Part shown: one piece after another, positions 1-64,000 of the stretch
How the letters are laid out: each line of letters opens with the position of its first letter
Numbering within the stretch: the first letter of the stretch is position 1
Source of the DNA: Planomonospora sp. ID82291
GTDB taxonomy: Bacteria > Actinomycetota > Actinomycetes > Streptosporangiales > Streptosporangiaceae
Reading direction: 5' to 3'
DNA: 64,000 nt
Assembly (NCBI RefSeq): GCF_015711645.1
Contig: NZ_JABTEX010000001.1
Location: 2,046,001-2,110,000, forward strand
The notes under the pieces: model-generated
What the model was told of the DNA's origin: nothing
Seen by the model: the letters and a program-made list of their open reading frames with translations, nothing else
The model's database searches: none
Position numbers and translations under genes: made by a program

Positions 1-566
1 TTGATGCGGCTGCCCGCGGTCTGCAGCGCGTAGACGGTCTGCGCCAGCGACTCGGGGATGAGGCCCTCGTCGTCCATCGCCAGGTGCACGACCTTCGCCT
101 GGTAGGCGGCGAAGGTGCCCAGCGCCCCCACGTAGGAGGGCCCCTCGGCGAGGATGACGTCGCCGGGGTCGATGAAGATGCGGGTGATGAGGTCGAGGGC
201 CTGCTGTGAGCCGACGGTCACCACGACGTCGTCGGCGTGCCCCTCGATCCCCTCCAGGCGCATGACGTCGCAGATCTGCTCGCGCAGGTGCGGGTCGCCC
301 TGGCCGGAGCCGTACTGGAGCGCGACCGGGCCGCGGCGGGCCACGAGGTCGGCGACGAGCTCTCCCACGACGTCCAGGGGGAGGGCGGTGACGTACGGCA
401 TGCCGCCGGCCAGCGAGACCACCTCGGGCCTCGACGCGACGGCGAAGAGAGCTCGGACCTCGGAGGCGACCATCCCGGTAGCCCGTGCGGCGTACCGGTC
501 GACGTAGGCATCGATGCGCGACCCGTGGGCCGCGACGGTCCGACCGTGATCCGAATCCTGGGGCAC
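1..566 (-). CDS. PLP-dependent aminotransferase, N-terminal part (cut by window edge)
   Basis: The first 188 codons of a fold-type I aminotransferase resembling LysN/2-aminoadipate transaminases. Visible family motifs are SLAGGMP (residues 51-57), YGSGQG (85-90), a TVGSQQALDL stretch and GPSYVGAL in the cofactor-binding half. The PLP lysine lies beyond the window edge. No N-terminal GntR winged-helix domain precedes the catalytic part, so this is a stand-alone enzyme rather than a MocR-type regulator. The GTG start is chosen because GAGGAGGTGGACC sits directly before it. In relatives an aminotransferase of this type lies between parB and the trx genes. Substrate cannot be told from sequence. 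Confidence 0.85.
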   Translation of the reverse strand, partial: MPQDSDHGRTVAAHGSRIDAYVDRYAARATGMVASEVRALFAVASRPEVVSLAGGMPYVTALPLDVVGELVADLVARRGPVALQYGSGQGDPHLREQICDVMRLEGIEGHADDVVVTVGSQQALDLITRIFIDPGDVILAEGPSYVGALGTFAAYQAKVVHLAMDDEGLIPESLAQTVYALQTAGSRI

Positions 567-779
567 GGTCCACCTCCTCGTCGTAGGGGAGCACAACGTG
601 CTCAAGTTAGATAAACCAGGGTACGTCAGCGGTCCCTGTACCCCCCGTGGGGGATCGGAGCCCTGAAACGATGACCTCCGCTGGGCTACGATGCCAGCTG
701 GGGAAGCGGTTTTCGCGGGTTTTCCCACCGTGGCCAGGAAGGCCTGGGCACTCGTCTCGCACGCGATTGGGGCCAACAG

Positions 780-1400
780 GTGTCGCGTCGGTTGGTGAAC
801 GTCACTCTCGACAACCTCGACGACCTGCCGCGCCGCTGCCGCCGGTGCATCTTCTGGGAGCTCGATCCGGTCAGCGGAGACCGGGCCCTGGAGGCCGGCG
901 ACCCGGGGCTGGAGAAGGAGGCGTGGATCTCCTCCACCCTGCTGGAGTGGGGCGGCTGCGGGAAGATCGCCTATGTGGACGGCGCCGCGGCCGGCTTCGT
1001 GCTCTACGCGCCCCCGCTCTACGTGCCGCGCTCGGCGGCCTTCCCCACCTCGCCGGTCAGCGCCGACGCCGTGCTGCTCATGACCGCGCACATCGTCCCG
1101 GAGTTCTCCGGCGGCGGTCTGGGCCGGATGCTGGTCCAGGGCGTGGCCAAGGACCTGACCCGGCGCGGGGTGCGGGCGATCGAGGCGTTCGGGGACCTGA
1201 AGTGGGAGCAGCCGGGGGCGTGCGTCATGCCCGCCGACTACCTGCTGGCGGTCGGCTTCAAGACGGTCCGGCCGCACCTGCGCTTCCCCCGGCTCCGCCT
1301 GGAGCTCAAGACCGCCGTCTCGTGGCGCGAGGACGTCGAGGTGGCACTGGAGCGGCTCCTGGGGTCGATGAGCCCGGAGCGGGCCCTGCGGCCCGTCTGA
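780..1400 (+). CDS. GNAT family N-acetyltransferase
   Basis: A 206-residue acetyl-CoA-dependent N-acetyltransferase. Motif A of the GNAT fold is visible: a beta strand (VLLMTAHIVPEF) followed by the pyrophosphate-binding loop GGGLGRML at about residues 111-118. The substrate is unknown. The N-terminal CRRCIFWELDP segment with paired cysteines is typical of the actinobacterial version found beside trxA. GTG start at 780; the ribosome site before it is weak (TTGGGGCC), so the start is moderately certain. The gene converges with trxA and shares a hairpin terminator with it. Confidence 0.85.
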   Translation: MSRRLVNVTLDNLDDLPRRCRRCIFWELDPVSGDRALEAGDPGLEKEAWISSTLLEWGGCGKIAYVDGAAAGFVLYAPPLYVPRSAAFPTSPVSADAVLLMTAHIVPEFSGGGLGRMLVQGVAKDLTRRGVRAIEAFGDLKWEQPGACVMPADYLLAVGFKTVRPHLRFPRLRLELKTAVSWREDVEVALERLLGSMSPERALRPV

Positions 1401-1459
1401 GATGAGCTGAACCCCCGCCCGGAAGGCCCGGAGATCCGACGCGGCGCCTCCGGACGCGC

Positions 1460-1488
1460 GAGAGCCCCCTCGGGGGGAGGGGGCTCTC
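1460..1488. terminator. bidirectional intrinsic terminator between GNAT gene and trxA
   Basis: Perfect inverted repeat with 12-bp arms (GAGAGCCCCCTC and its complement) around a 5-base loop, placed between the convergent stop codons. It can serve both genes; there is no long U tract, as is usual in high-GC actinobacteria. Confidence 0.8.
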
Positions 1489-1586
1489 ACTTGGGTGGGT
1501 GTGCCGCTCGGAAGCGGGTGGTACGGCCCGGCGTCGCCGTGGGGAGCGACCGGCCGCAGGGGGCGTTCCAGGGGTCCGGAGGCCGC

Positions 1587-1910
1587 CTAGATGATGCCCT
1601 CGAGCTCGCGGAGCAGCATGGCCTTCGGCTTGGCGCCGATGATCTGCTTCACGACCTCTCCGTTCTTATAGACGTTCATCGTCGGGATCTGGAGTACGCC
1701 GTACTTCTGGGCGATCGCCTGATTCTCGTCGACGTTGAGCTTGACGATGGTCAGCTTCTCGCCCTGCTCTCCGGCGATCTCCTCCAGGATCGGCGCGACC
1801 TGGCGGCACGGGCCGCACCACTCGGCCCAGAAGTCGACGAGGACGGGCTTGTCGCTCTTGAGCACGTCGGCCTCGAAGCTGGCCTCGGTCACGTTCTTGA
1901 TGGCGCCCAC
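1587..1910 (-). CDS. trxA: thioredoxin
   Basis: A 107-residue cytosolic thioredoxin, the usual family length. The redox-active WCGPC motif is at residues 31-35, preceded by the VLVDFWAE strand, and the cis-proline loop QIPTM is near residue 76. It reduces protein disulfides and is recharged by the reductase encoded just upstream (trxB, 82 bp away, same strand). The two genes form a trxB-trxA operon that reads from a sigma-R-type promoter upstream of trxB. Confidence 0.97.
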   Translation of the reverse strand: MGAIKNVTEASFEADVLKSDKPVLVDFWAEWCGPCRQVAPILEEIAGEQGEKLTIVKLNVDENQAIAQKYGVLQIPTMNVYKNGEVVKQIIGAKPKAMLLRELEGII

Positions 1911-1992
1911 TGTTTGCTCCCTGATGGTCCGGGTCTTGCGTCCCTGCCGACCGGCAGCCGACCGGCTGTCGGTTCGCTGTCGGTTCTGGTGG

Positions 1993-2925
1993 TCACTGCT
2001 CGCCGTGCTCGGCCAGCCAGCGCTCGGCGTCCAGCGACGCGGCGCAGCCGGTGCCCGCGGCGGTGATCGCCTGGCGGTAGGTGTGGTCGACCACGTCGCC
2101 GGCGGCGAAGACGCCGTCGAGGTTGGTGCGGGTCGAGGGGGAGTCGACCTTGACGTAGCCCTCGTCGTCGAGGTCCACCTGGCCCTTGACCAGCTCGGTG
2201 CGCGGGTCGTGGCCGATCGCGACGAACAGGCCGGTGACGGCGAGTTCGCTCTCCTCGCCGGTCTTGAGGTTGCGCAGCCGTACGCCGGAGACCTTCTCCT
2301 CGCCGAGGACGTCGACGACCTCGCTGTCCCAGACGAAACGGATCTTGTCGTTGGCGAACGCGCGCTCCTGCATGATCTTGCTGGCGCGCAGCTCGTTCCG
2401 GCGGTGCACGACGGTCACCGAGGCGGCGAACCGGGTGAGGAAGGTGGCCTCCTCCATGGCGGTGTCGCCACCGCCGACGACCACGATGTCCTGGCCGCGG
2501 AAGAAGAAGCCGTCGCAGGTGGCGCACCAGGAGACGCCCCGGCCGGAGAGCCGCTTCTCGTTGGGCACGCCCAGCTCGCGGTAGCCCGAGCCGGTGGCCA
2601 GGATGACGGTCTTGGCGTGGAAGGTGCCGGTGGCGGTCTTGACGACCTTGGGGGTGACGGTCAGATCGACCTCGACCACGTCGTCCGCGACGAGCTCGGC
2701 GCCGAACCGCTCGGCCTGCTTGCGCAGGCCGTCCATCAGGTCGGGGCCCATGATGCCGTCGGGGAACCCGGGGAAGTTCTCCACCTCGGTGGTGTTCATC
2801 AGCGCGCCGCCCGCGGTGACCGACCCCTCGAACACCAGGGGGTTGAGGTCGGCGCGTGCGGAGTACACCGCCGATGTGTAACCGGCGGGACCCGATCCGA
2901 TGATGATCACATTGCGGACGTCCAT
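1993..2925 (-). CDS. trxB: thioredoxin-disulfide reductase
   Basis: A 310-residue low-molecular-weight thioredoxin reductase: FAD-binding GSGPAG near residues 10-15, redox-active CATC at 134-137, and NADPH-binding GGGDTA at about 151-156. It transfers electrons from NADPH to TrxA. The ATG before [11 protein letters not shown] is chosen: homologues start here and GGGAGAGG lies upstream. A longer reading from TTG at 2967 would begin inside the -10 element of the sigma-R promoter, so it is rejected; GTG at 2928 is also possible. First gene of the trxBA operon. Confidence 0.93.
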
Positions 2926-2965
2926 CACGCGTTGCGCCTCTCCCTCTGCTGTTGCCAGTCGCGTC

Positions 2966-2991
2966 AACAGATCCTAGGCGTCGATGATTCC
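2966..2991 (-). promoter_or_regulatory. sigma-R (thiol-oxidative-stress) type promoter for trxBA
   Basis: On the minus strand GGGAAT is followed by exactly 18 bases and then GTT, matching the SigR consensus GGAAT-N18-GTT known for Streptomyces trxBA. It lies about 40 bp before the chosen trxB start. The pattern is seen in the sequence; control by SigR is inferred from the family. No sigR/rsrA genes are in this window. Confidence 0.8.
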
Positions 2992-3001
2992 CCGTGACGC
3001 C

Positions 3002-3035
3002 GGAGCCCGGCACGGACGGGTCCGTGCCGGGCTCC
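3002..3035 (-). terminator. terminator after the anti-sigma factor gene
   Basis: Perfect 15-bp inverted repeat (arms GGAGCCCGGCACGGA and complement, loop CGGG) 19 bp past the anti-sigma stop and before the trxBA promoter. It insulates the trx operon from sigM transcription. Confidence 0.8.
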
Positions 3036-3053
3036 TGAACGGTCCGGGCGGGG

Positions 3054-3971
3054 CTACCGCCAGTTCGCGAGCGCGGGCTTGCGCACGGTCTCGCAGGACG
3101 GGCCGACCACGTGCACCCGCACGCGGTTCCTGGGCTGGTCGTGCCAGAACAGGATGATGTTGGCCTCCTGCCCGTTGTAGAAGCCCCGGTCGACGGCGAA
3201 CGGCTGCTTGCCGACCTTCGCGGAGACCTGCCGCACGCAGCGGGTCAGCTCGGAGGTGTCCGCGGTGCCCAGGACGGGCGCCGGGCTGATGTACTCCATC
3301 AGCGAGCCGCGGAGCTCCTTGTCGGTGTAGTTCCAGTTGCTGTCGGTCAGCTGGTACTTCGGAGCCACGGTCGGCAGGGGCTGCGCGATCAGCGGCTGCT
3401 GCTCCGGCCCGGCCGCCGAGAGCATGCCGGTCGCCATCACGGTCGCTCCGGCGACCGCCGCCGCCACGCCCGCCACCGCGGCGACCGACGCCCAGCGGCG
3501 CCGTCCGGCGGTCCTGCGCCGCCGGGCCGGGGTCACCGGGATGACGGTGCCGTCGTCGCCGACGACCCCCAGCACCGGCACCGGCACCGGCTCGGGCTGG
3601 ATCTCACGCTCGGGCTCCGGCTCCGGTGCGGTGAGCGCGGGCTCCGGCGCCGGGGGAGGTGCGGCCTCCCAGGGCGCGTCGCGCATCATGTCGTCCCAGG
3701 CCGGTGCCTCCACCAGCCCGATTCCACCTCCACGGAAGTTCTCGGCCTCGGCGGCCAGCGCCCGGTCGATGCGGAGCGCGACCCCCATCGGCATCGCCGG
3801 GGTGGGCGTCGCCGCCAGAAGCTCACGGACCGCTGCGAGGTCGGCGAGGCTCTCACCACAGGGATCGCAGATCGCGAGATGCTCGCGGACCCGCATGGCC
3901 GTGGCGGCGTCGAGGAGGCCCTCGGCCAGTTCGGCCAGGACCTCCAGGTCGTAGTGCGTATCACCCGTCAC
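3054..3971 (-). CDS. zinc-binding anti-sigma factor with one transmembrane segment
   Basis: A 305-residue protein. The N-terminal anti-sigma (ZAS) domain carries HxxxCxxC (H31, C35, C38). It is followed by a Pro/Glu-rich linker, a basic patch, one transmembrane helix at about residues 165-188 (AAVAGVAAAVAGATVMATGML) and an extracytoplasmic domain of about 110 residues. It should hold the neighbouring SigM inactive at the membrane. The GTG start at 3971 follows GGGAGCAGAACTTC and overlaps the sigM 3' end by 11 bp, which implies translational coupling. A longer reading to 4061 lacks support. Confidence 0.88.
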   Translation of the reverse strand: MTGDTHYDLEVLAELAEGLLDAATAMRVREHLAICDPCGESLADLAAVRELLAATPTPAMPMGVALRIDRALAAEAENFRGGGIGLVEAPAWDDMMRDAPWEAAPPPAPEPALTAPEPEPEREIQPEPVPVPVLGVVGDDGTVIPVTPARRRRTAGRRRWASVAAVAGVAAAVAGATVMATGMLSAAGPEQQPLIAQPLPTVAPKYQLTDSNWNYTDKELRGSLMEYISPAPVLGTADTSELTRCVRQVSAKVGKQPFAVDRGFYNGQEANIILFWHDQPRNRVRVHVVGPSCETVRKPALANWR

Positions 3972-4608
3972 GAAGTTCTGCTCCCTTCGCCGATGAGACG
4001 CGAGACAGGTCGGATCGGTTCCGCAGATGCGAAAGAATGGGGACAAGTTTCGCGCGACCACGTGCGCACCGGCTCTTCACGGTACCGCTCGGCACCTGCA
4101 GGACCTGGGCCGCGTCCTCGACCGAGTAGCCCATCATGTCGACGAGCACCAGGGCCGCCCGCTGGTCGGCGGGGAGCAGCTTGAGCGCCGACGAGACCTC
4201 CATGGAGACCTCGCGCTCGGCCGTCCGGTCGGGCACCGGGCTCTCGCGCTCGGCGGCCTCGATCAGCTCGTCGTCGGCGACGGGCCGGACGGACTTGCGG
4301 CGCATGCGGTCCAGGCAGGCGTTCACCACGATGCGGTGCAGCCACGTGGTGACGGCCGCCTCGCCGCGGAAGCTGCCCGCCTTGCGGTAGGCGGAGACGA
4401 ACGCGTCCTGCACGGCGTCGGCCGCCTCGTCGGGATCGCCCAGCGTGCGCAGGGCGACCGCCCACATGCGGTCGCGGTGGCGCTTGACCAGCTCACTGAA
4501 AGCGTGCGGATCCCCGGCGATGTGCCGGGTCAGCAGATCGGCGTCGGACGTGGCCGCCCGCGCCTCCTGCTGATCCGCCATCGGCGGGGTATCGGGTGGG
4601 GAATTCAC
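3961..4608 (-). CDS. sigM: ECF RNA polymerase sigma factor SigM-like
   Basis: A 215-residue group IV (ECF) sigma factor. Region 2 (residues about 36-110) contains the FSELVKRHRDRMWAVALRTLGDPDEAADAVQDAF core and the TWLHRIVVNACLDRMRR segment. Region 4 (about 140-195) has LLPADQRAALVLVDMMGYSVEDAAQVL with GTVKSRCARGRAKL. The location upstream of the trx genes and beside murJ matches Streptomyces/Mycobacterium SigM. GTG start with AGGA eight bases upstream. It is co-transcribed with its anti-sigma factor, whose start overlaps its end. Confidence 0.92.
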   Translation of the reverse strand: MNSPPDTPPMADQQEARAATSDADLLTRHIAGDPHAFSELVKRHRDRMWAVALRTLGDPDEAADAVQDAFVSAYRKAGSFRGEAAVTTWLHRIVVNACLDRMRRKSVRPVADDELIEAAERESPVPDRTAEREVSMEVSSALKLLPADQRAALVLVDMMGYSVEDAAQVLQVPSGTVKSRCARGRAKLVPILSHLRNRSDLSRVSSAKGAELRDG

Positions 4609-4742
4609 AAGGAAAGTCCTGCTATGCCGATCCGGGAGAACACCTCTACGGAGTAGATGGTGCCACGAAATCTCTCATGATCGGCAAGAAGAGCGGTAAA
4701 ACAGATCAAATCGCACCGCTTTCGCCTCGCCGCATCCACCGG

Positions 4743-6275
4743 TCACTTGACCGCGCGGACCTCCACCTCGTTCACCTGCGCGCGGAACCCCCCCTGGTAG
4801 TTGGGCACCTTGGTGAACCAGAGCACGACGTACCGGCCCGGCTTCGGGGACTTGACGGTGAACGTCTCCTTGCCTCCGAGATCGGATGCCTTGTCCACCA
4901 CGCTGAGGTCCTTCAGACTCCTGGAGTCCCCCACCCGCAGCTCCACCGTGCCGCCCGAGACGGGCCCGAAGTCGGCGGTGACCTCCTTGACCGGCACGCT
5001 CTCCTTCAGGTCGAGCAGGATGCCGACGCCCTCCTTCAGCCGGCCGAAGTCGGAGGAGTTGTAGGTGTGCGAGTGCCAGTCGGTGGAGGGCTTGCCGTCG
5101 ACCGCGTCGCGGAGGCGCTGGTTCTGCTCCGCGCCGTCGCCCATGGGGTCGAAGAGCTCGACCGCGGGGGACTTCACCTCGCGGGTGGAGACGGTCCCCG
5201 CCGTGGGCGTGGGCGAGGAGCCGCCGCCGGCCTGCGGGGCGTCGCCCGCCTTGCCGATGCTCCGGCCGAGCGTCCAGGCGCCCAGGCCGACCGCGGCCAT
5301 GACCAGCAGGACGACCACCCCCACGGCCACCTTGCCGAGCGCCCCGCCGCCTCCGGAGGGGGGCGGCTGGTGGACCGGCCGGTACGGCGGAGGCGGGACG
5401 TGGCGCTGCGGGGGCGCGGCGGTGTCCAGACCCTCGGAGCGGGAGACCTCCACCGGGGGGGCTGGCGGCGGCGTGGGCATGGGCATGGGGGCGGGCCGCG
5501 GCACCGAGCTGAGCGCCTCGGCGACCTCCGCGGGGCTCGTCAACGGGATCTGGCCGCGCTTGCTCTCCGGCAGCAGCGCCCGGCAGACGATGGTGTCGAG
5601 GTAGCCGGGCACGCCGGCGGTGACCTGGCGCGGCGTGCAGTAGTTCCCGTTGTCCGTCGGGGCGACGGGCAGCCCGCCGGGGGCGTCCTCGCCCGGCCAG
5701 TGGCCGGTCAGCCCGGCGTACAGCAGGCGGCCGAGGCCCTCGGCGTCACCGCGGGCGGCGTCCTCGACCCGCATGTTGTCGTGCACCACGTCGGCGAGGA
5801 CCGCGTCGACCCCGAGACCGAGCAGCTTGACCGTGCCGCCCGCCGTCCACACCAGGTGCTCGGGGGTCAGGCAGAGGTGGGGGACCCCGGCCTCGTGGGC
5901 GTGGGCCAGCGCCTCGGCGACCTCCGCGACCAGCGCGGCGGCGCGCTCGGGCTCCATCGGCCCGGCGGCGACGAGGTCGGCGAGGTTCTCCCCCGTCACC
6001 CACTCGCTGACGACGTAGGAGCAGCCGTCGTCCTCGGTGGCGTCGAAGACCTGGGTCAGCCGCGGGTCGGTGAGGCGGCTGGCCGTGCGGGCGGCCGAGA
6101 TGACCTCGTTGAGGCGCGGGAAGTCGGGATCGAAGGTGTGGACGGCGACGGGCCGGGCGAGCACCTCGTCGATCGCCTTCCAGAGCGTGGCCCCGTTGGA
6201 CTCCTGGACGCGGTCTTCGAGCCGGAACCGTTCGGCCAGCTTCGTGCCGGGCTCGATCGCCGAGGAGGTGCTCAT
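4743..6275 (-). CDS. MurJ-associated membrane pseudokinase with C-terminal carbohydrate-binding-like domain
   Basis: A 510-residue protein. Residues about 15-270 are kinase-fold but lack catalytic residues: VAVK is VAVH (H46), the HRD-loop equivalent reads HLCLTPEHL (133-141) without Asp or Lys, and DFG reads GLG. A Pro-rich linker, one transmembrane helix (about 315-337) and an extracellular discoidin/F5-8C-like domain (about 385-510; STDWHSHTYNSSDFGRL) follow. In mycobacteria the same pseudokinase and sugar-binding modules are fused to MurJ/MviN, where the pseudokinase recruits the FHA protein FhaA; here they are a separate gene directly downstream of murJ. A role in tuning lipid II export is inferred. 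Confidence 0.85.
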   Translation of the reverse strand: MSTSSAIEPGTKLAERFRLEDRVQESNGATLWKAIDEVLARPVAVHTFDPDFPRLNEVISAARTASRLTDPRLTQVFDATEDDGCSYVVSEWVTGENLADLVAAGPMEPERAAALVAEVAEALAHAHEAGVPHLCLTPEHLVWTAGGTVKLLGLGVDAVLADVVHDNMRVEDAARGDAEGLGRLLYAGLTGHWPGEDAPGGLPVAPTDNGNYCTPRQVTAGVPGYLDTIVCRALLPESKRGQIPLTSPAEVAEALSSVPRPAPMPMPTPPPAPPVEVSRSEGLDTAAPPQRHVPPPPYRPVHQPPPSGGGGALGKVAVGVVVLLVMAAVGLGAWTLGRSIGKAGDAPQAGGGSSPTPTAGTVSTREVKSPAVELFDPMGDGAEQNQRLRDAVDGKPSTDWHSHTYNSSDFGRLKEGVGILLDLKESVPVKEVTADFGPVSGGTVELRVGDSRSLKDLSVVDKASDLGGKETFTVKSPKPGRYVVLWFTKVPNYQGGFRAQVNEVEVRAVK

Positions 6276-6469
6276 GAACTCTCCGAAACTGGGAACGCGT
6301 CAGCGTCGCGCCCTGCGGGCACGTCAGGCCTCATCACACGATGCCGGGTGGATCCGCCCACGCCCTCCTGCTTCCACTCACCGCGCGTCGTCACACGCGT
6401 CGCACCATGGTAGTGCCGCACCGTTCCACCCGTGTTCTCCCTACCGGACGGGCGGGGAAAACATCGGAG

Positions 6470-8077
6470 TCACCGGTGTCCTCGCCGTGTGACCATTCCA
6501 ACGATCGAACGCACCTCGGGGATGCGCATGCGGTGCGCGACGACCAGGTAGAGCGCCATACCGGCCCCGCCGCCCGCCACGAGCATGACGGCCGAGCTGA
6601 GCGGGGTCAGGTCGGCCAGTTCGCGGGTGAGCCAGAGCACCCCGAGAGCCGCCAGCGTACCCGGAAGGGCGGCGGTGTACATCCGGGAGAGCCCGGAGGC
6701 CACCGCGCGCCCGTTCAGCCCCTGGGCGCGGCGTGCGGCGAGCACCCAGGCGACCACGGTGCCCGTCGCATAGGCGGCGGTGAGCGCGCAGGCCAGTCCC
6801 ATCACCACGTAGCGCGGCGGCAGGACGGCGGCGGCCAGGAGGCTGAGACCGATGCTCACCGCGGTGTTGCCCGCCCCGATGAAGACCGGGGTGCGGGTGT
6901 CGCCGAAGGCGTAGAAGACCCGCAGCAGGAGCTGGAAGAGCGAGAACGGGAGCAGTGCCAGGCCGAAGACCTGGAGCACGTTGCCGATGTAGACGGCGTT
7001 GTCCAGGCTGTTGTTGCCCCAGGAGTAGATCAGCACGGTGACCGCCGGGCCCAGCACCATCAGCAGCAGCCCGGCCGGGACCAGCAGGACCGCGACGAGC
7101 CGCACGCCGGAGGCGAACTCGTCGCGGACCGTGCCGAGGTCGCCCTCGGCGACCGACCGGCTCATCCGGGGCAGCATCGCGGTGATCACCGAGACGGCGA
7201 TGATCCCGTAGGGGAGCTGGAAGAGCTGGAACGCCTGGGCGTAGGCGGTGTTGCCCGCGCCCTCGACCTCCCCGCCCGCACCGGAGGCGATCATGGTGGT
7301 GACCCAGAAGCCGACCTGGGTGATGAGCACGTAGACGATGCCCCAGCCGGCGGTCCGGCCCATCTCGCCCAGGCCCACGCCGCGCAGGCCGAACCGGGGC
7401 CGGAAGCGGAAGCCGGCCCGGTGCAGCGCGACCATCAGCACCAGGCACTGGGCCACGATCCCGGCGGTGGTGCCGAGGCCGAGCAGGGCGAGGTCGGCGT
7501 CGCTCACCGCCTCCACGTCCGCGCCCGAGCGTCCCGCCGTCACCAGGTAGAGGACCAGGACGCCGATCATCACGACGTTGTTGAGCACCGGCGCCCACAT
7601 CGGCGCGGCGAAGCGGTCGCGGGTGTTGAGGACGGCCCCGGCGAGCGCCCCGACGCCGACGAAGGCGATCTGCGGCAGCACGTACCGGGCGAGCATGACC
7701 GCGACCTCGGTCTGCCGGGCGCTCCAGTCGTCGTCGGTGTACAGGCCGATCAGCGGCCGGGCGAGCAGCACCGCCGCCGCGGTGAGCACCACCAGCGCCA
7801 CCGTGCCGATCGTCATCAGCCGCTGCTCGTAGGACCGTCCGCCGTCGGGGTCGCTCTTCTGCCGCCGCACGATCGACGGGACCACGACGCTGCTCAGGAT
7901 CCCGCCGATGAGGAAGTCGAACAGGATGAACGGGATCGCGTTGGCGACGGTGTAGGCGTCGCCCATGTGCGCGCTGCCGAGCGCGGCCACGAGCACCGCG
8001 GCCTTGACGAAGCCGGTGACGCGGGAGACCATCGTGCCCGCGGCCATGATCGCGCTTGCACGCAGGACCCTGCTCAT
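6470..8077 (-). CDS. murJ: lipid II flippase MurJ
   Basis: A 535-residue polytopic membrane protein of the MurJ/MviN family (MOP superfamily), with about 14 predicted helices starting at SAIMAAGTMVSRVTGFVKA. The N-terminal MVSRVTGFVK motif and the central-cavity arginines are typical. It moves lipid II across the membrane for peptidoglycan synthesis. It sits between the DUF6049 gene (76 bp upstream) and the pseudokinase (194 bp downstream), all on one strand, a conserved actinobacterial cluster. Unlike mycobacterial MviN, there is no fused C-terminal kinase-like region. Confidence 0.95.
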   Translation of the reverse strand: MSRVLRASAIMAAGTMVSRVTGFVKAAVLVAALGSAHMGDAYTVANAIPFILFDFLIGGILSSVVVPSIVRRQKSDPDGGRSYEQRLMTIGTVALVVLTAAAVLLARPLIGLYTDDDWSARQTEVAVMLARYVLPQIAFVGVGALAGAVLNTRDRFAAPMWAPVLNNVVMIGVLVLYLVTAGRSGADVEAVSDADLALLGLGTTAGIVAQCLVLMVALHRAGFRFRPRFGLRGVGLGEMGRTAGWGIVYVLITQVGFWVTTMIASGAGGEVEGAGNTAYAQAFQLFQLPYGIIAVSVITAMLPRMSRSVAEGDLGTVRDEFASGVRLVAVLLVPAGLLLMVLGPAVTVLIYSWGNNSLDNAVYIGNVLQVFGLALLPFSLFQLLLRVFYAFGDTRTPVFIGAGNTAVSIGLSLLAAAVLPPRYVVMGLACALTAAYATGTVVAWVLAARRAQGLNGRAVASGLSRMYTAALPGTLAALGVLWLTRELADLTPLSSAVMLVAGGGAGMALYLVVAHRMRIPEVRSIVGMVTRRGHR

Positions 8078-8153
8078 GCTTCTTCCTCCGCTGGGTGGAC
8101 GCCTGCCGGGTGGGGGTGGGGGAGCCGGGACCTCGCCGGCCGGGATCCGGACG

Positions 8154-10397
8154 TCAGGACTCGGTTCCGGCCGGCACGCCCGCCCGACGGGACGGGACGG
8201 CGCCGGCGGCGGCCCGGCGGGCCCCCCGCCGACGCAGGACGCGCAGGCCCACGGCGGCCAGCATCACCAGCAGGGCCGCCCCCGCGATCACCAGCGCGAT
8301 CCCGGTGTAGCCGGTGCTGCGCACGGTGAGCTTGACCCGCTGGCCGTACGCGCGGCCGTCGGCGGTGGCGAGCTGGACCGTCACCGAGGTCTGACCGCCG
8401 GAGCTGCCCGTGATGGTCATCGGGATCCGCACGGTCTGCGTCTGGCCGCCGGCGATGACGAGCACCTCGTCCCGGTACGACTCGATCTTGAGCCGGGCGG
8501 GCTTCAGCGAGGTCACCGCGATCCGGAGCCTGACGGTGCTGCTGCCCCCCTTGCGCTCGTTGCGGACGCTGATCGGCACCTCGCCGTCGTTCCCGGCCAG
8601 GGTGCGGATCTGCTCCGCCTGCTCGCTGCCGACGATCCTCACCTGGTCGATCCGGTCCTCGACGGTGCTCCGCACCCGCTCGACGTACGGCTCCGCGGCC
8701 CGGGCCCTGTCCCGCCAGGCGGAGGAGGTCAGCCGGAGCAGCGCCAGGTCGAACCGGGCGGAGTCGTCGGTCTCCGGGGCGCCCGCGGGGACGTGGGTGA
8801 CGGAGGTGGCCAGGTTCGCGCGCTCGGCGATCCGCCGGACGCCCGTCAGGTACTTCTTGCCGAGCTCCCTGCCCCGGTCCTGATCGGTGTAGGTGAGCCC
8901 GGCGCGCGCGGTGACCACCTTGCCGGGCTTGACCGCGTCGAGCGTGGCGGGGGAGAGCCAGGGCAGGGACGCGGCGGTCTCGATCAGGCCGGTGACGTAG
9001 GCCGGGTCGGGCGACCAGCGGCGCGGCGGGGCGGCCACGACGGTCCTGCGGCCGGTGACGGGCTCCGCGCTGATCACCGCGGTCTCGGCGATGAAGCGCC
9101 GGCGGTTCAGCAGGGCCCAGTCGGGGCTGGAGGCCGTGGCGCCGACGATGTCGCTCAGCACCGGGTCGGCCACCAGCGCCTGGACCGGGCCGCTCACGCT
9201 CTGCAGGGTGGCGACGGCGTTCGGGGTGGTCGCGGGAGGCGGGGCGACGGCCCCCGGGACCGTGACGGCCGGGACGGCGGGCGGCAGGCCGGCCTCGCTC
9301 AGCAGCACGCTGCGGACCCCGGCGACGGCCAGGACGTCCAGCCCGTCGTGGTCGACCATCCCGTCGGCCGGCCAGGCGACGTCGGTGACGACGTCGCGAC
9401 CGAGGAGCTCCCTGCCGGTCCGCGCGGCCGCCGCGACGCCCTTGCGGGTGGTGCCGTCGAGGCCGTTGTGGGCCAGGGCGGCCACGTCCGGGTCGGCGTA
9501 GGGGGTGGCCACGACCGGGGAGCCGGCCAGGGCCGTGCGCAGGGCGCCGAGCCACCGGGCCGCCGTGGCGTCGGCGGGACGGCCCGTCGTCCCGGCAGCG
9601 GTCCCGGTCCCGGTCCCGGTCTCGGTGCCGGTCTTCACCCGGTGCGCCTTGCCCAGCGCCCGCACGTCGTCGAGGAGGGCGGGGTCGACCACCCAGGTGA
9701 CCCCCTTGGCCGCGCCCTTGGCCGCGGCGACGCCCTCGGCGGTCTTCAGCAGGTCGTCGAGGCGCCTGCCCTCCGCCAGGCCGGCGGGCAGGTCGTCGTC
9801 GAGGAAGGTGTCGTCGTCGGCCCGGTGCGGCTGGTCGATGACCGGCAGGACCACGGCGAGGCGGGTGCGCGGGATCCGCGGGGCCCCGGTCTCCTCCGGC
9901 AGGTAGGTCAGGAAGGTGCGCTGCACGGCGACCTGCACGCCTGCGGCGTCGACCGCCTCGACCGTCAGCGGGTAGACGCCGAACCGGTACAGGCCCAGCT
10001 GCTGCGGGGTGAAGACGAACTCCCACGGCAGCTTGGCCGAGGCCGCCAGCGGCTGCTGGAGCCAGCTCTCGTCACGCAGGCCGCCCGGCTGGACGTGCTC
10101 CTGACCGCTCAGATAGGCGGCCATGTCGGCCCGCCGGACGAAGGGCCGGGCCGAGTAGCGCAACCGGTAGCGCAGGCCGGTCCGGGCCTCGGTGCCGGTG
10201 TTCGCCAGCGTGCCGGAGACCCTGATCTCGGTGGCGGGCTCCTTCGGCAGCTCCGGGGTGATCGACCCGATCACGAGCTGGAGGGTCTGGCGGACCGCCG
10301 CCGCCGTTCCTGCGGTCGCCGTACCGCCGCCGGCCACGGCCGCGAGGGAGAGCAGCGTGGCGAGCAGGACGACGAGCGGCACGTGCTTGCGGATCAC
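8154..10397 (-). CDS. DUF6049 family secreted, membrane-anchored protein
   Basis: A 747-residue protein of a family always found beside murJ in actinobacteria; the function is not established. It has an N-terminal signal sequence (VVLLATLLSLAAVAGGGTATAG), a large extracytoplasmic region with two beta-rich Ig-like portions flanking a polysaccharide-deacetylase-like core (LAVVLPVIDQP, DGLDVLAVAGVRSVLLSE), and a C-terminal helix (about 708-732) followed by basic residues. A low-complexity Thr-Gly run (TGTETGTGTGTAAGTTG) interrupts the middle. GTG start, weak ribosome site. Its place suggests a role in envelope assembly with MurJ, which is inference. Confidence 0.85.
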   Translation of the reverse strand: MIRKHVPLVVLLATLLSLAAVAGGGTATAGTAAAVRQTLQLVIGSITPELPKEPATEIRVSGTLANTGTEARTGLRYRLRYSARPFVRRADMAAYLSGQEHVQPGGLRDESWLQQPLAASAKLPWEFVFTPQQLGLYRFGVYPLTVEAVDAAGVQVAVQRTFLTYLPEETGAPRIPRTRLAVVLPVIDQPHRADDDTFLDDDLPAGLAEGRRLDDLLKTAEGVAAAKGAAKGVTWVVDPALLDDVRALGKAHRVKTGTETGTGTGTAAGTTGRPADATAARWLGALRTALAGSPVVATPYADPDVAALAHNGLDGTTRKGVAAAARTGRELLGRDVVTDVAWPADGMVDHDGLDVLAVAGVRSVLLSEAGLPPAVPAVTVPGAVAPPPATTPNAVATLQSVSGPVQALVADPVLSDIVGATASSPDWALLNRRRFIAETAVISAEPVTGRRTVVAAPPRRWSPDPAYVTGLIETAASLPWLSPATLDAVKPGKVVTARAGLTYTDQDRGRELGKKYLTGVRRIAERANLATSVTHVPAGAPETDDSARFDLALLRLTSSAWRDRARAAEPYVERVRSTVEDRIDQVRIVGSEQAEQIRTLAGNDGEVPISVRNERKGGSSTVRLRIAVTSLKPARLKIESYRDEVLVIAGGQTQTVRIPMTITGSSGGQTSVTVQLATADGRAYGQRVKLTVRSTGYTGIALVIAGAALLVMLAAVGLRVLRRRGARRAAAGAVPSRRAGVPAGTES

Positions 10398-10443
10398 GTG
10401 CCGGCCAAGGGTGAAATACGGCGCACGCCCGCAATGCTATGGC

Positions 10444-10965
10444 CTATCCGACGAGCCGGGCGGTCATCGGCTCTCCTCGGGGGCGGGGGACGGACAGGTC
10501 GACGATCTTCCCGGGGATGAGGGAGAGCAGGTCGCCGGCGTCGATCCGGAGCGCCGTGTGGCGTTCTCCCGCCGGGGTGTGGACGGGGCCGTCGATCCGG
10601 GTGAGCCGCTCGTCCACCAGCACGGTCAGGCCGTCGGGGAGCAGCAGCGGGCAGACGAGTCCGGCGGCGTAGTCGGTGGCGGAGTTCACGGTGAAGGCGG
10701 CGGCCGGGCGGACCCGGCGCACGTCCAGGACGCCGCCGACCGTGCCGGGCCGGGGCGGGGCGCCGACCGGGGCGACGGTCGCGACGACCTCGGGGCCGAT
10801 CCGGGAGTCGACCTCGAACACGGAGACGCCCACGCAGGTGGCGGGATCGGCGGACAGGACCTCGGGCAGCTCGTCGGCACTCGTCAGCACACGGGGAAGG
10901 CGTACGATCTCATGATGGATCTGGAGCGAGAGGAGCCAGCGGTGGATCGCGAGGGCGTCCTTCAT
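10444..10965 (-). CDS. YbaK/EbsC-like aminoacyl-tRNA deacylase domain protein
   Basis: A 173-residue single-domain protein with the YbaK/prolyl-tRNA-editing fold: an initial helix (ALAIHRWLLSLQIHHEIVRLP), a CVGVSVFEVD strand, and the AAGLVCPLLLPDGLTVLVDERL signature near the middle. Such proteins hydrolyse mischarged aminoacyl-tRNAs in the cytosol. ATG at 10965 is chosen because AAGGAGGACCCGT precedes it. It is divergent from the CCA-adding enzyme gene, so two tRNA-related functions face each other across a 121-bp promoter region. Confidence 0.82.
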   Translation of the reverse strand: MKDALAIHRWLLSLQIHHEIVRLPRVLTSADELPEVLSADPATCVGVSVFEVDSRIGPEVVATVAPVGAPPRPGTVGGVLDVRRVRPAAAFTVNSATDYAAGLVCPLLLPDGLTVLVDERLTRIDGPVHTPAGERHTALRIDAGDLLSLIPGKIVDLSVPRPRGEPMTARLVG

Positions 10966-11086
10966 ACGGGTCCTCCTTGCCTCGGCGCTCGGCTCGGCCC
11001 TGACCGCGGCTGAACGTAGCCTGGTGATCGCTGTACGGCGTCTCCCCAGTGGGGAACGTGTTCCCTGACCGAAGGACCTACCCGGT

Positions 11087-12526
11087 TTGTCCCTTTCAAA
11101 TCTGTCTGAGAGCCAGCGGCACGGCATGACCGAGCTGTTCCGCAAGATCGCACCGGTCGTCGACGAGCTCGGTGAGCTGTTCGCGGCGCGGGGTTACGAG
11201 ATCGCCCTGGTGGGCGGCTCGGTCCGCGACGTCTTCCTCGGCCGGATCGGCAACGACCTCGACCTGACGACGGACGCGCGGCCCGAGACGGTCCTGGAGC
11301 TCATCCGCGACTGGGTCGACTCGATCTGGACGATCGGCATCGACTTCGGCACGGTCGGCGCGCGCAAGGGCAACTGGCTGCTGGAGATCACCACCTACCG
11401 CAGCGAGTCGTACGACCCGAAGTCGCGCAAGCCCGAGGTGGTCTACGGCGACACGCTGGAGGGCGACCTGGCCCGGCGCGACTTCGCGGTCAACGCGATG
11501 GCGCTGCGGCTGCCCGGCCGGGAGTTCGAGGACCCGCACGGCGGCCTGGACGACCTGCACGCCAAGGTCCTGCGCACCCCCGGCCCCCCGGAGCGGTCCT
11601 TCGACGACGATCCGCTGCGGATGCTGCGCGCCGCCCGGTTCGCCAGCCAGCTCGGGTTCGCCGTGGACCCGGCGGCGCTGGAGGCGATGACCGCGATGGC
11701 CGGGCGGATCGAGATCGTCTCCGCCGAGCGCATCCGCGACGAACTGGACAAGCTGATCTGCGGCGACCACCCGCGCGAGGGCCTGCGGCTCCTGGTCGAG
11801 TCGGGCCTGGCCGCGCACGTCCTGCCCGAGCTGCCCAGGCTCCGCCTGGAGATCGACGAGCACCACCGGCACAAGGACGTCTACGAGCACACGCTGATCG
11901 TGCTGGAGCAGGCGATCGACCTGGAGGAGGGCGGTCCTGACCGCATCCTGCGCTGGTCGGCGCTCCTGCACGACGTGGGCAAGCCCAAGACCCGCCGCCA
12001 CGAGCCCGGGGGCCGGGTCTCCTTCCACCACCACGAGGTCGTGGGCGCCCAGCTCGCCAAGAAGCGCCTGACGGAGCTGAAGTTCCCCAAGGACGTGGTG
12101 GCCGACGTCGCCCGCCTGGTCGAGCTCCACCTGCGCTTCCACGGCTACGGCACGGGCGAGTGGACCGACTCGGCGGTGCGCCGCTACGTCCGGGACGCCG
12201 GCCACCTGCTGGAGCGGCTGCACAAGCTGACCCGCGCCGACTGCACCACCCGCAACCGGCGCAAGGCCCAGACGCTCTCGCGCACCTACGACCAGCTCGA
12301 AGAGCGCATCGCCCGGCTCGCCGAGGAGGAGGAGCTCGGCAAGATCCGCCCCGAGCTCGACGGCAACGAGATCCAGGAGATCCTCGGGGTGCCGCCGGGC
12401 CCGGTGGTCGGGCGCGCCTACAAGTTCCTCCTCGACCTGCGGATGGACGAGGGCGTCGTCGGCAAGGAGGCCGCGGCCGAGGCCCTGCGGGAGTGGGCCG
12501 GGGCCAACGGGGTGCTGCCCGGCTGA
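11087..12526 (+). CDS. cca: CCA tRNA nucleotidyltransferase
   Basis: A 479-residue class II nucleotidyltransferase. The polymerase-beta-type catalytic motif GGSVRDVFLG...NDLDLTT (about residues 42-60) supplies the metal-binding DxD. The RRDFAVNAMAL and DDPLRMLRAARFASQLGF motifs follow, and a C-terminal HD domain contains LLHDVGKPKTRR. It adds or repairs the 3' CCA of tRNAs. The TTG start fits the length of homologues. Its position beside the murJ cluster is conserved in Streptomyces. The strand changes here, so it has its own promoter in the 10966-11086 gap. Confidence 0.95.
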   Translation: MSLSNLSESQRHGMTELFRKIAPVVDELGELFAARGYEIALVGGSVRDVFLGRIGNDLDLTTDARPETVLELIRDWVDSIWTIGIDFGTVGARKGNWLLEITTYRSESYDPKSRKPEVVYGDTLEGDLARRDFAVNAMALRLPGREFEDPHGGLDDLHAKVLRTPGPPERSFDDDPLRMLRAARFASQLGFAVDPAALEAMTAMAGRIEIVSAERIRDELDKLICGDHPREGLRLLVESGLAAHVLPELPRLRLEIDEHHRHKDVYEHTLIVLEQAIDLEEGGPDRILRWSALLHDVGKPKTRRHEPGGRVSFHHHEVVGAQLAKKRLTELKFPKDVVADVARLVELHLRFHGYGTGEWTDSAVRRYVRDAGHLLERLHKLTRADCTTRNRRKAQTLSRTYDQLEERIARLAEEEELGKIRPELDGNEIQEILGVPPGPVVGRAYKFLLDLRMDEGVVGKEAAAEALREWAGANGVLPG

Positions 12527-12590
12527 CGGGCCGCGGCCGGTGCGTGCCGTACGGCGGGCCGGCGGGCCCCGGCCGGGTTAGGGTGGCGCG

Positions 12591-13838
12591 GTGGACGCGA
12601 TCGATGGGGACGTGCCGGCGCTCGACCGCGCGCACGTGTGGCACCCGTACGCCTCCGTGCCCCCGCAGGTGCCGGTCCACCAGGTGGTGCGGGCCTCCGG
12701 GGTGCGGCTGACGCTCGCCGACGGGCGCGAGCTGGTCGACGGGATGTCGTCGTGGTGGGCGGCGATCCACGGCTACGGCCACCCGCGCCTCGACGGCGCC
12801 CTGACCGCGCAGCTCGCCGACATGGCGCACGTCATGTTCGGCGGCCTCACCCACGAGCCCGCCGTACGGCTGGCGCGCACGCTGGCGGAGATGACCGGGC
12901 TGCCGAAGGTCTTCCTCGCCGATTCCGGCTCGGTGGCCGTCGAGGTGGCGATCAAGATGGCCGTCCAGTTCACCGGGCGGCACCGCCTGCTGACGGTCAG
13001 GGGCGGCTACCACGGCGACACCTTCGGGGCGATGGCCGTCTGCGACCCGGTGAACGGCATGCACCACCTGTTCTCCGGCGCGCTCCCGCGGCACGTGTTC
13101 GCCCCCCGGCCCCCCGCCGACCACGACGAGGCCTACCTCGCCGAGCTGGCGGAGACGGTCGCCCGGCACGCCTCCGAGCTGGCGGCGATCATCGTCGAGC
13201 CGGTCGTCCAGGGCGCCGGCGGCATGCACTTCTACCACCCGGCCCACCTGCGGCGGCTCCGCGAGCTGGCCGACGAGCACGGCCTGCTCCTGATCGCCGA
13301 CGAGATCGCCACCGGCTTCGGCCGGACCGGCGAGCTGTTCGGCTGCGACCACGCGGGGATCCGGCCCGACATCATGTGCCTGGGCAAGGCGCTGACCGGC
13401 GGCTACCTGTCCCTGGCGGCGACGCTGTGCACCGAGCGGGTCGCGGCGGGCATCGGCACGCTGATGCACGGGCCGACCTTCATGGGCAACCCGCTGGCCG
13501 CCGCCGTCGCGAACGCCTCCCTGGACCTGCTGGCCGAGCGCCCGTGGCGGCAGGAGGTCGCCCGGATCGAGCGGGGGCTGACCGCGGGCCTGGCCGGGGC
13601 GGCGGACGCCCCCGGGGTGAAGGACGTGCGGGTGCTCGGCGCGATCGGCGTGGTCGAGACGCGGGAGCCGGTCGACGTCGGGCGCGTCCAGGACACCGTC
13701 ATGCGGCACGGCGTCTGGCTCCGGCCCTTCGGCCGGCTGATCTACACGATGCCGCCGTACGCCACGGACGACGACGACCTGGCGCGGATCACGGCCGCGA
13801 TGACGGCCGCGGTCGCGGACATCGGCCGGGACGCCTGA
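12591..13838 (+). CDS. bioA: adenosylmethionine-8-amino-7-oxononanoate aminotransferase
   Basis: A 415-residue class III aminotransferase of biotin synthesis, converting KAPA to DAPA with S-adenosylmethionine as amino donor. Motifs: HVWHPYASV at the N-terminus, [28 protein letters not shown], the cofactor Asp in [15 protein letters not shown], and the PLP lysine in [14 protein letters not shown] start with GGGTGG upstream. No other bio gene is adjacent. The last 18 codons, including the stop, are duplicated immediately downstream in a different frame. Confidence 0.93.
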
Positions 13839-13896
13839 CGGGGATCACGGCCGCGATGACGGCTGCTGCTGCGGATATCGGCCGGGACGCCTGACG
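13786..13896. repeat. tandem duplication of the bioA 3' end (2 x 55 bp, period 56)
   Basis: Copy 1 (13786-13840) is the end of bioA with its TGA. Copy 2 (13842-13896) follows after one base and differs at five positions, four of them third positions in the bioA reading. Copy 2 also supplies the C-terminal codons and stop of the convergent MFS gene. Confidence 0.93.
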
Positions 13897-15146
13897 ATCC
13901 GGTAGAGCACGGCGCCGCCGGCGTATCCGGCGGTGACGAGGACCAGCACGGTCAGTGACTTCCCGTCGGCCGGGAGCAGCGCCGCCGCGCAGGCCGCGGC
14001 CAGCACGTAGCTGCCGTTGAAGAGCATGTCGTAGATCGAGAACGCCCGGCCGAGGTAGGCGTCGTCGACGTCCCGCTGGACGGCCGTGTCCGCGCAGATC
14101 TTGACGCTCTGCCCGGCGATGCCCAGCACGAAGCCGGCCGCCGCGAACCCCCACTGCTGGAACGGCGCGCACAGCGCGAAGGTGAGCACCCCGGCGGTGA
14201 CGAGCATGGCCGGGACCCAGCGGTGCAGCCCGAACCGCTCGGTGGCCCACGGGGTGACCAGCACGGCCAGGAAGTAGCCGACCCCGGAGGTGGCGACCAC
14301 GACGGTGACCGCGTCCAGGGCGTCCTCGGCGCTCTCGGCGAAGTAGTAGCGCGAGAGCATGACGAGCATCGCCGTGCACATGCCGTACATGAACCGGTGG
14401 GTGGCCATCGCGCCCATCGCGGCGGCGGCGGCGCGGTGGCCCGCGATGTGCCGGGCGCCGTCGGCGAGGCCGCTGAGGACGTGCCGTACGGCCTCGCGGG
14501 CCTGCGGCCGGTCCGGGTCGTAGGCCGGGCCGAGCAGCGCCCGGTCCATGGTCCGGGCGATCAGCGCGCTGAGCCCGAAGATCAGGCCGGAGATCAGCAG
14601 GAGCACGGCGACGCCCTGGTCGTCGCTGCCGAGGACCTTCCTGAGCAGGATGCCCGCGCCCACGCCGACGAAGGTCAGCACGGTGCCGGAGGTGGGGGTG
14701 ACCGCGTTGGCCACCATCAGCCGGTCGGCCGGGACGACGTGCGGGAGCGAGGCCCCGAGCGCGGCCAGGAAGAACCGGTTCACCCCGAGCACGCAGAGCG
14801 CGGCGGCGTAGAAGACGGCGTCGGGGGCGCCGCCGGCCAGCAGCGCCGCGGTGGCCAGTAGCAGCGTGCCCCGGACCAGCGGCGCGACGACCAGGATCCG
14901 CTGCCGGGACCACCGGTCGATGAACACGCCGACGAAGGGCCCCAGCACGGAGTACGGCAGGAGCAGCACGGCCAGGCCGGCGGCGATCTGGACGGCGCTG
15001 GTGCTCTGCTCCGGGCTGAAGAACGCGAATCCGGCCACCGCGAACTGGAAGATCCCGTCGGAGAACTGGGAGACCAGGCGGGTGCCGTACAGCCGCCGGA
15101 AGTCCCGGCCCTCCAGGACGACGCGGAGATCGGATACGAATGACAC
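13845..15146 (-). CDS. MFS transporter
   Basis: A 433-residue major facilitator superfamily protein with 12 predicted membrane helices. The N-terminal half has the LYGTRLVSQFSDGIFQFAVAGF opening and the loop between helices 2 and 3 reads GPFVGVFIDRWSRQR, a typical motif A. It resembles drug/multi-solute exporters of the DHA3 type; the substrate is unknown. GTG start with a poor ribosome site. The last codons (RYPQQQPSSRP) lie within the duplicated bioA tail, so the C-terminus was probably reshaped by that duplication. Confidence 0.88.
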   Translation of the reverse strand: MSFVSDLRVVLEGRDFRRLYGTRLVSQFSDGIFQFAVAGFAFFSPEQSTSAVQIAAGLAVLLLPYSVLGPFVGVFIDRWSRQRILVVAPLVRGTLLLATAALLAGGAPDAVFYAAALCVLGVNRFFLAALGASLPHVVPADRLMVANAVTPTSGTVLTFVGVGAGILLRKVLGSDDQGVAVLLLISGLIFGLSALIARTMDRALLGPAYDPDRPQAREAVRHVLSGLADGARHIAGHRAAAAAMGAMATHRFMYGMCTAMLVMLSRYYFAESAEDALDAVTVVVATSGVGYFLAVLVTPWATERFGLHRWVPAMLVTAGVLTFALCAPFQQWGFAAAGFVLGIAGQSVKICADTAVQRDVDDAYLGRAFSIYDMLFNGSYVLAAACAAALLPADGKSLTVLVLVTAGYAGGAVLYRIVRRPGRYPQQQPSSRP

Positions 15147-15259
15147 GGGCTCAGCCTACGTGCGGGACGGGCCCGGGGGATCGGGGATGCCCCTGAGATC
15201 ACCAAGGGGCGTATGTTGACTTCCCGCCCCGTATCGCCGAATGGGCGTGATGGGTAGAC

Positions 15260-15886
15260 ATGATCACGTACTCTCGATCCGTGACACCTGATGAACACGT
15301 CGTGCTCGTCGACGTCGAGGGCAACGCGGTCGGTACGGCGCCGAAGGCGGCGGTGCACGGCCCCGACACCCCTCTGCACCTCGCCTTCTCCAGCTATGTG
15401 TTCGACACCGACGGCAGGGTGCTCCTCACCCGGCGGGCGTCGCACAAGCTCACCTGGCCGGACGTGTGGACCAACAGCTGCTGCGGCCACCCCCTGCCGG
15501 GCGAGTCGACCCACGACGCGGTGGTCCGGCGGCTGGACTACGAGCTCGGGCTCACGGTCGTCGCGGCGGACCTGCTGCTGCCGCGGTTCTCCTACCGGGC
15601 CGTGATGGACAACGGCGTCGTCGAGCGCGAGCTCTGCCCGGTCTACCGGGTCGTCGTCGGCACCGCGACCGGCACCGTGGCCGGCACCGTGGCCGTGCCC
15701 AACCCCGACGAGGTCGGGGAGGTGCGGTGGACGCCGTGGAAGGAGTTCGCCCAGGGGGTGCTCGACGGGAGCCTGGCGATCTCCCCGTGGTGCCGGGAGC
15801 AGGTTCCCCACCTCGACGGGCTCGGCGCCGACCCCCTGCTCTGGCCCGTCGCCGACCCGGCCGACCTCCCGCCCGCGGCGCGCTGA
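15260..15886 (+). CDS. idi: isopentenyl-diphosphate delta-isomerase, type 1
   Basis: A 208-residue Nudix-fold isomerase that interconverts IPP and DMAPP for isoprenoid synthesis. The active-site cysteine is in TNSCCGHP and the catalytic glutamate in ELCPVYRV; VLLTRRASHKLTWPDVW is the metal/diphosphate region. ATG at 15260 is used; GTG at 15281 (before TPDEHVVLVD) is an equally plausible start, as neither has a strong ribosome site. A short TGTVAGTV repeat lies near residues 135-145. Stand-alone gene, divergent from the MFS gene. Confidence 0.93.
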   Translation: MITYSRSVTPDEHVVLVDVEGNAVGTAPKAAVHGPDTPLHLAFSSYVFDTDGRVLLTRRASHKLTWPDVWTNSCCGHPLPGESTHDAVVRRLDYELGLTVVAADLLLPRFSYRAVMDNGVVERELCPVYRVVVGTATGTVAGTVAVPNPDEVGEVRWTPWKEFAQGVLDGSLAISPWCREQVPHLDGLGADPLLWPVADPADLPPAAR

Positions 15887-15923
15887 CGCCGGGCGGTCCC
15901 GGCCGGGCGCGGTGAGGGCGTGG

Positions 15924-16247
15924 TCAGTGGCCGCCGCCCGCCAGGTTGAGGCCGATGACGCCGCAGAGGATGAGGGCGATCGAGGCGATCTTGAGGAGGG
16001 ACGCGTCCTCGCCCAGTGCGATCATGCCCAGCGCGGCGGTGCCGACGGCGCCGATGCCCGTCCAGACGGCGTAGGCCGTGCCGACGTCGAGGCTCTTGAG
16101 AGCGAAGGCGAGCAGGCCGAAGCTGAGGACGGCGGAGACGGCGAAGCCGATGCTCGGCAGCGGTGCGGAGAACCCGTCGCTGAGCTTGAGCGAATAGGCC
16201 ATGGCGACCTCGAACAGGCCGGCGACGACGATCATGATCCAGGCCAT
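15924..16247 (-). CDS. gdx: SMR-family exporter, probable guanidinium exporter (Gdx/SugE-like)
   Basis: A 107-residue small multidrug resistance protein with four membrane helices and the essential Glu13 in AGLFEVAMAYS. YAVWTGIGAVGTAALG is the third-helix signature. A guanidine-III riboswitch in the leader argues for guanidinium export rather than quaternary-ammonium drugs. Residue 16 is Met where well-studied Gdx proteins have Trp, so substrate range could differ. A single SMR gene is present, fitting a dual-topology homodimer. GGGAG precedes the ATG. Confidence 0.9.
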   Translation of the reverse strand: MAWIMIVVAGLFEVAMAYSLKLSDGFSAPLPSIGFAVSAVLSFGLLAFALKSLDVGTAYAVWTGIGAVGTAALGMIALGEDASLLKIASIALILCGVIGLNLAGGGH

Positions 16248-16269
16248 GACGGCTCCCTTCGGTGCAGGA

Positions 16270-16309
16270 GCGTCGTCTTCGCAGGCCGGGTACGGCGCGT
16301 CTCGTCCGG
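16270..16309 (-). ncRNA. guanidine-III (ykkC-III) riboswitch
   Basis: Minus-strand RNA 22 bases upstream of the SMR start. It opens CCGGACGAG, continues CGCGCCGTACCCGG and ends AAGACGACGC, the same order and spacing as the known Thermobifida fusca guanidine-III riboswitch. The 3' element can pair with the GCGCCGT loop as a pseudoknot with one A-C mismatch. Ligand binding should expose the downstream GGGAG ribosome site. Identified from memory of the published RNA; no covariance search was run. Confidence 0.85.
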
Positions 16310-16418
16310 GCGGCCCCGGAAGCGGGCCCGCAGCGGTGACAACGGCGGTGGTCTCCAGAGGATTCCCACCCCGGCAGGATGGCCGCAGGCGACGGCGAGA
16401 TCGAGGCAGGGCCTCGCC

Positions 16419-16973
16419 TCAGTAGAGATCGGCCAGTGTCACCAGGACGACGTCGCCGCGACGCCGGGCCTCGGCCTCCAGGTCGGCGGTGAAGCCGTTC
16501 CTGGCGAAGATCACCAGCTTGGCGTCCTCCGCCGGAACGCGCTTGGCGGTGATGACCGCCCGGAGGTGGTCCAGCCGGTGCAGGTCGGCGCTGCCGCGGG
16601 GCTCTGCGGTGTACTTCGCCTCGCCCAGCACACTCACCGCCGGACCCTTCGACCGGGCCTGCTCTCCCGGACCCAGCATGATCACATCGATCTGGTGGCT
16701 CTTCCGGCACTCGGGGCATGAGATCGTCGTCTCCCCGACCTCGCCGCCGCCGTCCAGGCCGAGCCGCTCCACGCCGTAGACCCCGGTCCAGCGGCGGCAG
16801 ACCTCCTCGAAAGCCGGTCCGAGGATCTTGGACTGGACCGTGTCCCGTGCGGCGGCCCAGACCGCCTCCGCGTTTCCCAGTTCGGCGTCGTGGACGCGCG
16901 GCTGCACCACCAGGTGGTGGAACCGGAGCAGGGGGTCGCTCAGGCGGTAGGAGATCTTGCGCTGGTAGAGCAC
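16419..16973 (-). pseudogene. 5'-truncated DUF234-type ATPase, C-terminal domain only
   Basis: The reading frame encodes the C-terminal part of an ATP-binding protein with a DUF234 domain: LYQRKISYRLSDPLLRFHHLVVQPR, then a VWAAARDTVQSKILGPAFEEVCRRW segment, a CPEC zinc-type pair, and an EAKYTAE nuclease-like strand. Intact family members carry about 250 more residues with a P-loop NTPase domain upstream. In this frame, in-family sequence continues only to LIAKEEDV before an unrelated stretch and a stop at about 17027. A GTG after AAGGAGGAGGAC could still start a 184-residue protein, so expression is possible. Called decayed, not intact. Confidence 0.7.
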
Positions 16974-17101
16974 GTCCTCCTCCTTGGCGATGAGGCGACG
17001 ACGCTGGCGATTCGGCCCCGACCGTCAGCAGGCGGCGGGACAGGCGGTGTGCGGAGCCGGATACTGATACCCCTTTTGCCGGGAGAAGCGGCGGTTGAAG
17101 A

Positions 17102-17431
17102 TCATCTTTCTCGCCTCCGCGCTCGAACGGCCATGACCATACCTCGAACGGCCATGACCATACAGAGCACGGCCCCCACCAGAGACGTCACCAGGATCGG
17201 ATTGACATAGGCCGGCACCAGGTCCGTCGTCGTCCCGTCCTCCCAATGGCAGAGATGCCGGATCGGGAACCAGGTCCAGGAGACATATGGGGAACCCAAC
17301 GGCCTGCTCGTGCAGTATTCGTCGAGCGGGAGCAGCGTCGCGAATTCTCCACTCCATAGGGCGTGCACGTAGATGGCGGCCGCCGTGAGCAGCGCCATGC
17401 ACGACATCGCGACCCAGCGGCGGGAACTCAT
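17102..17431 (-). CDS. small two-helix membrane protein, unknown function
   Basis: A 109-residue protein: N-terminal helix (AMSCMALLTAAAIYVHALW), an extracytoplasmic part with LDEYC and RHLCHW cysteines that could form a disulfide, and a C-terminal helix (VNPILVTSLVGAVLCMVMAV) ending in ARRRER. Similar PLDxYC...VNPLL membrane proteins occur in other actinobacteria, without known function. The start is uncertain: ATG 17431 or ATG 17458; AGGAGC lies further upstream than usual. A perfect 21-bp tandem repeat near the 3' end doubles the MVMAVR block. Confidence 0.6.
   Translation of the reverse strand: MSSRRWVAMSCMALLTAAAIYVHALWSGEFATLLPLDEYCTSRPLGSPYVSWTWFPIRHLCHWEDGTTTDLVPAYVNPILVTSLVGAVLCMVMAVRGMVMAVRARRRER
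17122..17163. repeat. perfect 21-bp tandem duplication inside the small membrane protein gene
   Basis: Two identical 21-bp units (17122-17142 and 17143-17163) encode a seven-residue duplication (MVMAVR block) at the C-terminal end of the last membrane helix. Identity suggests a recent slippage event. Confidence 0.9.
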
Positions 17432-17526
17432 GGTTCGTGTCCCATCGCTGCTCCTCATGGATCGGATTCGTGCACCCTCTTCGTTCACTCTGGCGTAGTT
17501 CACCTGCAACCGGTCTCGAGAAGAGA

Positions 17527-17559
17527 AGAGCCCTCCGCCCCGGGAGGACGGAGGGCTCT
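17527..17559 (-). terminator. terminator after ino1
   Basis: Inverted repeat with 11-bp arms (AGAGCCCTCCG and complement) and an 11-base loop, starting 14 bp beyond the ino1 stop on the transcribed side. Confidence 0.75.
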
Positions 17560-17572
17560 CGGACATCAGAGG

Positions 17573-18652
17573 TCAGCGCTCGACCTCGCCGCGGATGAAC
17601 TTCTCGACGTAGTCGTGGGCCTCCTCGTCGGAGTACTGCTCCGGCGGGGACTTCATGAAGTAGGAGGAGGCCGAGAGGATCGGGCCGGCGACGCCCCGGT
17701 CCAGGGCGATCTTGGCGGCGCGGACGGCGTCGATGATGACGCCGGCGGAGTTGGGGGAGTCCCACACCTCCAGCTTGTACTCCAGGTTCAGCGGGGTGTC
17801 GCCGAAGGAGCGGCCCTCCAGGCGGACGTAGGCCCACTTGCGGTCGTCCAGCCACGGCACGTGGTCCGACGGGCCGATGTGCACGTCGGCCTTGGCCATC
17901 TCGTGCGGGATCTGCGAGGTGACCGACTGGGTCTTGGAGATCTTCTTGGACTGCAGGCGCTTGCGCTCCAGCATGTTCATGAAGTCCATGTTGCCGCCGA
18001 AGTTGAGCTGGTAGGTGCGGAGCAGCTCCACGCCGCGGTCCTCGAACAGCTTGGCCATGACCCGGTGGGTGATGGTCGCGCCGACCTGGGACTTGATGTC
18101 GTCGCCGACGATCGGCACGCCCGCGTCGGTGAACTTCTGCGCCCACTCGGGGTCGGAGGCGATGAACACCGGCAGCGCGTTGACGAAGGCCACCTTGGCG
18201 TCGATGGCGCACTGGGCGTAGAAGCGGTCCGCCTCCTCCGAGCCCACCGGCAGGTAGGAGACGAGCACGTCCACCCGGGCGTCCTTGAGGGCCTGCACGA
18301 CGTCGACCGGGGCGTCGTCGGACTCCTCGACCATCTCGCGGTAGTACTCGCCGAGGCCGTCGAGGGTGTGGCCGCGCTGCACGGTCACCCCGGTCGGCGG
18401 CACGTCGCAGATCTTGATGGTGTTGTTCTCCGAGGCCACGATCGCCTCGGACAGGTCGCGGCCGACCTTCTTGGCGTCGACGTCGAACGCGGCGACGAAC
18501 TCGACGTCGCCGACGTGGTAGTCGCCGAACTTCACGTGCATCAGGCCCGGCACCCGGGTGCCCGGGTCGGCATCCCTGTAGTAGTGCACGCCCTGCACGA
18601 GCGACGCGGCACAGTTGCCTACACCGACAATGGCTACGCGCACCGAACCCAT
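17573..18652 (-). CDS. ino1: inositol-3-phosphate synthase
   Basis: A 359-residue actinobacterial myo-inositol-1-phosphate synthase, converting glucose 6-phosphate to inositol 3-phosphate with NAD. N-terminal Rossmann motif [13 protein letters not shown], central [15 protein letters not shown], and the catalytic [13 protein letters not shown] and [12 protein letters not shown] lysine/asparagine region. It provides inositol for phosphatidylinositol and mycothiol. ATG at 18652 is chosen after GGGGAG. It lies 28 bp downstream of a PadR regulator gene on the same strand, so the two are one operon. Confidence 0.95.
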
Positions 18653-18680
18653 GGCACTCGCTCCCCTTAGTTCTGTTTGA

Positions 18681-19370
18681 TCAGTTGTCCTCCGGAGCGG
18701 CGGGCCGCTCCGGGCCATCGGTTCCGGGCGAGGGCGCCCGGGACGTGTCTTCGTGTGCCGGCTGCGGCTCCCCGCCCGCGGCGGGGGCTCCGGGGCCGGC
18801 GCCCGGGGCCGCTGCGGACCCCCGCCGCTCGGTCTCGATCAGCTCGTTGAGCCACCGCACCTCGCGCTCGACCGACTCCAGGCCGTGGCGCTGGAGTTCG
18901 AGGGTGTAGCCGTCCAGCCGCTCGCGCGTGCGGGCCAGGGCCGTGCGGACGGCGTCGAGCCTCTCCTCCAGGCGGCTGCGGCGCCCCTCCAGGATGCGCA
19001 GGCGCACCTCGGCCTCGGTGTGCCGGAAGAAGGCGAAGTGGATCCCGAAGCTCTCGTCCTCCCAGGCGGACGGGCCGGCCTGGGTGAGGAGCTCCTGCAG
19101 CCGCTCCTTGCCCTCGGCGGTCAGCCGATAGACGATCTTCGACCGGCGGCCGGGGAGGGGGACGGCGCTCTCGGGGGCGGGGTCCTCCTCGACGATGAGC
19201 CCGTCCGTCAGCAGCTGGCGCAGGCACGGGTAGAGCGAGCCGTAGGAGAAGGCGCGGAACATGCCGAGCAGGGCGTTGAGTCGTTTGCGCAGTTCGTAGC
19301 CGTGCAGCGGGGTCTCGTGCAGCGACCCGAGCACGGCGAGCTCCAGCACGCCGCCTCGTGAACCGGCCAC
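18681..19370 (-). CDS. PadR family transcriptional regulator
   Basis: A 229-residue PadR-type repressor. Winged helix at about residues 8-95 ([44 protein letters not shown]), followed by a long C-terminal coiled segment ([24 protein letters not shown]...[22 protein letters not shown]) and a Pro/Ala-rich tail. The GTG start at 19370 follows GAGAGGTGG at proper distance. Longer readings would run through two operator palindromes upstream. It is transcribed with ino1 and probably regulates that operon and itself. Confidence 0.88.
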
Positions 19371-19393
19371 TGGAACCACCACCTCTCGCGCCG

Positions 19394-19437
19394 ATGTATC
19401 GAGCCGATACATCAGAAGGATACGTCGGCTCGACATA
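19394..19437. promoter_or_regulatory. twin PadR-type operator palindromes
   Basis: A perfect palindrome ATGTATCG-N3-CGATACAT (19394-19412) is followed by a near-identical one, TACGTCG-N3-CGACATA (19421-19437), with centres 26 bp apart. The ATGT/ACAT ends match the known PadR operator pattern. They lie 24-67 bp before the PadR start, as expected for autoregulation. Confidence 0.75.
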
Positions 19438-19768
19438 CTCGGCAACGCGCGACTTTCCCAAGAGGTTGGGAGCAAACGCAAAAAAGCCGTAGTCTGACCG
19501 TTATGTGGTCACAGCGAGCGGTGGTGGGCTCCGGCTCGCGCGCGCTCCGGACCGTCGATGGGCACGGGGAATTTCACGTCTGCGCAGGAGAGACCCGTCG
19601 TGGTTGCTCCCGGAGCCGCCCGGAGGTCGCGTTCGTCCCCGGGAACGGAGATCCCCCCGAAGAGGTCGGCTACTAGTGAGCCAAGGTGCTGAGATGTCCC
19701 CTGTCTAAGAGGTAATCTCACCCGCGCCTGCACGCCGTCGTAGACCCCGATGACCGAACGAGGACGCG
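19438..19768. other. intergenic region before the penicillin-binding protein gene
   Basis: About 330 bp with no credible gene. A possible promoter for the downstream gene is TTGGGA (19466-19471), 18 bases, TAGTCT (19490-19495). A short hairpin (TGAGAT...ATCTCA) lies near 19691-19727. Several small open frames on both strands lack conserved features. Confidence 0.4.
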
Positions 19769-22747
19769 TTGAGTTACAGCAGCAGCCATGACCCGGAGCC
19801 GAGCGGGCCTCAGCAGCGCCCGGACGGATCGGCTCGTCAGGGGCGGCGCCGTCGCTCGAACCCGGGAGCCGCCGCTCCCCGTACCGTCCCCCCGGGCACA
19901 CCGTCCCAAACCGGTGATCCGAACCGGGGTCTGCCCCACTCCCAGCCGTACGCGCCGCAGGGACCGACGCGGGGGCAGGGTCCCGACCCGCGGTACGGCG
20001 CGGCCCCGCCGGGCCACCCGCAGGGCCAGGGCCACCCGCAGGGTCAGGGCCACAGCCAGGGCCACCCGCAGGGTCAGGGCCACAGCCAGGGCCACCCGCA
20101 GGGTCAGAGCCAGGGCCACCCGCAGGGCCCGGGCGCCGACCCGAGGCAGGGCCGTACCCAGGCGGGTCCGGCCGGGCCGGGTCCCCGGCCGGGAGCGGCC
20201 CAGGCCCCGGCGGGGCCGGGCCGTCCGGGCGGCGTGCGCCGGCAGGACACCGATCCGCGGGGCCGCCGCCCCGAGGCGGCCTTCGAGGACACCCAGTCCA
20301 TGATGGCGGCGCAGGCCGCGGAGTCCGGGGGCGGCCGCCCGCCGGGCGACGGCGGCGGGCGGGGCAGGCGGGGCCGGGGCGGACGCGGCTCCGGCGGCGG
20401 ACCGGGAGGCTCGGGCGGACCGGGAGGTTCGGGCGGACCCGAGGATCCCACGGCGGAGGACGAGCCCCGCCGCAAGGGCTGGAAGCGGTTCGTGCCCAGC
20501 TGGAAGATCGTGGTGGCGAGCTTCACGATCCTCACCGCGGGGGTCTTCGGCATGATCGCCGTCGCCTACGCCAACACCCCCATCCCCGAGCTGCCCAAGG
20601 AGGACGTGAACGACCGGGGCAGCGTCATCTACTACCGGGACGGCAAGACCCGGATCGCCACGATCGGCGTCAAGCGGACCCCGGTGGAGTACAAGCAGAT
20701 CCCCCGGCACGTCCAGGACGCGGTGATCGCCGTGGAGAACCGCAGCTTCCGCGAGGACAGCGGCATCGACTTCGTCGGCATGGCCCGGGCGGTCTGGAGC
20801 ACCGTCAGCGGCACCCAGATCCAGGGCGCGTCGACCATCACCCAGCAGTACGTCCGCGGCTACTACGAGGGCATCAGCAAGGACATCTCCCCCAAGCGGA
20901 AGATCACCGAGATCTTCGTCGCGGTCAAGGTCAACAAGCAGTTGTCCAAGGAGGAGATCCTCACCCGGTACCTCAACACCATCTACTTCGGCCGCGGCGC
21001 CAACGGCATCGAGGCCGCCGCGAAGGCGTTCTTCAAGAAGCACGTCTGGGAGCTGAGCGTGCCCGAGGCGGCCTACCTCGCGGGCCGCATCCAGAACCCG
21101 AGCCGGTTCGACACCCTGGAGCAGAGCGGCAACTTCGCCGCGACCAAGGAGCGCTACGAGTACGCGCTCGACGGCATGGTGCTGATGAACCCGGGGGCGT
21201 ACGGCAAGTACGCCGAGGTGCCGTTCGAGAAGCTGAAGTTCGAGGAGGTCAAGCACTCCGAGGTCAACAAGGGCCTCAAGGGCTACATGCTCGACATCGT
21301 GCGCCGCGAGCTCAAGGCACGCGGCTTCGACGAGGAGCGGCTGGAGACCGGCGGACTCCGGATCGTCACCACCTTCGACAAGGACATGATGCTCGACGCC
21401 AAGAGGACGGTGAACGCCAGGACGAAGGGGCTCGACCCCACCATCCACGCCTCGGTGGCCTCGGTGGACCCCAGGAACGGCCGGGTGCTCGCCTTCTACA
21501 GCGGTGACGACTACACCCAGGACTTCAACAACCGCGCGTTCGACTCCCTCAAGCAGGCCGCCTCGGCGTTCAAGCCGTACGTGCTGGCCGCCTGGCTGGA
21601 GGCGGGCTACTCGCTGGACAGCTACGTCGACGGCAAGAGCACCATCGAGATGCCTGAGACCAAGCCGATCAGCAACTCGGGCAAGCAGAACTTCGGCCCG
21701 ATCAACATGGTCAAGGCCATGGCCAGCTCGGTCAACACGGTCTTCGTCCAGATGGGCGAGAAGGTCACCCTGGAGAAGGTGGCCGAGGTCGCCAAGGAGG
21801 CCGGCGTCGGCGAGCGGGCGAGGACGCACCCCTCCTACGGCGGGAAGAACTCGGTCGACTGGGCGGTGGAGAACCACAAGTACGCCGTGACCATCGGCAG
21901 CGCCGCCGTCACCGCGGTCGAGCAGGCCGCGGGCTACTCGATCTTCGCCAACGAGGGCAAGCACGTGAAGTGGCACACCGTCAAGGAGGTCAAGGGCCCG
22001 GACGGGACCGTGCTGGCGGCGGAGCAGAAGATGCCCCAGCAGGTGATCAGCCCCGAGGCGGCGGCCGACGCGACCTTCGCCATGCAGGCCGTGGTCAAGG
22101 GCGGCACCGGCGGCGCCGCGAACCTGGGCGTGCGGCCGGTGGCCGGCAAGACCGGCACCAACAACGAGTACAAGGACGCCTGGTTCGTCGGCTTCACCCC
22201 GCAGCTCGTCACCGCGGTCGGCATGTCCAAGGACGTGCCCTACGACCGGCCGTGGAACAAGCCCGGACGCAAGAAGATCAAGGTCAACACGTACGGCCAG
22301 GTCGCCAACCCCGACAAGTTCCAGGGTAAGACGATCTACTGGGACGAGGAGCCGATGCCCTCCTTCATCGGCGGCGGCGGCACCCCCACGCAGATCTGGC
22401 ACGACTACATGGCCGCCGTGACCGCCAAGGACGAGGTCAAGCAGTTCCCGCCGAAGGCCGGGGTCGGCGAGGTGAACAACCTGGCCACGCCGAAGCCCAC
22501 GCCCAGCCCGACACCCACCATGGACGGCGGCGGCGAGGACTGGCCGGGCGGGGACGACGGCCTGCCGGAGATGCCCGACGGAACGCAGTGCACGCCGGGT
22601 GACTGGGCGTGCGAGTCCAGGAACGACGGCGACCCCCCGGACCTCGGCGGCACCGACGACGGCGGCGGCTTCGACACGAACGTCGGCGGCACCCCGCCGG
22701 CGGTCACGCCGAGGCCGACGCCGACGCCGACCGGTCGGCGGCCCTGA
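19769..22747 (+). CDS. bifunctional penicillin-binding protein (transglycosylase/transpeptidase)
   Basis: A 992-residue class A PBP. A long cytoplasmic tail (residues 1-245) rich in Gly, Pro, Gln and His precedes a membrane helix (about 250-272). The GT51 domain has the ENRSFREDSGIDF and QGASTITQQYVR motifs. The transpeptidase domain has SAFK (active serine), SSVN and the VAGKTGTNNEYKDAWFVG box. A Pro/Thr/Gly-rich C-terminal tail follows. It polymerises and crosslinks peptidoglycan outside the membrane. TTG start after GAGGA. Its stop overlaps the next gene's ATG. Confidence 0.95.
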   Translation: MSYSSSHDPEPSGPQQRPDGSARQGRRRRSNPGAAAPRTVPPGTPSQTGDPNRGLPHSQPYAPQGPTRGQGPDPRYGAAPPGHPQGQGHPQGQGHSQGHPQGQGHSQGHPQGQSQGHPQGPGADPRQGRTQAGPAGPGPRPGAAQAPAGPGRPGGVRRQDTDPRGRRPEAAFEDTQSMMAAQAAESGGGRPPGDGGGRGRRGRGGRGSGGGPGGSGGPGGSGGPEDPTAEDEPRRKGWKRFVPSWKIVVASFTILTAGVFGMIAVAYANTPIPELPKEDVNDRGSVIYYRDGKTRIATIGVKRTPVEYKQIPRHVQDAVIAVENRSFREDSGIDFVGMARAVWSTVSGTQIQGASTITQQYVRGYYEGISKDISPKRKITEIFVAVKVNKQLSKEEILTRYLNTIYFGRGANGIEAAAKAFFKKHVWELSVPEAAYLAGRIQNPSRFDTLEQSGNFAATKERYEYALDGMVLMNPGAYGKYAEVPFEKLKFEEVKHSEVNKGLKGYMLDIVRRELKARGFDEERLETGGLRIVTTFDKDMMLDAKRTVNARTKGLDPTIHASVASVDPRNGRVLAFYSGDDYTQDFNNRAFDSLKQAASAFKPYVLAAWLEAGYSLDSYVDGKSTIEMPETKPISNSGKQNFGPINMVKAMASSVNTVFVQMGEKVTLEKVAEVAKEAGVGERARTHPSYGGKNSVDWAVENHKYAVTIGSAAVTAVEQAAGYSIFANEGKHVKWHTVKEVKGPDGTVLAAEQKMPQQVISPEAAADATFAMQAVVKGGTGGAANLGVRPVAGKTGTNNEYKDAWFVGFTPQLVTAVGMSKDVPYDRPWNKPGRKKIKVNTYGQVANPDKFQGKTIYWDEEPMPSFIGGGGTPTQIWHDYMAAVTAKDEVKQFPPKAGVGEVNNLATPKPTPSPTPTMDGGGEDWPGGDDGLPEMPDGTQCTPGDWACESRNDGDPPDLGGTDDGGGFDTNVGGTPPAVTPRPTPTPTGRRP
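20020..20135 (+). repeat. in-frame Gly/His/Pro/Gln repeats in the PBP cytoplasmic tail
   Basis: Short direct repeats based on CAGGGCCACCCGCAGGGTCA encode repeated HPQGQGHSQG blocks. The array sits in the disordered cytoplasmic tail and probably varies in length among strains. Confidence 0.85.
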
Positions 22748-24069
22748 TGGGCGTCCGGACGGAGGAGCCGCTGCCGGAGTCGCTGACGGGCTTCGGCGCG
22801 CGGGCGGTGCCGTACCTGCCCCTGGCCCTGTTCGCGGCGCTGGGGGCGGTCCTGGCCTACGTGTGGAAGTGGCCGTGCCGCTTCGGCGGGGCCTGGAACC
22901 ACGGCACGCTGCAGTTCACGAACTTCTGCTACACCGACATCTATCCGCTGTGGTGGAACGAGAAGCTCAACGAGGGCATGGTCCCCTACGTCGACTTCCC
23001 GGTGGAGTACCCCGTGGGCATCGGGGCCATCATGGAGTTCTTCCGCCGGATCATCCCCGGCGACGCGAACACCACGGCGGCCGGGACGGTGTTCTACGAC
23101 CTGACCGTGGTCCTCATGGCGGTCTGCCTGGTCGTCGGCGTGCTGCTGATGGCCGCGCTGGCCGGCCCGGCCCGCCGCTGGGACGCGCTCTGGTACGCCC
23201 TGGCGCCCGCCCTGATCCTCACCGCGTACATCAACTGGGACCTGGCGGCCAACGCGCTCGCGCTCGGCGCGCTGCTCGCCTGGGCCAAGCGGCGGCAGTG
23301 GCTCGCGGGCGTCCTGCTCGGCCTGGCCATCGCCACGAAGTTCTACCCGCTGATGTTCCTGGGCCCGCTCTTCCTGCTGGCCTGGCGGACGGGCCGGTGG
23401 AAGCCGTTCCTGCAGACGGCCGCCGGTACGGCCGGCGCCTGGCTGGCCGTCAACGTCCCGGTGATGGTCTTCGCCTTCGACGGCTGGAAGCGGTTCTACG
23501 TCTTCAGCGAGGAGCGGCCGGCCGACTGGGGCTCGCTCTGGTACTTCTTCAACCAGAAGCAGTGGCCGATCCTCGGCGACGCCGACCGGCTCGACACCCT
23601 GGGCGTGCTGTCGCTCGTCGCGTTCTGCGCGGCCATCGCGGTGCTCACGCTGACGGCGCGGGAACGGCCCCGGCTGATGCAGCTGTGCTTCCTGACCCTG
23701 GCCGCCTTCATGCTCACCAACAAGGTCTGGTCGCCGCAGTACGTCCTGTGGCTGATCCCCTTCGCGGTGCTGGCCCGGCCCAACTGGAAGCCGATCGCGC
23801 TCTGGATGGCCGCCGAGTGCTGGTACTTCTTCGCGATCTGGCTGTACCTCGTGGGGATCCAGGACGGCAACGAGCATCTGGGCATCGCCGGCGGCACCTA
23901 CTTCACCGCCGTCTGGGGACGCGCGATCACCATCCTGATCATGATGGCCTTCGTGGTGCGGGACGTCCTCCGGCCGGACGGGGACGCCGTCCGGCGGGAC
24001 GGGAGCGACGACGCCTCGGGCGGGGTCTTCGACGGCGCCCCCGACCGGTTCCGGGTCGCCCTCACCTGA
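22747..24069 (+). CDS. GT87-like membrane glycosyltransferase
   Basis: A 440-residue polytopic membrane protein with about 10-12 helices and features of GT-C mannosyltransferases of the GT87 family: an early luminal acidic motif (YPLWWNEKLNEGMVPYVDFPVEYPVG), ALALGALLAWAKRRQWLAG, and GLAIATKFYPLMFLGPL. Such enzymes use polyprenyl-phosphate sugars to glycosylate lipids or wall polymers outside the membrane. The ATG overlaps the PBP stop codon (ATGA), so the two are translationally coupled; in related actinobacteria the pair is also adjacent. Confidence 0.85.
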   Translation: MGVRTEEPLPESLTGFGARAVPYLPLALFAALGAVLAYVWKWPCRFGGAWNHGTLQFTNFCYTDIYPLWWNEKLNEGMVPYVDFPVEYPVGIGAIMEFFRRIIPGDANTTAAGTVFYDLTVVLMAVCLVVGVLLMAALAGPARRWDALWYALAPALILTAYINWDLAANALALGALLAWAKRRQWLAGVLLGLAIATKFYPLMFLGPLFLLAWRTGRWKPFLQTAAGTAGAWLAVNVPVMVFAFDGWKRFYVFSEERPADWGSLWYFFNQKQWPILGDADRLDTLGVLSLVAFCAAIAVLTLTARERPRLMQLCFLTLAAFMLTNKVWSPQYVLWLIPFAVLARPNWKPIALWMAAECWYFFAIWLYLVGIQDGNEHLGIAGGTYFTAVWGRAITILIMMAFVVRDVLRPDGDAVRRDGSDDASGGVFDGAPDRFRVALT

Positions 24070-24116
24070 CACCGCAGCGCACACAGCGCCGACACCGCGA
24101 AGGGGGCCGGGAGGCC

Positions 24117-25280
24117 GTGGAGGAGACCGCCGGCGCCGTGCCGGAGGCCGCCGGGACCGCCCGGCGGCCCGCCCGGACCCCGCGGACCGCCGCAGCGGAG
24201 GCGCTGACGCTCTGGGCCGCCTCCCGCCTGGGGATCGTCGTCCTCGCCGCCGCGTCCGCCCAAGCCCTGCTGGCCCGAGGAGAGACCGTTGCGCCGTTCC
24301 CGGAGCGCTGGAGGCACTGGGACGCCGGCCTGCTCGCCGTCATCGCCGAGCACGGCTACGGCGGTGACCCGTCACGCGATCCGGACGACGGGCTGCCCGC
24401 CTTCTTCCCCGGCATGCCCCTGGCGCTGCGCGCGGTGAACCTGATCACGGGCGACTGGTGGCTCGCCGGACTGCTGATCTCCTCCGTGGCCGGGGCCGTC
24501 GCGGTGGTCGCGCTGGCCCGGCTCGCCGAGTTCGAGGGGCCGCCCGGCGCCGGGTGGCGGGCGGTGCTGGCGCTGCTGCTCTGGCCGATGTCGGTGTTCC
24601 TGTTCGCGGGCTACAGCGAGTCGCTGTTCCTGGCCTTCGCGATCCCCGCCTGGCTGGCCGCCCGGCGGGGCCGCTGGCCGCTGGCCGTACTGCTCGCGGC
24701 CGGGGCGTCCTGCGTGCGGATCACCGGCCTGTTCCTGGCGCTCGCCCTGATCGTGGAGTTCGCCGTGCAGCGCCGACCGCTGCGGCGGGCGCCCTGGCTG
24801 GCGGTGCCGTTCCTGCCGCTGGCCGCCTACTCCGCCTACCAGTACGGGCGCACCGGCGACTGGATGGCGTGGAAGACCGCCCAGGAGGCCGGGTGGGGCC
24901 GGACGATGGTCTGGCCCTGGGAGTCGCTGTCCACGACGTGGGACATGGCCATGGGCGAGGGGCAGTTCGCCTGGGCGTTCCGGATGGAGCTCGCCGGGGC
25001 GGCCGTCGGGGTCGCGCTCGTGGCGGTCCTGCTCCTGCTGCGCCGGTGGAGCGAGTTCGTCTACGTGGGGCTGCAGGTGGGGGCGCTGATCTGCTCGGCG
25101 TACTACCTGTCGATCCCGCGTTCGGCGCTGCTGTGGTGGCCGCTCTTCCTGCTCGTCGCCCGCGCGGCCACCCCGGGGCCGCGCTGGAGGACGGGCGTCG
25201 TCGCCGGCTACGCGCTGGTGCTGGGGCCGCTGACGGTCTTCCACACGATGAGCTTCATGGAGGGGGCCTGGGTGGGATGA
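24117..25280 (+). CDS. mannosyltransferase family protein (PIG-V-like GT-C)
   Basis: A 387-residue membrane protein with about 10 helices. The sequence resembles bacterial PIG-V/GT76-type mannosyltransferases: HWDAGLLAVIAEHGYG near residue 70 (catalytic acidic residue in the first loop), LPAFFPGMPLALR, and LFAGYSESLFLAFAIPAWLAARRGRW. It likely attaches mannose from polyprenyl-phosphate mannose to an external acceptor. GTG start after GGGAGGCC. It follows the GT87-like gene by 47 bp, giving a wall-synthesis operon of PBP and two glycosyltransferases. Confidence 0.85.
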   Translation: MEETAGAVPEAAGTARRPARTPRTAAAEALTLWAASRLGIVVLAAASAQALLARGETVAPFPERWRHWDAGLLAVIAEHGYGGDPSRDPDDGLPAFFPGMPLALRAVNLITGDWWLAGLLISSVAGAVAVVALARLAEFEGPPGAGWRAVLALLLWPMSVFLFAGYSESLFLAFAIPAWLAARRGRWPLAVLLAAGASCVRITGLFLALALIVEFAVQRRPLRRAPWLAVPFLPLAAYSAYQYGRTGDWMAWKTAQEAGWGRTMVWPWESLSTTWDMAMGEGQFAWAFRMELAGAAVGVALVAVLLLLRRWSEFVYVGLQVGALICSAYYLSIPRSALLWWPLFLLVARAATPGPRWRTGVVAGYALVLGPLTVFHTMSFMEGAWVG

Positions 25281-25320
25281 CCATCCTTACCCCTTTCTGG
25301 CGAAAAGTAATCCAGGGAAG

Positions 25321-25341
25321 TTATCCACAGGCTGGGGACAA
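25321..25341. promoter_or_regulatory. inverted pair of DnaA-box-like sites
   Basis: TTATCCACA (25321-25329, perfect consensus) and TTGTCCCCA on the other strand (25333-25341, one mismatch) lie three bases apart in the gap between two convergent genes. Confidence 0.5.
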
Positions 25342-25368
25342 CCGGGAAGGCGGATCCGGGGGCGCGGA

Positions 25369-26127
25369 TCAGAGGTTCTTCCTGAGGAAGGCGAGGTCCT
25401 CGGCCTGACCGGCGGCCGGGGTCTCCAGCACGATCGGCGCGTCCGCCCGCCGGCACACGTCGAGGATGAGCGCGGGGTCGATGGCGCCCGCGCCGAGGTT
25501 GGCGTGCCGGTCGGCGCCGGAGTCGAAGGCGTCGCGCGAGTCGTTGCAGTGGACGAGGTCGATCCGGCCGGTGATCGCCATGACCCGGTCGACCACCTCC
25601 GACAGCTCCTCGCCCGCCGCGTGCGCGTGGCAGGTGTCCAGGCAGAAGCCCACGTCGAAGCCGTCCAGCGCCTCCCACAGCCGGGCGATCCGCTCCAGTT
25701 TCCTGGCCATCGCGTTCCCGCCGCCCGCCGTGTTCTCGATGAGCACCGGCACGGGCCGCTCCTCCATGCGCTCGAACACCTTGCGCCAGTTCGCGAAGCC
25801 GTTGGCCGGGTCGTCGCCCGCGCCCACGTGCCCGCCGTGCACGACCAGGCCCTTGGCGCCCACCTCGGCCGCGGCGGCCAGGTGCGCGGTCAGCAGCCTG
25901 CGGCTGGGGACGCGGACCCGGTTGTCGGCGGTGGCCACGTTGATCACATAGGGCGCGTGGACGTAGACGTCCACGTCGGAGCCGGCGATCTCGCGGGTCC
26001 GCTCGCCGATGACCGGGCCCTTCCAGCTCTGGGGGTCGCCGAGGAAGAACTGCGCGACCTCGGCGCCGCGCGCCCTGGCGTGAGCGAGGGGGTCGTCCGA
26101 GTCGACGTGGGCTCCGATGCGCGGCAT
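25369..26127 (-). CDS. deoxyribonuclease IV-like (AP endonuclease family 2) TIM-barrel protein
   Basis: A 252-residue TIM-barrel protein of the endonuclease IV family. Metal-binding positions are visible: the HAPYVINVA histidine, VVHGGHVG, LIENTAGGG (glutamate), FCLDTCHAHAAG (Asp and His), LVHCNDS and the late LETPA glutamate. Endonuclease IV cleaves DNA at abasic sites in base excision repair. Length is slightly below the E. coli enzyme (285). ATG at 26127. Convergent with the mannosyltransferase gene. Confidence 0.87.
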   Translation of the reverse strand: MPRIGAHVDSDDPLAHARARGAEVAQFFLGDPQSWKGPVIGERTREIAGSDVDVYVHAPYVINVATADNRVRVPSRRLLTAHLAAAAEVGAKGLVVHGGHVGAGDDPANGFANWRKVFERMEERPVPVLIENTAGGGNAMARKLERIARLWEALDGFDVGFCLDTCHAHAAGEELSEVVDRVMAITGRIDLVHCNDSRDAFDSGADRHANLGAGAIDPALILDVCRRADAPIVLETPAAGQAEDLAFLRKNL

Positions 26128-26262
26128 GCGTCGAGCCTAGCCGCTCGTCACCTTCCGGCCAGGACCGCGGAACCGGCCGTTTCGGCGGGCCGTCCGGGGG
26201 AAGCCGCGAGGACGCGTCCCCCCGCCGCCGTCCCGGAGGCGGCCCGGCCCGAGGAGTCGAGA

Positions 26263-26451
26263 ATGGCCCCCTACCGCTACCGCCGAGGCATCGGCCTCGT
26301 CGGCCTCATCTACATCCTGATCGGTCTCTACGTCGCCTGGGTTCACGAGTACATCACCCCGGCGCTGCTGCGGGACATCGCCGAGGCGCTGCTCGCCGTC
26401 CTGCTCTGGTTCCTGGTCCTGCTCGGCGTGGACCTGCACCTCGGCGGGTAG
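26263..26451 (+). CDS. small two-helix membrane protein
   Basis: A 62-residue hypothetical protein (starts MAPYRYRRGIGLVGLIYI) with two membrane helices (about 9-25 and 42-58) separated by HEYITPALLRDIAE. A GAGGAG site six bases upstream supports the ATG at 26263. It resembles short actinobacterial membrane proteins of unknown function. Single gene, divergent from the endonuclease IV-like gene. Confidence 0.7.
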   Translation: MAPYRYRRGIGLVGLIYILIGLYVAWVHEYITPALLRDIAEALLAVLLWFLVLLGVDLHLGG

Positions 26452-26510
26452 CCGCCCGGCCGGGCCGCCGTGCGGCGGCCCGGCCGTCACCGGGTGGGCG
26501 GCGCCGGGCG

Positions 26511-26831
26511 TCACGGGATGAAGCCGCCGTGGTAGACGCCCAGGGCCACGCCCACGAAGGAGGCCACGATGCCGACGACGTTGAGCGCCCGCTCCGGCGT
26601 CGTGGCCGAGACGTACTGCGAGTAGAAGCCGCCCCAGAAGCCGATCAGCCCCAGCCAGGACGCGGCCACGTGCGCGGCCGTGAAGATCCCGCACACGAAG
26701 GCCAGCAGCCCGACGGCGAACGTGGCGAGGCTCAGGCCGTTCTCCAGCGGATGGGGCTCGCCGCCGCCGCCGAGCGGGAGCCTGGCGAACGTCGGCGCCC
26801 GCCTGCGGGTGGGACGAGTCGCTCGCGACAT
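26511..26831 (-). CDS. hypothetical membrane protein upstream of rpsF
   Basis: A 106-residue protein with a basic N-terminus ([13 protein letters not shown]) and three membrane helices ([61 protein letters not shown]). Proteins of this shape sit divergently upstream of rpsF in several actinobacteria; function unknown. ATG start. Confidence 0.72.
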
Positions 26832-27054
26832 GGATCATCACCCCTTTCCCCCTGGTACGGGGGTTCCCGTGGAACGTCCGCCCAACCCTCGGCCCACTGG
26901 TAGGCTGGCTCGGCTGCGTCGTATGGGGGCGTGTGTTGTGAGCCGCCCTCCCGGACCGGGCGCCGAAGTGGGCGCGCGGGACGACGACGTCAGCGTCCTC
27001 CTGTCACGGCACGGTGTCGTGACCGCAAGAGTCCAGAGGAGGTTGGAAGCCAGC

Positions 27055-27345
27055 ATGCGTCGTTACGAGATGATGGTCATCCTCGACCCTTCGCTCGATG
27101 AGCGCACGGTGGCCCCTTCCCTCGACCAGTTCCTCACGGTGGTCCGCAATGACGGCGGCACCGTGGAGAAGGTCGACGTGTGGGGTCGTCGTCGGCTGTC
27201 CTACGACATCGCCAAGAAGCCCGAGGGCATCTACGCCGTCATCGACCTGACCGCGGAGCCCGCCACGGTCAAGGAGCTCGACCGGCAGATGAACCTCAAC
27301 GAGGGCATCCTCCGCACCAAGGTTCTCCGCCCGGACGTGCACTGA
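27055..27345 (+). CDS. rpsF: 30S ribosomal protein S6
   Basis: A 96-residue S6 ([19 protein letters not shown], then [28 protein letters not shown]). ATG at 27055 follows AGAGGAGGTTGG; the frame stays open upstream but only this start matches the family. First gene of the rpsF-ssb-rpsR-rplI operon. S6 pairs with S18 on the 30S platform. Confidence 0.97.
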
Positions 27346-27421
27346 CCCCGGCTTTTTTGTCGGGCGGCAGCCGTACTCTGAGCCGATAACCAGCCGAGGC
27401 CGCAGGAAGGGCACGCTAGCC

Positions 27422-27991
27422 ATGGCAGCAGGCGACACTCAGATCACCATCGTCGGCAACCTCGTCGACGACCCGGAGCTGCGCTTCACCCCCGCGGGGC
27501 AAGCGGTGGCCCGGTTCCGCATCGCGTCCACTCCGCGGTTCCTGGACAAGCAGACCAACGAGTGGAAAGACGGCGAAGGTCTCTTTCTTACCTGCAACAT
27601 CTGGCGGCAGGCGGCGGAGAACGTCGCCGAGAGCCTCCAGCGCGGCATGCGGGTCATCGTTCAGGGACGGCTGCGCCAGAGGTCTTACGAGACCAAGGAA
27701 GGCGAGAAGCGCACGGTCTACGAGGTCGAGGTCGACGAGGTCGGCCCGTCCCTGCGCAACGCCACCGCGAAGGTCAACAAGACCGCCCGTCAGGGCGGTG
27801 GCGGCGGCTTCGGCGGTCCGGCCGGTGACCCGTGGGCCTCCGCGGCGCCCGCCCCCCAGCAGGGCGGCGGCTACGGCGGCGGCAACAACTACGGGGGCGG
27901 CGGCCCGCAGGGCGGCGGCGGCTTCGGCGGCGGTCCCCAGCAGGGCGGCGGCTTCGGCGGCGGCGACTTCAGCGACGAACCGCCTTTCTAA
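27422..27991 (+). CDS. ssb: single-stranded DNA-binding protein
   Basis: A 189-residue SSB. The OB fold covers residues 1-110 ([60 protein letters not shown]). A Gly/Gln-rich disordered linker (about 118-180) and the acidic partner-binding tip DFSDEPPF complete it. It coats single-stranded DNA in replication and repair and recruits partners by its tip. Placement between rpsF and rpsR is the classical arrangement. Confidence 0.97.
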
Positions 27992-28101
27992 CGGGCGTGA
28001 TCCGCGGCGGGCCTTCCGGCCGCCGCGACCGCGCCCACCCAGTCCCAGTATCCGCAGCGACCATTCCCGCCTGACGGCGGGGCTCTGAAAGGAGCACCAC
28101 G

Positions 28102-28338
28102 ATGGCCAAGCCGGCACTGCGCAAGCCGAAGAAGAAGGTTTGCCTGTTCTGCCACGACAAGATCTCCTACGTCGACTACAAGGACACGGCGCTGCTTCGG
28201 AAGTTCATCTCCGACCGCGGCAAGATCCGTGCCCGCCGGGTGACGGGCAACTGCACCCAGCACCAGCGTGACGTGGCGACCGCTATCAAGAACGCTCGTG
28301 AGATGGCGCTCCTGCCGTACATGAGCACCGCGCGCTAA
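28102..28338 (+). CDS. rpsR: 30S ribosomal protein S18
   Basis: A 78-residue S18 with the [33 protein letters not shown] core. CLFC is one half of a zinc-binding (C+) ribbon; the second half NCTQHQR offers Cys and His, so this is the zinc-containing form. AAAGGAG lies before the ATG. Confidence 0.97.
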
Positions 28339-28352
28339 GGAGGTCCGGACCA

Positions 28353-28799
28353 ATGAAGCTCATTCTCACCAGTGAGGTCACCGGCCTCGGCACCCCCGGC
28401 GACATCGTCGAGGTCAAGAACGGCTACGGCCGCAACTACCTGCTCCCCCGCGGCTTCGCGATCCTGTGGACGCGCGGCGGCGAGAAGCAGATCGCCTCGA
28501 TCAAGAAGGCGCGTGACGCCCGCGAGATCCGCGACCTGGGCACCGCCCAGGAGGTCGCGGGCCGGCTCAAGTCCCTCAAGGTGACCCTGAAGACCAAGGC
28601 CGGCGCGTCCGGCCGCCTCTTCGGCTCCGTCACCACGGGCGACATCGCCGAGGCCGTCAAGGCCGCCGGCGGCCCCGAGCTGGACCGCCGCCGCATCGAG
28701 ATCCCCTCGGGGATCAAGAGCCTCGGCTCCCACCGGATCAACGTCAAGCTGCACCCGGAGGTCTCCGCGGCCCTCGACATCGAGGTCGTCGCGGCCTGA
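28353..28799 (+). CDS. rplI: 50S ribosomal protein L9
   Basis: A 148-residue L9: N-terminal rRNA-binding domain ([36 protein letters not shown]), the long connecting helix, and a C-terminal domain ([45 protein letters not shown]). Preceded by AAGGAGG, 14 bp after rpsR. Last gene of the operon, closed by a strong terminator. Confidence 0.97.
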
Positions 28800-28813
28800 C
28801 CGCCCGCGTGAAC

Positions 28814-28849
28814 GAGGGCCCCTCCCCGATCTTCCGGGGAGGGGCCCTC
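28814..28849 (+). terminator. terminator of the rpsF-ssb-rpsR-rplI operon
   Basis: Perfect 15-bp inverted repeat (GAGGGCCCCTCCCCG and complement) with the loop ATCTTC, 14 bp after the rplI stop. Confidence 0.85.
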
Positions 28850-28888
28850 TTCCGTGCGCCCGGCGGACGCGGAGGCGCCCGGCGGCGG

Positions 28889-28972
28889 GGTCTCCGGTCC
28901 GGGCGCCGGGCCCGTGTGTCCGGATACGGGGGTCTCCGGTCCGGGCGCCGGGCCCGTGTGTCCGGGCACGGG
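28889..28972. repeat. 42-bp tandem repeat, two copies
   Basis: Units 28889-28930 and 28931-28972 differ at two positions. The array lies between the rplI terminator and the solute-binding-protein gene and carries no gene. Confidence 0.9.
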
Positions 28973-29042
28973 AGGCCGTTTATGCCCTGGTCGGTGCCCC
29001 TACGTAGAATTCGGGGGTCATCGCTCTCCCCGGAGGTCTCTC

Positions 29043-29921
29043 ATGCCCCGTCCCTCTCTGCTGCTCGCCCTCGGCGCCCTCGCGGTGACCGCGGTGGCCT
29101 GCGCGCCGGTCTCGGACACGACGGGTCAGGCGAGCCCCTCCGCCCCCGCCGGTTCCGCGTCCGCGGACGCCTGCGCCAAGGGCGCACTGCCGCTGAAGAC
29201 CCCGGGCAAGCTGACCGTCGGCACCGACAAGCCCGCCTACGAGCCCTGGTTCAAGAACGACGACCCGTCGAACGGCGAGGGCTTCGAGAGCGCCGTGGCC
29301 TACGCGGTGGCCGGAAAACTCGGTTTCGCCAAGGAGGAGGTCGTCTGGGAGACGGTGCCGTTCGACGCCTCGTTCGCGCCCGGGGCCAAGAAGTTCGACT
29401 TCGACGTCAACCAGGTCTCCATCACCCCCGACCGGGCCAAGGTCGTCGACTTCAGCAAGGGCTACTACACGGTCAAACAGGCCGTCGTCGCGCTCAAGGG
29501 CGCGAAGTTCGCCTCCGCGACGGAGCTGGCGGCGCTGAAGGAGGCCCGGATCGGGGTGCAGGTCGGCACCACCAGCCTCCAGGCCGTCAAGGACGTCATC
29601 GCGCCCACCACCGATCCCAAGGTCTACAGCCAGCAGGTCGACGCGGTGAACGCGCTGAAGAACAAGCAGGTGGACGCGATCGTGGTGGACCTGCCGACGG
29701 CGTTCTACGTCACCGCCGCGCAGGTGGAGGGGTCGGCGATCGTCGGCCAGTTCGACGCCGCCGGCGGCGCGCCCGAGCAGTTCGGCCTGGTCTTCGAGAA
29801 GGGCAGCGCGCTGGTCTCCTGCGTCGACGCGGCCGTCGAGGAGCTCTCCTCCTCCGGTGAGCTGGCGAAGATCGAGAGCACCTGGCTCGGCTCGGCCGCG
29901 GGCGCCCCGGAGCTGAAGTGA
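29043..29921 (+). CDS. amino acid ABC transporter substrate-binding lipoprotein
   Basis: A 292-residue family 3 solute-binding protein. A lipoprotein signal (LLALGALAVTAVAC) gives a lipidated Cys at residue 20. The two-lobe periplasmic-binding fold follows (GKLTVGTDKPAYEPWF, GEGFESAVAYAVAGKLGF, FDFDVNQVSITPDRAKVVDFSKGYY). It should capture polar amino acids, probably glutamine or glutamate, for the permease and ATPase encoded next. GGAGG precedes ATG 29043; start chosen on this and on the signal peptide. Confidence 0.92.
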   Translation: MPRPSLLLALGALAVTAVACAPVSDTTGQASPSAPAGSASADACAKGALPLKTPGKLTVGTDKPAYEPWFKNDDPSNGEGFESAVAYAVAGKLGFAKEEVVWETVPFDASFAPGAKKFDFDVNQVSITPDRAKVVDFSKGYYTVKQAVVALKGAKFASATELAALKEARIGVQVGTTSLQAVKDVIAPTTDPKVYSQQVDAVNALKNKQVDAIVVDLPTAFYVTAAQVEGSAIVGQFDAAGGAPEQFGLVFEKGSALVSCVDAAVEELSSSGELAKIESTWLGSAAGAPELK

Positions 29922-29949
29922 CCCGTCGCGGCATCCACGGGCCCGGCGC

Positions 29950-30798
29950 ATGAGCGAGCAGCGCACCTGGGTCAAGAGCGAACGGCAGATCCGGCGGGAG
30001 AGGATCCGCCGGATCCGGGCGGTCCGGTCGGGCACGGTCGCCACGGTCTCCACGGTCGCCTTCCTCGGCGTGCTGGTGGCGGTGGTCACCGGCTCGCCGG
30101 GCTGGCCGCGCGTCCGGGAGACCTTCTTCGACGCCGAGGCCTTCACCCGGGCGTGGCCGGACGTGCTCGCCGGATTCTGGACGAACGTCCAGATCTTCCT
30201 GATCGCCGAGCCGATCATCCTGGTCCTCGGCCTGCTCGTCGCCCTGGCCCGGAACCTGCGGGCCCCGGCCTTCTTCCCGCTCCGGGCCCTGGCGGTGGCC
30301 TACACCGACGTGTTCCGCGGGGTGCCGACGATCCTGGTGATCCTGCTGGTCGGGTTCGGCATCCCCGCGCTCGGGCTGCAGGGCGCGCCCACCGACGAGA
30401 TCACCCTCGGGGTCGTCGCCCTGACCCTCTCCTACGGCGCGTACGTCGCCGAGGTGTTCCGGGCGGGCATCGACTCGGTCCATCCGAGCCAGCGGGCCGC
30501 CGCCCGGTCCCTGGGGCTGAGCCAGGGCCAGACGATGCGCCACGTGGTGCTGCCGCAGGCCTGGCGCCGGGTCGTCCCGCCGCTGCTCAACGACTTCGTC
30601 TCGCTGCAGAAGGACACCGCCCTGGTCTCGACGATCGGCGTGGTCGAGGCGCTGCGCCAGGCGCAGATCTACGCCGCGAGCACGTTCAACTACACCCCCA
30701 CCCTGGTCGCGGCGCTGCTGTTCATCGCGCTCACCATCCCCATGGCCCGCCTCACCGACCACCTGGCGGCCCGTTCGCAGAGGCGGCGCGGAGCATGA
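29950..30798 (+). CDS. amino acid ABC transporter permease
   Basis: A 282-residue HisMQ-type permease. N-terminal basic region, about five helices, and the EAA loop for ATPase contact (AARSLGLSQGQTMRHVVLPQAWRRVVPPLLNDF). TDVFRGVPTILVILLVGFG is the usual transport-channel motif. Its stop codon overlaps the ATPase start (ATGA). Second gene of the three-gene uptake operon. Confidence 0.95.
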   Translation: MSEQRTWVKSERQIRRERIRRIRAVRSGTVATVSTVAFLGVLVAVVTGSPGWPRVRETFFDAEAFTRAWPDVLAGFWTNVQIFLIAEPIILVLGLLVALARNLRAPAFFPLRALAVAYTDVFRGVPTILVILLVGFGIPALGLQGAPTDEITLGVVALTLSYGAYVAEVFRAGIDSVHPSQRAAARSLGLSQGQTMRHVVLPQAWRRVVPPLLNDFVSLQKDTALVSTIGVVEALRQAQIYAASTFNYTPTLVAALLFIALTIPMARLTDHLAARSQRRRGA

Positions 30799-31538
30799 GC
30801 CTGCTGACCATCGAGGGCGTCTGGAAGAACTACCACGGTCACAGCGTGCTGCGCGGGATCGACCTGTCGGTCGAGGCGCACGAGGTGGTCTGCCTGATCG
30901 GGGCCTCGGGCTCGGGCAAGTCCACCCTGCTGCGCTGCGTGAACCTGCTGGAGACCGTCGACGACGGCGTGATCCGCCTCGACGGCGTCGACGTCACCGA
31001 CGTCGGGACCGACGCCGACGAGGTGCGCAAGAGCGTCGGCATCGTGTTCCAGGCCTTCAACCTGTTCCCGCACATGACCGTGCTGGACAACATCACGCTG
31101 GCCCCCCGCCGGGTGCACGGGATGAGCCGGGCGCGGGCGGAGGAGGAGGCCCGGGAACTGCTGGACAGGTTCGGCCTGGCGGACAAGGCGGGCGCCTACC
31201 CCGACCGGCTCTCCGGCGGCCAGCAGCAGCGGGTGGCCGTCATCCGGGCGCTGGCCACCCGGCCGCGCCTGATGCTGCTCGACGAGGTCACCTCGGCGCT
31301 GGACCCGGCGCTGGTCGCGGAGGTGCTGGAGATCATCAGGGAGCTCAAGGAGGGCGGGATGACGATGATCCTGACCACCCACGAGATGGGCTTCTGCCGG
31401 GAGATCGCGGACACCGTCTGCTTCCTCGACGACGGGGTGCTGCTGGAGCGCGGCACCCCCGAGCAGATCTTCACCGAGCCCCGGGAGCCCCGGACCCGGG
31501 AGTTCCTGCGGACGGTGCTCGACGCCCGCCGCCTGTGA
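30795..31538 (+). CDS. amino acid ABC transporter ATP-binding protein
   Basis: A 247-residue ATPase of the GlnQ type. Walker A GASGSGKST, Q-loop FQAFNLFPHMT, signature LSGGQQQRVAVIRAL, Walker B LMLLDEVTSALD and the switch histidine in TTHEM. It powers the uptake system with the permease it overlaps by four bases. The operon ends in a very strong hairpin. Confidence 0.96.
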   Translation: MSLLTIEGVWKNYHGHSVLRGIDLSVEAHEVVCLIGASGSGKSTLLRCVNLLETVDDGVIRLDGVDVTDVGTDADEVRKSVGIVFQAFNLFPHMTVLDNITLAPRRVHGMSRARAEEEARELLDRFGLADKAGAYPDRLSGGQQQRVAVIRALATRPRLMLLDEVTSALDPALVAEVLEIIRELKEGGMTMILTTHEMGFCREIADTVCFLDDGVLLERGTPEQIFTEPREPRTREFLRTVLDARRL

Positions 31539-31592
31539 CCGCGTCCGGCCACCGCCCGGAGACGCGCGTCCGGGCGGTGGCCGGACGCGGTC
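31537..31592. terminator. long bidirectional terminator between ABC operon and APC permease
   Basis: Perfect inverted repeat with 24-bp arms and an 8-base loop (GACGCGCG). The left arm starts inside the ATPase stop codon, and the convergent APC gene ends 24 bp beyond the right arm. Its length exceeds most terminators here. Confidence 0.85.
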
Positions 31593-31616
31593 GTTCGCGG
31601 CGTGTCCTGGCTGCGG

Positions 31617-33146
31617 TCAGCGGCGGTGCCGTCCGCGGACCTCGAAGTCCGGGTCGGCGGGCGGACGGCCCCCGGCCAGCACGCTGTTGCGCCTGCCGTA
31701 CAGCAGGTAGACCAGCATGCCGAAGGCCATCCAGGCGGCGAAGTACAACCAGGTGACGACCTGCAGGTTCACCGCCAGCCAGAGGGTCGCCAGGATCGAG
31801 GCGACGGGCACGTACGGGGAGAGCGGGGTGCGGAAGCCGCGGGGCAGGTCGGGCATCGTCCGGCGCATCCGCAGCACGCCGGCCGCCGCCGCGACGAACA
31901 CGCACAGGGTGCCGATCACCACCAGCGGCTCCAGGGTGAGCACCGGCACGAACTCGGCGAGCAGGATCGCCACCCCGCCGATGACCAGGGTGGCCCTGGT
32001 CGGGCTGTGGTAGGAACGGTTGATCTTCGCCAGCGGCCGGGGGAACAGCCCGTCGCGGGCCATGGAGAAGATCACCCGGGTCAGGCCCACGAGCAGCACC
32101 AGGACGACCGTGGTGAGGCCGAGCACCGCTCCGACGTTGATGACGTGCACCATGAAGCCGTCGCCCGTGCGGCGGAAGGCGCTGGCGAGCGGGGCGCCCG
32201 GGTCGATCCTGTCATAGGAGGTCATGCCGACCATGACCACCGCGACCGCGATGTAGATCACCGTGGTCGCCACCAGGCTGCGGATGATGCCCCGGGGGAT
32301 GGACCGGGGGGCGTCCTCGGCCTCCTCCGCGGCCGTCGCCACGACGTCGAAGCCGATGTAGGCGAAGGTGATGGCGGCCGAGGCGGCGAAGATGCCGAAC
32401 CAGCCGAACGCGGTCGTCTGGCCGAAGACCATGCCCAGGAGCGGGGAGTGCAGGGTGTCCGCGGCCGTCTCGACCGGGGCGGACGGCACCGGGATGGCCG
32501 CCAGGTTGCGCTGGTCGAAGTGGGTCGCGCCGACCACGATGACCGCCCCGACGGCCAGCAGCTTGGCGATCACGATGATCCACAGGGCGCGCAGGCCGAC
32601 CCGGGCGCCGAGCGCCACCACCCCGGTCAGCAGCACCAGGATGAGCAGGGTGAACAGGTCGAAGCCCTCGGCCTGGCCGATGATCCCGGAGAGGGAGCCG
32701 GGGAGGGGCACGTCGAGGTCGGTCAGCATCTGGGCGGCGTACAGGGACCAGACGCGGGCCACCACCGCCGCGGCCACGAGCAGTTCCATCACCAGCGCCC
32801 AGCCGACGATCCACGCCCAGACCTCGCCGAAGATGACGTAGGTGAAGGTGTAGGCGCTGCCGGAGGCCGGCATGGCGGACGACAGCTCCGCGATGCAGAA
32901 GGCCACGAGCAGGCTCGTGATACCGGCGATCATGAAGGAGAGGACCACGCCCGGCCCGGCCATGGTGGCCGCCTGGCGGCCGGCCAGGCTGAAGATGCCC
33001 GAGCCGATCATGACGCCGATGCCGAGCACGATGAGGTCGGCCTGCCCGTAGGTCGTGGCCAGGCCGTGGCGCGCGCCGGTCCAGCGGTCCACCGCCTCGC
33101 TCGGGAGGAGGCGGCGGGCGATCGACGGAGAACGGTCCTGAGGCAC
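31617..33146 (-). CDS. APC family amino acid permease
   Basis: A 509-residue amino acid/polyamine/organocation transporter of the cationic amino acid subgroup with 12-14 helices. The N-terminal GIGVMIGSGIFSLAGR motif is the substrate-binding unwound helix 1; FAYIGFDVVATAAEEAEDAPRSIPRGI is helix 6 and its loop. It imports amino acids by proton symport or exchange; substrate unknown. GTG start. Convergent with the ABC operon. Confidence 0.92.
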   Translation of the reverse strand: MPQDRSPSIARRLLPSEAVDRWTGARHGLATTYGQADLIVLGIGVMIGSGIFSLAGRQAATMAGPGVVLSFMIAGITSLLVAFCIAELSSAMPASGSAYTFTYVIFGEVWAWIVGWALVMELLVAAAVVARVWSLYAAQMLTDLDVPLPGSLSGIIGQAEGFDLFTLLILVLLTGVVALGARVGLRALWIIVIAKLLAVGAVIVVGATHFDQRNLAAIPVPSAPVETAADTLHSPLLGMVFGQTTAFGWFGIFAASAAITFAYIGFDVVATAAEEAEDAPRSIPRGIIRSLVATTVIYIAVAVVMVGMTSYDRIDPGAPLASAFRRTGDGFMVHVINVGAVLGLTTVVLVLLVGLTRVIFSMARDGLFPRPLAKINRSYHSPTRATLVIGGVAILLAEFVPVLTLEPLVVIGTLCVFVAAAAGVLRMRRTMPDLPRGFRTPLSPYVPVASILATLWLAVNLQVVTWLYFAAWMAFGMLVYLLYGRRNSVLAGGRPPADPDFEVRGRHRR

Positions 33147-33312
33147 GGGGCGACCAATCCTGTTCGGAAACGTCCTTGTTGCCGGACCTGTTCACAGTGC
33201 CGCAGGAGATCACCCGGGACAAGAGACGGGTGATTACGTGGTGGACACCTCCAGATCACGTCCCGGCCACCTCGGGCCGCGGGCGGGCCGGGCGTGCCCC
33301 GGCCGCCCCGGG

Positions 33313-33426
33313 GATCCGCGTCCGTCGTGGCGGATCACACCCGTCCCGGGGGTCCGTATCCGTCGTGGCGGATCACACCCGTCCCGGGGGTCCGTATCCG
33401 TCGTGGCGGATCACACCCGTCCCGGA
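33313..33426. repeat. 38-bp tandem repeat, three copies, running into the MATE gene 3' end
   Basis: Units start at 33313, 33351 and 33389. Copies 2 and 3 are almost identical; copy 1 has three changes. The last copy covers the MATE stop codon (33411). Each unit contains CGTCGTGGCGGATCACACCC. Not a CRISPR array, as there are no spacers. Confidence 0.92.
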
Positions 33427-34733
33427 CCGGGCCCCGCGCCCGTCACCAGCCAGCCGTCACCGCGTGCCCGCAGGCCCAGCGTCACCGTCCGGGCCGCCAT
33501 CCACAGCCCGAGCGCCGCCCAGAGCGCGACCAGTCCTCCGCCGGAGACGACGACCAGCAGTACGGCGGGCAGGTAGGCCAGCGTCGTCCACAGCCCCGCC
33601 CAGGCCAGGTAGGTCTGGTCGCCGGCCCCGATCAGCACGCCGTCCAGCACGAAGACGACCCCGGCGACCGGCTGCAGGAGCGCCACCGTCCAGAGCAGGG
33701 GGAGCAGCTCTCCGGCCACCGCCGGATCGGCGTCGAACAACGCGGGCATGAGCGGTCCGGCCGCGACCACGAGAACGCCCAGCACGACCCCGGAGCCGAC
33801 GCCCCACGCCACCATCCTCCGGGTCGCCGCCCGGGTCCCCGCCACGTCTCCGGCGCCCAGGGCGTGACCGGTGATGGCCTGCCCGGCGATGGCGATCGCG
33901 TCCAGGGCGAAGGCCAGCAGGATCCAGATCCGGAAGACGATCGTGTGGGCCTCCAGCCGCTCGCCGCCCATCCGGGTGGCCACCGCCGTCGCGATGACCA
34001 GCACCGCCTGCAGGCAGAGGGTGCGGACGACCAGCGCGGCCCCGGCCGACCCCGCCGCCCTGATCCCGGAGAGGTCGGGCCGGAACGGCGCCCGGTGGCG
34101 GCCGAACATCATGGCCAGGTAGACCGCGGCGGCCACCGTCTGGGCCGCCACCGTGCCCCAGGCCGACCCGGTCAGACCCCAGTCGAGGACCAGGACGAAC
34201 ACGCCGTTGAGGACCGCGTTGAGCGCGAAGGAGCCGACGGAGACCAGCAGCGGCGTCGCGGTGTCCTGCATGCCGCGCAGCACCCCGGTCCCGGCCAGCA
34301 CCAGCAGCATCGACGGCACCCCGAGCAGGCCGATCCGCAGGTAGGCCGCCGCCTGCCGGGCGAGCTCCCCCTCCGCGCCGAGCGTGTGGACGAGGTAGGG
34401 CGCGAGCGGCCACACCACCGCGATGACCACCAGCCCGACCCCGGCGGCGAGCCAGAGGCCGTCGACCCCCTGGCGGAGCGCCCGCCGCCGGTCGCCGGCG
34501 CCCAGCTGCCGGGCCACCGAGGCGGTCGTGCCGTACGCCAGGAAGACGCACAGGCCCACCAGGGCGCTCAGCACGGTGCCCGCGACCCCCAGCGCGCCGA
34601 GCGCGGGCGCGGGCAGGCGGCCGACGATGACGGTGTCGGTGAGCAGGAACAGCGGCTCGGCGACCAGCGCGCCGAAGGCGGGTACGGCCAGCCGGAGGAT
34701 CCGGCGGTCGTCGGCGGGGAGGGTAAGAGGCAC
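33411..34733 (-). CDS. MATE family efflux transporter (DinF-like)
   Basis: A 440-residue multidrug and toxin extrusion transporter with 12 helices: AVPAFGALVAEPLFLLTDTVIVGRLP opens the first bundle and a second repeat half begins near residue 230. The GTG start at 34733 is chosen because homologues begin just before the DDRRILRLAVPAF helix and AAGAGG lies 12 bases upstream. The start codon and that ribosome site pair with each other in a 12-bp inverted repeat. The 3' end lies inside a tandem-repeat array. Substrate unknown. Confidence 0.9.
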   Translation of the reverse strand: MPLTLPADDRRILRLAVPAFGALVAEPLFLLTDTVIVGRLPAPALGALGVAGTVLSALVGLCVFLAYGTTASVARQLGAGDRRRALRQGVDGLWLAAGVGLVVIAVVWPLAPYLVHTLGAEGELARQAAAYLRIGLLGVPSMLLVLAGTGVLRGMQDTATPLLVSVGSFALNAVLNGVFVLVLDWGLTGSAWGTVAAQTVAAAVYLAMMFGRHRAPFRPDLSGIRAAGSAGAALVVRTLCLQAVLVIATAVATRMGGERLEAHTIVFRIWILLAFALDAIAIAGQAITGHALGAGDVAGTRAATRRMVAWGVGSGVVLGVLVVAAGPLMPALFDADPAVAGELLPLLWTVALLQPVAGVVFVLDGVLIGAGDQTYLAWAGLWTTLAYLPAVLLVVVSGGGLVALWAALGLWMAARTVTLGLRARGDGWLVTGAGPGPGRV

Positions 34734-34754
34734 GTACTCATTGTGCCTCTTACC
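34722..34754 (-). promoter_or_regulatory. inverted repeat covering ribosome site and start codon of the MATE gene
   Basis: Perfect 12-bp arms (GGTAAGAGGCAC and complement) with a 9-base loop. On the mRNA the 5' arm holds AAGAGG and the 3' arm holds the GTG start, so the hairpin would hide both. It could instead be a DNA operator dyad. Confidence 0.65.
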
Positions 34755-34828
34755 GGTGGCGGCGCACGGCGTCCGGCGGGCGTCCGGGACGTCGGCGAAC
34801 AGTTCGGGCGCGTGCTCCCGACTTTCTT

Positions 34829-34956
34829 TCCTCCACAGGCAGTGGATTATGTTTTCCCAGCTCACGCTGGTCTTCGTTCCTGTGGAAAAGAGTTGTCCAC
34901 AGGTCTGTCCCCAGGGTGTCCCCATGTCTGGGGGTGAACTGCACACGTTATCCACA
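34829..34956. promoter_or_regulatory. DnaA-box cluster upstream of dnaB (within the 34734-35064 gap)
   Basis: Perfect boxes TTGTCCACA (34893-34901) and TTATCCACA (34948-34956), a one-mismatch box TTTTCCACA on the minus strand (34881-34889), and a weaker TCCTCCACA (34829-34837). The 331-bp gap between MATE and dnaB holds no gene. DnaA-dependent control of dnaB is inferred. Confidence 0.65.
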
Positions 34957-35064
34957 GGTCTGTCGACAGGTCGCGTTGCCGCCCGGTCCGCGGAGCGGCG
35001 AGACTGTCAGACCGGTCGGCTACAACTAGGGGAAGCGCGGCCGCAGCGAACGAGGGGGTGCGCG

Positions 35065-37923
35065 GTGAGCATCGCAGATCCACCGGTCTTCGAGCCGGGG
35101 TTCGAACGCACGCCGCCGAACAACATCGAGGCGGAGCAGTCCGTGCTGGGCGGCATGCTCCTGTCCAAGGACGCCATCGCCGACGTCGTCGAGATCCTGC
35201 GGTCCGACGACTTCTACCGCCCGGCCCACCAGCTCGTCTACGACATCATCACCGGCCTCTACGGCCGCGGCGACCCGGCCGACGCCGTCACGGTCTTCGA
35301 CGAGCTGCAGAAGCGCGGCGAGGTCGCCCGGGTCGGCGGCGGCGCCTACCTCCACACGCTCACCGCCGTCGTGCCCACCGCCGCCAACGCGGGCTACTAC
35401 GCGCGGATCGTCCGCGAGCAGGCGATCCTCCGCCGCCTCATCGAGGCCGGCACCCGCATCGTCTCCTTCGGGTACGGCGGGCAGGACGAGGAGGTCGACG
35501 ACCTGGTCGACCGCGCCCAGGCCGAGATCTACAAGGTCACCGAGCGCCGCACCTCCGAGGACTACGCGCCGCTGGCCGACATCATGCCCGGGGCGCTCGA
35601 CGAGCTGGAGGCCATCGGCGGCCGGAACGGCCAGATGGTCGGCGTCCCCACCGGCTTCCAGGACCTCGACGCCCTCACCAACGGCCTCCACCCCGGCCAG
35701 ATGATCGTCGTGGCCGCCCGGCCGGCCATCGGCAAGGCGCTCGCGCTCGACACCCCACTTCCCACCCCGGCCGGATGGACGACCATGGGGGAGGTCCAGG
35801 TCGGGGACCTCCTGATCGGGGCCGACGGGAAGCCCACCCGTGTCGTCGCGGCGACCGGCGTGATGCACGACCGACCCTGCTACGAGGTGGAGTTCAGCGA
35901 CGGAACGGTCATTGTCGCCGACGCGCAGCACCAGTGGCGGACGACCACGCGTGCGAGTCGCCGCCAGAGGTCGGAGAACAGGCGTTCTCTCCACTGGTCA
36001 CCAGAGTCGATCGAACGGGTGAGGGACGCCTACGAGGCCTCGGTGTCCGGGCCGGACCGGCTCATCACGCATCGAGAGGCTCTCTTGGCGGTGGGAGCCG
36101 AGTTCCGTAACGTCCTCCACACCGTGGAGAAGGCACTCGGCTCCACGGGCAAGGTGCCTCGCCCTGTCACGGGGCCAACCCGCAGCTATGCCTGGAACAC
36201 GCCGGCATACGCGAACGGACGTCTCTTCGAGGCGTTGTACTCCCGCGTGACACAGCCGAAGAACGCCGCCACGACCACTGTGCACGATGACGTCGTCACC
36301 ACCGAGGAGATCGCTGCCACGCTGCGGTGCGCCTCGGCGGATGAACGTCCGAACCACGCGGTGGCCGTTGCGTCGCCGTTCGACCTGGAGGAGCAGGAGC
36401 TGCCCCTGTCTCCGTACGTCCTGGGTGTGTGGCTCGGTGACGGTCACAGCGACGGCGCCCGATTCACAACGGCGGACTTGGAGATCGTCTCCAACATAGA
36501 GGCGGAAGGCCTGCAGGTCACCCGTACGGCCGCGGAGCTGTCCTACTCGATCAGGTTCCCCGACCCACAGCCTGTGGCGTTGCGTGCCTGCGCCGTCTGC
36601 GGGGCATCGTTCATGCCGCAGACGTCCCAGGTGCGTACCTGCGGTCGGTCGTGCGGTGGAAGGGCGCGTTTCGTGTCGGATCCGGCCCCGGTGCCCACAT
36701 GTCCCGACTGCGGTGAGCCGTCGAGCGGGTTGAGGCGGTGTCAGGTATGCCGGAACCATCACGGAACGGTGCAGGCGGTCCTGCGGACTCTGGGTGTCCT
36801 CGGTGACAAGCACATCCCTCGCCAGTACCTCCGGGCATCGGAGGGCCAGCGGAGAGCGCTGCTGGCGGGTCTGCTGGACACGGACGGCTATGTGAGCCGC
36901 AGTGGTCAGATCCAGTTCGCGGTCACGAACAAGCGTCTCGCCGAGGACGCCCTGGAACTCGTTCTCAGTCTCGGCTACCGGGCCACCATGCGGACGAGGG
37001 AGGTCAAGGGCAGGAGCGCGGACTCCTCTACCTGCTACATGATTAACTTTACGGCGGCGGAGAAAGTGTTCCGTCTCGCCCGCAAGGCCGCCCGGCAGGT
37101 GACGGCGGCGCATCCGAAGGCCCTTGTCCGTTACATCGTGGATGTTCGGGCCGTCCCTTCGACGCCGGTGCGGTGCGTCGAGGTCGACAACGCCGACCAC
37201 ATGTATCTGGCGAGCAAGGCGTGTATACCAACCCATAACAGCACCCTTGGACTGGATTTCGCACGCTCTGCTGCTATCAAGCACGGTATGACGACGGTTG
37301 TGTTCTCGCTGGAGATGTCCAGAAACGAGATCACGATGCGCCTGCTCTCGGCGGAGGCGCGGGTGGCGCTGCACTCCATGCGGTCGGGCTCGATGACGGA
37401 CGAGGACTGGGCCAGGCTGGCGCGCCGGATGGGCGAGGTGGCCGAGGCCCCGCTCTACATCGACGACTCGCCCAACATGTCGATGATGGAGATCCGGGCC
37501 AAGTGCCGCCGGCTCAAGCAACGGCACGACCTGCGCTTCGTCGTCATCGACTACCTCCAGCTGATGTCCTCGCCGAAGAAGACCGAGAGCCGGCAGAACG
37601 AGGTCTCGGAGATCTCTCGTGCGATCAAGCTGCTCGCGAAGGAGCTGGAGGTTCCGGTCATCGCGATCTCGCAGCTGAACCGCGGTCCCGAGCAGCGAAC
37701 GGACAAAAGGCCCATGGTTAGCGACCTTCGCGAATCCGGCTCCATCGAGCAGGATGCGGACATGGTCATCCTTCTGCATCGGGAGGACGCGTACGAACGC
37801 GAATCCCCCCGGGCGGGTGAGGCGGACCTGATCGTGGCCAAGCACCGTAACGGCCCGACCGCCACGGTCACCGTGGCCTTCCAGGGCCACTACAGCCGCT
37901 TCGTCGACATGGCCCCCCACTAG
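35065..37923 (+). CDS. dnaB: replicative DNA helicase DnaB with intein
   Basis: A 952-codon precursor. The exteins together give a 451-residue DnaB, normal for actinobacteria. The N-terminal domain binds primase (NNIEAEQSVLGGMLLSKDAI). The RecA-like ATPase has Walker A split by the intein (RPAIGK | STLGLDFA), Walker B RFVVIDYLQLM, and DLRESGSIEQDADMVILLHRE. It unwinds DNA at the replication fork as a hexamer, and activity needs removal of the intein (residues 225-725) because the Walker A loop is interrupted. GTG start after GAGGGGG. DnaA boxes lie upstream. Confidence 0.96.
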   Translation: MSIADPPVFEPGFERTPPNNIEAEQSVLGGMLLSKDAIADVVEILRSDDFYRPAHQLVYDIITGLYGRGDPADAVTVFDELQKRGEVARVGGGAYLHTLTAVVPTAANAGYYARIVREQAILRRLIEAGTRIVSFGYGGQDEEVDDLVDRAQAEIYKVTERRTSEDYAPLADIMPGALDELEAIGGRNGQMVGVPTGFQDLDALTNGLHPGQMIVVAARPAIGKALALDTPLPTPAGWTTMGEVQVGDLLIGADGKPTRVVAATGVMHDRPCYEVEFSDGTVIVADAQHQWRTTTRASRRQRSENRRSLHWSPESIERVRDAYEASVSGPDRLITHREALLAVGAEFRNVLHTVEKALGSTGKVPRPVTGPTRSYAWNTPAYANGRLFEALYSRVTQPKNAATTTVHDDVVTTEEIAATLRCASADERPNHAVAVASPFDLEEQELPLSPYVLGVWLGDGHSDGARFTTADLEIVSNIEAEGLQVTRTAAELSYSIRFPDPQPVALRACAVCGASFMPQTSQVRTCGRSCGGRARFVSDPAPVPTCPDCGEPSSGLRRCQVCRNHHGTVQAVLRTLGVLGDKHIPRQYLRASEGQRRALLAGLLDTDGYVSRSGQIQFAVTNKRLAEDALELVLSLGYRATMRTREVKGRSADSSTCYMINFTAAEKVFRLARKAARQVTAAHPKALVRYIVDVRAVPSTPVRCVEVDNADHMYLASKACIPTHNSTLGLDFARSAAIKHGMTTVVFSLEMSRNEITMRLLSAEARVALHSMRSGSMTDEDWARLARRMGEVAEAPLYIDDSPNMSMMEIRAKCRRLKQRHDLRFVVIDYLQLMSSPKKTESRQNEVSEISRAIKLLAKELEVPVIAISQLNRGPEQRTDKRPMVSDLRESGSIEQDADMVILLHREDAYERESPRAGEADLIVAKHRNGPTATVTVAFQGHYSRFVDMAPH
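35737..37239 (+). other. intein in DnaB Walker A, class 3-like, with LAGLIDADG homing endonuclease
   Basis: 501 in-frame residues between GK and ST of the P-loop. It starts with Ala (ALALDTPLPTPAGW), so there is no N-terminal Cys/Ser nucleophile. Block B reads ADAQHQW, block F has Cys in VRCVEVDNADHMYL, and block G is CIPTHN followed by Ser+1. This Trp-Cys-Thr set defines class 3 inteins. LAGLIDADG motifs are LGVWLGDGH (from residue 229) and LLAGLLDTDG (375-384). Between them are two four-Cys clusters (C285, C288, C302, C306; C322, C325, C335, C338), likely zinc sites. Splicing and endonuclease activity are inferred. Confidence 0.93.
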
Positions 37924-37977
37924 GAGACATGGCCCCCGCCGGGAGACGCGGCCCCCACGGGGAGGCACGACCTCCCG

Positions 37978-38607
37978 CTAGGAGTCGGTCGTCGTCCGCG
38001 GCGGGAGGCCGCCCTGCCGCAGTCCGTTCATGAGGAGGGTGAGCAGGCGGTCGGCCTGGGCCGGGCCGTCCGGGGCGTCCTGGGCGGCCCAGGCGATGGC
38101 GCCGGTCATCCTCAGCACGTCCGCGTCGCGCACCTCGGCGGCGACCGCGCCTGATCGGCGCGCCCGTGCCAGCAGGGCGGCCCCCACCTCGAATATCTCC
38201 GCATGCCAGGCCGATGCCAGGTCGTCCCCGCGGTTGAGCGCCGAGTTCATCACCTCGGCCGCCATGCCCCGATAGGTCAGGGCGTGCGTGAGCACGGCAC
38301 GCAACCAGGTGGACAACGCGTCGAACTCGTCCTCGGCCGTCAGCAGCGCGCGGCCGAGATCGGCCAGCTCGGTCATCCGCTCGGCGAGCACCGCCGCCAT
38401 GAGGTCCAGCCGGGTGGGGAAATGCCGGTACAGCGTTCCGCTGGCCACCCCCGCCCGCCGGGCGATCTCGTCCAGGGAGGCGTCCACGCCCGACTCGGCG
38501 AACGCGATCTTCGCCTGCTCGACCAGTTGCTCGTAGTTGCGCCGGGCGTCCGCACGCCTCGGACGTCCGGCGCGCGACCGCGACTCGTGATCCACCGGGG
38601 TGCTCAC
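37978..38607 (-). CDS. TetR family transcriptional regulator
   Basis: A 209-residue TetR-type repressor. N-terminal helix-turn-helix: EQLVEQAKIAFAESGVDASLDEIARRAGVASGTLYRHFPTRLDLMAAVLAER. The C-terminal ligand-binding domain resembles the SbtR/TetR_C_33-like group. GTG at 38607 after AAGG is preferred; the alternative GTG at 38631 overlaps an inverted repeat that looks like its operator. Divergent from the SnoaL-like gene, which it may control. Confidence 0.87.
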   Translation of the reverse strand: MSTPVDHESRSRAGRPRRADARRNYEQLVEQAKIAFAESGVDASLDEIARRAGVASGTLYRHFPTRLDLMAAVLAERMTELADLGRALLTAEDEFDALSTWLRAVLTHALTYRGMAAEVMNSALNRGDDLASAWHAEIFEVGAALLARARRSGAVAAEVRDADVLRMTGAIAWAAQDAPDGPAQADRLLTLLMNGLRQGGLPPRTTTDS

Positions 38608-38626
38608 CGCATCCTTGCTAAACGGG

Positions 38627-38665
38627 GACACAGTCCGTTACCGTGCCCATTAACCGGACCGTGTC
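38627..38665. promoter_or_regulatory. inverted repeat between TetR and SnoaL-like genes, probable operator
   Basis: Arms GACACAGTCCG (38627-38637) and CGGACCGTGTC (38655-38665) match 10 of 11 across a 17-base spacer in the divergent promoter region. Confidence 0.6.
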
Positions 38666-38710
38666 TCACTTTAACGGCATGGGCCACCCGACTCATGGAA
38701 GGCCACCCCG

Positions 38711-39103
38711 ATGGCGCTGTCGGAACAGGACCGGATCGACATCAACGACCTGATCAACCTCCACGGCCACTTCGTGGACGCGGGCAGGCTGGATCAGGCG
38801 GGTGAGCTGTTCACCCCGGACGTCACCTATGACATGGAGGACCTGGGCCACGGCTCGCTGCACGGCGTCACGGCCCTGCGCGAGGCCGCGATCGCACTGG
38901 GCGGCGCCGGTCCGGTCGGCCATCACGTCACCAACATCGTGATCACCGGGATCGACGACCGCTCGGCGCGGGTCCGATCCAAGGGGATCGGCGTCCAGGC
39001 CGACGGAACGGTCGCCAGCGTCGTCTACGACGACATCGTCATCCGCCGGTCCGACGGCTGGAGGATCAGCCGCCGCAAGGTGAGCGCGGGGCACGCCGTC
39101 TGA
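38711..39103 (+). CDS. SnoaL-like / NTF2-fold protein
   Basis: A 130-residue single-domain protein of the nuclear transport factor 2 superfamily (SnoaL_4-like): an N-terminal helix pair (DRIDINDLINLHGHFVDAGRLDQAGELFTPDVTYDM), HGVTALREAAIALGG and a beta sheet ending in DGWRISRRKV. Members are cyclases, isomerases or small-ligand binders. The TetR neighbour with a shared operator suggests it handles the compound that the regulator senses; this is inference. ATG start. Confidence 0.82.
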   Translation: MALSEQDRIDINDLINLHGHFVDAGRLDQAGELFTPDVTYDMEDLGHGSLHGVTALREAAIALGGAGPVGHHVTNIVITGIDDRSARVRSKGIGVQADGTVASVVYDDIVIRRSDGWRISRRKVSAGHAV

Positions 39104-39152
39104 TCTGCGCTCCGTCCTGGAGGACGGGTCCGCCCGGCCCGCCGTACGGAGG

Positions 39153-39911
39153 TCAGGGCACCGTGCGGACGTGGGTGGTGAGGCGGCGGCCGTCGAAGAC
39201 GTGCAGGGCGAACTGGGGCGGCCGGTCCCGGTCGAGCGGGATCCGCTCGGTGGTCTCCGCGGAGGTCAGGGCGGTGCTGACCACACCGGGGGCGACCAGC
39301 AGGGGCAGGCCCGCGAACACGGTGCTCGCCGGGGTGTGGGCGTGCCCGGCGAGCACCGCGACGACCTGCGGGTGCCGGCGGAGCACCGCCTCCAGCCGCT
39401 CCGGGGCGCGCAGCCCGATCTCGTCCACGTAGGGGACGCCCAGCGCGACGGCCGGATGGTGCATCCCCACGAGGGCCGGGGTGCCGGGCGCCTCGGCGAG
39501 CACGGCGTCCAGCCAGGCGATCGTCTCGTCCTCCAGGAACCCCTCCGGCCGCCCGGGGACACTGGAGTCGCACAGGGCGACGGTGAGACCGCCGAGCCGC
39601 AGGACCCGGTTGACGGGACCGTCCCCGTCCTCGCCCCCGCCGTCGCCGTCCTCACCGAGGAGGACCTTGCGGAAGGCCGTGCGGTCGTCGTGGTTGCCCG
39701 GGCACACGACCGTGGGGAAGCGGGAGTCCAGCAGGTCGCGCGCGGTCGCGTACTCCTCGGCCAGGCCGTGGTCGGCGATGTCGCCGGTCACCAGGACGGC
39801 GTCCAGCGGCCCGGGGAGGCTCTCCAGGTGCCGCATGACGGCCCGGGTCCGGTCGGCGCTGCGCGGGTCGGCGTCGAGATGGGTGTCGCTCAGGTGGGCC
39901 AGGGTCAGCAT
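39153..39911 (-). CDS. metallophosphoesterase (cAMP phosphodiesterase-like)
   Basis: A 252-residue calcineurin-like phosphoesterase. All five metal motifs are present: DTHLD (residues 9-13 region), GDIADH, GNHDDR, the GMHHP histidines and AGHAHTPA. The arrangement resembles CpdA/Rv0805-type class III cyclic nucleotide phosphodiesterases. An acidic Gly/Asp insert (GEDGDGGGEDGDGP) interrupts the domain after GNHD. ATG at 39911 begins directly with the first strand LTLAHLSDTH; upstream AGGA. Confidence 0.9.
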   Translation of the reverse strand: MLTLAHLSDTHLDADPRSADRTRAVMRHLESLPGPLDAVLVTGDIADHGLAEEYATARDLLDSRFPTVVCPGNHDDRTAFRKVLLGEDGDGGGEDGDGPVNRVLRLGGLTVALCDSSVPGRPEGFLEDETIAWLDAVLAEAPGTPALVGMHHPAVALGVPYVDEIGLRAPERLEAVLRRHPQVVAVLAGHAHTPASTVFAGLPLLVAPGVVSTALTSAETTERIPLDRDRPPQFALHVFDGRRLTTHVRTVP

Positions 39912-39994
39912 GAGGAGATCCTGGCACGCGGTCCGCTGCGGCGGGCGGGCCACACCGCCCCGCCCGGCGGGGAAGGAGCAGGCCACTTCCCGGC

Positions 39995-40054
39995 GGCCGG
40001 AGAAGATCGGCCGGAGAAGATCGGGCGGAGAAGATCGGGCGGAGAAGATCGGGC
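39995..40054. repeat. 14-bp tandem repeat, four copies
   Basis: Four tandem copies built on CGGAGAAGATCGGG with one substitution in the first two units, in the gap upstream of the phosphoesterase gene (divergent promoter region). Confidence 0.88.
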
Positions 40055-40145
40055 GGCGGGTGGTCGGAGCATATGGGGTTTCAAGTCATCCTTAAGTCGC
40101 CTATGGCAGGGTTCGCGCCAGTTGTACGACGACTGTGGGGTGGAG

Positions 40146-41414
40146 ATGTTCGGGATCGTTCGGCCATGTCGTCATGGAATGTGCCGAGGGTTGTTCACGT
40201 CATGGATGGCGCACCTGTGCGGGCTCTGCCTGGCACTGCGTGACGAGCACGGTCACGCGGCGCGGCTGGTGACCAACTACGACGGGCTGATCGTCTCGGT
40301 CCTGGCCGAGGCCCAGGCCCCGGTGCTCTCCCCGCGCCGCCGGGCCGCCCCGTGCGCGCTGCGCGGATTCTCCGGTGCCGAGGTGGTCGGCGCCCGGGCC
40401 GAGGGGGTACGGCTGGCGGCGGCGACCTCGCTGATCCTGGCCTCGGGCAAGGTCAGGGACCACATCGCCGACGGCGACGGGATGTACGCCCGGCGCCCGG
40501 TCGCCGCGGCGGCGGGCCGGGTGGCCGCGCGCTGGGAGGCCGCCGGGACCCGGACGGCCGCCGCCGTCGGGTTCGACGCGGGGGTGCTGGTGGACGCGGT
40601 GGCCCGGCAGGCCCGGCTGGAGGCCGAGCCGGGACTGGCGCTGCTCGCGCTGACCGCCCCGACCGAGGACGCGGTCGCCGCCGCGTTCGCGCACACCGCG
40701 GAGCTGGCCGGCACGCCGCACAACGCCGCCGCGCTGGCCGAGGCGGGACGCTGCTTCGGACGGCTCGCGCACCTGGTGGACGCGGTGGAGGACCTGGCGG
40801 AGGACCGGGCGGCGGGCGTCTACAACCCGCTGCTCGCCACCGGGACCGACCTCGCCGAGGCCCGGCGGCTCTGCGACGACGCGCTGCTCGGCCTGCGGCT
40901 GGCGGTGGCCGACCTGGACCTGGAGGAGCGGGGCCTGGTGAGGGCGCTGCTGGTGAAGGAGGTCGGCCGCTCGGTGGACCGGGTCTTCGCACAGGGTTCC
41001 CCGGCGGTCGGCGGGACCGGCATCCGGGAGGCGTCGGGTGACGTCTGCGCCCGGGAGACCGGGGAGACCGGGGAGACCGCGCCCGAGACCGAGATCGGGG
41101 AGACCGGCCGGGGACCGGGCCGGGACGCTCCGGCGGCGGCCCGGCGGAAGGGCGGTCCCGGGACGGCCGCGCCCCGCGACCCGCGGCTGAAGCCCGAACC
41201 CGGCTGCGGGCCCCGCCTCTGCTTCGCGCTCGGCTTCATGGCCTGCTCCTGCGGGCTCTACCGGCCGCCGTGGGACGAGGACCGCTACAAGCCCTGCGGC
41301 GAGCGCCTCGACTGCGGCGGCTGCGACGCCTGCGGGCAGTGCTGCGACGCGTGCTCGGGGTGCTGCGAGGGCTGCTCGTGCTGCTGCGGCGACGGCTGCG
41401 GCTGCGACTGCTGA
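40146..41414 (+). CDS. DUF5685 family protein with cysteine-rich tail
   Basis: A 422-residue protein of a family known only by sequence. The N-terminal part has conserved cysteines (IVRPCRHGMCRGLF, HLCGLCLALRDEHGH), followed by a mostly helical Ala-rich middle with VDAVEDLAEDRAAGVYNPL, a Thr/Glu/Gly repeat (ETGETGETAPETEIGETG), and a C-terminus with 16 cysteines in the last 39 residues (GGCDACGQCCDAC...). Such a tail could bind metals. ATG 40146 after GGGGTGGAG. No clear operon partner. Function unknown. Confidence 0.85.
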   Translation: MFGIVRPCRHGMCRGLFTSWMAHLCGLCLALRDEHGHAARLVTNYDGLIVSVLAEAQAPVLSPRRRAAPCALRGFSGAEVVGARAEGVRLAAATSLILASGKVRDHIADGDGMYARRPVAAAAGRVAARWEAAGTRTAAAVGFDAGVLVDAVARQARLEAEPGLALLALTAPTEDAVAAAFAHTAELAGTPHNAAALAEAGRCFGRLAHLVDAVEDLAEDRAAGVYNPLLATGTDLAEARRLCDDALLGLRLAVADLDLEERGLVRALLVKEVGRSVDRVFAQGSPAVGGTGIREASGDVCARETGETGETAPETEIGETGRGPGRDAPAAARRKGGPGTAAPRDPRLKPEPGCGPRLCFALGFMACSCGLYRPPWDEDRYKPCGERLDCGGCDACGQCCDACSGCCEGCSCCCGDGCGCDC

Positions 41415-41516
41415 CCCCGCCGCTCCTTCACCCCGGCGCCCCTTCACCCCGCCGCTCCTTCACCCCGGCGCCCCTTCACCCCGCCGCTCCTTCACCCCGG
41501 CGCCCCCTCACCCCGG
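41414..41516. repeat. 32-bp tandem repeat starting at the DUF5685 stop codon
   Basis: Three copies (starting at 41414, 41446, 41478), each made of two related 16-bp halves (ACCCCGCCGCTCCTTC and ACCCCGGCGCCCCTTC). The first unit begins at the A of the stop codon. Confidence 0.92.
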
Positions 41517-41564
41517 CGACTGCTCGCCCCCGCCGGTCCCGCCACCGCGGTGGGCCGGCCGTCC

Positions 41565-42500
41565 TCAGGGCAGCAGGACCAGGCGGCCGCGGAGGCCCCC
41601 CTCGGCCAACCGCCGGTGGGCGGCCGCGGCCTCGGTGAGCGGGAGGGTGTCCGCCACCCGCGGGGTCAGGCGGCCCTCGTCCGCGAGCCGGGCCAGTTCG
41701 GCGAGGCGGGTGCCGTCCGCGCGGACCCAGACGTTGGCCACCCGGATGCCGCGCAGCGGCACGGGCGCGGCACCGCCGATCACGGCCACGAACGCGCCTC
41801 CGCCGCGCACCGCGTCCAGCGCGGGCAGGCCGACCACGGCCGCGTCGATCGCGCCGTGGGCCCCGCCGGGGACGAGCGCCCGCACGGAGGCGCTCAGCTC
41901 GGCGCCGCGGGGGACGAAGAACTCGGCGCCGAGCTTCCTGACGGTCTCCTCGTCGGCCGCGCCCGCCACCGCGATCACCCGCAGCCCGCGGGCCGCGGCG
42001 AGCTCGACGGCGTAGCCGCCCACGGCTCCGGCGGCTCCGGTCACCAGCAGCGTCCGCCCCTCCTGCAGACCGGCCAGGTCCAGGGCCTGGGCGGCGGTCA
42101 GGCCGTTCAGGGGGATCGTCGCCGCCTCGGCCGGGGTGGCGCGGCGCGGGGCCGGGGCCACCGCGTCGGCGTCGAGGACGATCCGCTCGGCGTATCCGGC
42201 GCAGGAGACGTCGAGCCGGTCGGAGATCCCGATGACCCGGTCGCCCGGTGCGAACGCGTCCACCCCCGGGCCGACCTCGTCGACCACCCCGGCCACGTCC
42301 CAGCCGATGCCCTGCACCCGGCGGGCGGTCATCAACCCGGCCTCGGCGAGCACCCCCGCCCGGGTGGCGGCGTCGACCGGGTTGACCCCGGCGGCCTCGA
42401 CCCTGATCCGGACCTGGCCGGCGCCGGTCGCGGGGACCGGGACGTCGACCGTCTCCAGGACCTCCGGACCGCCGAACGAACGGATCACCACAGCGCGCAT
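41565..42500 (-). CDS. NADP-dependent zinc-less alcohol dehydrogenase/quinone oxidoreductase family protein
   Basis: A 311-residue medium-chain dehydrogenase/reductase. N-terminal GroES-like domain (AVVIRSFGGPEVLETVDVPVP, EAAGVNPVDAATRAG) and a Rossmann domain with GAAGAVGGYAVELAAARG binding NADP. The catalytic zinc ligands of alcohol dehydrogenases are absent, as in quinone reductases. ATG 42500 is chosen after CAGGAGACAGGG. Divergent from an HxlR regulator, with a perfect operator palindrome between; such pairs respond to quinones, diamide or aldehydes. Confidence 0.9.
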   Translation of the reverse strand: MRAVVIRSFGGPEVLETVDVPVPATGAGQVRIRVEAAGVNPVDAATRAGVLAEAGLMTARRVQGIGWDVAGVVDEVGPGVDAFAPGDRVIGISDRLDVSCAGYAERIVLDADAVAPAPRRATPAEAATIPLNGLTAAQALDLAGLQEGRTLLVTGAAGAVGGYAVELAAARGLRVIAVAGAADEETVRKLGAEFFVPRGAELSASVRALVPGGAHGAIDAAVVGLPALDAVRGGGAFVAVIGGAAPVPLRGIRVANVWVRADGTRLAELARLADEGRLTPRVADTLPLTEAAAAHRRLAEGGLRGRLVLLP

Positions 42501-42568
42501 CCCTGTCTCCTGAATCGTGTTCCGGTGCGGATGCGGCAAACCTATGGAGTGCTACTCTCCCTCGGGAA

Positions 42569-42590
42569 GTACGCACCTCGGAGTGCGTAC
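42569..42590. promoter_or_regulatory. perfect palindrome, probable HxlR operator
   Basis: GTACGCAC-N6-GTGCGTAC, 22 bp, in the 108-bp gap between the oxidoreductase gene and the hxlR-type gene. Position and symmetry fit a dimeric MarR/HxlR-fold repressor. Confidence 0.75.
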
Positions 42591-42608
42591 CGCACCAAGA
42601 GGAGCGCC

Positions 42609-43007
42609 ATGGCCACCAGGACGGCCGAACAACGGCGGCAGGAGACCCGCGCCGCCTACGACGCCTACCTCGCCGCCTGCCCGGCCAGGCAGCTGCTCGA
42701 CACGATCAGTGACAAGTGGGTCAGCCTGCTGCTGACCGCCCTCGCCGACGGCCCCAGGCGCTACAGCGACCTGTCCCGGATCGTGGCCGGGGTCAGCCAG
42801 AAGATGCTCACCCAGACCCTGCGCTCCATGGAGCGCGACGGCCTGGTCTCCCGTACGGTGACCCCGGCCGTCCCGGTCCGGGTCGACTACGAGCTCACCG
42901 GTCTGGGCCGGGACCTACAGCCGCTGATGCGCGCCATCAAGTCCTGGGCCGAGTCGCACATCGAGCAGGTCCACGAGGCCCGCGCGGCTTACGACGCACG
43001 CACGTGA
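42609..43007 (+). CDS. HxlR family transcriptional regulator
   Basis: A 132-residue winged-helix regulator (CPARQLLDTISDKWVSLLLTALADGPRRYSDLSRIVAGVSQKMLTQTLRSMERDGLVSRTV). A single cysteine (about residue 24) lies just before the DNA-binding domain, where redox-sensing HxlR/HypR proteins carry theirs. ATG after AGAGGAG. Divergent from the quinone-reductase-like gene, and probably its repressor or activator. Confidence 0.92.
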   Translation: MATRTAEQRRQETRAAYDAYLAACPARQLLDTISDKWVSLLLTALADGPRRYSDLSRIVAGVSQKMLTQTLRSMERDGLVSRTVTPAVPVRVDYELTGLGRDLQPLMRAIKSWAESHIEQVHEARAAYDART

Positions 43008-43046
43008 CCGGGGGGTGCGTCCGATCCGGACGCACCCCCCGGTCAC
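43004..43046. terminator. bidirectional terminator between HxlR gene and ABC-2 operon
   Basis: Perfect inverted repeat with 20-bp arms and a 3-base loop (ATC). It begins within the HxlR stop codon region and ends 37 bp before the stop of the convergent permease gene. Confidence 0.85.
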
Positions 43047-43082
43047 GCCGCCGGGAAGCGGGGCCACCGCCTCCGGGCGGGA

Positions 43083-43820
43083 TCACTGCCAGCGGAAGAG
43101 CCGGGCCGCCAGCCCGCCGAACAGCAGCAGGGTCACGGCCATCACCGCCAGGTTCAGCGGCTGCGGGGCACCGCCCGCCCAGGTGTCCCGCAGCGCCTGG
43201 CCGAAGGGCGCCAGGGGCAGGAAGTCGCCGATCCGCTGGAGCAGGTCGGGCAGGAACTCCCGGGGGAACCACATGCCGGCCATGAACATCAGCGGGAACA
43301 TCAGGAGCGAGCCGATGGCCGGTGCGGACTTGGCGTTGGGGGCGACCGCGGCGATCAGCAGGCCGACCGCGAACAGCGAGGCGGTGCCGAGGAGGAAGAC
43401 CCCGACGAAGGGCAGCGGGTTCTTGGGCACGGGCACGTCGAGGAAGAGGTGGCCCAGCACGACCAGCAGGGTCGTGGCGATCACCGAGACGGCGAGGTTG
43501 TTCACCAGCTGGGCGGCCAGCACCCTGATCGGACTGACCGGTGTGGTGGACATCCGGCGCAGCACCCCCGCCTCGCGGTAGGCCGCCAGCGTGCCGGGCA
43601 GCACGGTCAGCGCCATCGTCACCACGGACAGGATCGTCATCATCGCGGGGAAGTAGCCGTCGATCCCCCGCTGGCCGCCCATCTCCGGGTTCGCCTCCCG
43701 CAGGCCGGGGATGACGTTGCCCAGACCGATCAGGAGCACGAGCGGGAGCAGGATCGCGAAGATCAGCCCGCCCGGCTCGCGAAGGAACAGCTTGGCCTCG
43801 GTCATGATCATCTTGCTCAT
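43083..43820 (-). CDS. ABC-2 type transporter permease
   Basis: A 245-residue permease with six helices (LIFAILLPLVLLIGLGNVIPG, then FPAMMTILSVVTMALTVLPGTLAAYREAGVLRRMSTTPVSPI). The REAGVLRR...TPV motif is typical of drug/antibiotic ABC-2 exporters (DrrB-like). Its ATG lies within the last codons of the upstream ATPase gene (overlap of four bases), so the two are translationally coupled. Substrate unknown. Confidence 0.92.
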   Translation of the reverse strand: MSKMIMTEAKLFLREPGGLIFAILLPLVLLIGLGNVIPGLREANPEMGGQRGIDGYFPAMMTILSVVTMALTVLPGTLAAYREAGVLRRMSTTPVSPIRVLAAQLVNNLAVSVIATTLLVVLGHLFLDVPVPKNPLPFVGVFLLGTASLFAVGLLIAAVAPNAKSAPAIGSLLMFPLMFMAGMWFPREFLPDLLQRIGDFLPLAPFGQALRDTWAGGAPQPLNLAVMAVTLLLFGGLAARLFRWQ

Positions 43821-44728
43821 CGGGCGTCTCCATGGGTGATCTTCTTGCCGGTGAGGGCGAGGAACGCGTCGTCGAGGGTGGCCTGCTCGACGCGGAGGTC
43901 GGCGGGGACGACCCCGGCCGCGGCCAGGGCGGTGGTGATCGCCAGCAGCAGGTCGCCGGTGCCGGTGACCTCGACCCTCCCGCCGGCGCTGTGCACCCCG
44001 GTCACCTCGGGCAGCGCCTTCAGCACGGCGTCGTCGAGCGGTCCCGAGGGCCGGAACCTGACGGTCTGCTGCCGGTCGACCCGGGAGATCAGCCCGGCCG
44101 GGCTGTCGACGGCGACCACCCGCCCGGAGTCGATCAGCGCGATCCGGTCGCAGAGCCGCTCGGCCTCCTCCATGAAGTGGGTGACCAGCACGATCGTCAC
44201 GCCGTCCGCCCGGACCTGCTCGATGAGGTCCCAGGTGTCCCGGCGGGCCTGCGGGTCCAGCCCGGTGGTCAGCTCGTCCAGGATCGCCACCTTGGGGTCG
44301 CCGACCAGCGCCAGTGCGATGGAGAGCCGCTGCTGCTGGCCGCCGGAGAGCTTGCCGTACCGGGCGTCGCGCTTGTCGGCGAGCCCGACGCGCTCCAGCA
44401 GCGCGTTCCAGTCGGCGGGCCGGGAGTAGAAGGACGCGTACAGGTCCAGCGCCTCCCAGACCTTGATCTTCTCGGGGAGCGCGGAGCTCTGCAGCTGCAC
44501 GCCGAGCTCCTCCTTGAGCGCGTCGCGGTGCAGGCCGCCGAGCACCCGCACCGTGCCGGAGTCGGGGGTGCGCAGGCCGGCGACGCACTCGACGGTGGTC
44601 GTCTTGCCGGCGCCGTTGGGGCCGAGAACGCCGAAGATCTCGCCCTCCTCGACGGTGAACGACACGTCGTCCACCGCGAGCCGGTCGCGGTACCGCTTGC
44701 GGAGGTTTGCAACCTCGATCACCTTCAT
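43817..44728 (-). CDS. ABC transporter ATP-binding protein (DrrA-like)
   Basis: A 303-residue ATPase: Walker A GPNGAGKTT, Q-loop QLQSSALPEKIKVWE, signature LSGGQQQRLSIALALVGDPK, Walker B VAILDELTTGLDP, switch histidine VTHFMEEAE. A C-terminal domain of about 80 residues follows, as in DrrA-type exporters. With the overlapping permease gene it forms a two-gene exporter. A two-component system starts divergently 145 bp upstream and may regulate it, the common arrangement; this is inference. Confidence 0.93.
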   Translation of the reverse strand: MKVIEVANLRKRYRDRLAVDDVSFTVEEGEIFGVLGPNGAGKTTTVECVAGLRTPDSGTVRVLGGLHRDALKEELGVQLQSSALPEKIKVWEALDLYASFYSRPADWNALLERVGLADKRDARYGKLSGGQQQRLSIALALVGDPKVAILDELTTGLDPQARRDTWDLIEQVRADGVTIVLVTHFMEEAERLCDRIALIDSGRVVAVDSPAGLISRVDRQQTVRFRPSGPLDDAVLKALPEVTGVHSAGGRVEVTGTGDLLLAITTALAAAGVVPADLRVEQATLDDAFLALTGKKITHGDAR

Positions 44729-44873
44729 GGCGACGACACTAGGAATCGCGGGGTTCGGGCGGAATCGGCCTGGGCACCGAGCCGGGGTGGGGCTATCCCC
44801 ACCCCGGTACGGCACGCGGCCCCCTGTGCGGAACCCGCCCGATCCACCAGACTTCATGCATGAGGCGGACGGC

Positions 44874-46403
44874 ATGAGGCGATATGCGACGGCCACCGGC
44901 CGGTCCCTGCTCCTGGGACTCCTGGCGCTGGCGGACCTGCTCCTGGCGATGGTGACGCTGCTGGGGATCGTCCTCTCGTTCACCCTGGGAATGATCTTCC
45001 TCTTCACGCCGGCGGTCCGGGTGATCCGGTGGCGTACGACGCTCGCCAGGAGGCTGAGCGGCAGGTGGCTCGGGCGCGAGGTCGGACCGTCCTACCTGCC
45101 GCCCCCGCCGCCGGTCCGGCCCCAGCCCGACGGCTGGTACCGCTACGACCGCCAGCTCTACAAGACACCGCGCTGGCCCGAGTGGAACAACCGCTGGAAG
45201 TGGATGTGCAGCGACCCGGCCACCTGGCGGGACGGACTCTGGCTGCTGCTCAACCCGCTCATGGGCGTCGTGCTGCTGCTGCCCGCGGTCGCGGCCGGGT
45301 ACGGCGCGGCCGCGGCGTGGCGCTGGCATCCGGCGGCGCTGCCCGCGGGTCTGGCCGTCACCGCCGCCGCGGTCGCCGCGGCTCCCCGGCTGCTGCGCTT
45401 CTACGGCTGGTGGCACGAGCTGCTGCTCGGCCCCACGGCCAAGTCCCTGCTGGCGAGCCGGATCCACACACTCGACCAGGCCCGCCTGGAGACGGCCGAT
45501 TCGCAGGCGTCCGAGCTGCGCCGGATCGAGCGCGACCTGCACGACGGGGCCCAGGCCCGGCTGGTGGCCATCGGCATGACGCTCGGCGCCGTCGAGGCGC
45601 TGGTGGACTCCGACCCGGCGGCGGCCAAGGCGCTGCTGGCCAAGGCGCGCGACGCCTCGTCCACGGCCCTCACCGAACTGCGCGACCTGGTCCGGGGCAT
45701 CCACCCGCCGGTGCTGGCCGAACGCGGCCTCGGCGACGCCGTACGGGCCCTGGCCCTGGACAGCCCGCTGAAGGCCGAGGTCACCGTCGACCTGAAGACG
45801 CGGCCCGAGGCGCCCGTCGAGTCGGCCGCCTACTTCTCGGTCAGCGAGCTGCTGACCAACGCGGCCCGGCACGGGGGGGCGGACCGCGTCTGGATCGACG
45901 TCAGCGGCCGGGGCAAGAGCCTGCGGATCACGGTCACCGACGACGGCTCGGGCGGCGCCGATCCGGAGCGGGGCAGCGGCCTGCGCGGCATCGAGCGGCG
46001 GCTGGCCGCCTTCGACGGGGTGCTGGCCGTCAGCAGCCCGCGGGGCGGCCCGACCACCGCCACCATCGACCTGCCGCACGCCCTGGTCTGGGAGGAGGAG
46101 CGCGACCCGAGGCCGCGGATGCCCCGGTGGAAGTGGCTGATCGTCGGGCTCGGCTACGGCCTGGGATGGCTCCCGCTCTTCGCGCAGGGCGTGGTCGCGG
46201 CGGTGATGAAGGCCGTCGCCCCGGAGAACAAGAGCTGGTTCTACACTCTCTACCTTCCCGAATCGGCGCAGTGGCCGATGATCGCCTTCAACGTCGTCCT
46301 CGGCGTCGGCATGTACGCCGCGGCCGTGCTGATCCCGATCCAGCACTCCCGCGAACGCTGGATGGCCGAGGCCACTCCGCGCCGCCTATGGTTGGACCGG
46401 TGA
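44874..46403 (+). CDS. two-component sensor histidine kinase (NarL-partner type)
   Basis: A 509-residue membrane kinase. An N-terminal PspC-like/DUF sensor region with helix pairs (LLLGLLALADLLLAMVTLLGIVLSF; LLLNPLMGVVLLLPAVAAGY), the HisKA_3 dimerisation domain with phospho-acceptor His in IERDLHDGAQARL, a compact HATPase (SELLTNAARHGGADRVW, DDGSGGADPERGSGLRGIERRL), and two extra C-terminal helices after the catalytic domain, which is unusual. ATG 44874 is preferred (GAGG eight bases before); ATG 44856 is possible. The regulator gene follows after 25 bp. Confidence 0.9.
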   Translation: MRRYATATGRSLLLGLLALADLLLAMVTLLGIVLSFTLGMIFLFTPAVRVIRWRTTLARRLSGRWLGREVGPSYLPPPPPVRPQPDGWYRYDRQLYKTPRWPEWNNRWKWMCSDPATWRDGLWLLLNPLMGVVLLLPAVAAGYGAAAAWRWHPAALPAGLAVTAAAVAAAPRLLRFYGWWHELLLGPTAKSLLASRIHTLDQARLETADSQASELRRIERDLHDGAQARLVAIGMTLGAVEALVDSDPAAAKALLAKARDASSTALTELRDLVRGIHPPVLAERGLGDAVRALALDSPLKAEVTVDLKTRPEAPVESAAYFSVSELLTNAARHGGADRVWIDVSGRGKSLRITVTDDGSGGADPERGSGLRGIERRLAAFDGVLAVSSPRGGPTTATIDLPHALVWEEERDPRPRMPRWKWLIVGLGYGLGWLPLFAQGVVAAVMKAVAPENKSWFYTLYLPESAQWPMIAFNVVLGVGMYAAAVLIPIQHSRERWMAEATPRRLWLDR

Positions 46404-46428
46404 CCACCCGCACCGACCGGCCGGGCCG

Positions 46429-47088
46429 ATGAGACCCCGCGCCGTCATCGCCGAAGACCTCTACCTGCTCCGCGAGGGCCTCGTCCACCTGCTCCAGGCG
46501 CACGGCTTCGAGGTCGTCGCCGCCGTCGAGTCCGGCCCCGAGCTGCTGAAGGCGCTCACCGCCGAGCGCCCCGACGTGGCCGTGGTGGACGTACGGCTCC
46601 CGCCCACCTTCACCGACGAGGGCCTCCAGGCCGCGCTGGCCGCCCGCCAGGCGGTCCCCGGCCTGCCGATCCTGGTGCTCTCCCAGCACGTCGAGCAGCT
46701 CTACGCCCGCGAGCTGCTCGCCGACGGCTCCGGAGGGATCGGCTACCTGCTGAAGGACCGGGTGTTCAACGCCGACCAGTTCGTCGACGCGGTGCGCCGG
46801 GTCGCGGCCGGGGGGACCGCGATGGACCCCGAGGTGATCGCCAAGCTGCTGGCCAGCACTGCCCGGCACGGACCGCTCGCCGCGCTGACCCCGCGCGAGC
46901 GGGAGGTGCTGGAGCTGATGGCCGAGGGCCGGTCCAACGCGGCGATCTCCCAGCGGCTGTTCCTCAGCGAGAGCGCGGTCGGCAAGCACACCGCGAACAT
47001 CTTCGCCAAGCTCGGCCTCGGCCCGTCCGACGACGACAACCGCCGGGTCCTGGCCGTGCTGACCTACCTCAACGCGGCCCGGTCCTGA
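46429..47088 (+). CDS. LuxR/NarL-type response regulator
   Basis: A 219-residue response regulator. The receiver domain has the acidic pair in VIAEDLYLLREGL, phospho-acceptor Asp in VAVVDVRLPP, and the Lys in GYLLKDRV. The C-terminal LuxR helix-turn-helix is LTPREREVLELMAEGRSNAAISQRLFLSESAVGKHTANIFAKLGL. Partner of the kinase just upstream. The divergent ABC exporter is the likely target. Confidence 0.94.
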   Translation: MRPRAVIAEDLYLLREGLVHLLQAHGFEVVAAVESGPELLKALTAERPDVAVVDVRLPPTFTDEGLQAALAARQAVPGLPILVLSQHVEQLYARELLADGSGGIGYLLKDRVFNADQFVDAVRRVAAGGTAMDPEVIAKLLASTARHGPLAALTPREREVLELMAEGRSNAAISQRLFLSESAVGKHTANIFAKLGLGPSDDDNRRVLAVLTYLNAARS

Positions 47089-47208
47089 ACGCCCCCGCCG
47101 CGATCCGCCGCGGTGCGCCGCGGTGCGCCGCGCGGCGGGGCCGAATGTCGGTGGCAGCGGATAACGTCTTTCTGAGTACGGGCATCCGTCCTCAGAAGGG
47201 ATTCCGCC

Positions 47209-48309
47209 GTGAAATTCCGGGTTGACCGTGACATCTTGGCCGAAGCCGTGGCCTGGGCCGCCCGGGCGCTGCCGGCCCGTCCGGCGATCCCCGTCCTGTC
47301 CGGCCTGCTCCTGGAGGCCGGACAGGAGGACCTCGTGCTCTCGGCCTTCGACTACGACGTCTCCGCCCGGGCCTCGGTGGAGGCCGCCGTGGCCGAGCCC
47401 GGCCGGGTGCTGCTCCCGGGCCGGGTCCTGGCGGAGATCACGCGGAGCCTGCCGGGGGAGGCGGTCGAGGTCGTCGCAGACGGGGCGGAGGCGACGCTCA
47501 CCTGCGGCAGCGCGGAGTTCACCCTGCGCACCATGCCGGTGGAGGACTTCCCGACGCTGCCCGCCATGCCCCCGAAGATCGGCGCGATCGGCGGCGGGGT
47601 CTTCGCGAGCGCGGTCGGCCAGGTCGCCCCCGCGGCCAGCCGCGACGAGACCCTGCCCATGCTGACCGGCGTCCGGGTCGACGTCTCCGGCCGGCACGTG
47701 GCGATGGCCGCCACCGACCGCTACCGCATCGCGGCCAGGGAGTTCGACTGGCGGCCGGAGCGGCCCGACGCCGAGGCCGCCGCGGTGGTCCCCGCCCGGG
47801 TGCTCGTCGAGGTGGCCAGGTCGCTGCGCGGCGGCGAGGTGGCGGTGGCGCTGGGCGACGGCATCGCGGGGTTCGAGAGCGTCGGGCGGAGCACCACGGT
47901 CCGGCTGCTCGACGAGCAGTTCATCGACTACCGCACCCGGCTGACCGGTGACCGGTCCATCCGGGCGGACGTCCGGGTGGCGCCGTTCGTCGAGGCCATC
48001 AAGCGGATCCGGCTGGTCGCCGAGCCCACCACCGCGATCCGGCTCTCCTTCGGGCAGGGGCGGGTGACCATCCAGGCGGGGGGCGGCGAGGTGGGCCGGG
48101 GGACGGAGGTCCTCGACGCGGAGCTGTCCGGCGGCGACATCCAGATCGCCTTCCAGTCCCAGTTCCTGCTGGACGGCCTCGCGGGGGTCGAGAGCGAGTT
48201 CGTCCGCCTCAACATGGAGTCGCCGACGCGCCCCGCCCTCATCACCGAGGTCCCCGGCGACGCCGTGCCCGCCTTCCGCTACCTCGTCATGTCCCTGCGC
48301 CAGGCGTGA
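47209..48309 (+). CDS. DNA polymerase III beta-clamp paralogue
   Basis: A 366-residue sliding-clamp protein with the three-domain beta architecture: N-terminal MKFRVDRDILAEAVAWAARALPARPAIPVLSGLLLEA, the FPTLPAMP loop at the end of domain 1, MLTGVRVDVSGRHVAMAATDRYRIA in domain 2, and the C-terminal EVPGDAVPAFRYLVMSLRQA, which closes with MxL before a degenerate tail. There is no dnaA or recF here, so this is probably a second copy beside the normal dnaN elsewhere (inference). Streptomyces also carry such paralogues. GTG start. Possibly used for repair or specialised polymerases. Confidence 0.9.
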   Translation: MKFRVDRDILAEAVAWAARALPARPAIPVLSGLLLEAGQEDLVLSAFDYDVSARASVEAAVAEPGRVLLPGRVLAEITRSLPGEAVEVVADGAEATLTCGSAEFTLRTMPVEDFPTLPAMPPKIGAIGGGVFASAVGQVAPAASRDETLPMLTGVRVDVSGRHVAMAATDRYRIAAREFDWRPERPDAEAAAVVPARVLVEVARSLRGGEVAVALGDGIAGFESVGRSTTVRLLDEQFIDYRTRLTGDRSIRADVRVAPFVEAIKRIRLVAEPTTAIRLSFGQGRVTIQAGGGEVGRGTEVLDAELSGGDIQIAFQSQFLLDGLAGVESEFVRLNMESPTRPALITEVPGDAVPAFRYLVMSLRQA

Positions 48310-48360
48310 CCGCCTCCCCGCAGCGGGGGTGAGCCCGTCCCCGCGTGCCAGGCGCGGCCC

Positions 48361-48420
48361 CGGGCCGAGTACGTCTCCCGGGCCGAGTACGTCTCCCGGG
48401 CCGAGTACGTCTCCCGGGCC
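48361..48420. repeat. 18-bp tandem repeat, three copies plus a part
   Basis: Three exact copies of CGGGCCGAGTACGTCTCC and a six-base partial copy, 51 bp after the beta-clamp stop. Confidence 0.95.
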
Positions 48421-48469
48421 GGGCGCGGGCGACGCCCGGTGCCTCCGCGCGCCGACCCGTGCCCCGCAT

Positions 48470-48507
48470 GCGGAAGGGCCCGTCCCGATGGGGGCGGGCC
48501 CTTCCGC
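48470..48507. terminator. terminator between beta-clamp paralogue and GntR gene
   Basis: Inverted repeat with 13 perfect base pairs (GCGGAAGGGCCCG and complement), extendable to 17 with one G-U pair, loop GATG. It serves both convergent genes. Confidence 0.8.
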
Positions 48508-48534
48508 GTCGTGTGCGGGAACAGCGCCGCCGGG

Positions 48535-49224
48535 TCAGGCGGAGACGTCCTGGGAGTCGGTGAGCGCGATCAGGATGTGCTCCATGCACGCGTGTCCCGC
48601 ACGCTCGGCGGCGGTCACGTCGCCGGCGGCGATGGCGCGGGCGATCGCGTCGTGCGGGATGTAGCTGCTGTCGAGCGCCGTCCCCGCCGCCTTGATGCTG
48701 GCGCGCAGGGCGGCCGAGAAGTCCTCGTAGAGGTCGACCAGGACGCGGTTGTGGGTGGCGTGGACGACCGCCATGTGGAAGGCGAGGTCGGCCTCGACGA
48801 ACCCGTCGGGCTCGCCGAGCTCCCAGGCCCGCTCCCGCACGGCCAGGGCGTCGTCGATGAGGGCGATGTCCTCGTCGGTGCGACGGGTGGCGGCCAGCCG
48901 GGCGGCCTCCACCTCCAGGGCGCGCCGCACCTCGAAGATCTCCAGCTGCTCGGCGGCGCGCAGCCGCCGGAGCATGGCCCCGGAGAGCTCGCTCGTGGCG
49001 CGCACGTAGGTGCCGTCACCCTGGCGGCACTCCAGCAGGCCCGCGTGGGTGAGCGCCCGGACGGCTTCCCGCACGGTGTTGCGTCCGACCCCGAGCTGAT
49101 CGGCGAGCACCGTCTCCGTGGGGATCTTCGCGTTCATCTGCCAGGAGTTCGACGTGATCTGCTCTTTCAGCTGATCGATCACCTGGTCGACGAGCGACGC
49201 TCGGTGCGCCGTACGCAGACTCAC
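48535..49224 (-). CDS. FadR-type GntR family transcriptional regulator
   Basis: A 229-residue regulator. Winged helix at residues about 8-75 (LVDQVIDQLKEQITSNSW, IPTETVLADQLGVGRNTVREAVRALTHAGLL) and a C-terminal FCD ligand domain with metal-type histidines (DLAFHMAVVHATHNRVL, HDAIARAIAAGD). GTG at 49224 is chosen because AGGAGGCGGACT precedes it; a longer reading starts at 49248. A short palindrome (49259-49269) upstream may be its operator. No obvious target gene adjoins, so it may only be autoregulatory here. Confidence 0.9.
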   Translation of the reverse strand: MSLRTAHRASLVDQVIDQLKEQITSNSWQMNAKIPTETVLADQLGVGRNTVREAVRALTHAGLLECRQGDGTYVRATSELSGAMLRRLRAAEQLEIFEVRRALEVEAARLAATRRTDEDIALIDDALAVRERAWELGEPDGFVEADLAFHMAVVHATHNRVLVDLYEDFSAALRASIKAAGTALDSSYIPHDAIARAIAAGDVTAAERAGHACMEHILIALTDSQDVSA

Positions 49225-49258
49225 AGTCCGCCTCCTATGGGGAACCAATCATCCTATG

Positions 49259-49269
49259 AGTCAATGACT
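49259..49269. promoter_or_regulatory. short palindrome upstream of the GntR gene
   Basis: AGTCA-A-TGACT, 35 bp before the GTG start, in a locally AT-rich promoter region. Possible operator for the FadR-type regulator. Confidence 0.4.
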
Positions 49270-49332
49270 GATCGACCCTAATTATTCCGGAGGCATAAAT
49301 CCAAATCTGGAGCCCTGGGGGCAAGAGAATTC

Positions 49333-50691
49333 TTACCGCACCAGAGCCGAGTCGACCGTCATTCCCACCAGCGCGCCGCGCACGCCGACTGCCTCGAGTG
49401 CCTTACGATACGCCGCGGTCTGCGACTCCTGTGCACCGGCCCGGCCGTACAGGTCGCCGAGCCGGCGCCAGACCCGGGCGGCCTCCCGGCCGGAGCCCGC
49501 GAGCGCCGGGCGCAGGCCGTCGAGCAGGGCCTGGGCGTTCCGCAGGCTGCTGAGGGCGTGGCCCTCGCCGTACGCGAGCGCGACCTCGGCGAGCACGAGG
49601 TGCGCTGTGGCGCCGATGCCGTCCGGGTGCTCTCCGAGGACGTCGAGGGCCGACCCGGCCAGGCGGACCGCGCCGCCGGGGTCGCCGGTCCGCAGGTGCA
49701 CGTGGGCGAGCACGACCAGGCTCCTGGCGCGCTCTCCGACGCGGGCGGGGAAGGAGGCGAAGACCTCGCCGGCCGCGTTCGCGAGCTCGGGGATCCCGCT
49801 CATGGGCTCGTCGTCGCGCAAGGCCGCCAGCCGGGACCACTCCATCGCGACGAAGGCGAGTCTGAGGGCCATCCGGGCCGGACGCCCGGTCGCGATCGCA
49901 TCGTCGGCGAGGCGTACGGCGAGCGCCGAGTCCTCTCCTTCGGCGGCGGTCGCACTCGCCTGCCAGAGGGAGCGGACCTCCGCTTCGCGGTTGACCACGG
50001 CGGGCACCCCGTTGGCCATGATGACCTGCCGGACGTAGGCCAGCCCCGGGGAGTCCGTCTCCCGGGAGGAGTCCGTCTCCATCAGGGCGGCGGCCAGGTC
50101 GACCGCGATCTCCCCCTGGGTCAGCGCCAGCCGGTTCACGTGGGCCAGGGCGTCGTGCGCCAGATCGTGGGCGCGCAGGGTGTCGCCGGCGCGCAGGTAG
50201 CACCTGCTCAGGGCGACGGTCAGCGGCAGGTCCGCCAGGCGCTCGGGATGGGCGGCGGCCTCGCGCCGGAGCCGCTCGAACGCCTCGACGGCGGAGCCGA
50301 GCCGGCCCTGCGACTCCAGGGCGCGGGCCCGGCCGAACCGGGCGAGGGCGGAGATGACGGCGTTCTCGTCGCCCGCGGCCTTGACGATCTCCGCGAAGCG
50401 GTCCGCCGCCAGGGCCGGGTCGCCGTGGTGGAGCTCCAGCTCCGCGTGGCGCAGGCCGAGCTCGGTGTCGATGCGCTGCCGCGGCTCGACCCCGTGCAGG
50501 AGGAACTCGGTGGTGCATCCCAGGCGCTCGGCGAGCAGCCGCGCGACCACGGGGGTCGGCGTGCGCTTGCCCGACTCGATGAGGGACACGTAACTGTCGG
50601 ACAGATCCGGCCCGGCGAGCTGGGCCTGGGACATGCGCCTGCTCAGCCGCAGTCCGCGGACACGGTCACCGATGGTTCCCTGACTCGGCAT
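49333..50691 (-). CDS. XRE-family regulator with TPR-like C-terminus
   Basis: A 452-residue protein. N-terminal Cro/CI helix-turn-helix at residues about 8-65 (IGDRVRGLRLSRRMSQAQLAGPDLSDSYVSLIESGKRTP). The remainder is an all-helical repeat region of TPR type (LELHHGDPALAADRFAEIVKAAGDENAV, RALESQGRLGSAVEAFERLRREA, ARVWRRLGDLYGRAGAQESQTAAYRKALEAVG). Such regulators respond to peptides or protein partners. ATG start. A small dyad (GTGCA-N8-TGCAC, 50722-50739) lies about 30 bp upstream. Confidence 0.9.
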   Translation of the reverse strand: MPSQGTIGDRVRGLRLSRRMSQAQLAGPDLSDSYVSLIESGKRTPTPVVARLLAERLGCTTEFLLHGVEPRQRIDTELGLRHAELELHHGDPALAADRFAEIVKAAGDENAVISALARFGRARALESQGRLGSAVEAFERLRREAAAHPERLADLPLTVALSRCYLRAGDTLRAHDLAHDALAHVNRLALTQGEIAVDLAAALMETDSSRETDSPGLAYVRQVIMANGVPAVVNREAEVRSLWQASATAAEGEDSALAVRLADDAIATGRPARMALRLAFVAMEWSRLAALRDDEPMSGIPELANAAGEVFASFPARVGERARSLVVLAHVHLRTGDPGGAVRLAGSALDVLGEHPDGIGATAHLVLAEVALAYGEGHALSSLRNAQALLDGLRPALAGSGREAARVWRRLGDLYGRAGAQESQTAAYRKALEAVGVRGALVGMTVDSALVR

Positions 50692-50824
50692 CTGATCTCT
50701 CAGGGCGGGGGATGGTCAATGGTGCAGCCATGATTGCACGAAGCAGTCGAATCGGGTAACCCCCGCGCAGAATCCCTGATCGAACTCGTTCCAATTCCGC
50801 TGCGTCACAGCGGACATACAGGGA

Positions 50825-51355
50825 TTAATCATCCGAGTCGTTGCCGCCCGGGAAGAGCATCTGACAGACCTCGAGGTAGAGCGTCTCGGGATAGGGGATG
50901 TAGGGGATGGTCGACAGCGCCTGGTCCTGACCCGCCGACTCGAGGACGAACTCGCCGTATCCCAGCATGCGCCCGAGCAGGGAGCGCTGGAAGCTCATGT
51001 CCGTCACCTTGCCGAGCGGCATCATGTCGACCCGCCGCGTGATCAGCCCCGTGGTGAGCAGCATGCGCTTGGAGGTCACGACGAAGTAGTCGACCGACCA
51101 CTCCGCCACCTTCCACACGAAGCGGATGAGCAGCAGCAACCAGGCCCACCAGACGACGAAGATCCCGCCGCCGGCGCCCTGGTCGTTGAGCCACTTGCTG
51201 AGCAGGCCGGCGATGATCAGGCCGCCGAAGACCTCGGCGACGGGACGGAGCAGCACGGCCGGGTGACGCCGCACCATGATGACCTGGTGTTCGTGGGGGA
51301 GCAGGTAGCGGTTGACCGACGAGGGAGCGGAGTCCCCGTGAGTCACCAGCCTCAT
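50825..51355 (-). CDS. bacterial PH-domain membrane protein
   Basis: A 176-residue membrane protein. Two helices in hairpin (VLLRPVAEVFGGLIIAGLLSKW, GIFVVWWAWLLLLIRFVWKVAEW) are followed by a bPH2 domain (VDYFVVTSKRMLLTTGLITRRVDMMPLGKVTDMSFQRSLLGRMLGYGEFVLESAGQDQALSTIPYIP). These domains are thought to scaffold membrane complexes; exact role unknown. Its ATG overlaps the stop of a 52-codon gene upstream (ATGA), so it is translationally coupled. Confidence 0.9.
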   Translation of the reverse strand: MRLVTHGDSAPSSVNRYLLPHEHQVIMVRRHPAVLLRPVAEVFGGLIIAGLLSKWLNDQGAGGGIFVVWWAWLLLLIRFVWKVAEWSVDYFVVTSKRMLLTTGLITRRVDMMPLGKVTDMSFQRSLLGRMLGYGEFVLESAGQDQALSTIPYIPYPETLYLEVCQMLFPGGNDSDD

Positions 51356-51510
51356 GAGAGGTGGGAGACGAACTGGGCCAGGGAATCGGCCGCGGTGTAC
51401 ATCGAGTCGATGGCTCCTCTGACGGTGTGCGCCGCATCATCCGGCCGGGTGAACAGGAAGAACGCCACGAAGATGATGGCACTCCATTTCAAAACCTTCT
51501 TGCCCTGCAC
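51352..51510 (-). CDS. 52-residue protein coupled to the PH-domain gene
   Basis: A short gene starting GTG (MQGKKVLKWSAIIFVAFFLF) with GGAGG five bases upstream. One N-terminal membrane helix or signal anchor (residues about 7-20) is followed by an amphipathic C-terminal part (AAHTVRGAIDSMYTAADSLAQFVSHL). Its TGA overlaps the ATG of the PH-domain gene by four bases. Length, ribosome site and coupling argue that it is real. It may be a small partner of the PH-domain protein; function unknown. Confidence 0.75.
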   Translation of the reverse strand: MQGKKVLKWSAIIFVAFFLFTRPDDAAHTVRGAIDSMYTAADSLAQFVSHLS

Positions 51511-51554
51511 TGAGGCCTCCAGTTACCACTCACCCACTGCACCCGACGTATACA

Positions 51555-51578
51555 TTACCCACGCATTACGTGGGGTAA
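51555..51578. promoter_or_regulatory. imperfect dyad upstream of the 52-residue gene
   Basis: TTACCCACG / CGTGGGGTAA arms around CATTA with one unpaired base. A partly similar motif sharing CACGCA occurs at about 51945-51967 before the next upstream gene on the same strand. Weak candidate for a shared regulator site. Confidence 0.35.
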
Positions 51579-51637
51579 AGCGCATGAGCCGATTCGGTCT
51601 TCCGCCGTCGGCGGACCTCACCGGCCCGGCACGGGTC

Positions 51638-51871
51638 TCATCGGTCGCGCCCGCTCGCGGCCGGCGCCAGCACCTGCAGGTGTTTGCGGGCGATCCGCTC
51701 CACCAGCCAGGGATGGGCGTGGCCTGTGATCTCCAGCGCACCGTAGCGGGCCGCGTCCACGCAGCGGGTCACGGTGGCCGCCGGATGGATCGCGGAGAAC
51801 TCCTCCCGCAGCACGGCGCTGAGGTCCGCGTAGGGGTCCGGTTCCGCGGCCGGGATGATGCCCTCGTTCAC
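51638..51871 (-). CDS. small three-helix-bundle-type protein
   Basis: A 77-residue hypothetical protein resembling the actinobacterial 'three-helix bundle dimerization' domain group: ADLSAVLREEFSAIHPAATVTRCVDAARYGALEITG then PWLVERIARKHLQVLA. GTG start with AGGGAGAACA directly before. No membrane segment. The function of the family is not known; single gene. Confidence 0.75.
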   Translation of the reverse strand: MNEGIIPAAEPDPYADLSAVLREEFSAIHPAATVTRCVDAARYGALEITGHAHPWLVERIARKHLQVLAPAASGRDR

Positions 51872-51963
51872 TGTTCTCCCTGTGTGCGTCCGCGGTCGCC
51901 GGGCCGGGCGTGCCGAAGAGATGCCCTGTCGAAACTCTCCGTACCCATGTAATCACGCAATGT

Positions 51964-51992
51964 AACGGAGGGTGTCGGCGACACCCTCCGTT
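51964..51992 (-). terminator. terminator after upp
   Basis: Perfect 13-bp inverted repeat (AACGGAGGGTGTC and complement) with loop GGC, about 95 bp past the upp stop on the transcribed strand. Confidence 0.75.
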
Positions 51993-52087
51993 CGGCGGGA
52001 AGGACGGATTCGGCGTAAGGGGGAGGAGGGAAGGCGGAGGGGCGGAAAGAAGGGAGCGAGAAGGAGGGGACCGGCCCTGAGGGGCCG

Positions 52088-52726
52088 TCAGACCACGCCG
52101 TAGAGGCGGTCTCCGGCGTCTCCCAGCCCCGGGACGATGTAGCCGTGCTCGTTGAGCCGCTCGTCGAGGCCGGCCGTGACCAGGCGGATCGGCTTCCCGG
52201 TGCCGGCGAAGGCCGCGTCCATGGAGGCGACGCCCTCGGGGGCGGCCAGCAGGCAGATCGCGGTCACGTCGTCGGCGCCGCGCTCGAAGAGGAACTCGAT
52301 CGCCGCGACCAGGGTGCCGCCGGTGGCCAGCATCGGGTCGACCACGTAGACCTGGCGGCCCGACAGGTCGTCGGGGAGCCGGGTGGCGTAGGTCTCCGCC
52401 TGGAGCGTCGACTCGTTGCGGATCATCCCGAGGAAACCGACCTCGGCCGTCGGCAGGAGCCTGGTCATCCCGTCCAGCATGCCCAGGCCGGCCCGCAGGA
52501 TCGGGACCACCAGGGGGTGCGGGTGGGCCAGGTGCACGCCCTTGGCGGGGGCGACCGGGGTCTCCACGGTGACCTCGCTGACCCGGACGTGCCGGGTCGC
52601 CTCGTACGCGAGCAGGGTGACGAGCTCGTCGGCGAGGCGCCGGAAGGTGGGCGAGTCCGTCTTGGCGTCCCGCAGGACGGTCAGCTTGTGGGCCACCAGC
52701 GGGTGGTCGACGACCAGGGTCTCCAT
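52088..52726 (-). CDS. upp: uracil phosphoribosyltransferase
   Basis: A 212-residue pyrimidine-salvage enzyme joining uracil and PRPP to UMP. The PRPP loop is [29 protein letters not shown] and the C-terminal uracil-binding [15 protein letters not shown] are diagnostic. Normal length. ATG start. Divergent from the TadA-associated genes. Confidence 0.97.
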
Positions 52727-52889
52727 GGACGTCCACGGTAGCCGGGACCACAGGCAGGTGGATAACGGACGATGTGTGACATGAGTTTCGGGAGGGGATT
52801 TTGATCACGATTTGGCCGGAGTGGCGTACGGAGGCGCTCCACTTCTGAAAGCATTGGCATCCGTACAGGTCGGCTCGGTGGAGATGACG

Positions 52890-53399
52890 ATGACAGACGA
52901 AGATGCGCTCGACTTCGCCATCGTGGTCTATCGCGAGGAGGACCGCTGGGAGGCGGAGATGCTTCCCGTGGCGCTCACCTCCGACCTCCACGGGCTCATC
53001 CACGCCCTGCGCCAGCAGCCCAGCCTGAGCGGCACGATTGGCCTGGTCGCCGTGGGGGATGAGTTCTTCGTGGCGCTACGGGTGTTCGGTGAGCGGGTGG
53101 AGGTGTTCCTCTCGGACGTCGCCGCGTCGCTGGACTTCCCGCTCGCGGAGCAGGTGCTGGACTACCTCGACGTCCCGGTGCCCGACGAGGACGAGCTCGA
53201 CGCGATCCTGCAGGACGAGGAGACGGCGCTCCCCGCGGGGGACCTGTCCATCTTCGCCGACCTGGGCCTCGACGAGATGGAGCTCGGCATCCTCTCCGGG
53301 GACATCGACCTGCTTCCCGAGGACGTGCTGTCCAGCATCGCCGCGCGGCTCGGTTTCTCCGAACCGTTCGAACGCGCCATCGACTCCATGTTCGGCTGA
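52890..53399 (+). CDS. tRNA adenosine deaminase-associated protein (first copy)
   Basis: A 169-residue acidic protein of the actinobacterial family encoded next to tadA (DALDFAIVVYREEDRWEAEMLP, LRQQPSLSGTIGLVAVGDEFFVALRVFGERVEVFLSDVAAS, DLSIFADLGLDEMELGILSGDIDLLPEDVLSSIAARLGF). No catalytic motif is visible; function is unknown and is linked to TadA only by neighbourhood. ATG at 52890 has GGTGGAG six bases upstream; ATG 52884 is the alternative. A second, diverged copy follows 15 bp downstream. Confidence 0.87.
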   Translation: MTDEDALDFAIVVYREEDRWEAEMLPVALTSDLHGLIHALRQQPSLSGTIGLVAVGDEFFVALRVFGERVEVFLSDVAASLDFPLAEQVLDYLDVPVPDEDELDAILQDEETALPAGDLSIFADLGLDEMELGILSGDIDLLPEDVLSSIAARLGFSEPFERAIDSMFG

Positions 53400-53414
53400 G
53401 CTCGGGAGATCGCC

Positions 53415-53906
53415 ATGGCCTCCAGACCGTCCGGCAGCAGGCTCTTCTCGGCGGCCTTCGTGCGCACCGCGAACGGCTGGCGGGGCGCCGAGGTCGACCT
53501 CGGCGAGGCGGAGATCGTCGACGACCTCGGCGACGTCGTCCAGGAGAGCCTCGGCCTCGACGGCGAGGAGCTGGCCCTGCTCTGCGTCGAGGCCGAGGAC
53601 GAATGGTTCGCGATCGTCCGCTACCGGGGGGAGTCCGATCCCCGCGCCTTCCTGTCCGACGCGCAGGCCGCGCGCACCGACACGCTCGGCGAGCTCTTCG
53701 GCGAACTGGCCGGGGTCGCCCCGGCGGGGGACGCGCCCGAGCTGGGCGTACGGCCGGCGGGTGACTTCGAGCTCCTGAGCGATCTGGGGATGAGCCCCGA
53801 CGAGCTCATCGAGCTCAGCATGGAGGAGGGCGCGCTCCCGGCGGACACGCTCTCGGTGATCGCCGAGCGGCTGGCCTTCGCGGACGAACTCGACCGCCTG
53901 CGGTGA
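53415..53906 (+). CDS. tRNA adenosine deaminase-associated protein (second, diverged copy)
   Basis: A 163-residue protein related to its upstream neighbour: AAFVRTANGWRGAEVDLGEAEIVDDLGDVV, ELALLCVEAEDEWFAIVRYRGESDPRAFLSDAQAA, and the shared C-terminal DFELLSDLGMSPDELIELSMEEGALPADTLSVIAERLAF. The paralogues align over their whole length, so this is an old tandem duplication. ATG after GGGAG. The 3' end with its stop lies in a 24-bp tandem duplication. Confidence 0.85.
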   Translation: MASRPSGSRLFSAAFVRTANGWRGAEVDLGEAEIVDDLGDVVQESLGLDGEELALLCVEAEDEWFAIVRYRGESDPRAFLSDAQAARTDTLGELFGELAGVAPAGDAPELGVRPAGDFELLSDLGMSPDELIELSMEEGALPADTLSVIAERLAFADELDRLR

Positions 53907-53948
53907 GGGCTCCGGCGGCGTCCGCGGTGAGGGCTCCGGCGGGAGTGA
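53901..53948. repeat. 24-bp tandem duplication spanning a stop codon
   Basis: CGGTGAGGGCTCCGGCGG occurs at 53901 and again at 53925. The first copy contains the stop codon of the second TadA-associated gene. Confidence 0.85.
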
Positions 53949-53982
53949 GGAGTCCGATGGAGAGCGGGGATCCGGTGGAGCG

Positions 53983-54495
53983 GTGAAGGACCCGGTGGAG
54001 ACGGGTGCCGGGGGGACGGGTGCCTCGGAGGCGGGCCACGGTCCCGCGATGCGGCTGGCCCTGGCGCAGGCCGTACGGGCGGGGGAGCGCGGTGAGGTGC
54101 CGGTCGGCGCGGTCGTGCTCGGTCCCGGCGGCGAGGTGCTGTCGCAGGCGGGCAACGACCGCGAGTCCCTGGCGGATCCGACCGCGCACGCCGAGGTGCT
54201 GGCCCTGCGGGAGGCGGCGCGCGGGCGGGGCGGGTGGCGGCTGAGCGGGTGCACGCTCGTGGTCACGCTCGAACCCTGCACGATGTGCGCGGGGGCCGCG
54301 GTGCTGGCACGGGTGGACCGCGTCGTCTACGGAGCGGTGGACGCCAAGGGCGGGGCCGCGGGCTCGCTGTGGGACGTGCTCAGGGACCGTCGGCTCAATC
54401 ACCGCCCGGAGGTCGTCATGGGGGTGCTGGCCGACGAGTGCGCCGGGGTCCTCACGCGGTTCTTCGCCGCGCGCAGGCCGCGCGAGCAAGGGTGA
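53983..54495 (+). CDS. tadA: tRNA-specific adenosine deaminase
   Basis: A 170-residue deaminase that converts A34 to inosine in tRNA-Arg(ACG). Zinc and catalytic motifs HAE (69-71) and PCTMC (98-102) are intact; substrate-recognition residues near GNDRESLADPTAHAE are typical. A Gly-rich N-terminal extension of about 20 residues precedes the fold. GTG start with GGTGGAG upstream. It follows the two associated-protein genes in one transcription unit. Confidence 0.94.
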   Translation: MKDPVETGAGGTGASEAGHGPAMRLALAQAVRAGERGEVPVGAVVLGPGGEVLSQAGNDRESLADPTAHAEVLALREAARGRGGWRLSGCTLVVTLEPCTMCAGAAVLARVDRVVYGAVDAKGGAAGSLWDVLRDRRLNHRPEVVMGVLADECAGVLTRFFAARRPREQG

Positions 54496-54516
54496 TTATC
54501 CGGTAAGCTGCTCGGC

Positions 54517-54606
54517 GGTGGTGTCGCCTAGTGGCCGAGGGCGCACGCCTCGAAAGCGTGTGATGGGGCAACTCATCCGTGGGTTCAAATCCCACCACCA
54601 CCGCCA
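54517..54606 (+). tRNA. tRNA-Ser (anticodon CGA)
   Basis: 87 nt plus encoded CCA. Acceptor stem GGTGGTG/CACCACC, anticodon stem CACGC/GCGTG with loop CTCGAAA (anticodon CGA), a long class II variable arm (TGATGGGGCAACTCATC), and T-loop TTCAAAT. Confidence 0.95.
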
Positions 54607-54607
54607 C

Positions 54608-54653
54608 TGCGAAGGGCCTCCGACCTGTGTGATCAGGTCGGAGGCCCTTCGCA
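54608..54653 (+). terminator. terminator of tRNA-Ser(CGA), shared with the WYL remnant
   Basis: Perfect 19-bp inverted repeat starting two bases after the CCA (TGCGAAGGGCCTCCGACCT and complement, 8-base loop). It ends directly before the WYL gene stop. Confidence 0.88.
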
Positions 54654-54655
54654 TG

Positions 54656-55519
54656 TCAAGTGATGGGGCCGGTGACGCCGGCGCAGCGGCGTGCGAAGGC
54701 GCGGGTGAGCTCGGGCGGGCTGATGACCGTGGTGGCGGTGTCGAAGCGGGCGATGGCGGCGGCGAGGCCGGTCCAGGACCAGGAGCCGAGGGTGAGCCGG
54801 CAGCGGCCCGGGCCGATTTCCTCGAGGACGCCGTCGCCGATGTAAGGCGCCAGGGTGGCGGCGTCCTGGTCGAGGATGACGGTGCCCGTGCAGGGCCAGC
54901 CGCCCGCGGGGTCGGTGGAGCCGCGGAATCGTCCGGTGACGAAGGCGGCGACGTCACCGCCGGGCAGCTGCCTGGGGGGGAAGCGGGGTCCGTTGGGGGT
55001 GCGCAGGGTGATCCGGTCGGCGCGGTAGGTACGCCACTCCTGCTTGTCGAGGTCGTAGGCGACGAGGTACCAGCGCCGGTCCCAGGTGACGACGTGGTGG
55101 GGTTCGACGCGGCGGGGAGGCCGGTCGAAGGGGTCGGTGCCGTAGCCGAAGCCGAGCACTTCGCGGTTCCGGGCGGCGGTGCTGAGCGCGAGCAGCACGT
55201 CACCGCCCACGGGGGCGGCCGGCTGTGCGGCGGGTCGTTCGACCGCGGTGACCTGCAGGGCGTTGACGCGGTTGCGCAACCGGGCGGGCATGACCTGCCG
55301 GATGGTGTTCAGGGCTTGGGCGGCGGGTACGGCGAGGCCGCCGTCGGCGTTGCCGGCGGCGATCTGCAGGGCGACGGTGAGGGCGATGGCCTGGTCGTCG
55401 TCGAACAGCAGCGGGGGCGGTTCGGCGCCGGCGCCGAGCCGGTACCCGCCCTCGGGGCCCTTGACCGCGGTGATGGGGTAGCCGAGTTCGCGGAGCCGGT
55501 CGACATCGTCGCCCACCAC
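54656..55519 (-). pseudogene. WYL-domain regulator lacking its DNA-binding domain
   Basis: 287 codons from a GTG. Family members begin with about 50 residues of winged helix (…RTIRRDVDRLRELGYPV). Here only its last helix survives as DDVDRLRELGYPITAVKGPEGGYRLGAGAEPPPLLFDDDQAIAL, and the frame upstream is unrelated up to a stop. The WYL domain itself is complete (RRVEPHHVVTWDRRWYLVAYDLDKQEWRTYRADRI). It is probably a remnant; a short ligand-binding protein could still be made. It lies directly beside tRNA-Ser, a usual site of rearrangement. Confidence 0.7.
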
Positions 55520-55597
55520 GTCGGCTGACCTCGGCCCGGAGCGGGGGCTGCGACCGTCTCACCGGCCGGGAACGCCTCGGCCGGAGACGGGCGGGGC

Positions 55598-55900
55598 TCA
55601 GGCGTCCGGCGGCAGGTCGAGGACCCTGGCGTGCAGGACCGGGCGCTGGTGCAGGGCCGAGCGCAGGGCCCGGTGCAGGCCGTCCTCCAGATAGAGTTCG
55701 CCGCGCCACTGGACCACGTGCGGGAACAGGTCGCCGTAGAAGGTGGAGTCCTTGGCGAGCAGGGAGTGCAGATCGAGCACCGCTTTCGTGGTGATCAGGG
55801 TGTCGAGCCGGACCTGTCGCGGCGGTATCTGCGCCCACTCGCGGTTCGAGAGGCCGTGTTCGGGGTAGGGCCGTCCATCGCCGACCAGCTTGAAGATCAC
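55598..55900 (-). CDS. VapB-like type II antitoxin family protein, no toxin gene adjacent
   Basis: A 100-residue protein: MIFKLVGDGRPYPEHGLSNREWAQIPPRQVRLDTLITTKAVLDLHSLL, then STFYGDLFPHVVQWRGELYLEDGLHRALRSALHQRPVLHARVL. Close relatives in Streptomyces are labelled VapB-family antitoxins, mostly by automatic annotation, and usually also lack an adjacent PIN toxin. The GTG at 55900 gives the usual V/M-I-F-K start; TTG 55921 is an alternative. No PIN-domain gene is nearby, so a toxin-antitoxin role is doubtful. Confidence 0.7.
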   Translation of the reverse strand: MIFKLVGDGRPYPEHGLSNREWAQIPPRQVRLDTLITTKAVLDLHSLLAKDSTFYGDLFPHVVQWRGELYLEDGLHRALRSALHQRPVLHARVLDLPPDA

Positions 55901-55997
55901 CTCATATAGTTTAAGAGACAATCCGGTCGTTCGCCCGCCGGTCCGGTCGCCGCGCTGGTCACGAGCCCGGCCCGGTGCCCGCTCGGTGGCCGGCCCC

Positions 55998-56045
55998 GCG
56001 TCCCGGCTCGGCGCCCGCCCGGCGTCCCGGCTCGGCGCCCGCCCG
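55998..56045. repeat. 24-bp tandem repeat, two copies, after the metallopeptidase gene
   Basis: Two copies of a unit containing GTCCCGGCTCGGCGCCCGCC, ending nine bases short of the metallopeptidase stop codon on the opposite strand. Confidence 0.9.
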
Positions 56046-56053
56046 GCGTCCGC

Positions 56054-56911
56054 TCAGATGCCGCCGGAGAAGGTGTCGCAGCGCTTCGGGTCGCCGGTCT
56101 CGTACCCGGTGGTGAACCACTTGACCCGCTGCGCCGAGGTCCCGTGGGTGAAGCCCTCGGGGTCGACCCGGCCCCGGGTGCGCTCCTGGATGCTGTCGTC
56201 CCCCACCGCGGAGGCGGCGCTCAGCGCCTCCTCGATGTCGGTCTGCGTGAACGGCTTGGCGAACAGCCCGGTCTCGTAGGCGTTCTTCGCCCAGGCGCCC
56301 GCGTAGCAGTCCGCCTGCAGCTCCACCCGGACCGCGCCGCTCTCCGGCCCCTGCCGGTCGTCCTGCGAACGGCCCAGGACCCCGGTCAGGTTCTGCACGT
56401 GGTGGCCGTACTCGTGGCCGATCACGTACGCCTGGGCGAACGGGCCGCCCTTGGCGCCGAAGCGGCTCTGCAACTGGTCGAAGAAGCTCAGGTCGAGGTA
56501 GACCCGCCGGTCGCTGGGGCAGTAGAACGGTCCGACGGAGGAGTCGGCGGCGCCGCACCCGGTGTCCACCGCGCCGGAGAAGAGCACGGTCTTGGCCTCC
56601 TCGTAGCCGTCCACGGCCGTGGGCCAGTACTCCTGGATGCTGTTGACCACGCCGATCACCCGGCATTCCTCGTTCTGGTCGGCGTCCTGGCCGGTCTTGC
56701 ACTGCGCCGCGAGGTCGGCGCCCGAGTCGACCGGGGCGGGGGCCGCACCACCGCCGGTGAGGCCGCCGAGGTCCACGCCGAACACCAGCGCCGCGATGAG
56801 CGCGATGATCCCGGCGACGCCTCCGCCCACCGCGAGCCCGCCGCCGGGGACGCGACGGCCGCCGCTCTCGACCTGTGAGCTGTCCAGTCGGACATCGTCC
56901 TTGAAATCCAT
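56054..56911 (-). CDS. neutral zinc metallopeptidase (YpfJ family)
   Basis: A 285-residue membrane-anchored protease. A Gly-rich cytoplasmic N-terminus (MDFKDDVRLDSSQVESGGRR) is followed by a membrane helix (LAVGGGVAGIIALIAALVFGVDLGGL) and an external catalytic domain with the zinc-binding HEYGHHVQ (HExxH) and the downstream glutamate in ELQADCYAG. CPSDRRVYLDLSFFDQL is family-typical. ATG 56911 is preceded by GAAGGGACG; longer readings lack homology. Substrate unknown. Confidence 0.93.
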   Translation of the reverse strand: MDFKDDVRLDSSQVESGGRRVPGGGLAVGGGVAGIIALIAALVFGVDLGGLTGGGAAPAPVDSGADLAAQCKTGQDADQNEECRVIGVVNSIQEYWPTAVDGYEEAKTVLFSGAVDTGCGAADSSVGPFYCPSDRRVYLDLSFFDQLQSRFGAKGGPFAQAYVIGHEYGHHVQNLTGVLGRSQDDRQGPESGAVRVELQADCYAGAWAKNAYETGLFAKPFTQTDIEEALSAASAVGDDSIQERTRGRVDPEGFTHGTSAQRVKWFTTGYETGDPKRCDTFSGGI

Positions 56912-57045
56912 CGCCGACGTCCCTTCGATCCGGTCGGGACGCCTCCACTGCCCGTGAAGCGGCGCGGGAAACGGCGGCGGGGCGGGCGAAGCAGGAAGGG
57001 ACCGGCGGGAGGGGCCGGAGAGAGGGAGAGAGGACGGGAACGCCG

Positions 57046-57079
57046 GAGGGGCCGGACCGCGTGTGCGGTCCGGCCCCTC
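57046..57079 (-). terminator. terminator downstream of tRNA-Ser(GGA)
   Basis: Perfect 15-bp inverted repeat (GAGGGGCCGGACCGC and complement, loop GTGT) six bases beyond the tRNA CCA on the minus strand. Confidence 0.85.
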
Positions 57080-57084
57080 TGATG

Positions 57085-57173
57085 TGGCGGAGGATAGGAG
57101 ATTCGAACTCCTGAGGGGTTGCCCCCAACACGATTTCCAATCGTGCGCCCTAGGCCAACTAGGCGAATCCTCC
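57085..57173 (-). tRNA. tRNA-Ser (anticodon GGA)
   Basis: 86 nt plus encoded CCA on the minus strand. Acceptor GGAGGAT/ATCCTCC, anticodon stem CACGA/TCGTG with loop TTGGAAA (anticodon GGA), long variable arm, and T-loop TTCGAAT. Confidence 0.95.
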
Positions 57174-57269
57174 GCCGGAAAGCTTAGCGGACTTTCGGGC
57201 CCGGGGTGACCGCGTACCCGTGCGACATTCGCGGACCCGAGCACCGCCGCGGGGGGTTAGACTGTGTCC

Positions 57270-57359
57270 GGACCCCTCGCGCGGCGTCATCCTGTGAACC
57301 TCCCCAGGGCCGGAAGGCAGCAAGGATAAGCGGGCTCTGGCGGGTGTGCGAGGGGTTCC
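57270..57359 (+). ncRNA. ffs: signal recognition particle RNA (4.5S type)
   Basis: About 90 nt between tRNA-Ser(GGA) and dnaX. The conserved helix 8 is complete: AGGGCCGGAAGGCAGCAAGG and AAGCGGGCTCTGGCGGGTG, with the GGAA tetraloop and asymmetric loop. The ends pair as GGACCCCTCGC/GCGAGGGGTTCC. It binds Ffh and targets membrane proteins to the translocon. Location before dnaX is common in actinobacteria. Confidence 0.93.
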
Positions 57360-57379
57360 TTCGTTGCAGGACCCCTCGC
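57348..57379 (+). terminator. alternative stem from SRP RNA 3' end into the dnaX leader
   Basis: The 3' arm of SRP RNA (57348-57359) can also pair with a second copy of GGACCCCTCGC at 57369-57379 across a 9-base loop. It could terminate SRP RNA transcription or fold the dnaX leader. Confidence 0.55.
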
Positions 57380-57395
57380 AGGCGGGAGCTCCTTG

Positions 57396-59753
57396 ATGAG
57401 TCTGGCGCTCTACCGCAAGTACCGGCCCGGGACCTTCGCCGAGGTCAAGGGCCAGGAACACGTCACGGAGCCGCTCCGGCAGGCGCTGCGCAGCGGCCGG
57501 ATCAATCACGCCTACCTGTTCAGCGGCCCCCGCGGGTGCGGCAAGACCTCCAGCGCCCGGATCCTGGCCCGCTCGCTCAACTGCGAGAAGGGGCCGACCC
57601 CCGACCCGTGCGGTGAGTGCGAGTCCTGCGTGGCGCTCGCCCCCACCGGCCCCGGCCACCTCGACGTCATCGAGATCGACGCGGCCTCGCACGGCGGCGT
57701 GGACGACGCCCGCGACCTGAGGGAGCGGGCCTTCTTCGCGCCCGTGTCGGCGCGCTTCAAGATCTACATCATCGACGAGGCGCACATGGTGACCCGGGAG
57801 GGGTTCAACGCGCTGCTCAAGCTCGTCGAGGAGCCCCCGCCCCACCTGAAGTTCGTCTTCGCGACCACCGAGCCGGAGAAGGTCATCGGGACGATCAAGT
57901 CCCGGACCCACCACTACCCCTTCCGGCTGATCCCGCCCGCCGCGCTGCGCACGCTCATGGAGGAGATCCTCACTTCCGAGGACGTCCCGTTCGAGCCCGC
58001 CGCGCTGCCGCTGGTCGTGCGGGCGGGCGCGGGCTCGGCCCGCGACTCCCTGTCGATCCTCGACCAGCTGTTCGCCGGGTCGGACGAGGCCGGCATCACC
58101 TACGCGCGGGCGGTCTCCCTGCTGGGCTACACCGACGGGGGCCTGCTCGACGACATGGTCGCCGCGTTCGCGGCGCGGGACGGCGCGCGGGTCTTCCAGG
58201 CGGTGAACCAGGTGATCGAGGGCGGCCACGACCCCCGCCGGTTCGCCATGGACCTGCTGGAGCGCTTCCGCGACCTCGTGGTCCTGGCCAACGTGCCCGA
58301 GGCGGCCGGCAGCGGCCTGCTCGACCGCCCCGACGACGAGCTGGAGCGGCTCCGGGAGCAGGCCGCCTCGATGGGACCCGCCGACCTGACCCGGGCGGCG
58401 GAGGTCTTCAACGCCGGACTGGTCGAGATGCGCGGAGCCGCCTCGCCCCGGCTGCTGCTGGAGCTGATGTGCGCCCGGGTGCTGCTCCCCGGAGCGGCCC
58501 AGGACGAGGCGGCGCTGCTGGCCCGGCTGGAGCGGCTGGAGCGGGGCACCGCGGGCCCGCCCGGGGCCCACGCGTTCACCGTCCCAGGACCTACCGCCGG
58601 ATACACGCCTCCCTCCGCGGGACCCGCCCCGGCCGCCGTGCCCGGACCTCCGGCCGCCGGGTACGCGGCCCCCGCCGCGACCGCGCCCTACACGCCGCCC
58701 ACCGTCGCGCCGCAGAGCGTCACGGTCCCCGCCGTCGCGCCGCAGGCCGCCGCGTCCGGTCCGGTCGCGGCGCCGCAGACCGGTACGGCCTCCGCCGACG
58801 ACTGGCCGGTCACGGTCAAGCCCGGCTCGCCGCCCGCCGCTCAGGCCGGGCCGCGGTCCCCGGCGTCCGGACCGTCCTCAGCGCCCGCTCCGGTGCCCGC
58901 GCAGCCCGCCGCGCCCCCGGCGCCCCTGACGGGTCCCGCCGCCGGCTCCGAGGTGGCGGCCGTGCAGCAGGCCTGGCCGCAGGTGCTCGGCGCGCTGAAG
59001 CAGCGCAGCATCGTCGTCTGGGCGAACGTCAACACCAACGCCCAGGTCGTCGGCGTCGAGGGGAAGATCCTCACGTTGGGCTTCACCCAGGTCGGCGCGA
59101 TGAAGAACTTCGTCGGCGGCGGAAAGGACGCGGTCGTCGCGGCGGCCCTGCAGGACGTGCTGGGCGGCGCCTGGAAGGTCGAGGCCGTGGTGGGCGGCTC
59201 CGGCGGGGCCGCCCCGTTCGGAGGCAACCATCCGCCGGCCGCGCCGCCGCAGCAGCCCTCCGTGCCGGGTCCGGCACCGGAGACCCCCGGCGCCGGGGAC
59301 CCGGTCCGGAGCGCTCCGCCGGTCCCGCGCGCGCAGGGCGGCCCGGACGGCCCGGGGGGGACCGCCCAGGCCGTCGCCGTCGCCCCCGTCCGCCGGGAGA
59401 CGGCCGCCACGGACGAGTCGTGGCCCGACGCGCCCCTGCCGGAGGACCCCGGCTCGCCGCCCGCTCCGGGCCCCGGCCTGGCCGCCGCCCGCTCGGCCGC
59501 CAGGGCGGCGGCCCAGGGCGGCGTCAGGGCGGGCGCCCCGGCCGGTGCCCGCACGCCCGCCCAGCCCGGGCCGCGCCCGGCCGGCGGCGCGTCCGCCTGG
59601 CCGGACGCGATACCGGGTCGCGGGTCCGGCGTCGAGGCCGACGAGGTCGATCCGCTGAACGACGCGGACGCCGACGTCGACGCGCTCACCGGCATGGCGC
59701 TCATCCAGCGCGAGCTCGGCGGGCAGATCATCGAGGAGATCGACCACGGCTGA
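57396..59753 (+). CDS. dnaX: DNA polymerase III subunit gamma and tau
   Basis: A 785-residue clamp-loader ATPase. Walker [10 protein letters not shown] (44-52), zinc cysteines CGECESC, Walker B IIDEAHMV, sensor 1 [16 protein letters not shown], and [13 protein letters not shown] sensor 2. A domain III follows to about residue 380. The C-terminal half is a Pro/Ala-rich linker with one conserved island (about 510-590: [29 protein letters not shown]), the tau-type region, then acidic sequence. ATG 57396 after GGGAG is preferred over TTG 57393. It loads the beta clamp and holds the replisome together. Confidence 0.95.
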
Positions 59754-59889
59754 CCGGCGGCGCGCCGTACCGGGCCCGGCGGAGGTTCGGCGGGCGCGGT
59801 CGGGGAACACGTGCGACCGCCAGTGCGCGAGCCCGCTCCGACCCCGTAGGCTCGTGACGACTGACGTCATGGACGAGGAGCGCACGACG

Positions 59890-60240
59890 GTGAATCCAGG
59901 GGATGTCAACCTCCAGCAGCTGCTGGAGCAGGCACAGCTCATGCAGCAGCAGCTGGTGAGCGCCCAGCAGGAGCTGAACGACGCGGAGATCGAGGGCTCG
60001 GCGGGCGGCGGCCTGGTCGTGGCCACGGTCAACGGCGGCGGCGAGCTGCTGGAACTGAAGATCAGTCCTGAGGCCGTGGACCCCGGTGATCCCCAGGAGA
60101 CCGCCGAGACGATCGCCGACCTGGTGATCGCGGCGATCAGGGACGCCGTCCGCGCGGCCAACGACCTGCAGCAGGAGAAGCTCGGCCCGCTCGCCCAGGG
60201 GCTGGGCGGCGGCGGTCTCGGCCAGCTGCCCGGGTTCTAG
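59890..60240 (+). CDS. YbaB/EbfC family nucleoid-associated protein
   Basis: A 116-residue DNA-binding protein: [60 protein letters not shown], a typical YbaB dimer fold with an N-terminal helix and a central sheet, ending in a Gly-rich tail. The GTG start at 59890 after GAGGAG matches homologues; in-frame ATG 59869 lacks a ribosome site. dnaX-ybaB-recR order is conserved in most bacteria. recR begins three bases after the stop. Confidence 0.94.
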
Positions 60241-60243
60241 GCC

Positions 60244-60843
60244 ATGTACGAGGGGGTCGTCCAGAACCTGATCGACGAGCTGGGCATGCTGCCCGGCGTC
60301 GGTCCCAAGAGCGCGCAGCGGATCGCGTTCCACCTGCTGGCCGCCGAGCCGGCCGACGTGAAACGGCTCGCGCACGCGCTGCTGGAGGTCAAGGAGAAGG
60401 TCCGCTTCTGCCGGGTCTGCGGGAACGTGGCGGCGGAGGAGGAGTGCCGGATCTGCCGTGACGCCCGGCGCGACCCCCACGTGATCTGCGTCGTCGAGGA
60501 GTCCAAGGACGTCGTGGCGATCGAGAAGACCCGGGAGTTCCGCGGCCGCTACCACGTGCTCGGCGGGGCGATCAGCCCGATCGACGGCGTCGGCCCCGAC
60601 GACCTGCGCATCCGGGAGCTGATGACGCGCCTGGCCGACGGCCGGGTGACGGAGCTGATCATCGCCACCGACCCCAACCTGGAGGGGGAGGCGACGGCGA
60701 CCTACCTCGCCCGGCTGGTGAAGCCGATGGGCCTGAAGGTGACACGACTGGCCAGCGGTCTGCCTGTGGGCGGTGACCTCGAGTACGCCGACGAGGTCAC
60801 CCTGGGCCGCGCGTTCGAAGGACGGAGGCTGCTGGATGTCTGA
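60244..60843 (+). CDS. recR: recombination mediator RecR
   Basis: A 199-residue RecR. N-terminal helix-hairpin-helix ([24 protein letters not shown]), C4 zinc finger ([16 protein letters not shown]), and Toprim domain ([29 protein letters not shown]). With RecF/RecO it loads RecA at SSB-coated gaps. It sits between ybaB and the DUF5063 gene, overlapping the latter by eight bases. Confidence 0.97.
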
Positions 60844-61375
60844 GATCTCCAATGAGTGGAGCGCGTTCGCGGACCGGATCGCGGTGCACGCGCAGAACTA
60901 CCTCGACGGCCTGACCCGGCTGGCGGGCGGCGAGGGCGGGGACGCCGTCCTGCCGCTGCTGCTGGTCGAGGTCGCCCAGGTCAGCTCGGCCGGCGCGCAG
61001 CTCGGCGCGAGCCAGGACGTGATCCTGTCGGAGAACTGGGAGCCGCACCTGAGCGCGGACCCCGACGTCGACCCCCTGCGCACGGCCCTCGCCGAGCGGC
61101 TGGGCCCGGTGGACGACTACGCCGAGGTCTTCGACCCCTACAAGGACACCGCGGTCACGCCGTACCGCCTCTCGGACGACCTGACGGCGGTGGCGGCCGA
61201 CCTCATCCACGGCCTGCGGCACTACCGGGCGGGGCGTCCGCTGGAGGCGCTGTGGTGGTGGCAGTACTCCTACTTCAACACCTGGGGCAACCACGCGGGG
61301 GCGGCGATGCGGGCGCTCCAAGCGCTCGTCGCCCACACCCGCCTCGACGTGGCGGAAGAGCGGACAACCGTGTGA
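60836..61375 (+). CDS. DUF5063 domain-containing protein
   Basis: A 179-residue cytosolic helical protein ([133 protein letters not shown]). The family accompanies recR in actinobacteria, and the function is unknown. ATG 60836 overlaps the end of recR, so it is translationally coupled; a role linked to recombination is only inferred. Confidence 0.9.
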
Positions 61376-61466
61376 TCGTCCACATAGTGGTCTAAACCAG
61401 AGGAAGCCCGGTGCCGCGACAGTAGACTGAGAGCTCCACAGCCCCAGATTGCTTCGGAGACATCTC

Positions 61467-62741
61467 GTGGCGCTCGTCGTTCAGAAGTACGGTGGTTCGT
61501 CCGTCGCCGACGCGTCCTGCATCAAGCGGGTCGCGCAGCGGATCGTCGCGACGAAAAAAGCCGGCAACGACGTCGTGGTGGTCGTCTCGGCGATGGGCGA
61601 CACGACCGACGAGCTGCTCGACCTCGCCCAGCAGGTCTCGCCGCTGCCGCCGGGCCGCGAGCTCGACATGCTGCTGACCTCCGGCGAGCGCATCTCGATG
61701 GCCCTGCTGGCGATGGCGATCGCCAACCTGGGCCACGAGGCGCGCTCGTTCACCGGCTCCCAGGCCGGGGTCATCACCGACTCGACGCACGGCAAGGCGC
61801 GGATCATCGACGTGACGCCCAGTCGGATCCGGGGGGCCCTCGACGAGGGCCAGATCGCGATCGTGGCGGGCTTCCAGGGCGTCTCGCAGAACACCAAGGA
61901 CATCACCACGCTGGGCCGGGGCGGCTCCGACACGACCGCGGTCGCGCTGGCCGCCGCCCTGGACGCCGACGTGTGCGAGATCTACACCGACGTGGACGGC
62001 GTCTTCACCGCCGACCCGCGCATCGTGGCGAAGGCCCGCAAGATCCCCCGGATCTCCTACGAGGAGATGATGGAGATGGCGGCCTGCGGGACGAAGATCC
62101 TGCACCTGCGCTGCGTCGAGTACGCCCGCAGGTTCAGCCTGCCGATCCACGTCAGAAGCTCGTTCAGCACCAAGGAAGGCACGTGGGTCGTCTCCGACCC
62201 CGACAGCGAAGGAAACGAGATGGAGCAGCCGATCATCTCCGGCGTCGCGCACGACCGGAGCGAGGCCAAGATCACCGTTGTCGGGGTGCCCGACAAGGTC
62301 GGCGAGGCTGCCACGATCTTCAAAACGCTGGCGGACGCCGAGATCAACATCGACATGATCGTGCAGAACGTGTCGGCGGCGGCGACGGGCCGGACGGACA
62401 TCTCCTTCACGCTGCCCACGACCGACGGCTCCGCGGCGCTGACCGCGCTGAAGAAGGTCCAGGAGCGGATCGGCTTCGAGTCGCTGCAGTTCGACGACCA
62501 GATCGGGAAGGTCTCGCTGATCGGGGCGGGCATGCGCTCGCACCCCGGCGTCACCGCGACGTTCTTCGCCGCCCTCGCCGACGCGGGGGTGAACATCGAG
62601 ATGATCTCCACCTCGGAGATCCGCATCTCGGTGATCGTCGGGCAGGACGAGGTGGACGCGGCCGTCACCGCCGCGCACCGCGCGTTCGACCTCGACGCCG
62701 ACCAGGTCGAAGCAGTGATCTACGGAGGTACCGGACGATGA
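61467..62741 (+). CDS. lysC: aspartate kinase, with probable internal beta-subunit start
   Basis: A 424-residue aspartokinase that phosphorylates aspartate, the first step to lysine, threonine, methionine and diaminopimelate. N-terminal KYGGSSV, catalytic [31 protein letters not shown], and two C-terminal ACT domains for feedback control ([39 protein letters not shown]). GTG start after GGAGA. An in-frame ATG at 62220 (codon 252) follows GAAGGAAACGAG, matching the separate beta subunit made in corynebacteria. The stop overlaps asd (ATGA). Confidence 0.96.
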
Positions 62742-63808
62742 GCCGCAAGCCCACCCTCGCCCTGATCGGCGCGACCGGTGCCGTCGGCACCGTCATGCGC
62801 GACATCATCTCCTCCCGCGAGGACGTCTACGGCGAGATCAGGCTCGTCGCCTCCGCCCGCTCCGCGGGCAAGGTCCTGCGGGTCCGCGGTGAGGACGTGG
62901 TCGTCCGGGCGCTGGCCCCCGAGGTCTTCGACGGCGTGGACATCGCGATCTTCGACGTCCCCGACGAGGTCTCCGCCGAGTGGGTGCCGATCGCCGCCGG
63001 CCGCGGCGCGGTCGTCATCGACAAGTCCGGCACCTTCCGGATGGACCCCGAGGTCCCGCTGGTGGTGCCCGAGGTCAACCCGGAGGCCGCGCGCAACCGG
63101 CCGAGGAACATCATCTCCACCCCGAACTGCACCACGCTCTCGATGATGGCCGCGATGGGCGCGCTGCACGAGCAGTACGGCCTGCGCGAGCTGGTGGTCG
63201 CCTCCTACCAGGCGGTCTCCGGCGCGGGCGTGGCCGGTTCGGCACGGCTCTACGACGAGGTCGAGGCGCTGGCCGGCGACCGCACGGTGGGCCAGACCGC
63301 GGGCGACGTGCGCAAGGCGCTGCAGAACACGCTGGGCGACGGCGAGTCGCCGTTCCCGGCGCCGGTGGCGTTCAACGTCGTGCCGTGGGCGGGCTCGCTC
63401 AAGGACGGCGGCTGGGCCTCCGAGGAGCTCAAGCTCCGCAACGAGTCCCGGAAGATCCTGGGCATCGACGACCTGAAGGTCTCGGCGACCTGCGTCCGCG
63501 TCCCGGTGATCACCACGCACTCGCTGGCCGTGCACGCGACCTTCGAGCGCGAGATCACCGTCGCCGACGCCCACCGGATCCTGGAGGCCGCCCCCACCGT
63601 GGTCGTCATGGACGACCCGGCGAACGGCGTCTACCCGACCCCGGTCGACGTCGTCGGCACCGACCCCACCTATGTGGGCCGGATCCGCCAGGCGCTGGAC
63701 TTCCCGAACACGCTCGACCTGTTCGTCTGCGGCGACAACCTCCGCAAGGGCGCGGCGCTGAACGCCGCGGAGATCGCCGAGCTGGTCGCGGCCGAGTTCA
63801 CCGGCTGA
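62738..63808 (+). CDS. asd: aspartate-semialdehyde dehydrogenase
   Basis: A 356-residue NADPH-dependent dehydrogenase reducing aspartyl phosphate to the semialdehyde. N-terminal [10 protein letters not shown] cofactor loop, active-site Cys131 in [14 protein letters not shown], and catalytic/substrate residues in [22 protein letters not shown] ten bases before the ATG. Second gene of the ask-asd operon, closed by a strong hairpin. Confidence 0.97.
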
Positions 63809-63829
63809 CGCCTTCCGCACGGGCCGTCG

Positions 63830-63863
63830 CGGGCCCCTTCCGCCGTGCGGCGGAAGGGGCCCG
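63830..63863 (+). terminator. terminator of the ask-asd operon
   Basis: Perfect 15-bp inverted repeat (CGGGCCCCTTCCGCC and complement) with loop GTGC, 21 bp after the asd stop. Confidence 0.85.
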
Positions 63864-63951
63864 TCCGTGTGCGGGCCGTCCGCATCCAGGGCCGCCCGTG
63901 TGCGGGGCCGCCCGTCTCCGGCCGGCGCGGCCGGGAACGGGTGCTCACGGG

Positions 63952-64000
63952 TCAGCGGAAGAGGATGTCCCAGTGGGACGGTGTGCGGGCGTAGAGGGCC
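63952..64000 (-). CDS. C-terminal end of an unidentified protein (cut by window edge)
   Basis: Only 16 codons lie in the window (ending YARTPSHWDILFR, then TGA). Placement, convergent with asd beyond the terminator, fits a gene continuing to the right. Too short to identify. Confidence 0.45.
   Translation of the reverse strand, partial: ALYARTPSHWDILFR

Follow-up and report, generated by a model that had tools for sequence, protein, structure and literature searches.

A guanidine-III riboswitch with a recurrent C·A mismatch in front of a Gdx-like SMR exporter of a Met16 clade

Introduction

In the genome of Planomonospora sp. ID82291, a putative guanidine-III riboswitch precedes a gene for an SMR exporter that has Met at position 16, where Gdx proteins have Trp. 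This raises the question of whether RNA and protein still make up a guanidine export system and whether the deviating residue is a property of this one gene or of a larger group. In print, W16 of Gdx is termed universally conserved and K101 completely conserved, and positions 16, 17 and 39 are among the main features that separate Gdx from Qac proteins, which carry Gly/Ala16, Thr17 and Tyr39 (PMC9000954). In structural accounts, the position of the central glutamate is linked to a stack of hydrogen bonds in which W16 takes part, and in the available part of PMC7695847 a W16G substitution in Gdx-Clo reduces guanidinium exchange but does not abolish it. Guanidine-III RNAs, for their part, are described in the available parts of PMC5696562 and PMC12186494 as ON switches with a predicted translational mode of action, an action via mRNA stability having also been reported. 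Here we follow both partners through the window, i.e. the whole stretch of 64,000 nucleotides that was analysed, through 250 genomes of the window's bacterial family and through a sample of 396 genomes of the phylum, both sets including the window's own genome.

The guanidine-III aptamer in front of the exporter gene

When the 64 kb window was searched with all Rfam families, the guanidine-III model (RF01763) matched at 16332-16267 on the minus strand with 53.3 bits (E 3.2e-8), against a gathering score of 36 bits; the Infernal search that the initial annotation had proposed as a check thus speaks for its assignment. A whole-genome search showed this to be the sole match above the cut-off in 7.6 Mb. 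A second one (C7:197870), of 29.3 bits, falls within an ORF of 643 aa and was put down to chance. No guanidine-I riboswitch was found elsewhere in the genome, and neither a sigma-70-like promoter nor a terminator was found around the exporter gene at the window locus.

In the numbering of the Thermobifida fusca RNA (PMC5696562, in part), the aptamer core of 40 nt, equivalent to T. fusca nt 1-41, extends over 16270..16309 (minus strand, as for all elements named here). P1 joins 16309-16306 with 16289-16286, all four pairs being formed; C6/G7 (16304-16303) and the third strand G9 A10 C11 (16301-16299) follow, and P2 is made up of a 5' strand at 16298-16292 and a 3' strand at 16276-16270, with six of seven pairs and one C·A, which completes an H-type pseudoknot. 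The ligand-contacting bases C6 (16304), G7 (16303) and G17 (16293) are all kept. Comparison with T. fusca 5NWQ bears out that the leader has the order and spacing of the Thermobifida guanidine-III RNA, as had been stated from the letters alone. Equally, the distance of 22 bases to the ATG is exact on T. fusca boundaries (core 16309-16270), and it becomes 19 bases if the end of the Rfam match is taken instead. The span originally given, 15924-16309, does enclose core and gene and omits the hairpin that the Rfam model has upstream of the core (16310..16332 in the Rfam alignment, which marks its loop-closing pair as non-standard). An ORF of 184 aa upstream of the riboswitch (16419-16973, minus strand) is without Pfam or NCBIfam match.

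The exporter and its pocket residues

The gene behind the aptamer (15924..16247, minus strand) encodes a protein of 107 aa that scores 90.5 bits with PF00893 (cut-off 23.7) and thereby falls into the SMR family. Its best NCBIfam model is SugE (NF008512), with 119.7 bits and thus below the cut-off of 126, the next model reaching 73.3 bits. The alignment to Gdx-Clo (6wk5) is gap-free; it confirms the earlier reading of a kept Glu13 together with Met at 16, and it shows all four central Gdx residues (E13, S42, Y59 and W62) to be present. Codon 16 (16200..16202) specifies Met for the Trp of Gdx-Clo and codon 101 (15945..15947) Asn for its Lys, and with M16, A17 and A39 the protein also lacks the Gly/Ala, Thr and Tyr of Qac proteins. 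Because W16 and K101 are both absent, we would place the protein outside Gdx proper, as an SMR protein of a Gdx-like clade with the signature M16/A17/A39/S42/Y59/W62/N101. N101 and A39 had gone unremarked in the initial annotation, as had a hairpin over the Shine-Dalgarno sequence. The only other PF00893 match of the genome (G000 C8:1442365-1442643, L004) has W16, Phe at 62 and Arg near 101, and its protein sits on a very long branch of the SMR tree.

Met16 marks a clade of guanidine-III-linked SMR proteins

Guanidine-III matches were found in 181 of the 250 family genomes, in 176 of them above the cut-off. All family counts given here refer to the 150 matches listed, beyond which weaker ones exist: 143 stand before an SMR gene, six before another gene, and one (L138) lacks the core as judged by pattern. 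The 143 SMR genes divide into 87 with Met16 (86 distinct proteins) and 56 with Trp16. Positions 16/17/39 read MAA (76), MAS (8) or MAG (3) in the Met16 set and WAL (51), WAM (4) or WVL (1) in the Trp16 set; residue 101 is Asn in 78, Arg in five, His in two and Lys in a single Met16 protein (L267), with one further protein cut short, as against Lys in 53, Arg in two and Asn in one of the Trp16 proteins. The rest of the pocket is constant in the Met16 set, with Y59 and W62 in 87 of 87 and S42 in 85. M16 is thus ordinary among its own relatives and marks a whole clade of guanidine-III-linked SMR proteins, and the M16/A17/A39 signature, mostly accompanied by N101, is neither that of Gdx (W16, K101) nor that of Qac. 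The 'atypical pocket residue' noted initially is therefore atypical with respect to Gdx as described in print (PMC9000954); it does not set this gene apart from its relatives, since 87 of 143 share it. A genome carrying both W16 and M16 copies (G444) was not used, its M16 copy being cut short at only 91 aa. In four loci of the same family (L296, L306, L310 and L311), guanidine-III precedes a gene for a small membrane protein, a candidate for a new guanidine-linked protein; the two of them that were scanned, those of L306 and L310, match the NCBIfam CBU_0592 family.

A similar picture is obtained from the protein side. Among the 80 relatives of the window protein listed, the closest of which come from Streptosporangium (83%), nine have Met16, and guanidine-III above the cut-off stands before all nine; it was found before none of 55 with Phe16 (mostly Streptomyces, with Q101) and none of 16 with Trp16, seven of which have guanidine-II. 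A search for sub-threshold riboswitches before 11 of the 55 Phe16 relatives and four W16/N101 relatives, at E values up to 0.5, yielded none. A protein-first check in the 250 family genomes covered 20 loci whose riboswitch had not been seen, i.e. eight with Met16, ten with Phe16, one with Trp16 and one that was unparsed; guanidine-III was present at seven of the eight Met16 loci, L313 being the exception, at none of the ten Phe16 loci and not at the single Trp16 locus.

Across the phylum, 51 of the 396 genomes gave a guanidine-III match. Outside the family, 49 loci were read, the two weakest matches being left out; 35 of these gave an SMR protein by our filter, all 35 with Trp16, and some of the 14 that the filter dropped are Trp16 SMR proteins by eye. 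Three guanidine-III-linked Trp16 SMR genes (L033, L039 and L042) carry Ala at 101 and thus represent a second lineage without K101. In L028 and L037 guanidine-III is followed by the gene for a protein of about 155 aa whose N-terminus resembles MELTFEAG, L010 beginning alike; a scan of the first 90 aa of the L028 product gave no match to any NCBIfam model.

Does the altered pocket mean an altered substrate? The M16 clade might have shifted to a substituted guanidine, e.g. methylguanidine, agmatine or a guanidinylated metabolite, with induction persisting via a tolerant RNA pocket. Two of the positions 16, 17 and 39 that separate Gdx from Qac are indeed changed, as is 101, and the aptamer of T. 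fusca accepts methyl-, amino- and ethylguanidine as well as agmatine. However, guanidine is the best ligand of this RNA (for both, PMC5696562, in part), the three contacting bases are unchanged in the window aptamer, and W16 exporters, mostly with K101, are found behind the same RNA class in the same family. We therefore regard such a shift as unlikely and guanidinium itself as the better candidate.

The Met16 clade in the tree of SMR proteins

Quick trees of about 107 columns were built from rows thinned at 80% identity, with many minus-strand PF00893 loci left out and, in the second tree, two long rows removed. The Met16 proteins form one branch, with SH-aLRT values of 87 in the first and 96 in the second tree. 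In the latter, 94 non-Qac rows are split with a support of 99.8 from ten Qac-like rows, which were picked by residue 16 (Ala, Gly or Thr) and are stand-ins, none being an experimentally tested Qac protein. The M16 clade thus appears to belong to the Gdx side of the tree, as far as these residue-chosen stand-ins represent the Qac side. This split bears on the reading that the exporter is a promiscuous drug exporter of the Qac type that has come under guanidine control. Such a reading could draw on the loss of W16, which Qac proteins share; it is at odds not only with the tree but also with the residues of the clade, which has M and A plus A, S or G at 16/17/39, and with the wide lead of SugE over any other NCBIfam model, and it seems very improbable to us.

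Mapped onto the tree, guanidine-III needs four changes, and an AU test does not reject a single guanidine-III clade (p 0.487). Separate recruitment of guanidine-III by several SMR lineages is thus one possible history, a single clade being another. Since the association of Met16 with the riboswitch rests on one clade, it would count as one evolutionary event and not as many.

A recurrent mismatch in P2

The single A-C mismatch that the initial annotation had seen in the pseudoknot could be assigned to C15 (16295) and A38 (16273), the latter in the 3' strand of P2. P2 of the T. fusca structure consists of nt 12-18 with 35-41, and the third-strand bases G9, G10 and U11 are each part of a triple, with C16-G37, C15-G38 and G14-C39, respectively (PMC5696562, in part). 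In the family, pair 15-38 is C·A in 81, C-G in five and U-A in one of the 87 Met16 leaders; the 56 Trp16 leaders, four of which (L143, L245, L277 and L262) were parsed by eye, have C-G in 45, U-A in seven, U-G in four and C·A in none. The remainder of P2 is nearly invariant in the C·A Met16 leaders, and beyond the family, C·A at 15-38 is likewise seen in the phylum before Trp16 exporters. The C15·A38 mismatch is a recurrent type, not a defect. A10 is not strictly coupled to A38: of the 81 C·A Met16 leaders, 68 have A10 and 13 have G10, which leaves an association only. Because the Rfam alignment of the window match does not flag the 15-38 pair as non-standard, the family model appears to accept C·A, and the variant is probably already inside the Rfam alignment; in the available parts of the guanidine-III literature, the consensus of Sherlock and Breaker 2017 aside, we found no mention of it.

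If C15·A38 instead marked an aptamer in decay, the gene would be effectively constitutive. A nearest-neighbour estimate for the P2 duplex, which ignores the triples and any protonated pair, gives -5.3 kcal/mol with C·A, -10.4 with U-A and -12.5 with C-G, i.e. a cost of 5-7 kcal/mol for the mismatch, and one close M16/N101 relative (L313 in G534, 79% identical) has no recognisable guanidine-III before its gene. Yet decay would scatter changes, and what is seen is the same C·A in nearly all M16 leaders within an otherwise almost constant P2, its reappearance with W16 exporters in other parts of the phylum and its apparent acceptance by the family model, all of which makes decay scarcely credible.

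A predicted hairpin over the Shine-Dalgarno sequence

The part of the window RNA that runs from G34 up to the start codon is predicted to form a single hairpin (16248..16277, minus strand) of -14.6 kcal/mol (z -3.57), with one of 200 shuffles folding as well. In this proposed OFF hairpin, the 3' strand of P2 and the bases following it pair with the Shine-Dalgarno sequence GGGAG (16253..16257), which lies in the 3' arm 5 nt before the ATG, and with the spacer. Because it uses the P2 3' strand, the hairpin and the pseudoknot should be mutually exclusive. That A38 is kept for pairing within this hairpin was considered and dropped, its pairing probability being 0.22 in the window and 0.44 on average in the 42 short-linker M16 leaders.

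The M16 leaders comprise these 42 with a short linker (39 distinct) and 45 with a long one. Over the nine pairs of the hairpin, 94% of the cells are canonical in the short-linker M16 leaders (34-50% when the partner is slid) as against 43% in short W16 leaders, and folding joins the P2 strand to the Shine-Dalgarno region by seven or more pairs in 40 of 42 short M16 leaders versus 11 of 27 short W16 leaders. In the 45 long-linker M16 leaders, most of which do not fold in this way, the share of canonical cells is 54% (26-44% when slid), so the hairpin is not general to the M16 clade. The pairing reflects mostly conservation and one-sided change rather than covariation, since P2 dictates the sequence of the 5' arm and the Shine-Dalgarno sequence dictates part of that of the 3' arm. 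Between aptamer and Shine-Dalgarno sequence, 29 of the 45 long-linker M16 leaders (e.g. L221 and L226) have the element CGUCUC or GUCUCGU, in examples complementary to GACGAG and AGACGAC stretches of the aptamer; this element is perhaps a second design of the expression platform.

Discussion

Overall, our data point to a translational guanidine-III ON switch that drives an exporter for guanidinium from a Gdx-like clade of its own, and we consider this reading, which draws on sequence comparison and predicted folding, to be likely. Its core, guanidine-III control of a Gdx-like exporter, had been proposed from the start and is now backed by the covariance model as well as by the linkage of RNA and gene across relatives. 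Without guanidine, the P2 3' strand would fold onto the Shine-Dalgarno sequence and hide it. Guanidine would stabilize the pseudoknot, thereby withdrawing the P2 3' strand and freeing the ribosome site, and the exporter made as a result would most likely pump guanidinium out of the cell. By weakening P2, the C15·A38 mismatch would probably make the switch ligand-dependent, i.e. it may let the hairpin win as long as guanidine is absent. On the protein side, since Met replaces W16 (mostly together with Ala39 and Asn101), the clade would have to hold its substrate without the W16 hydrogen bond, E13, Y59, W62 and nearly always S42 being kept.

A more far-reaching idea is that the M16/A17/A39/N101 clade represents a distinct functional kind of SMR protein, which moves guanidinium or a substituted guanidine without the W16-E13 bond and K101 and is paired with a second guanidine-III subtype. 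In this subtype an A10·A38·C15 triple would stand in for G10·G38-C15, and the Shine-Dalgarno hairpin would set the threshold in many members. We put this forward as a tentative and rather doubtful proposal. What makes the system attractive is that a guanidine-controlled clade without W16 throughout, and without K101 almost throughout, constitutes a natural test of the residues held to separate guanidinium from drug specificity, and that, on the RNA side, an aptamer of solved structure is available here in a natural variant with a mismatch, together with a simple expression platform that lends itself to testing.

How does the locus compare with known systems? The Streptomyces-type F16/Q101 SMR genes have products that share about 54-62% identity with the window protein and differ by F16, no guanidine riboswitch having been found before those among the relatives listed. 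The actinobacterial W16 SMR genes behind guanidine-III share RNA class and bacterial family with the window locus but have W16/A17 with L39 or M39 and, in 53 of 56 cases, K101; their leaders carry C-G, U-A or U-G at 15-38, and a Shine-Dalgarno hairpin is less common in them than in M16 leaders. With Gdx/SugE, as represented by Gdx-Clo, the exporter shares the fold family, E13, A17, S42, Y59 and W62, control by a guanidine riboswitch and an alignment free of gaps, whereas W16, M39, P54 and K101 are replaced by M16, A39, D54 and N101. The T. fusca RNA (RF01763, 5NWQ), finally, is matched in order, spacing, C6/G7/G17 and position just before an SMR gene, but the window leader has C15·A38 in place of C15-G38, A10 C11 in place of G10 U11 in the third strand, a strand connecting P1 and P2 that is one base shorter, and a clear hairpin over the Shine-Dalgarno sequence.
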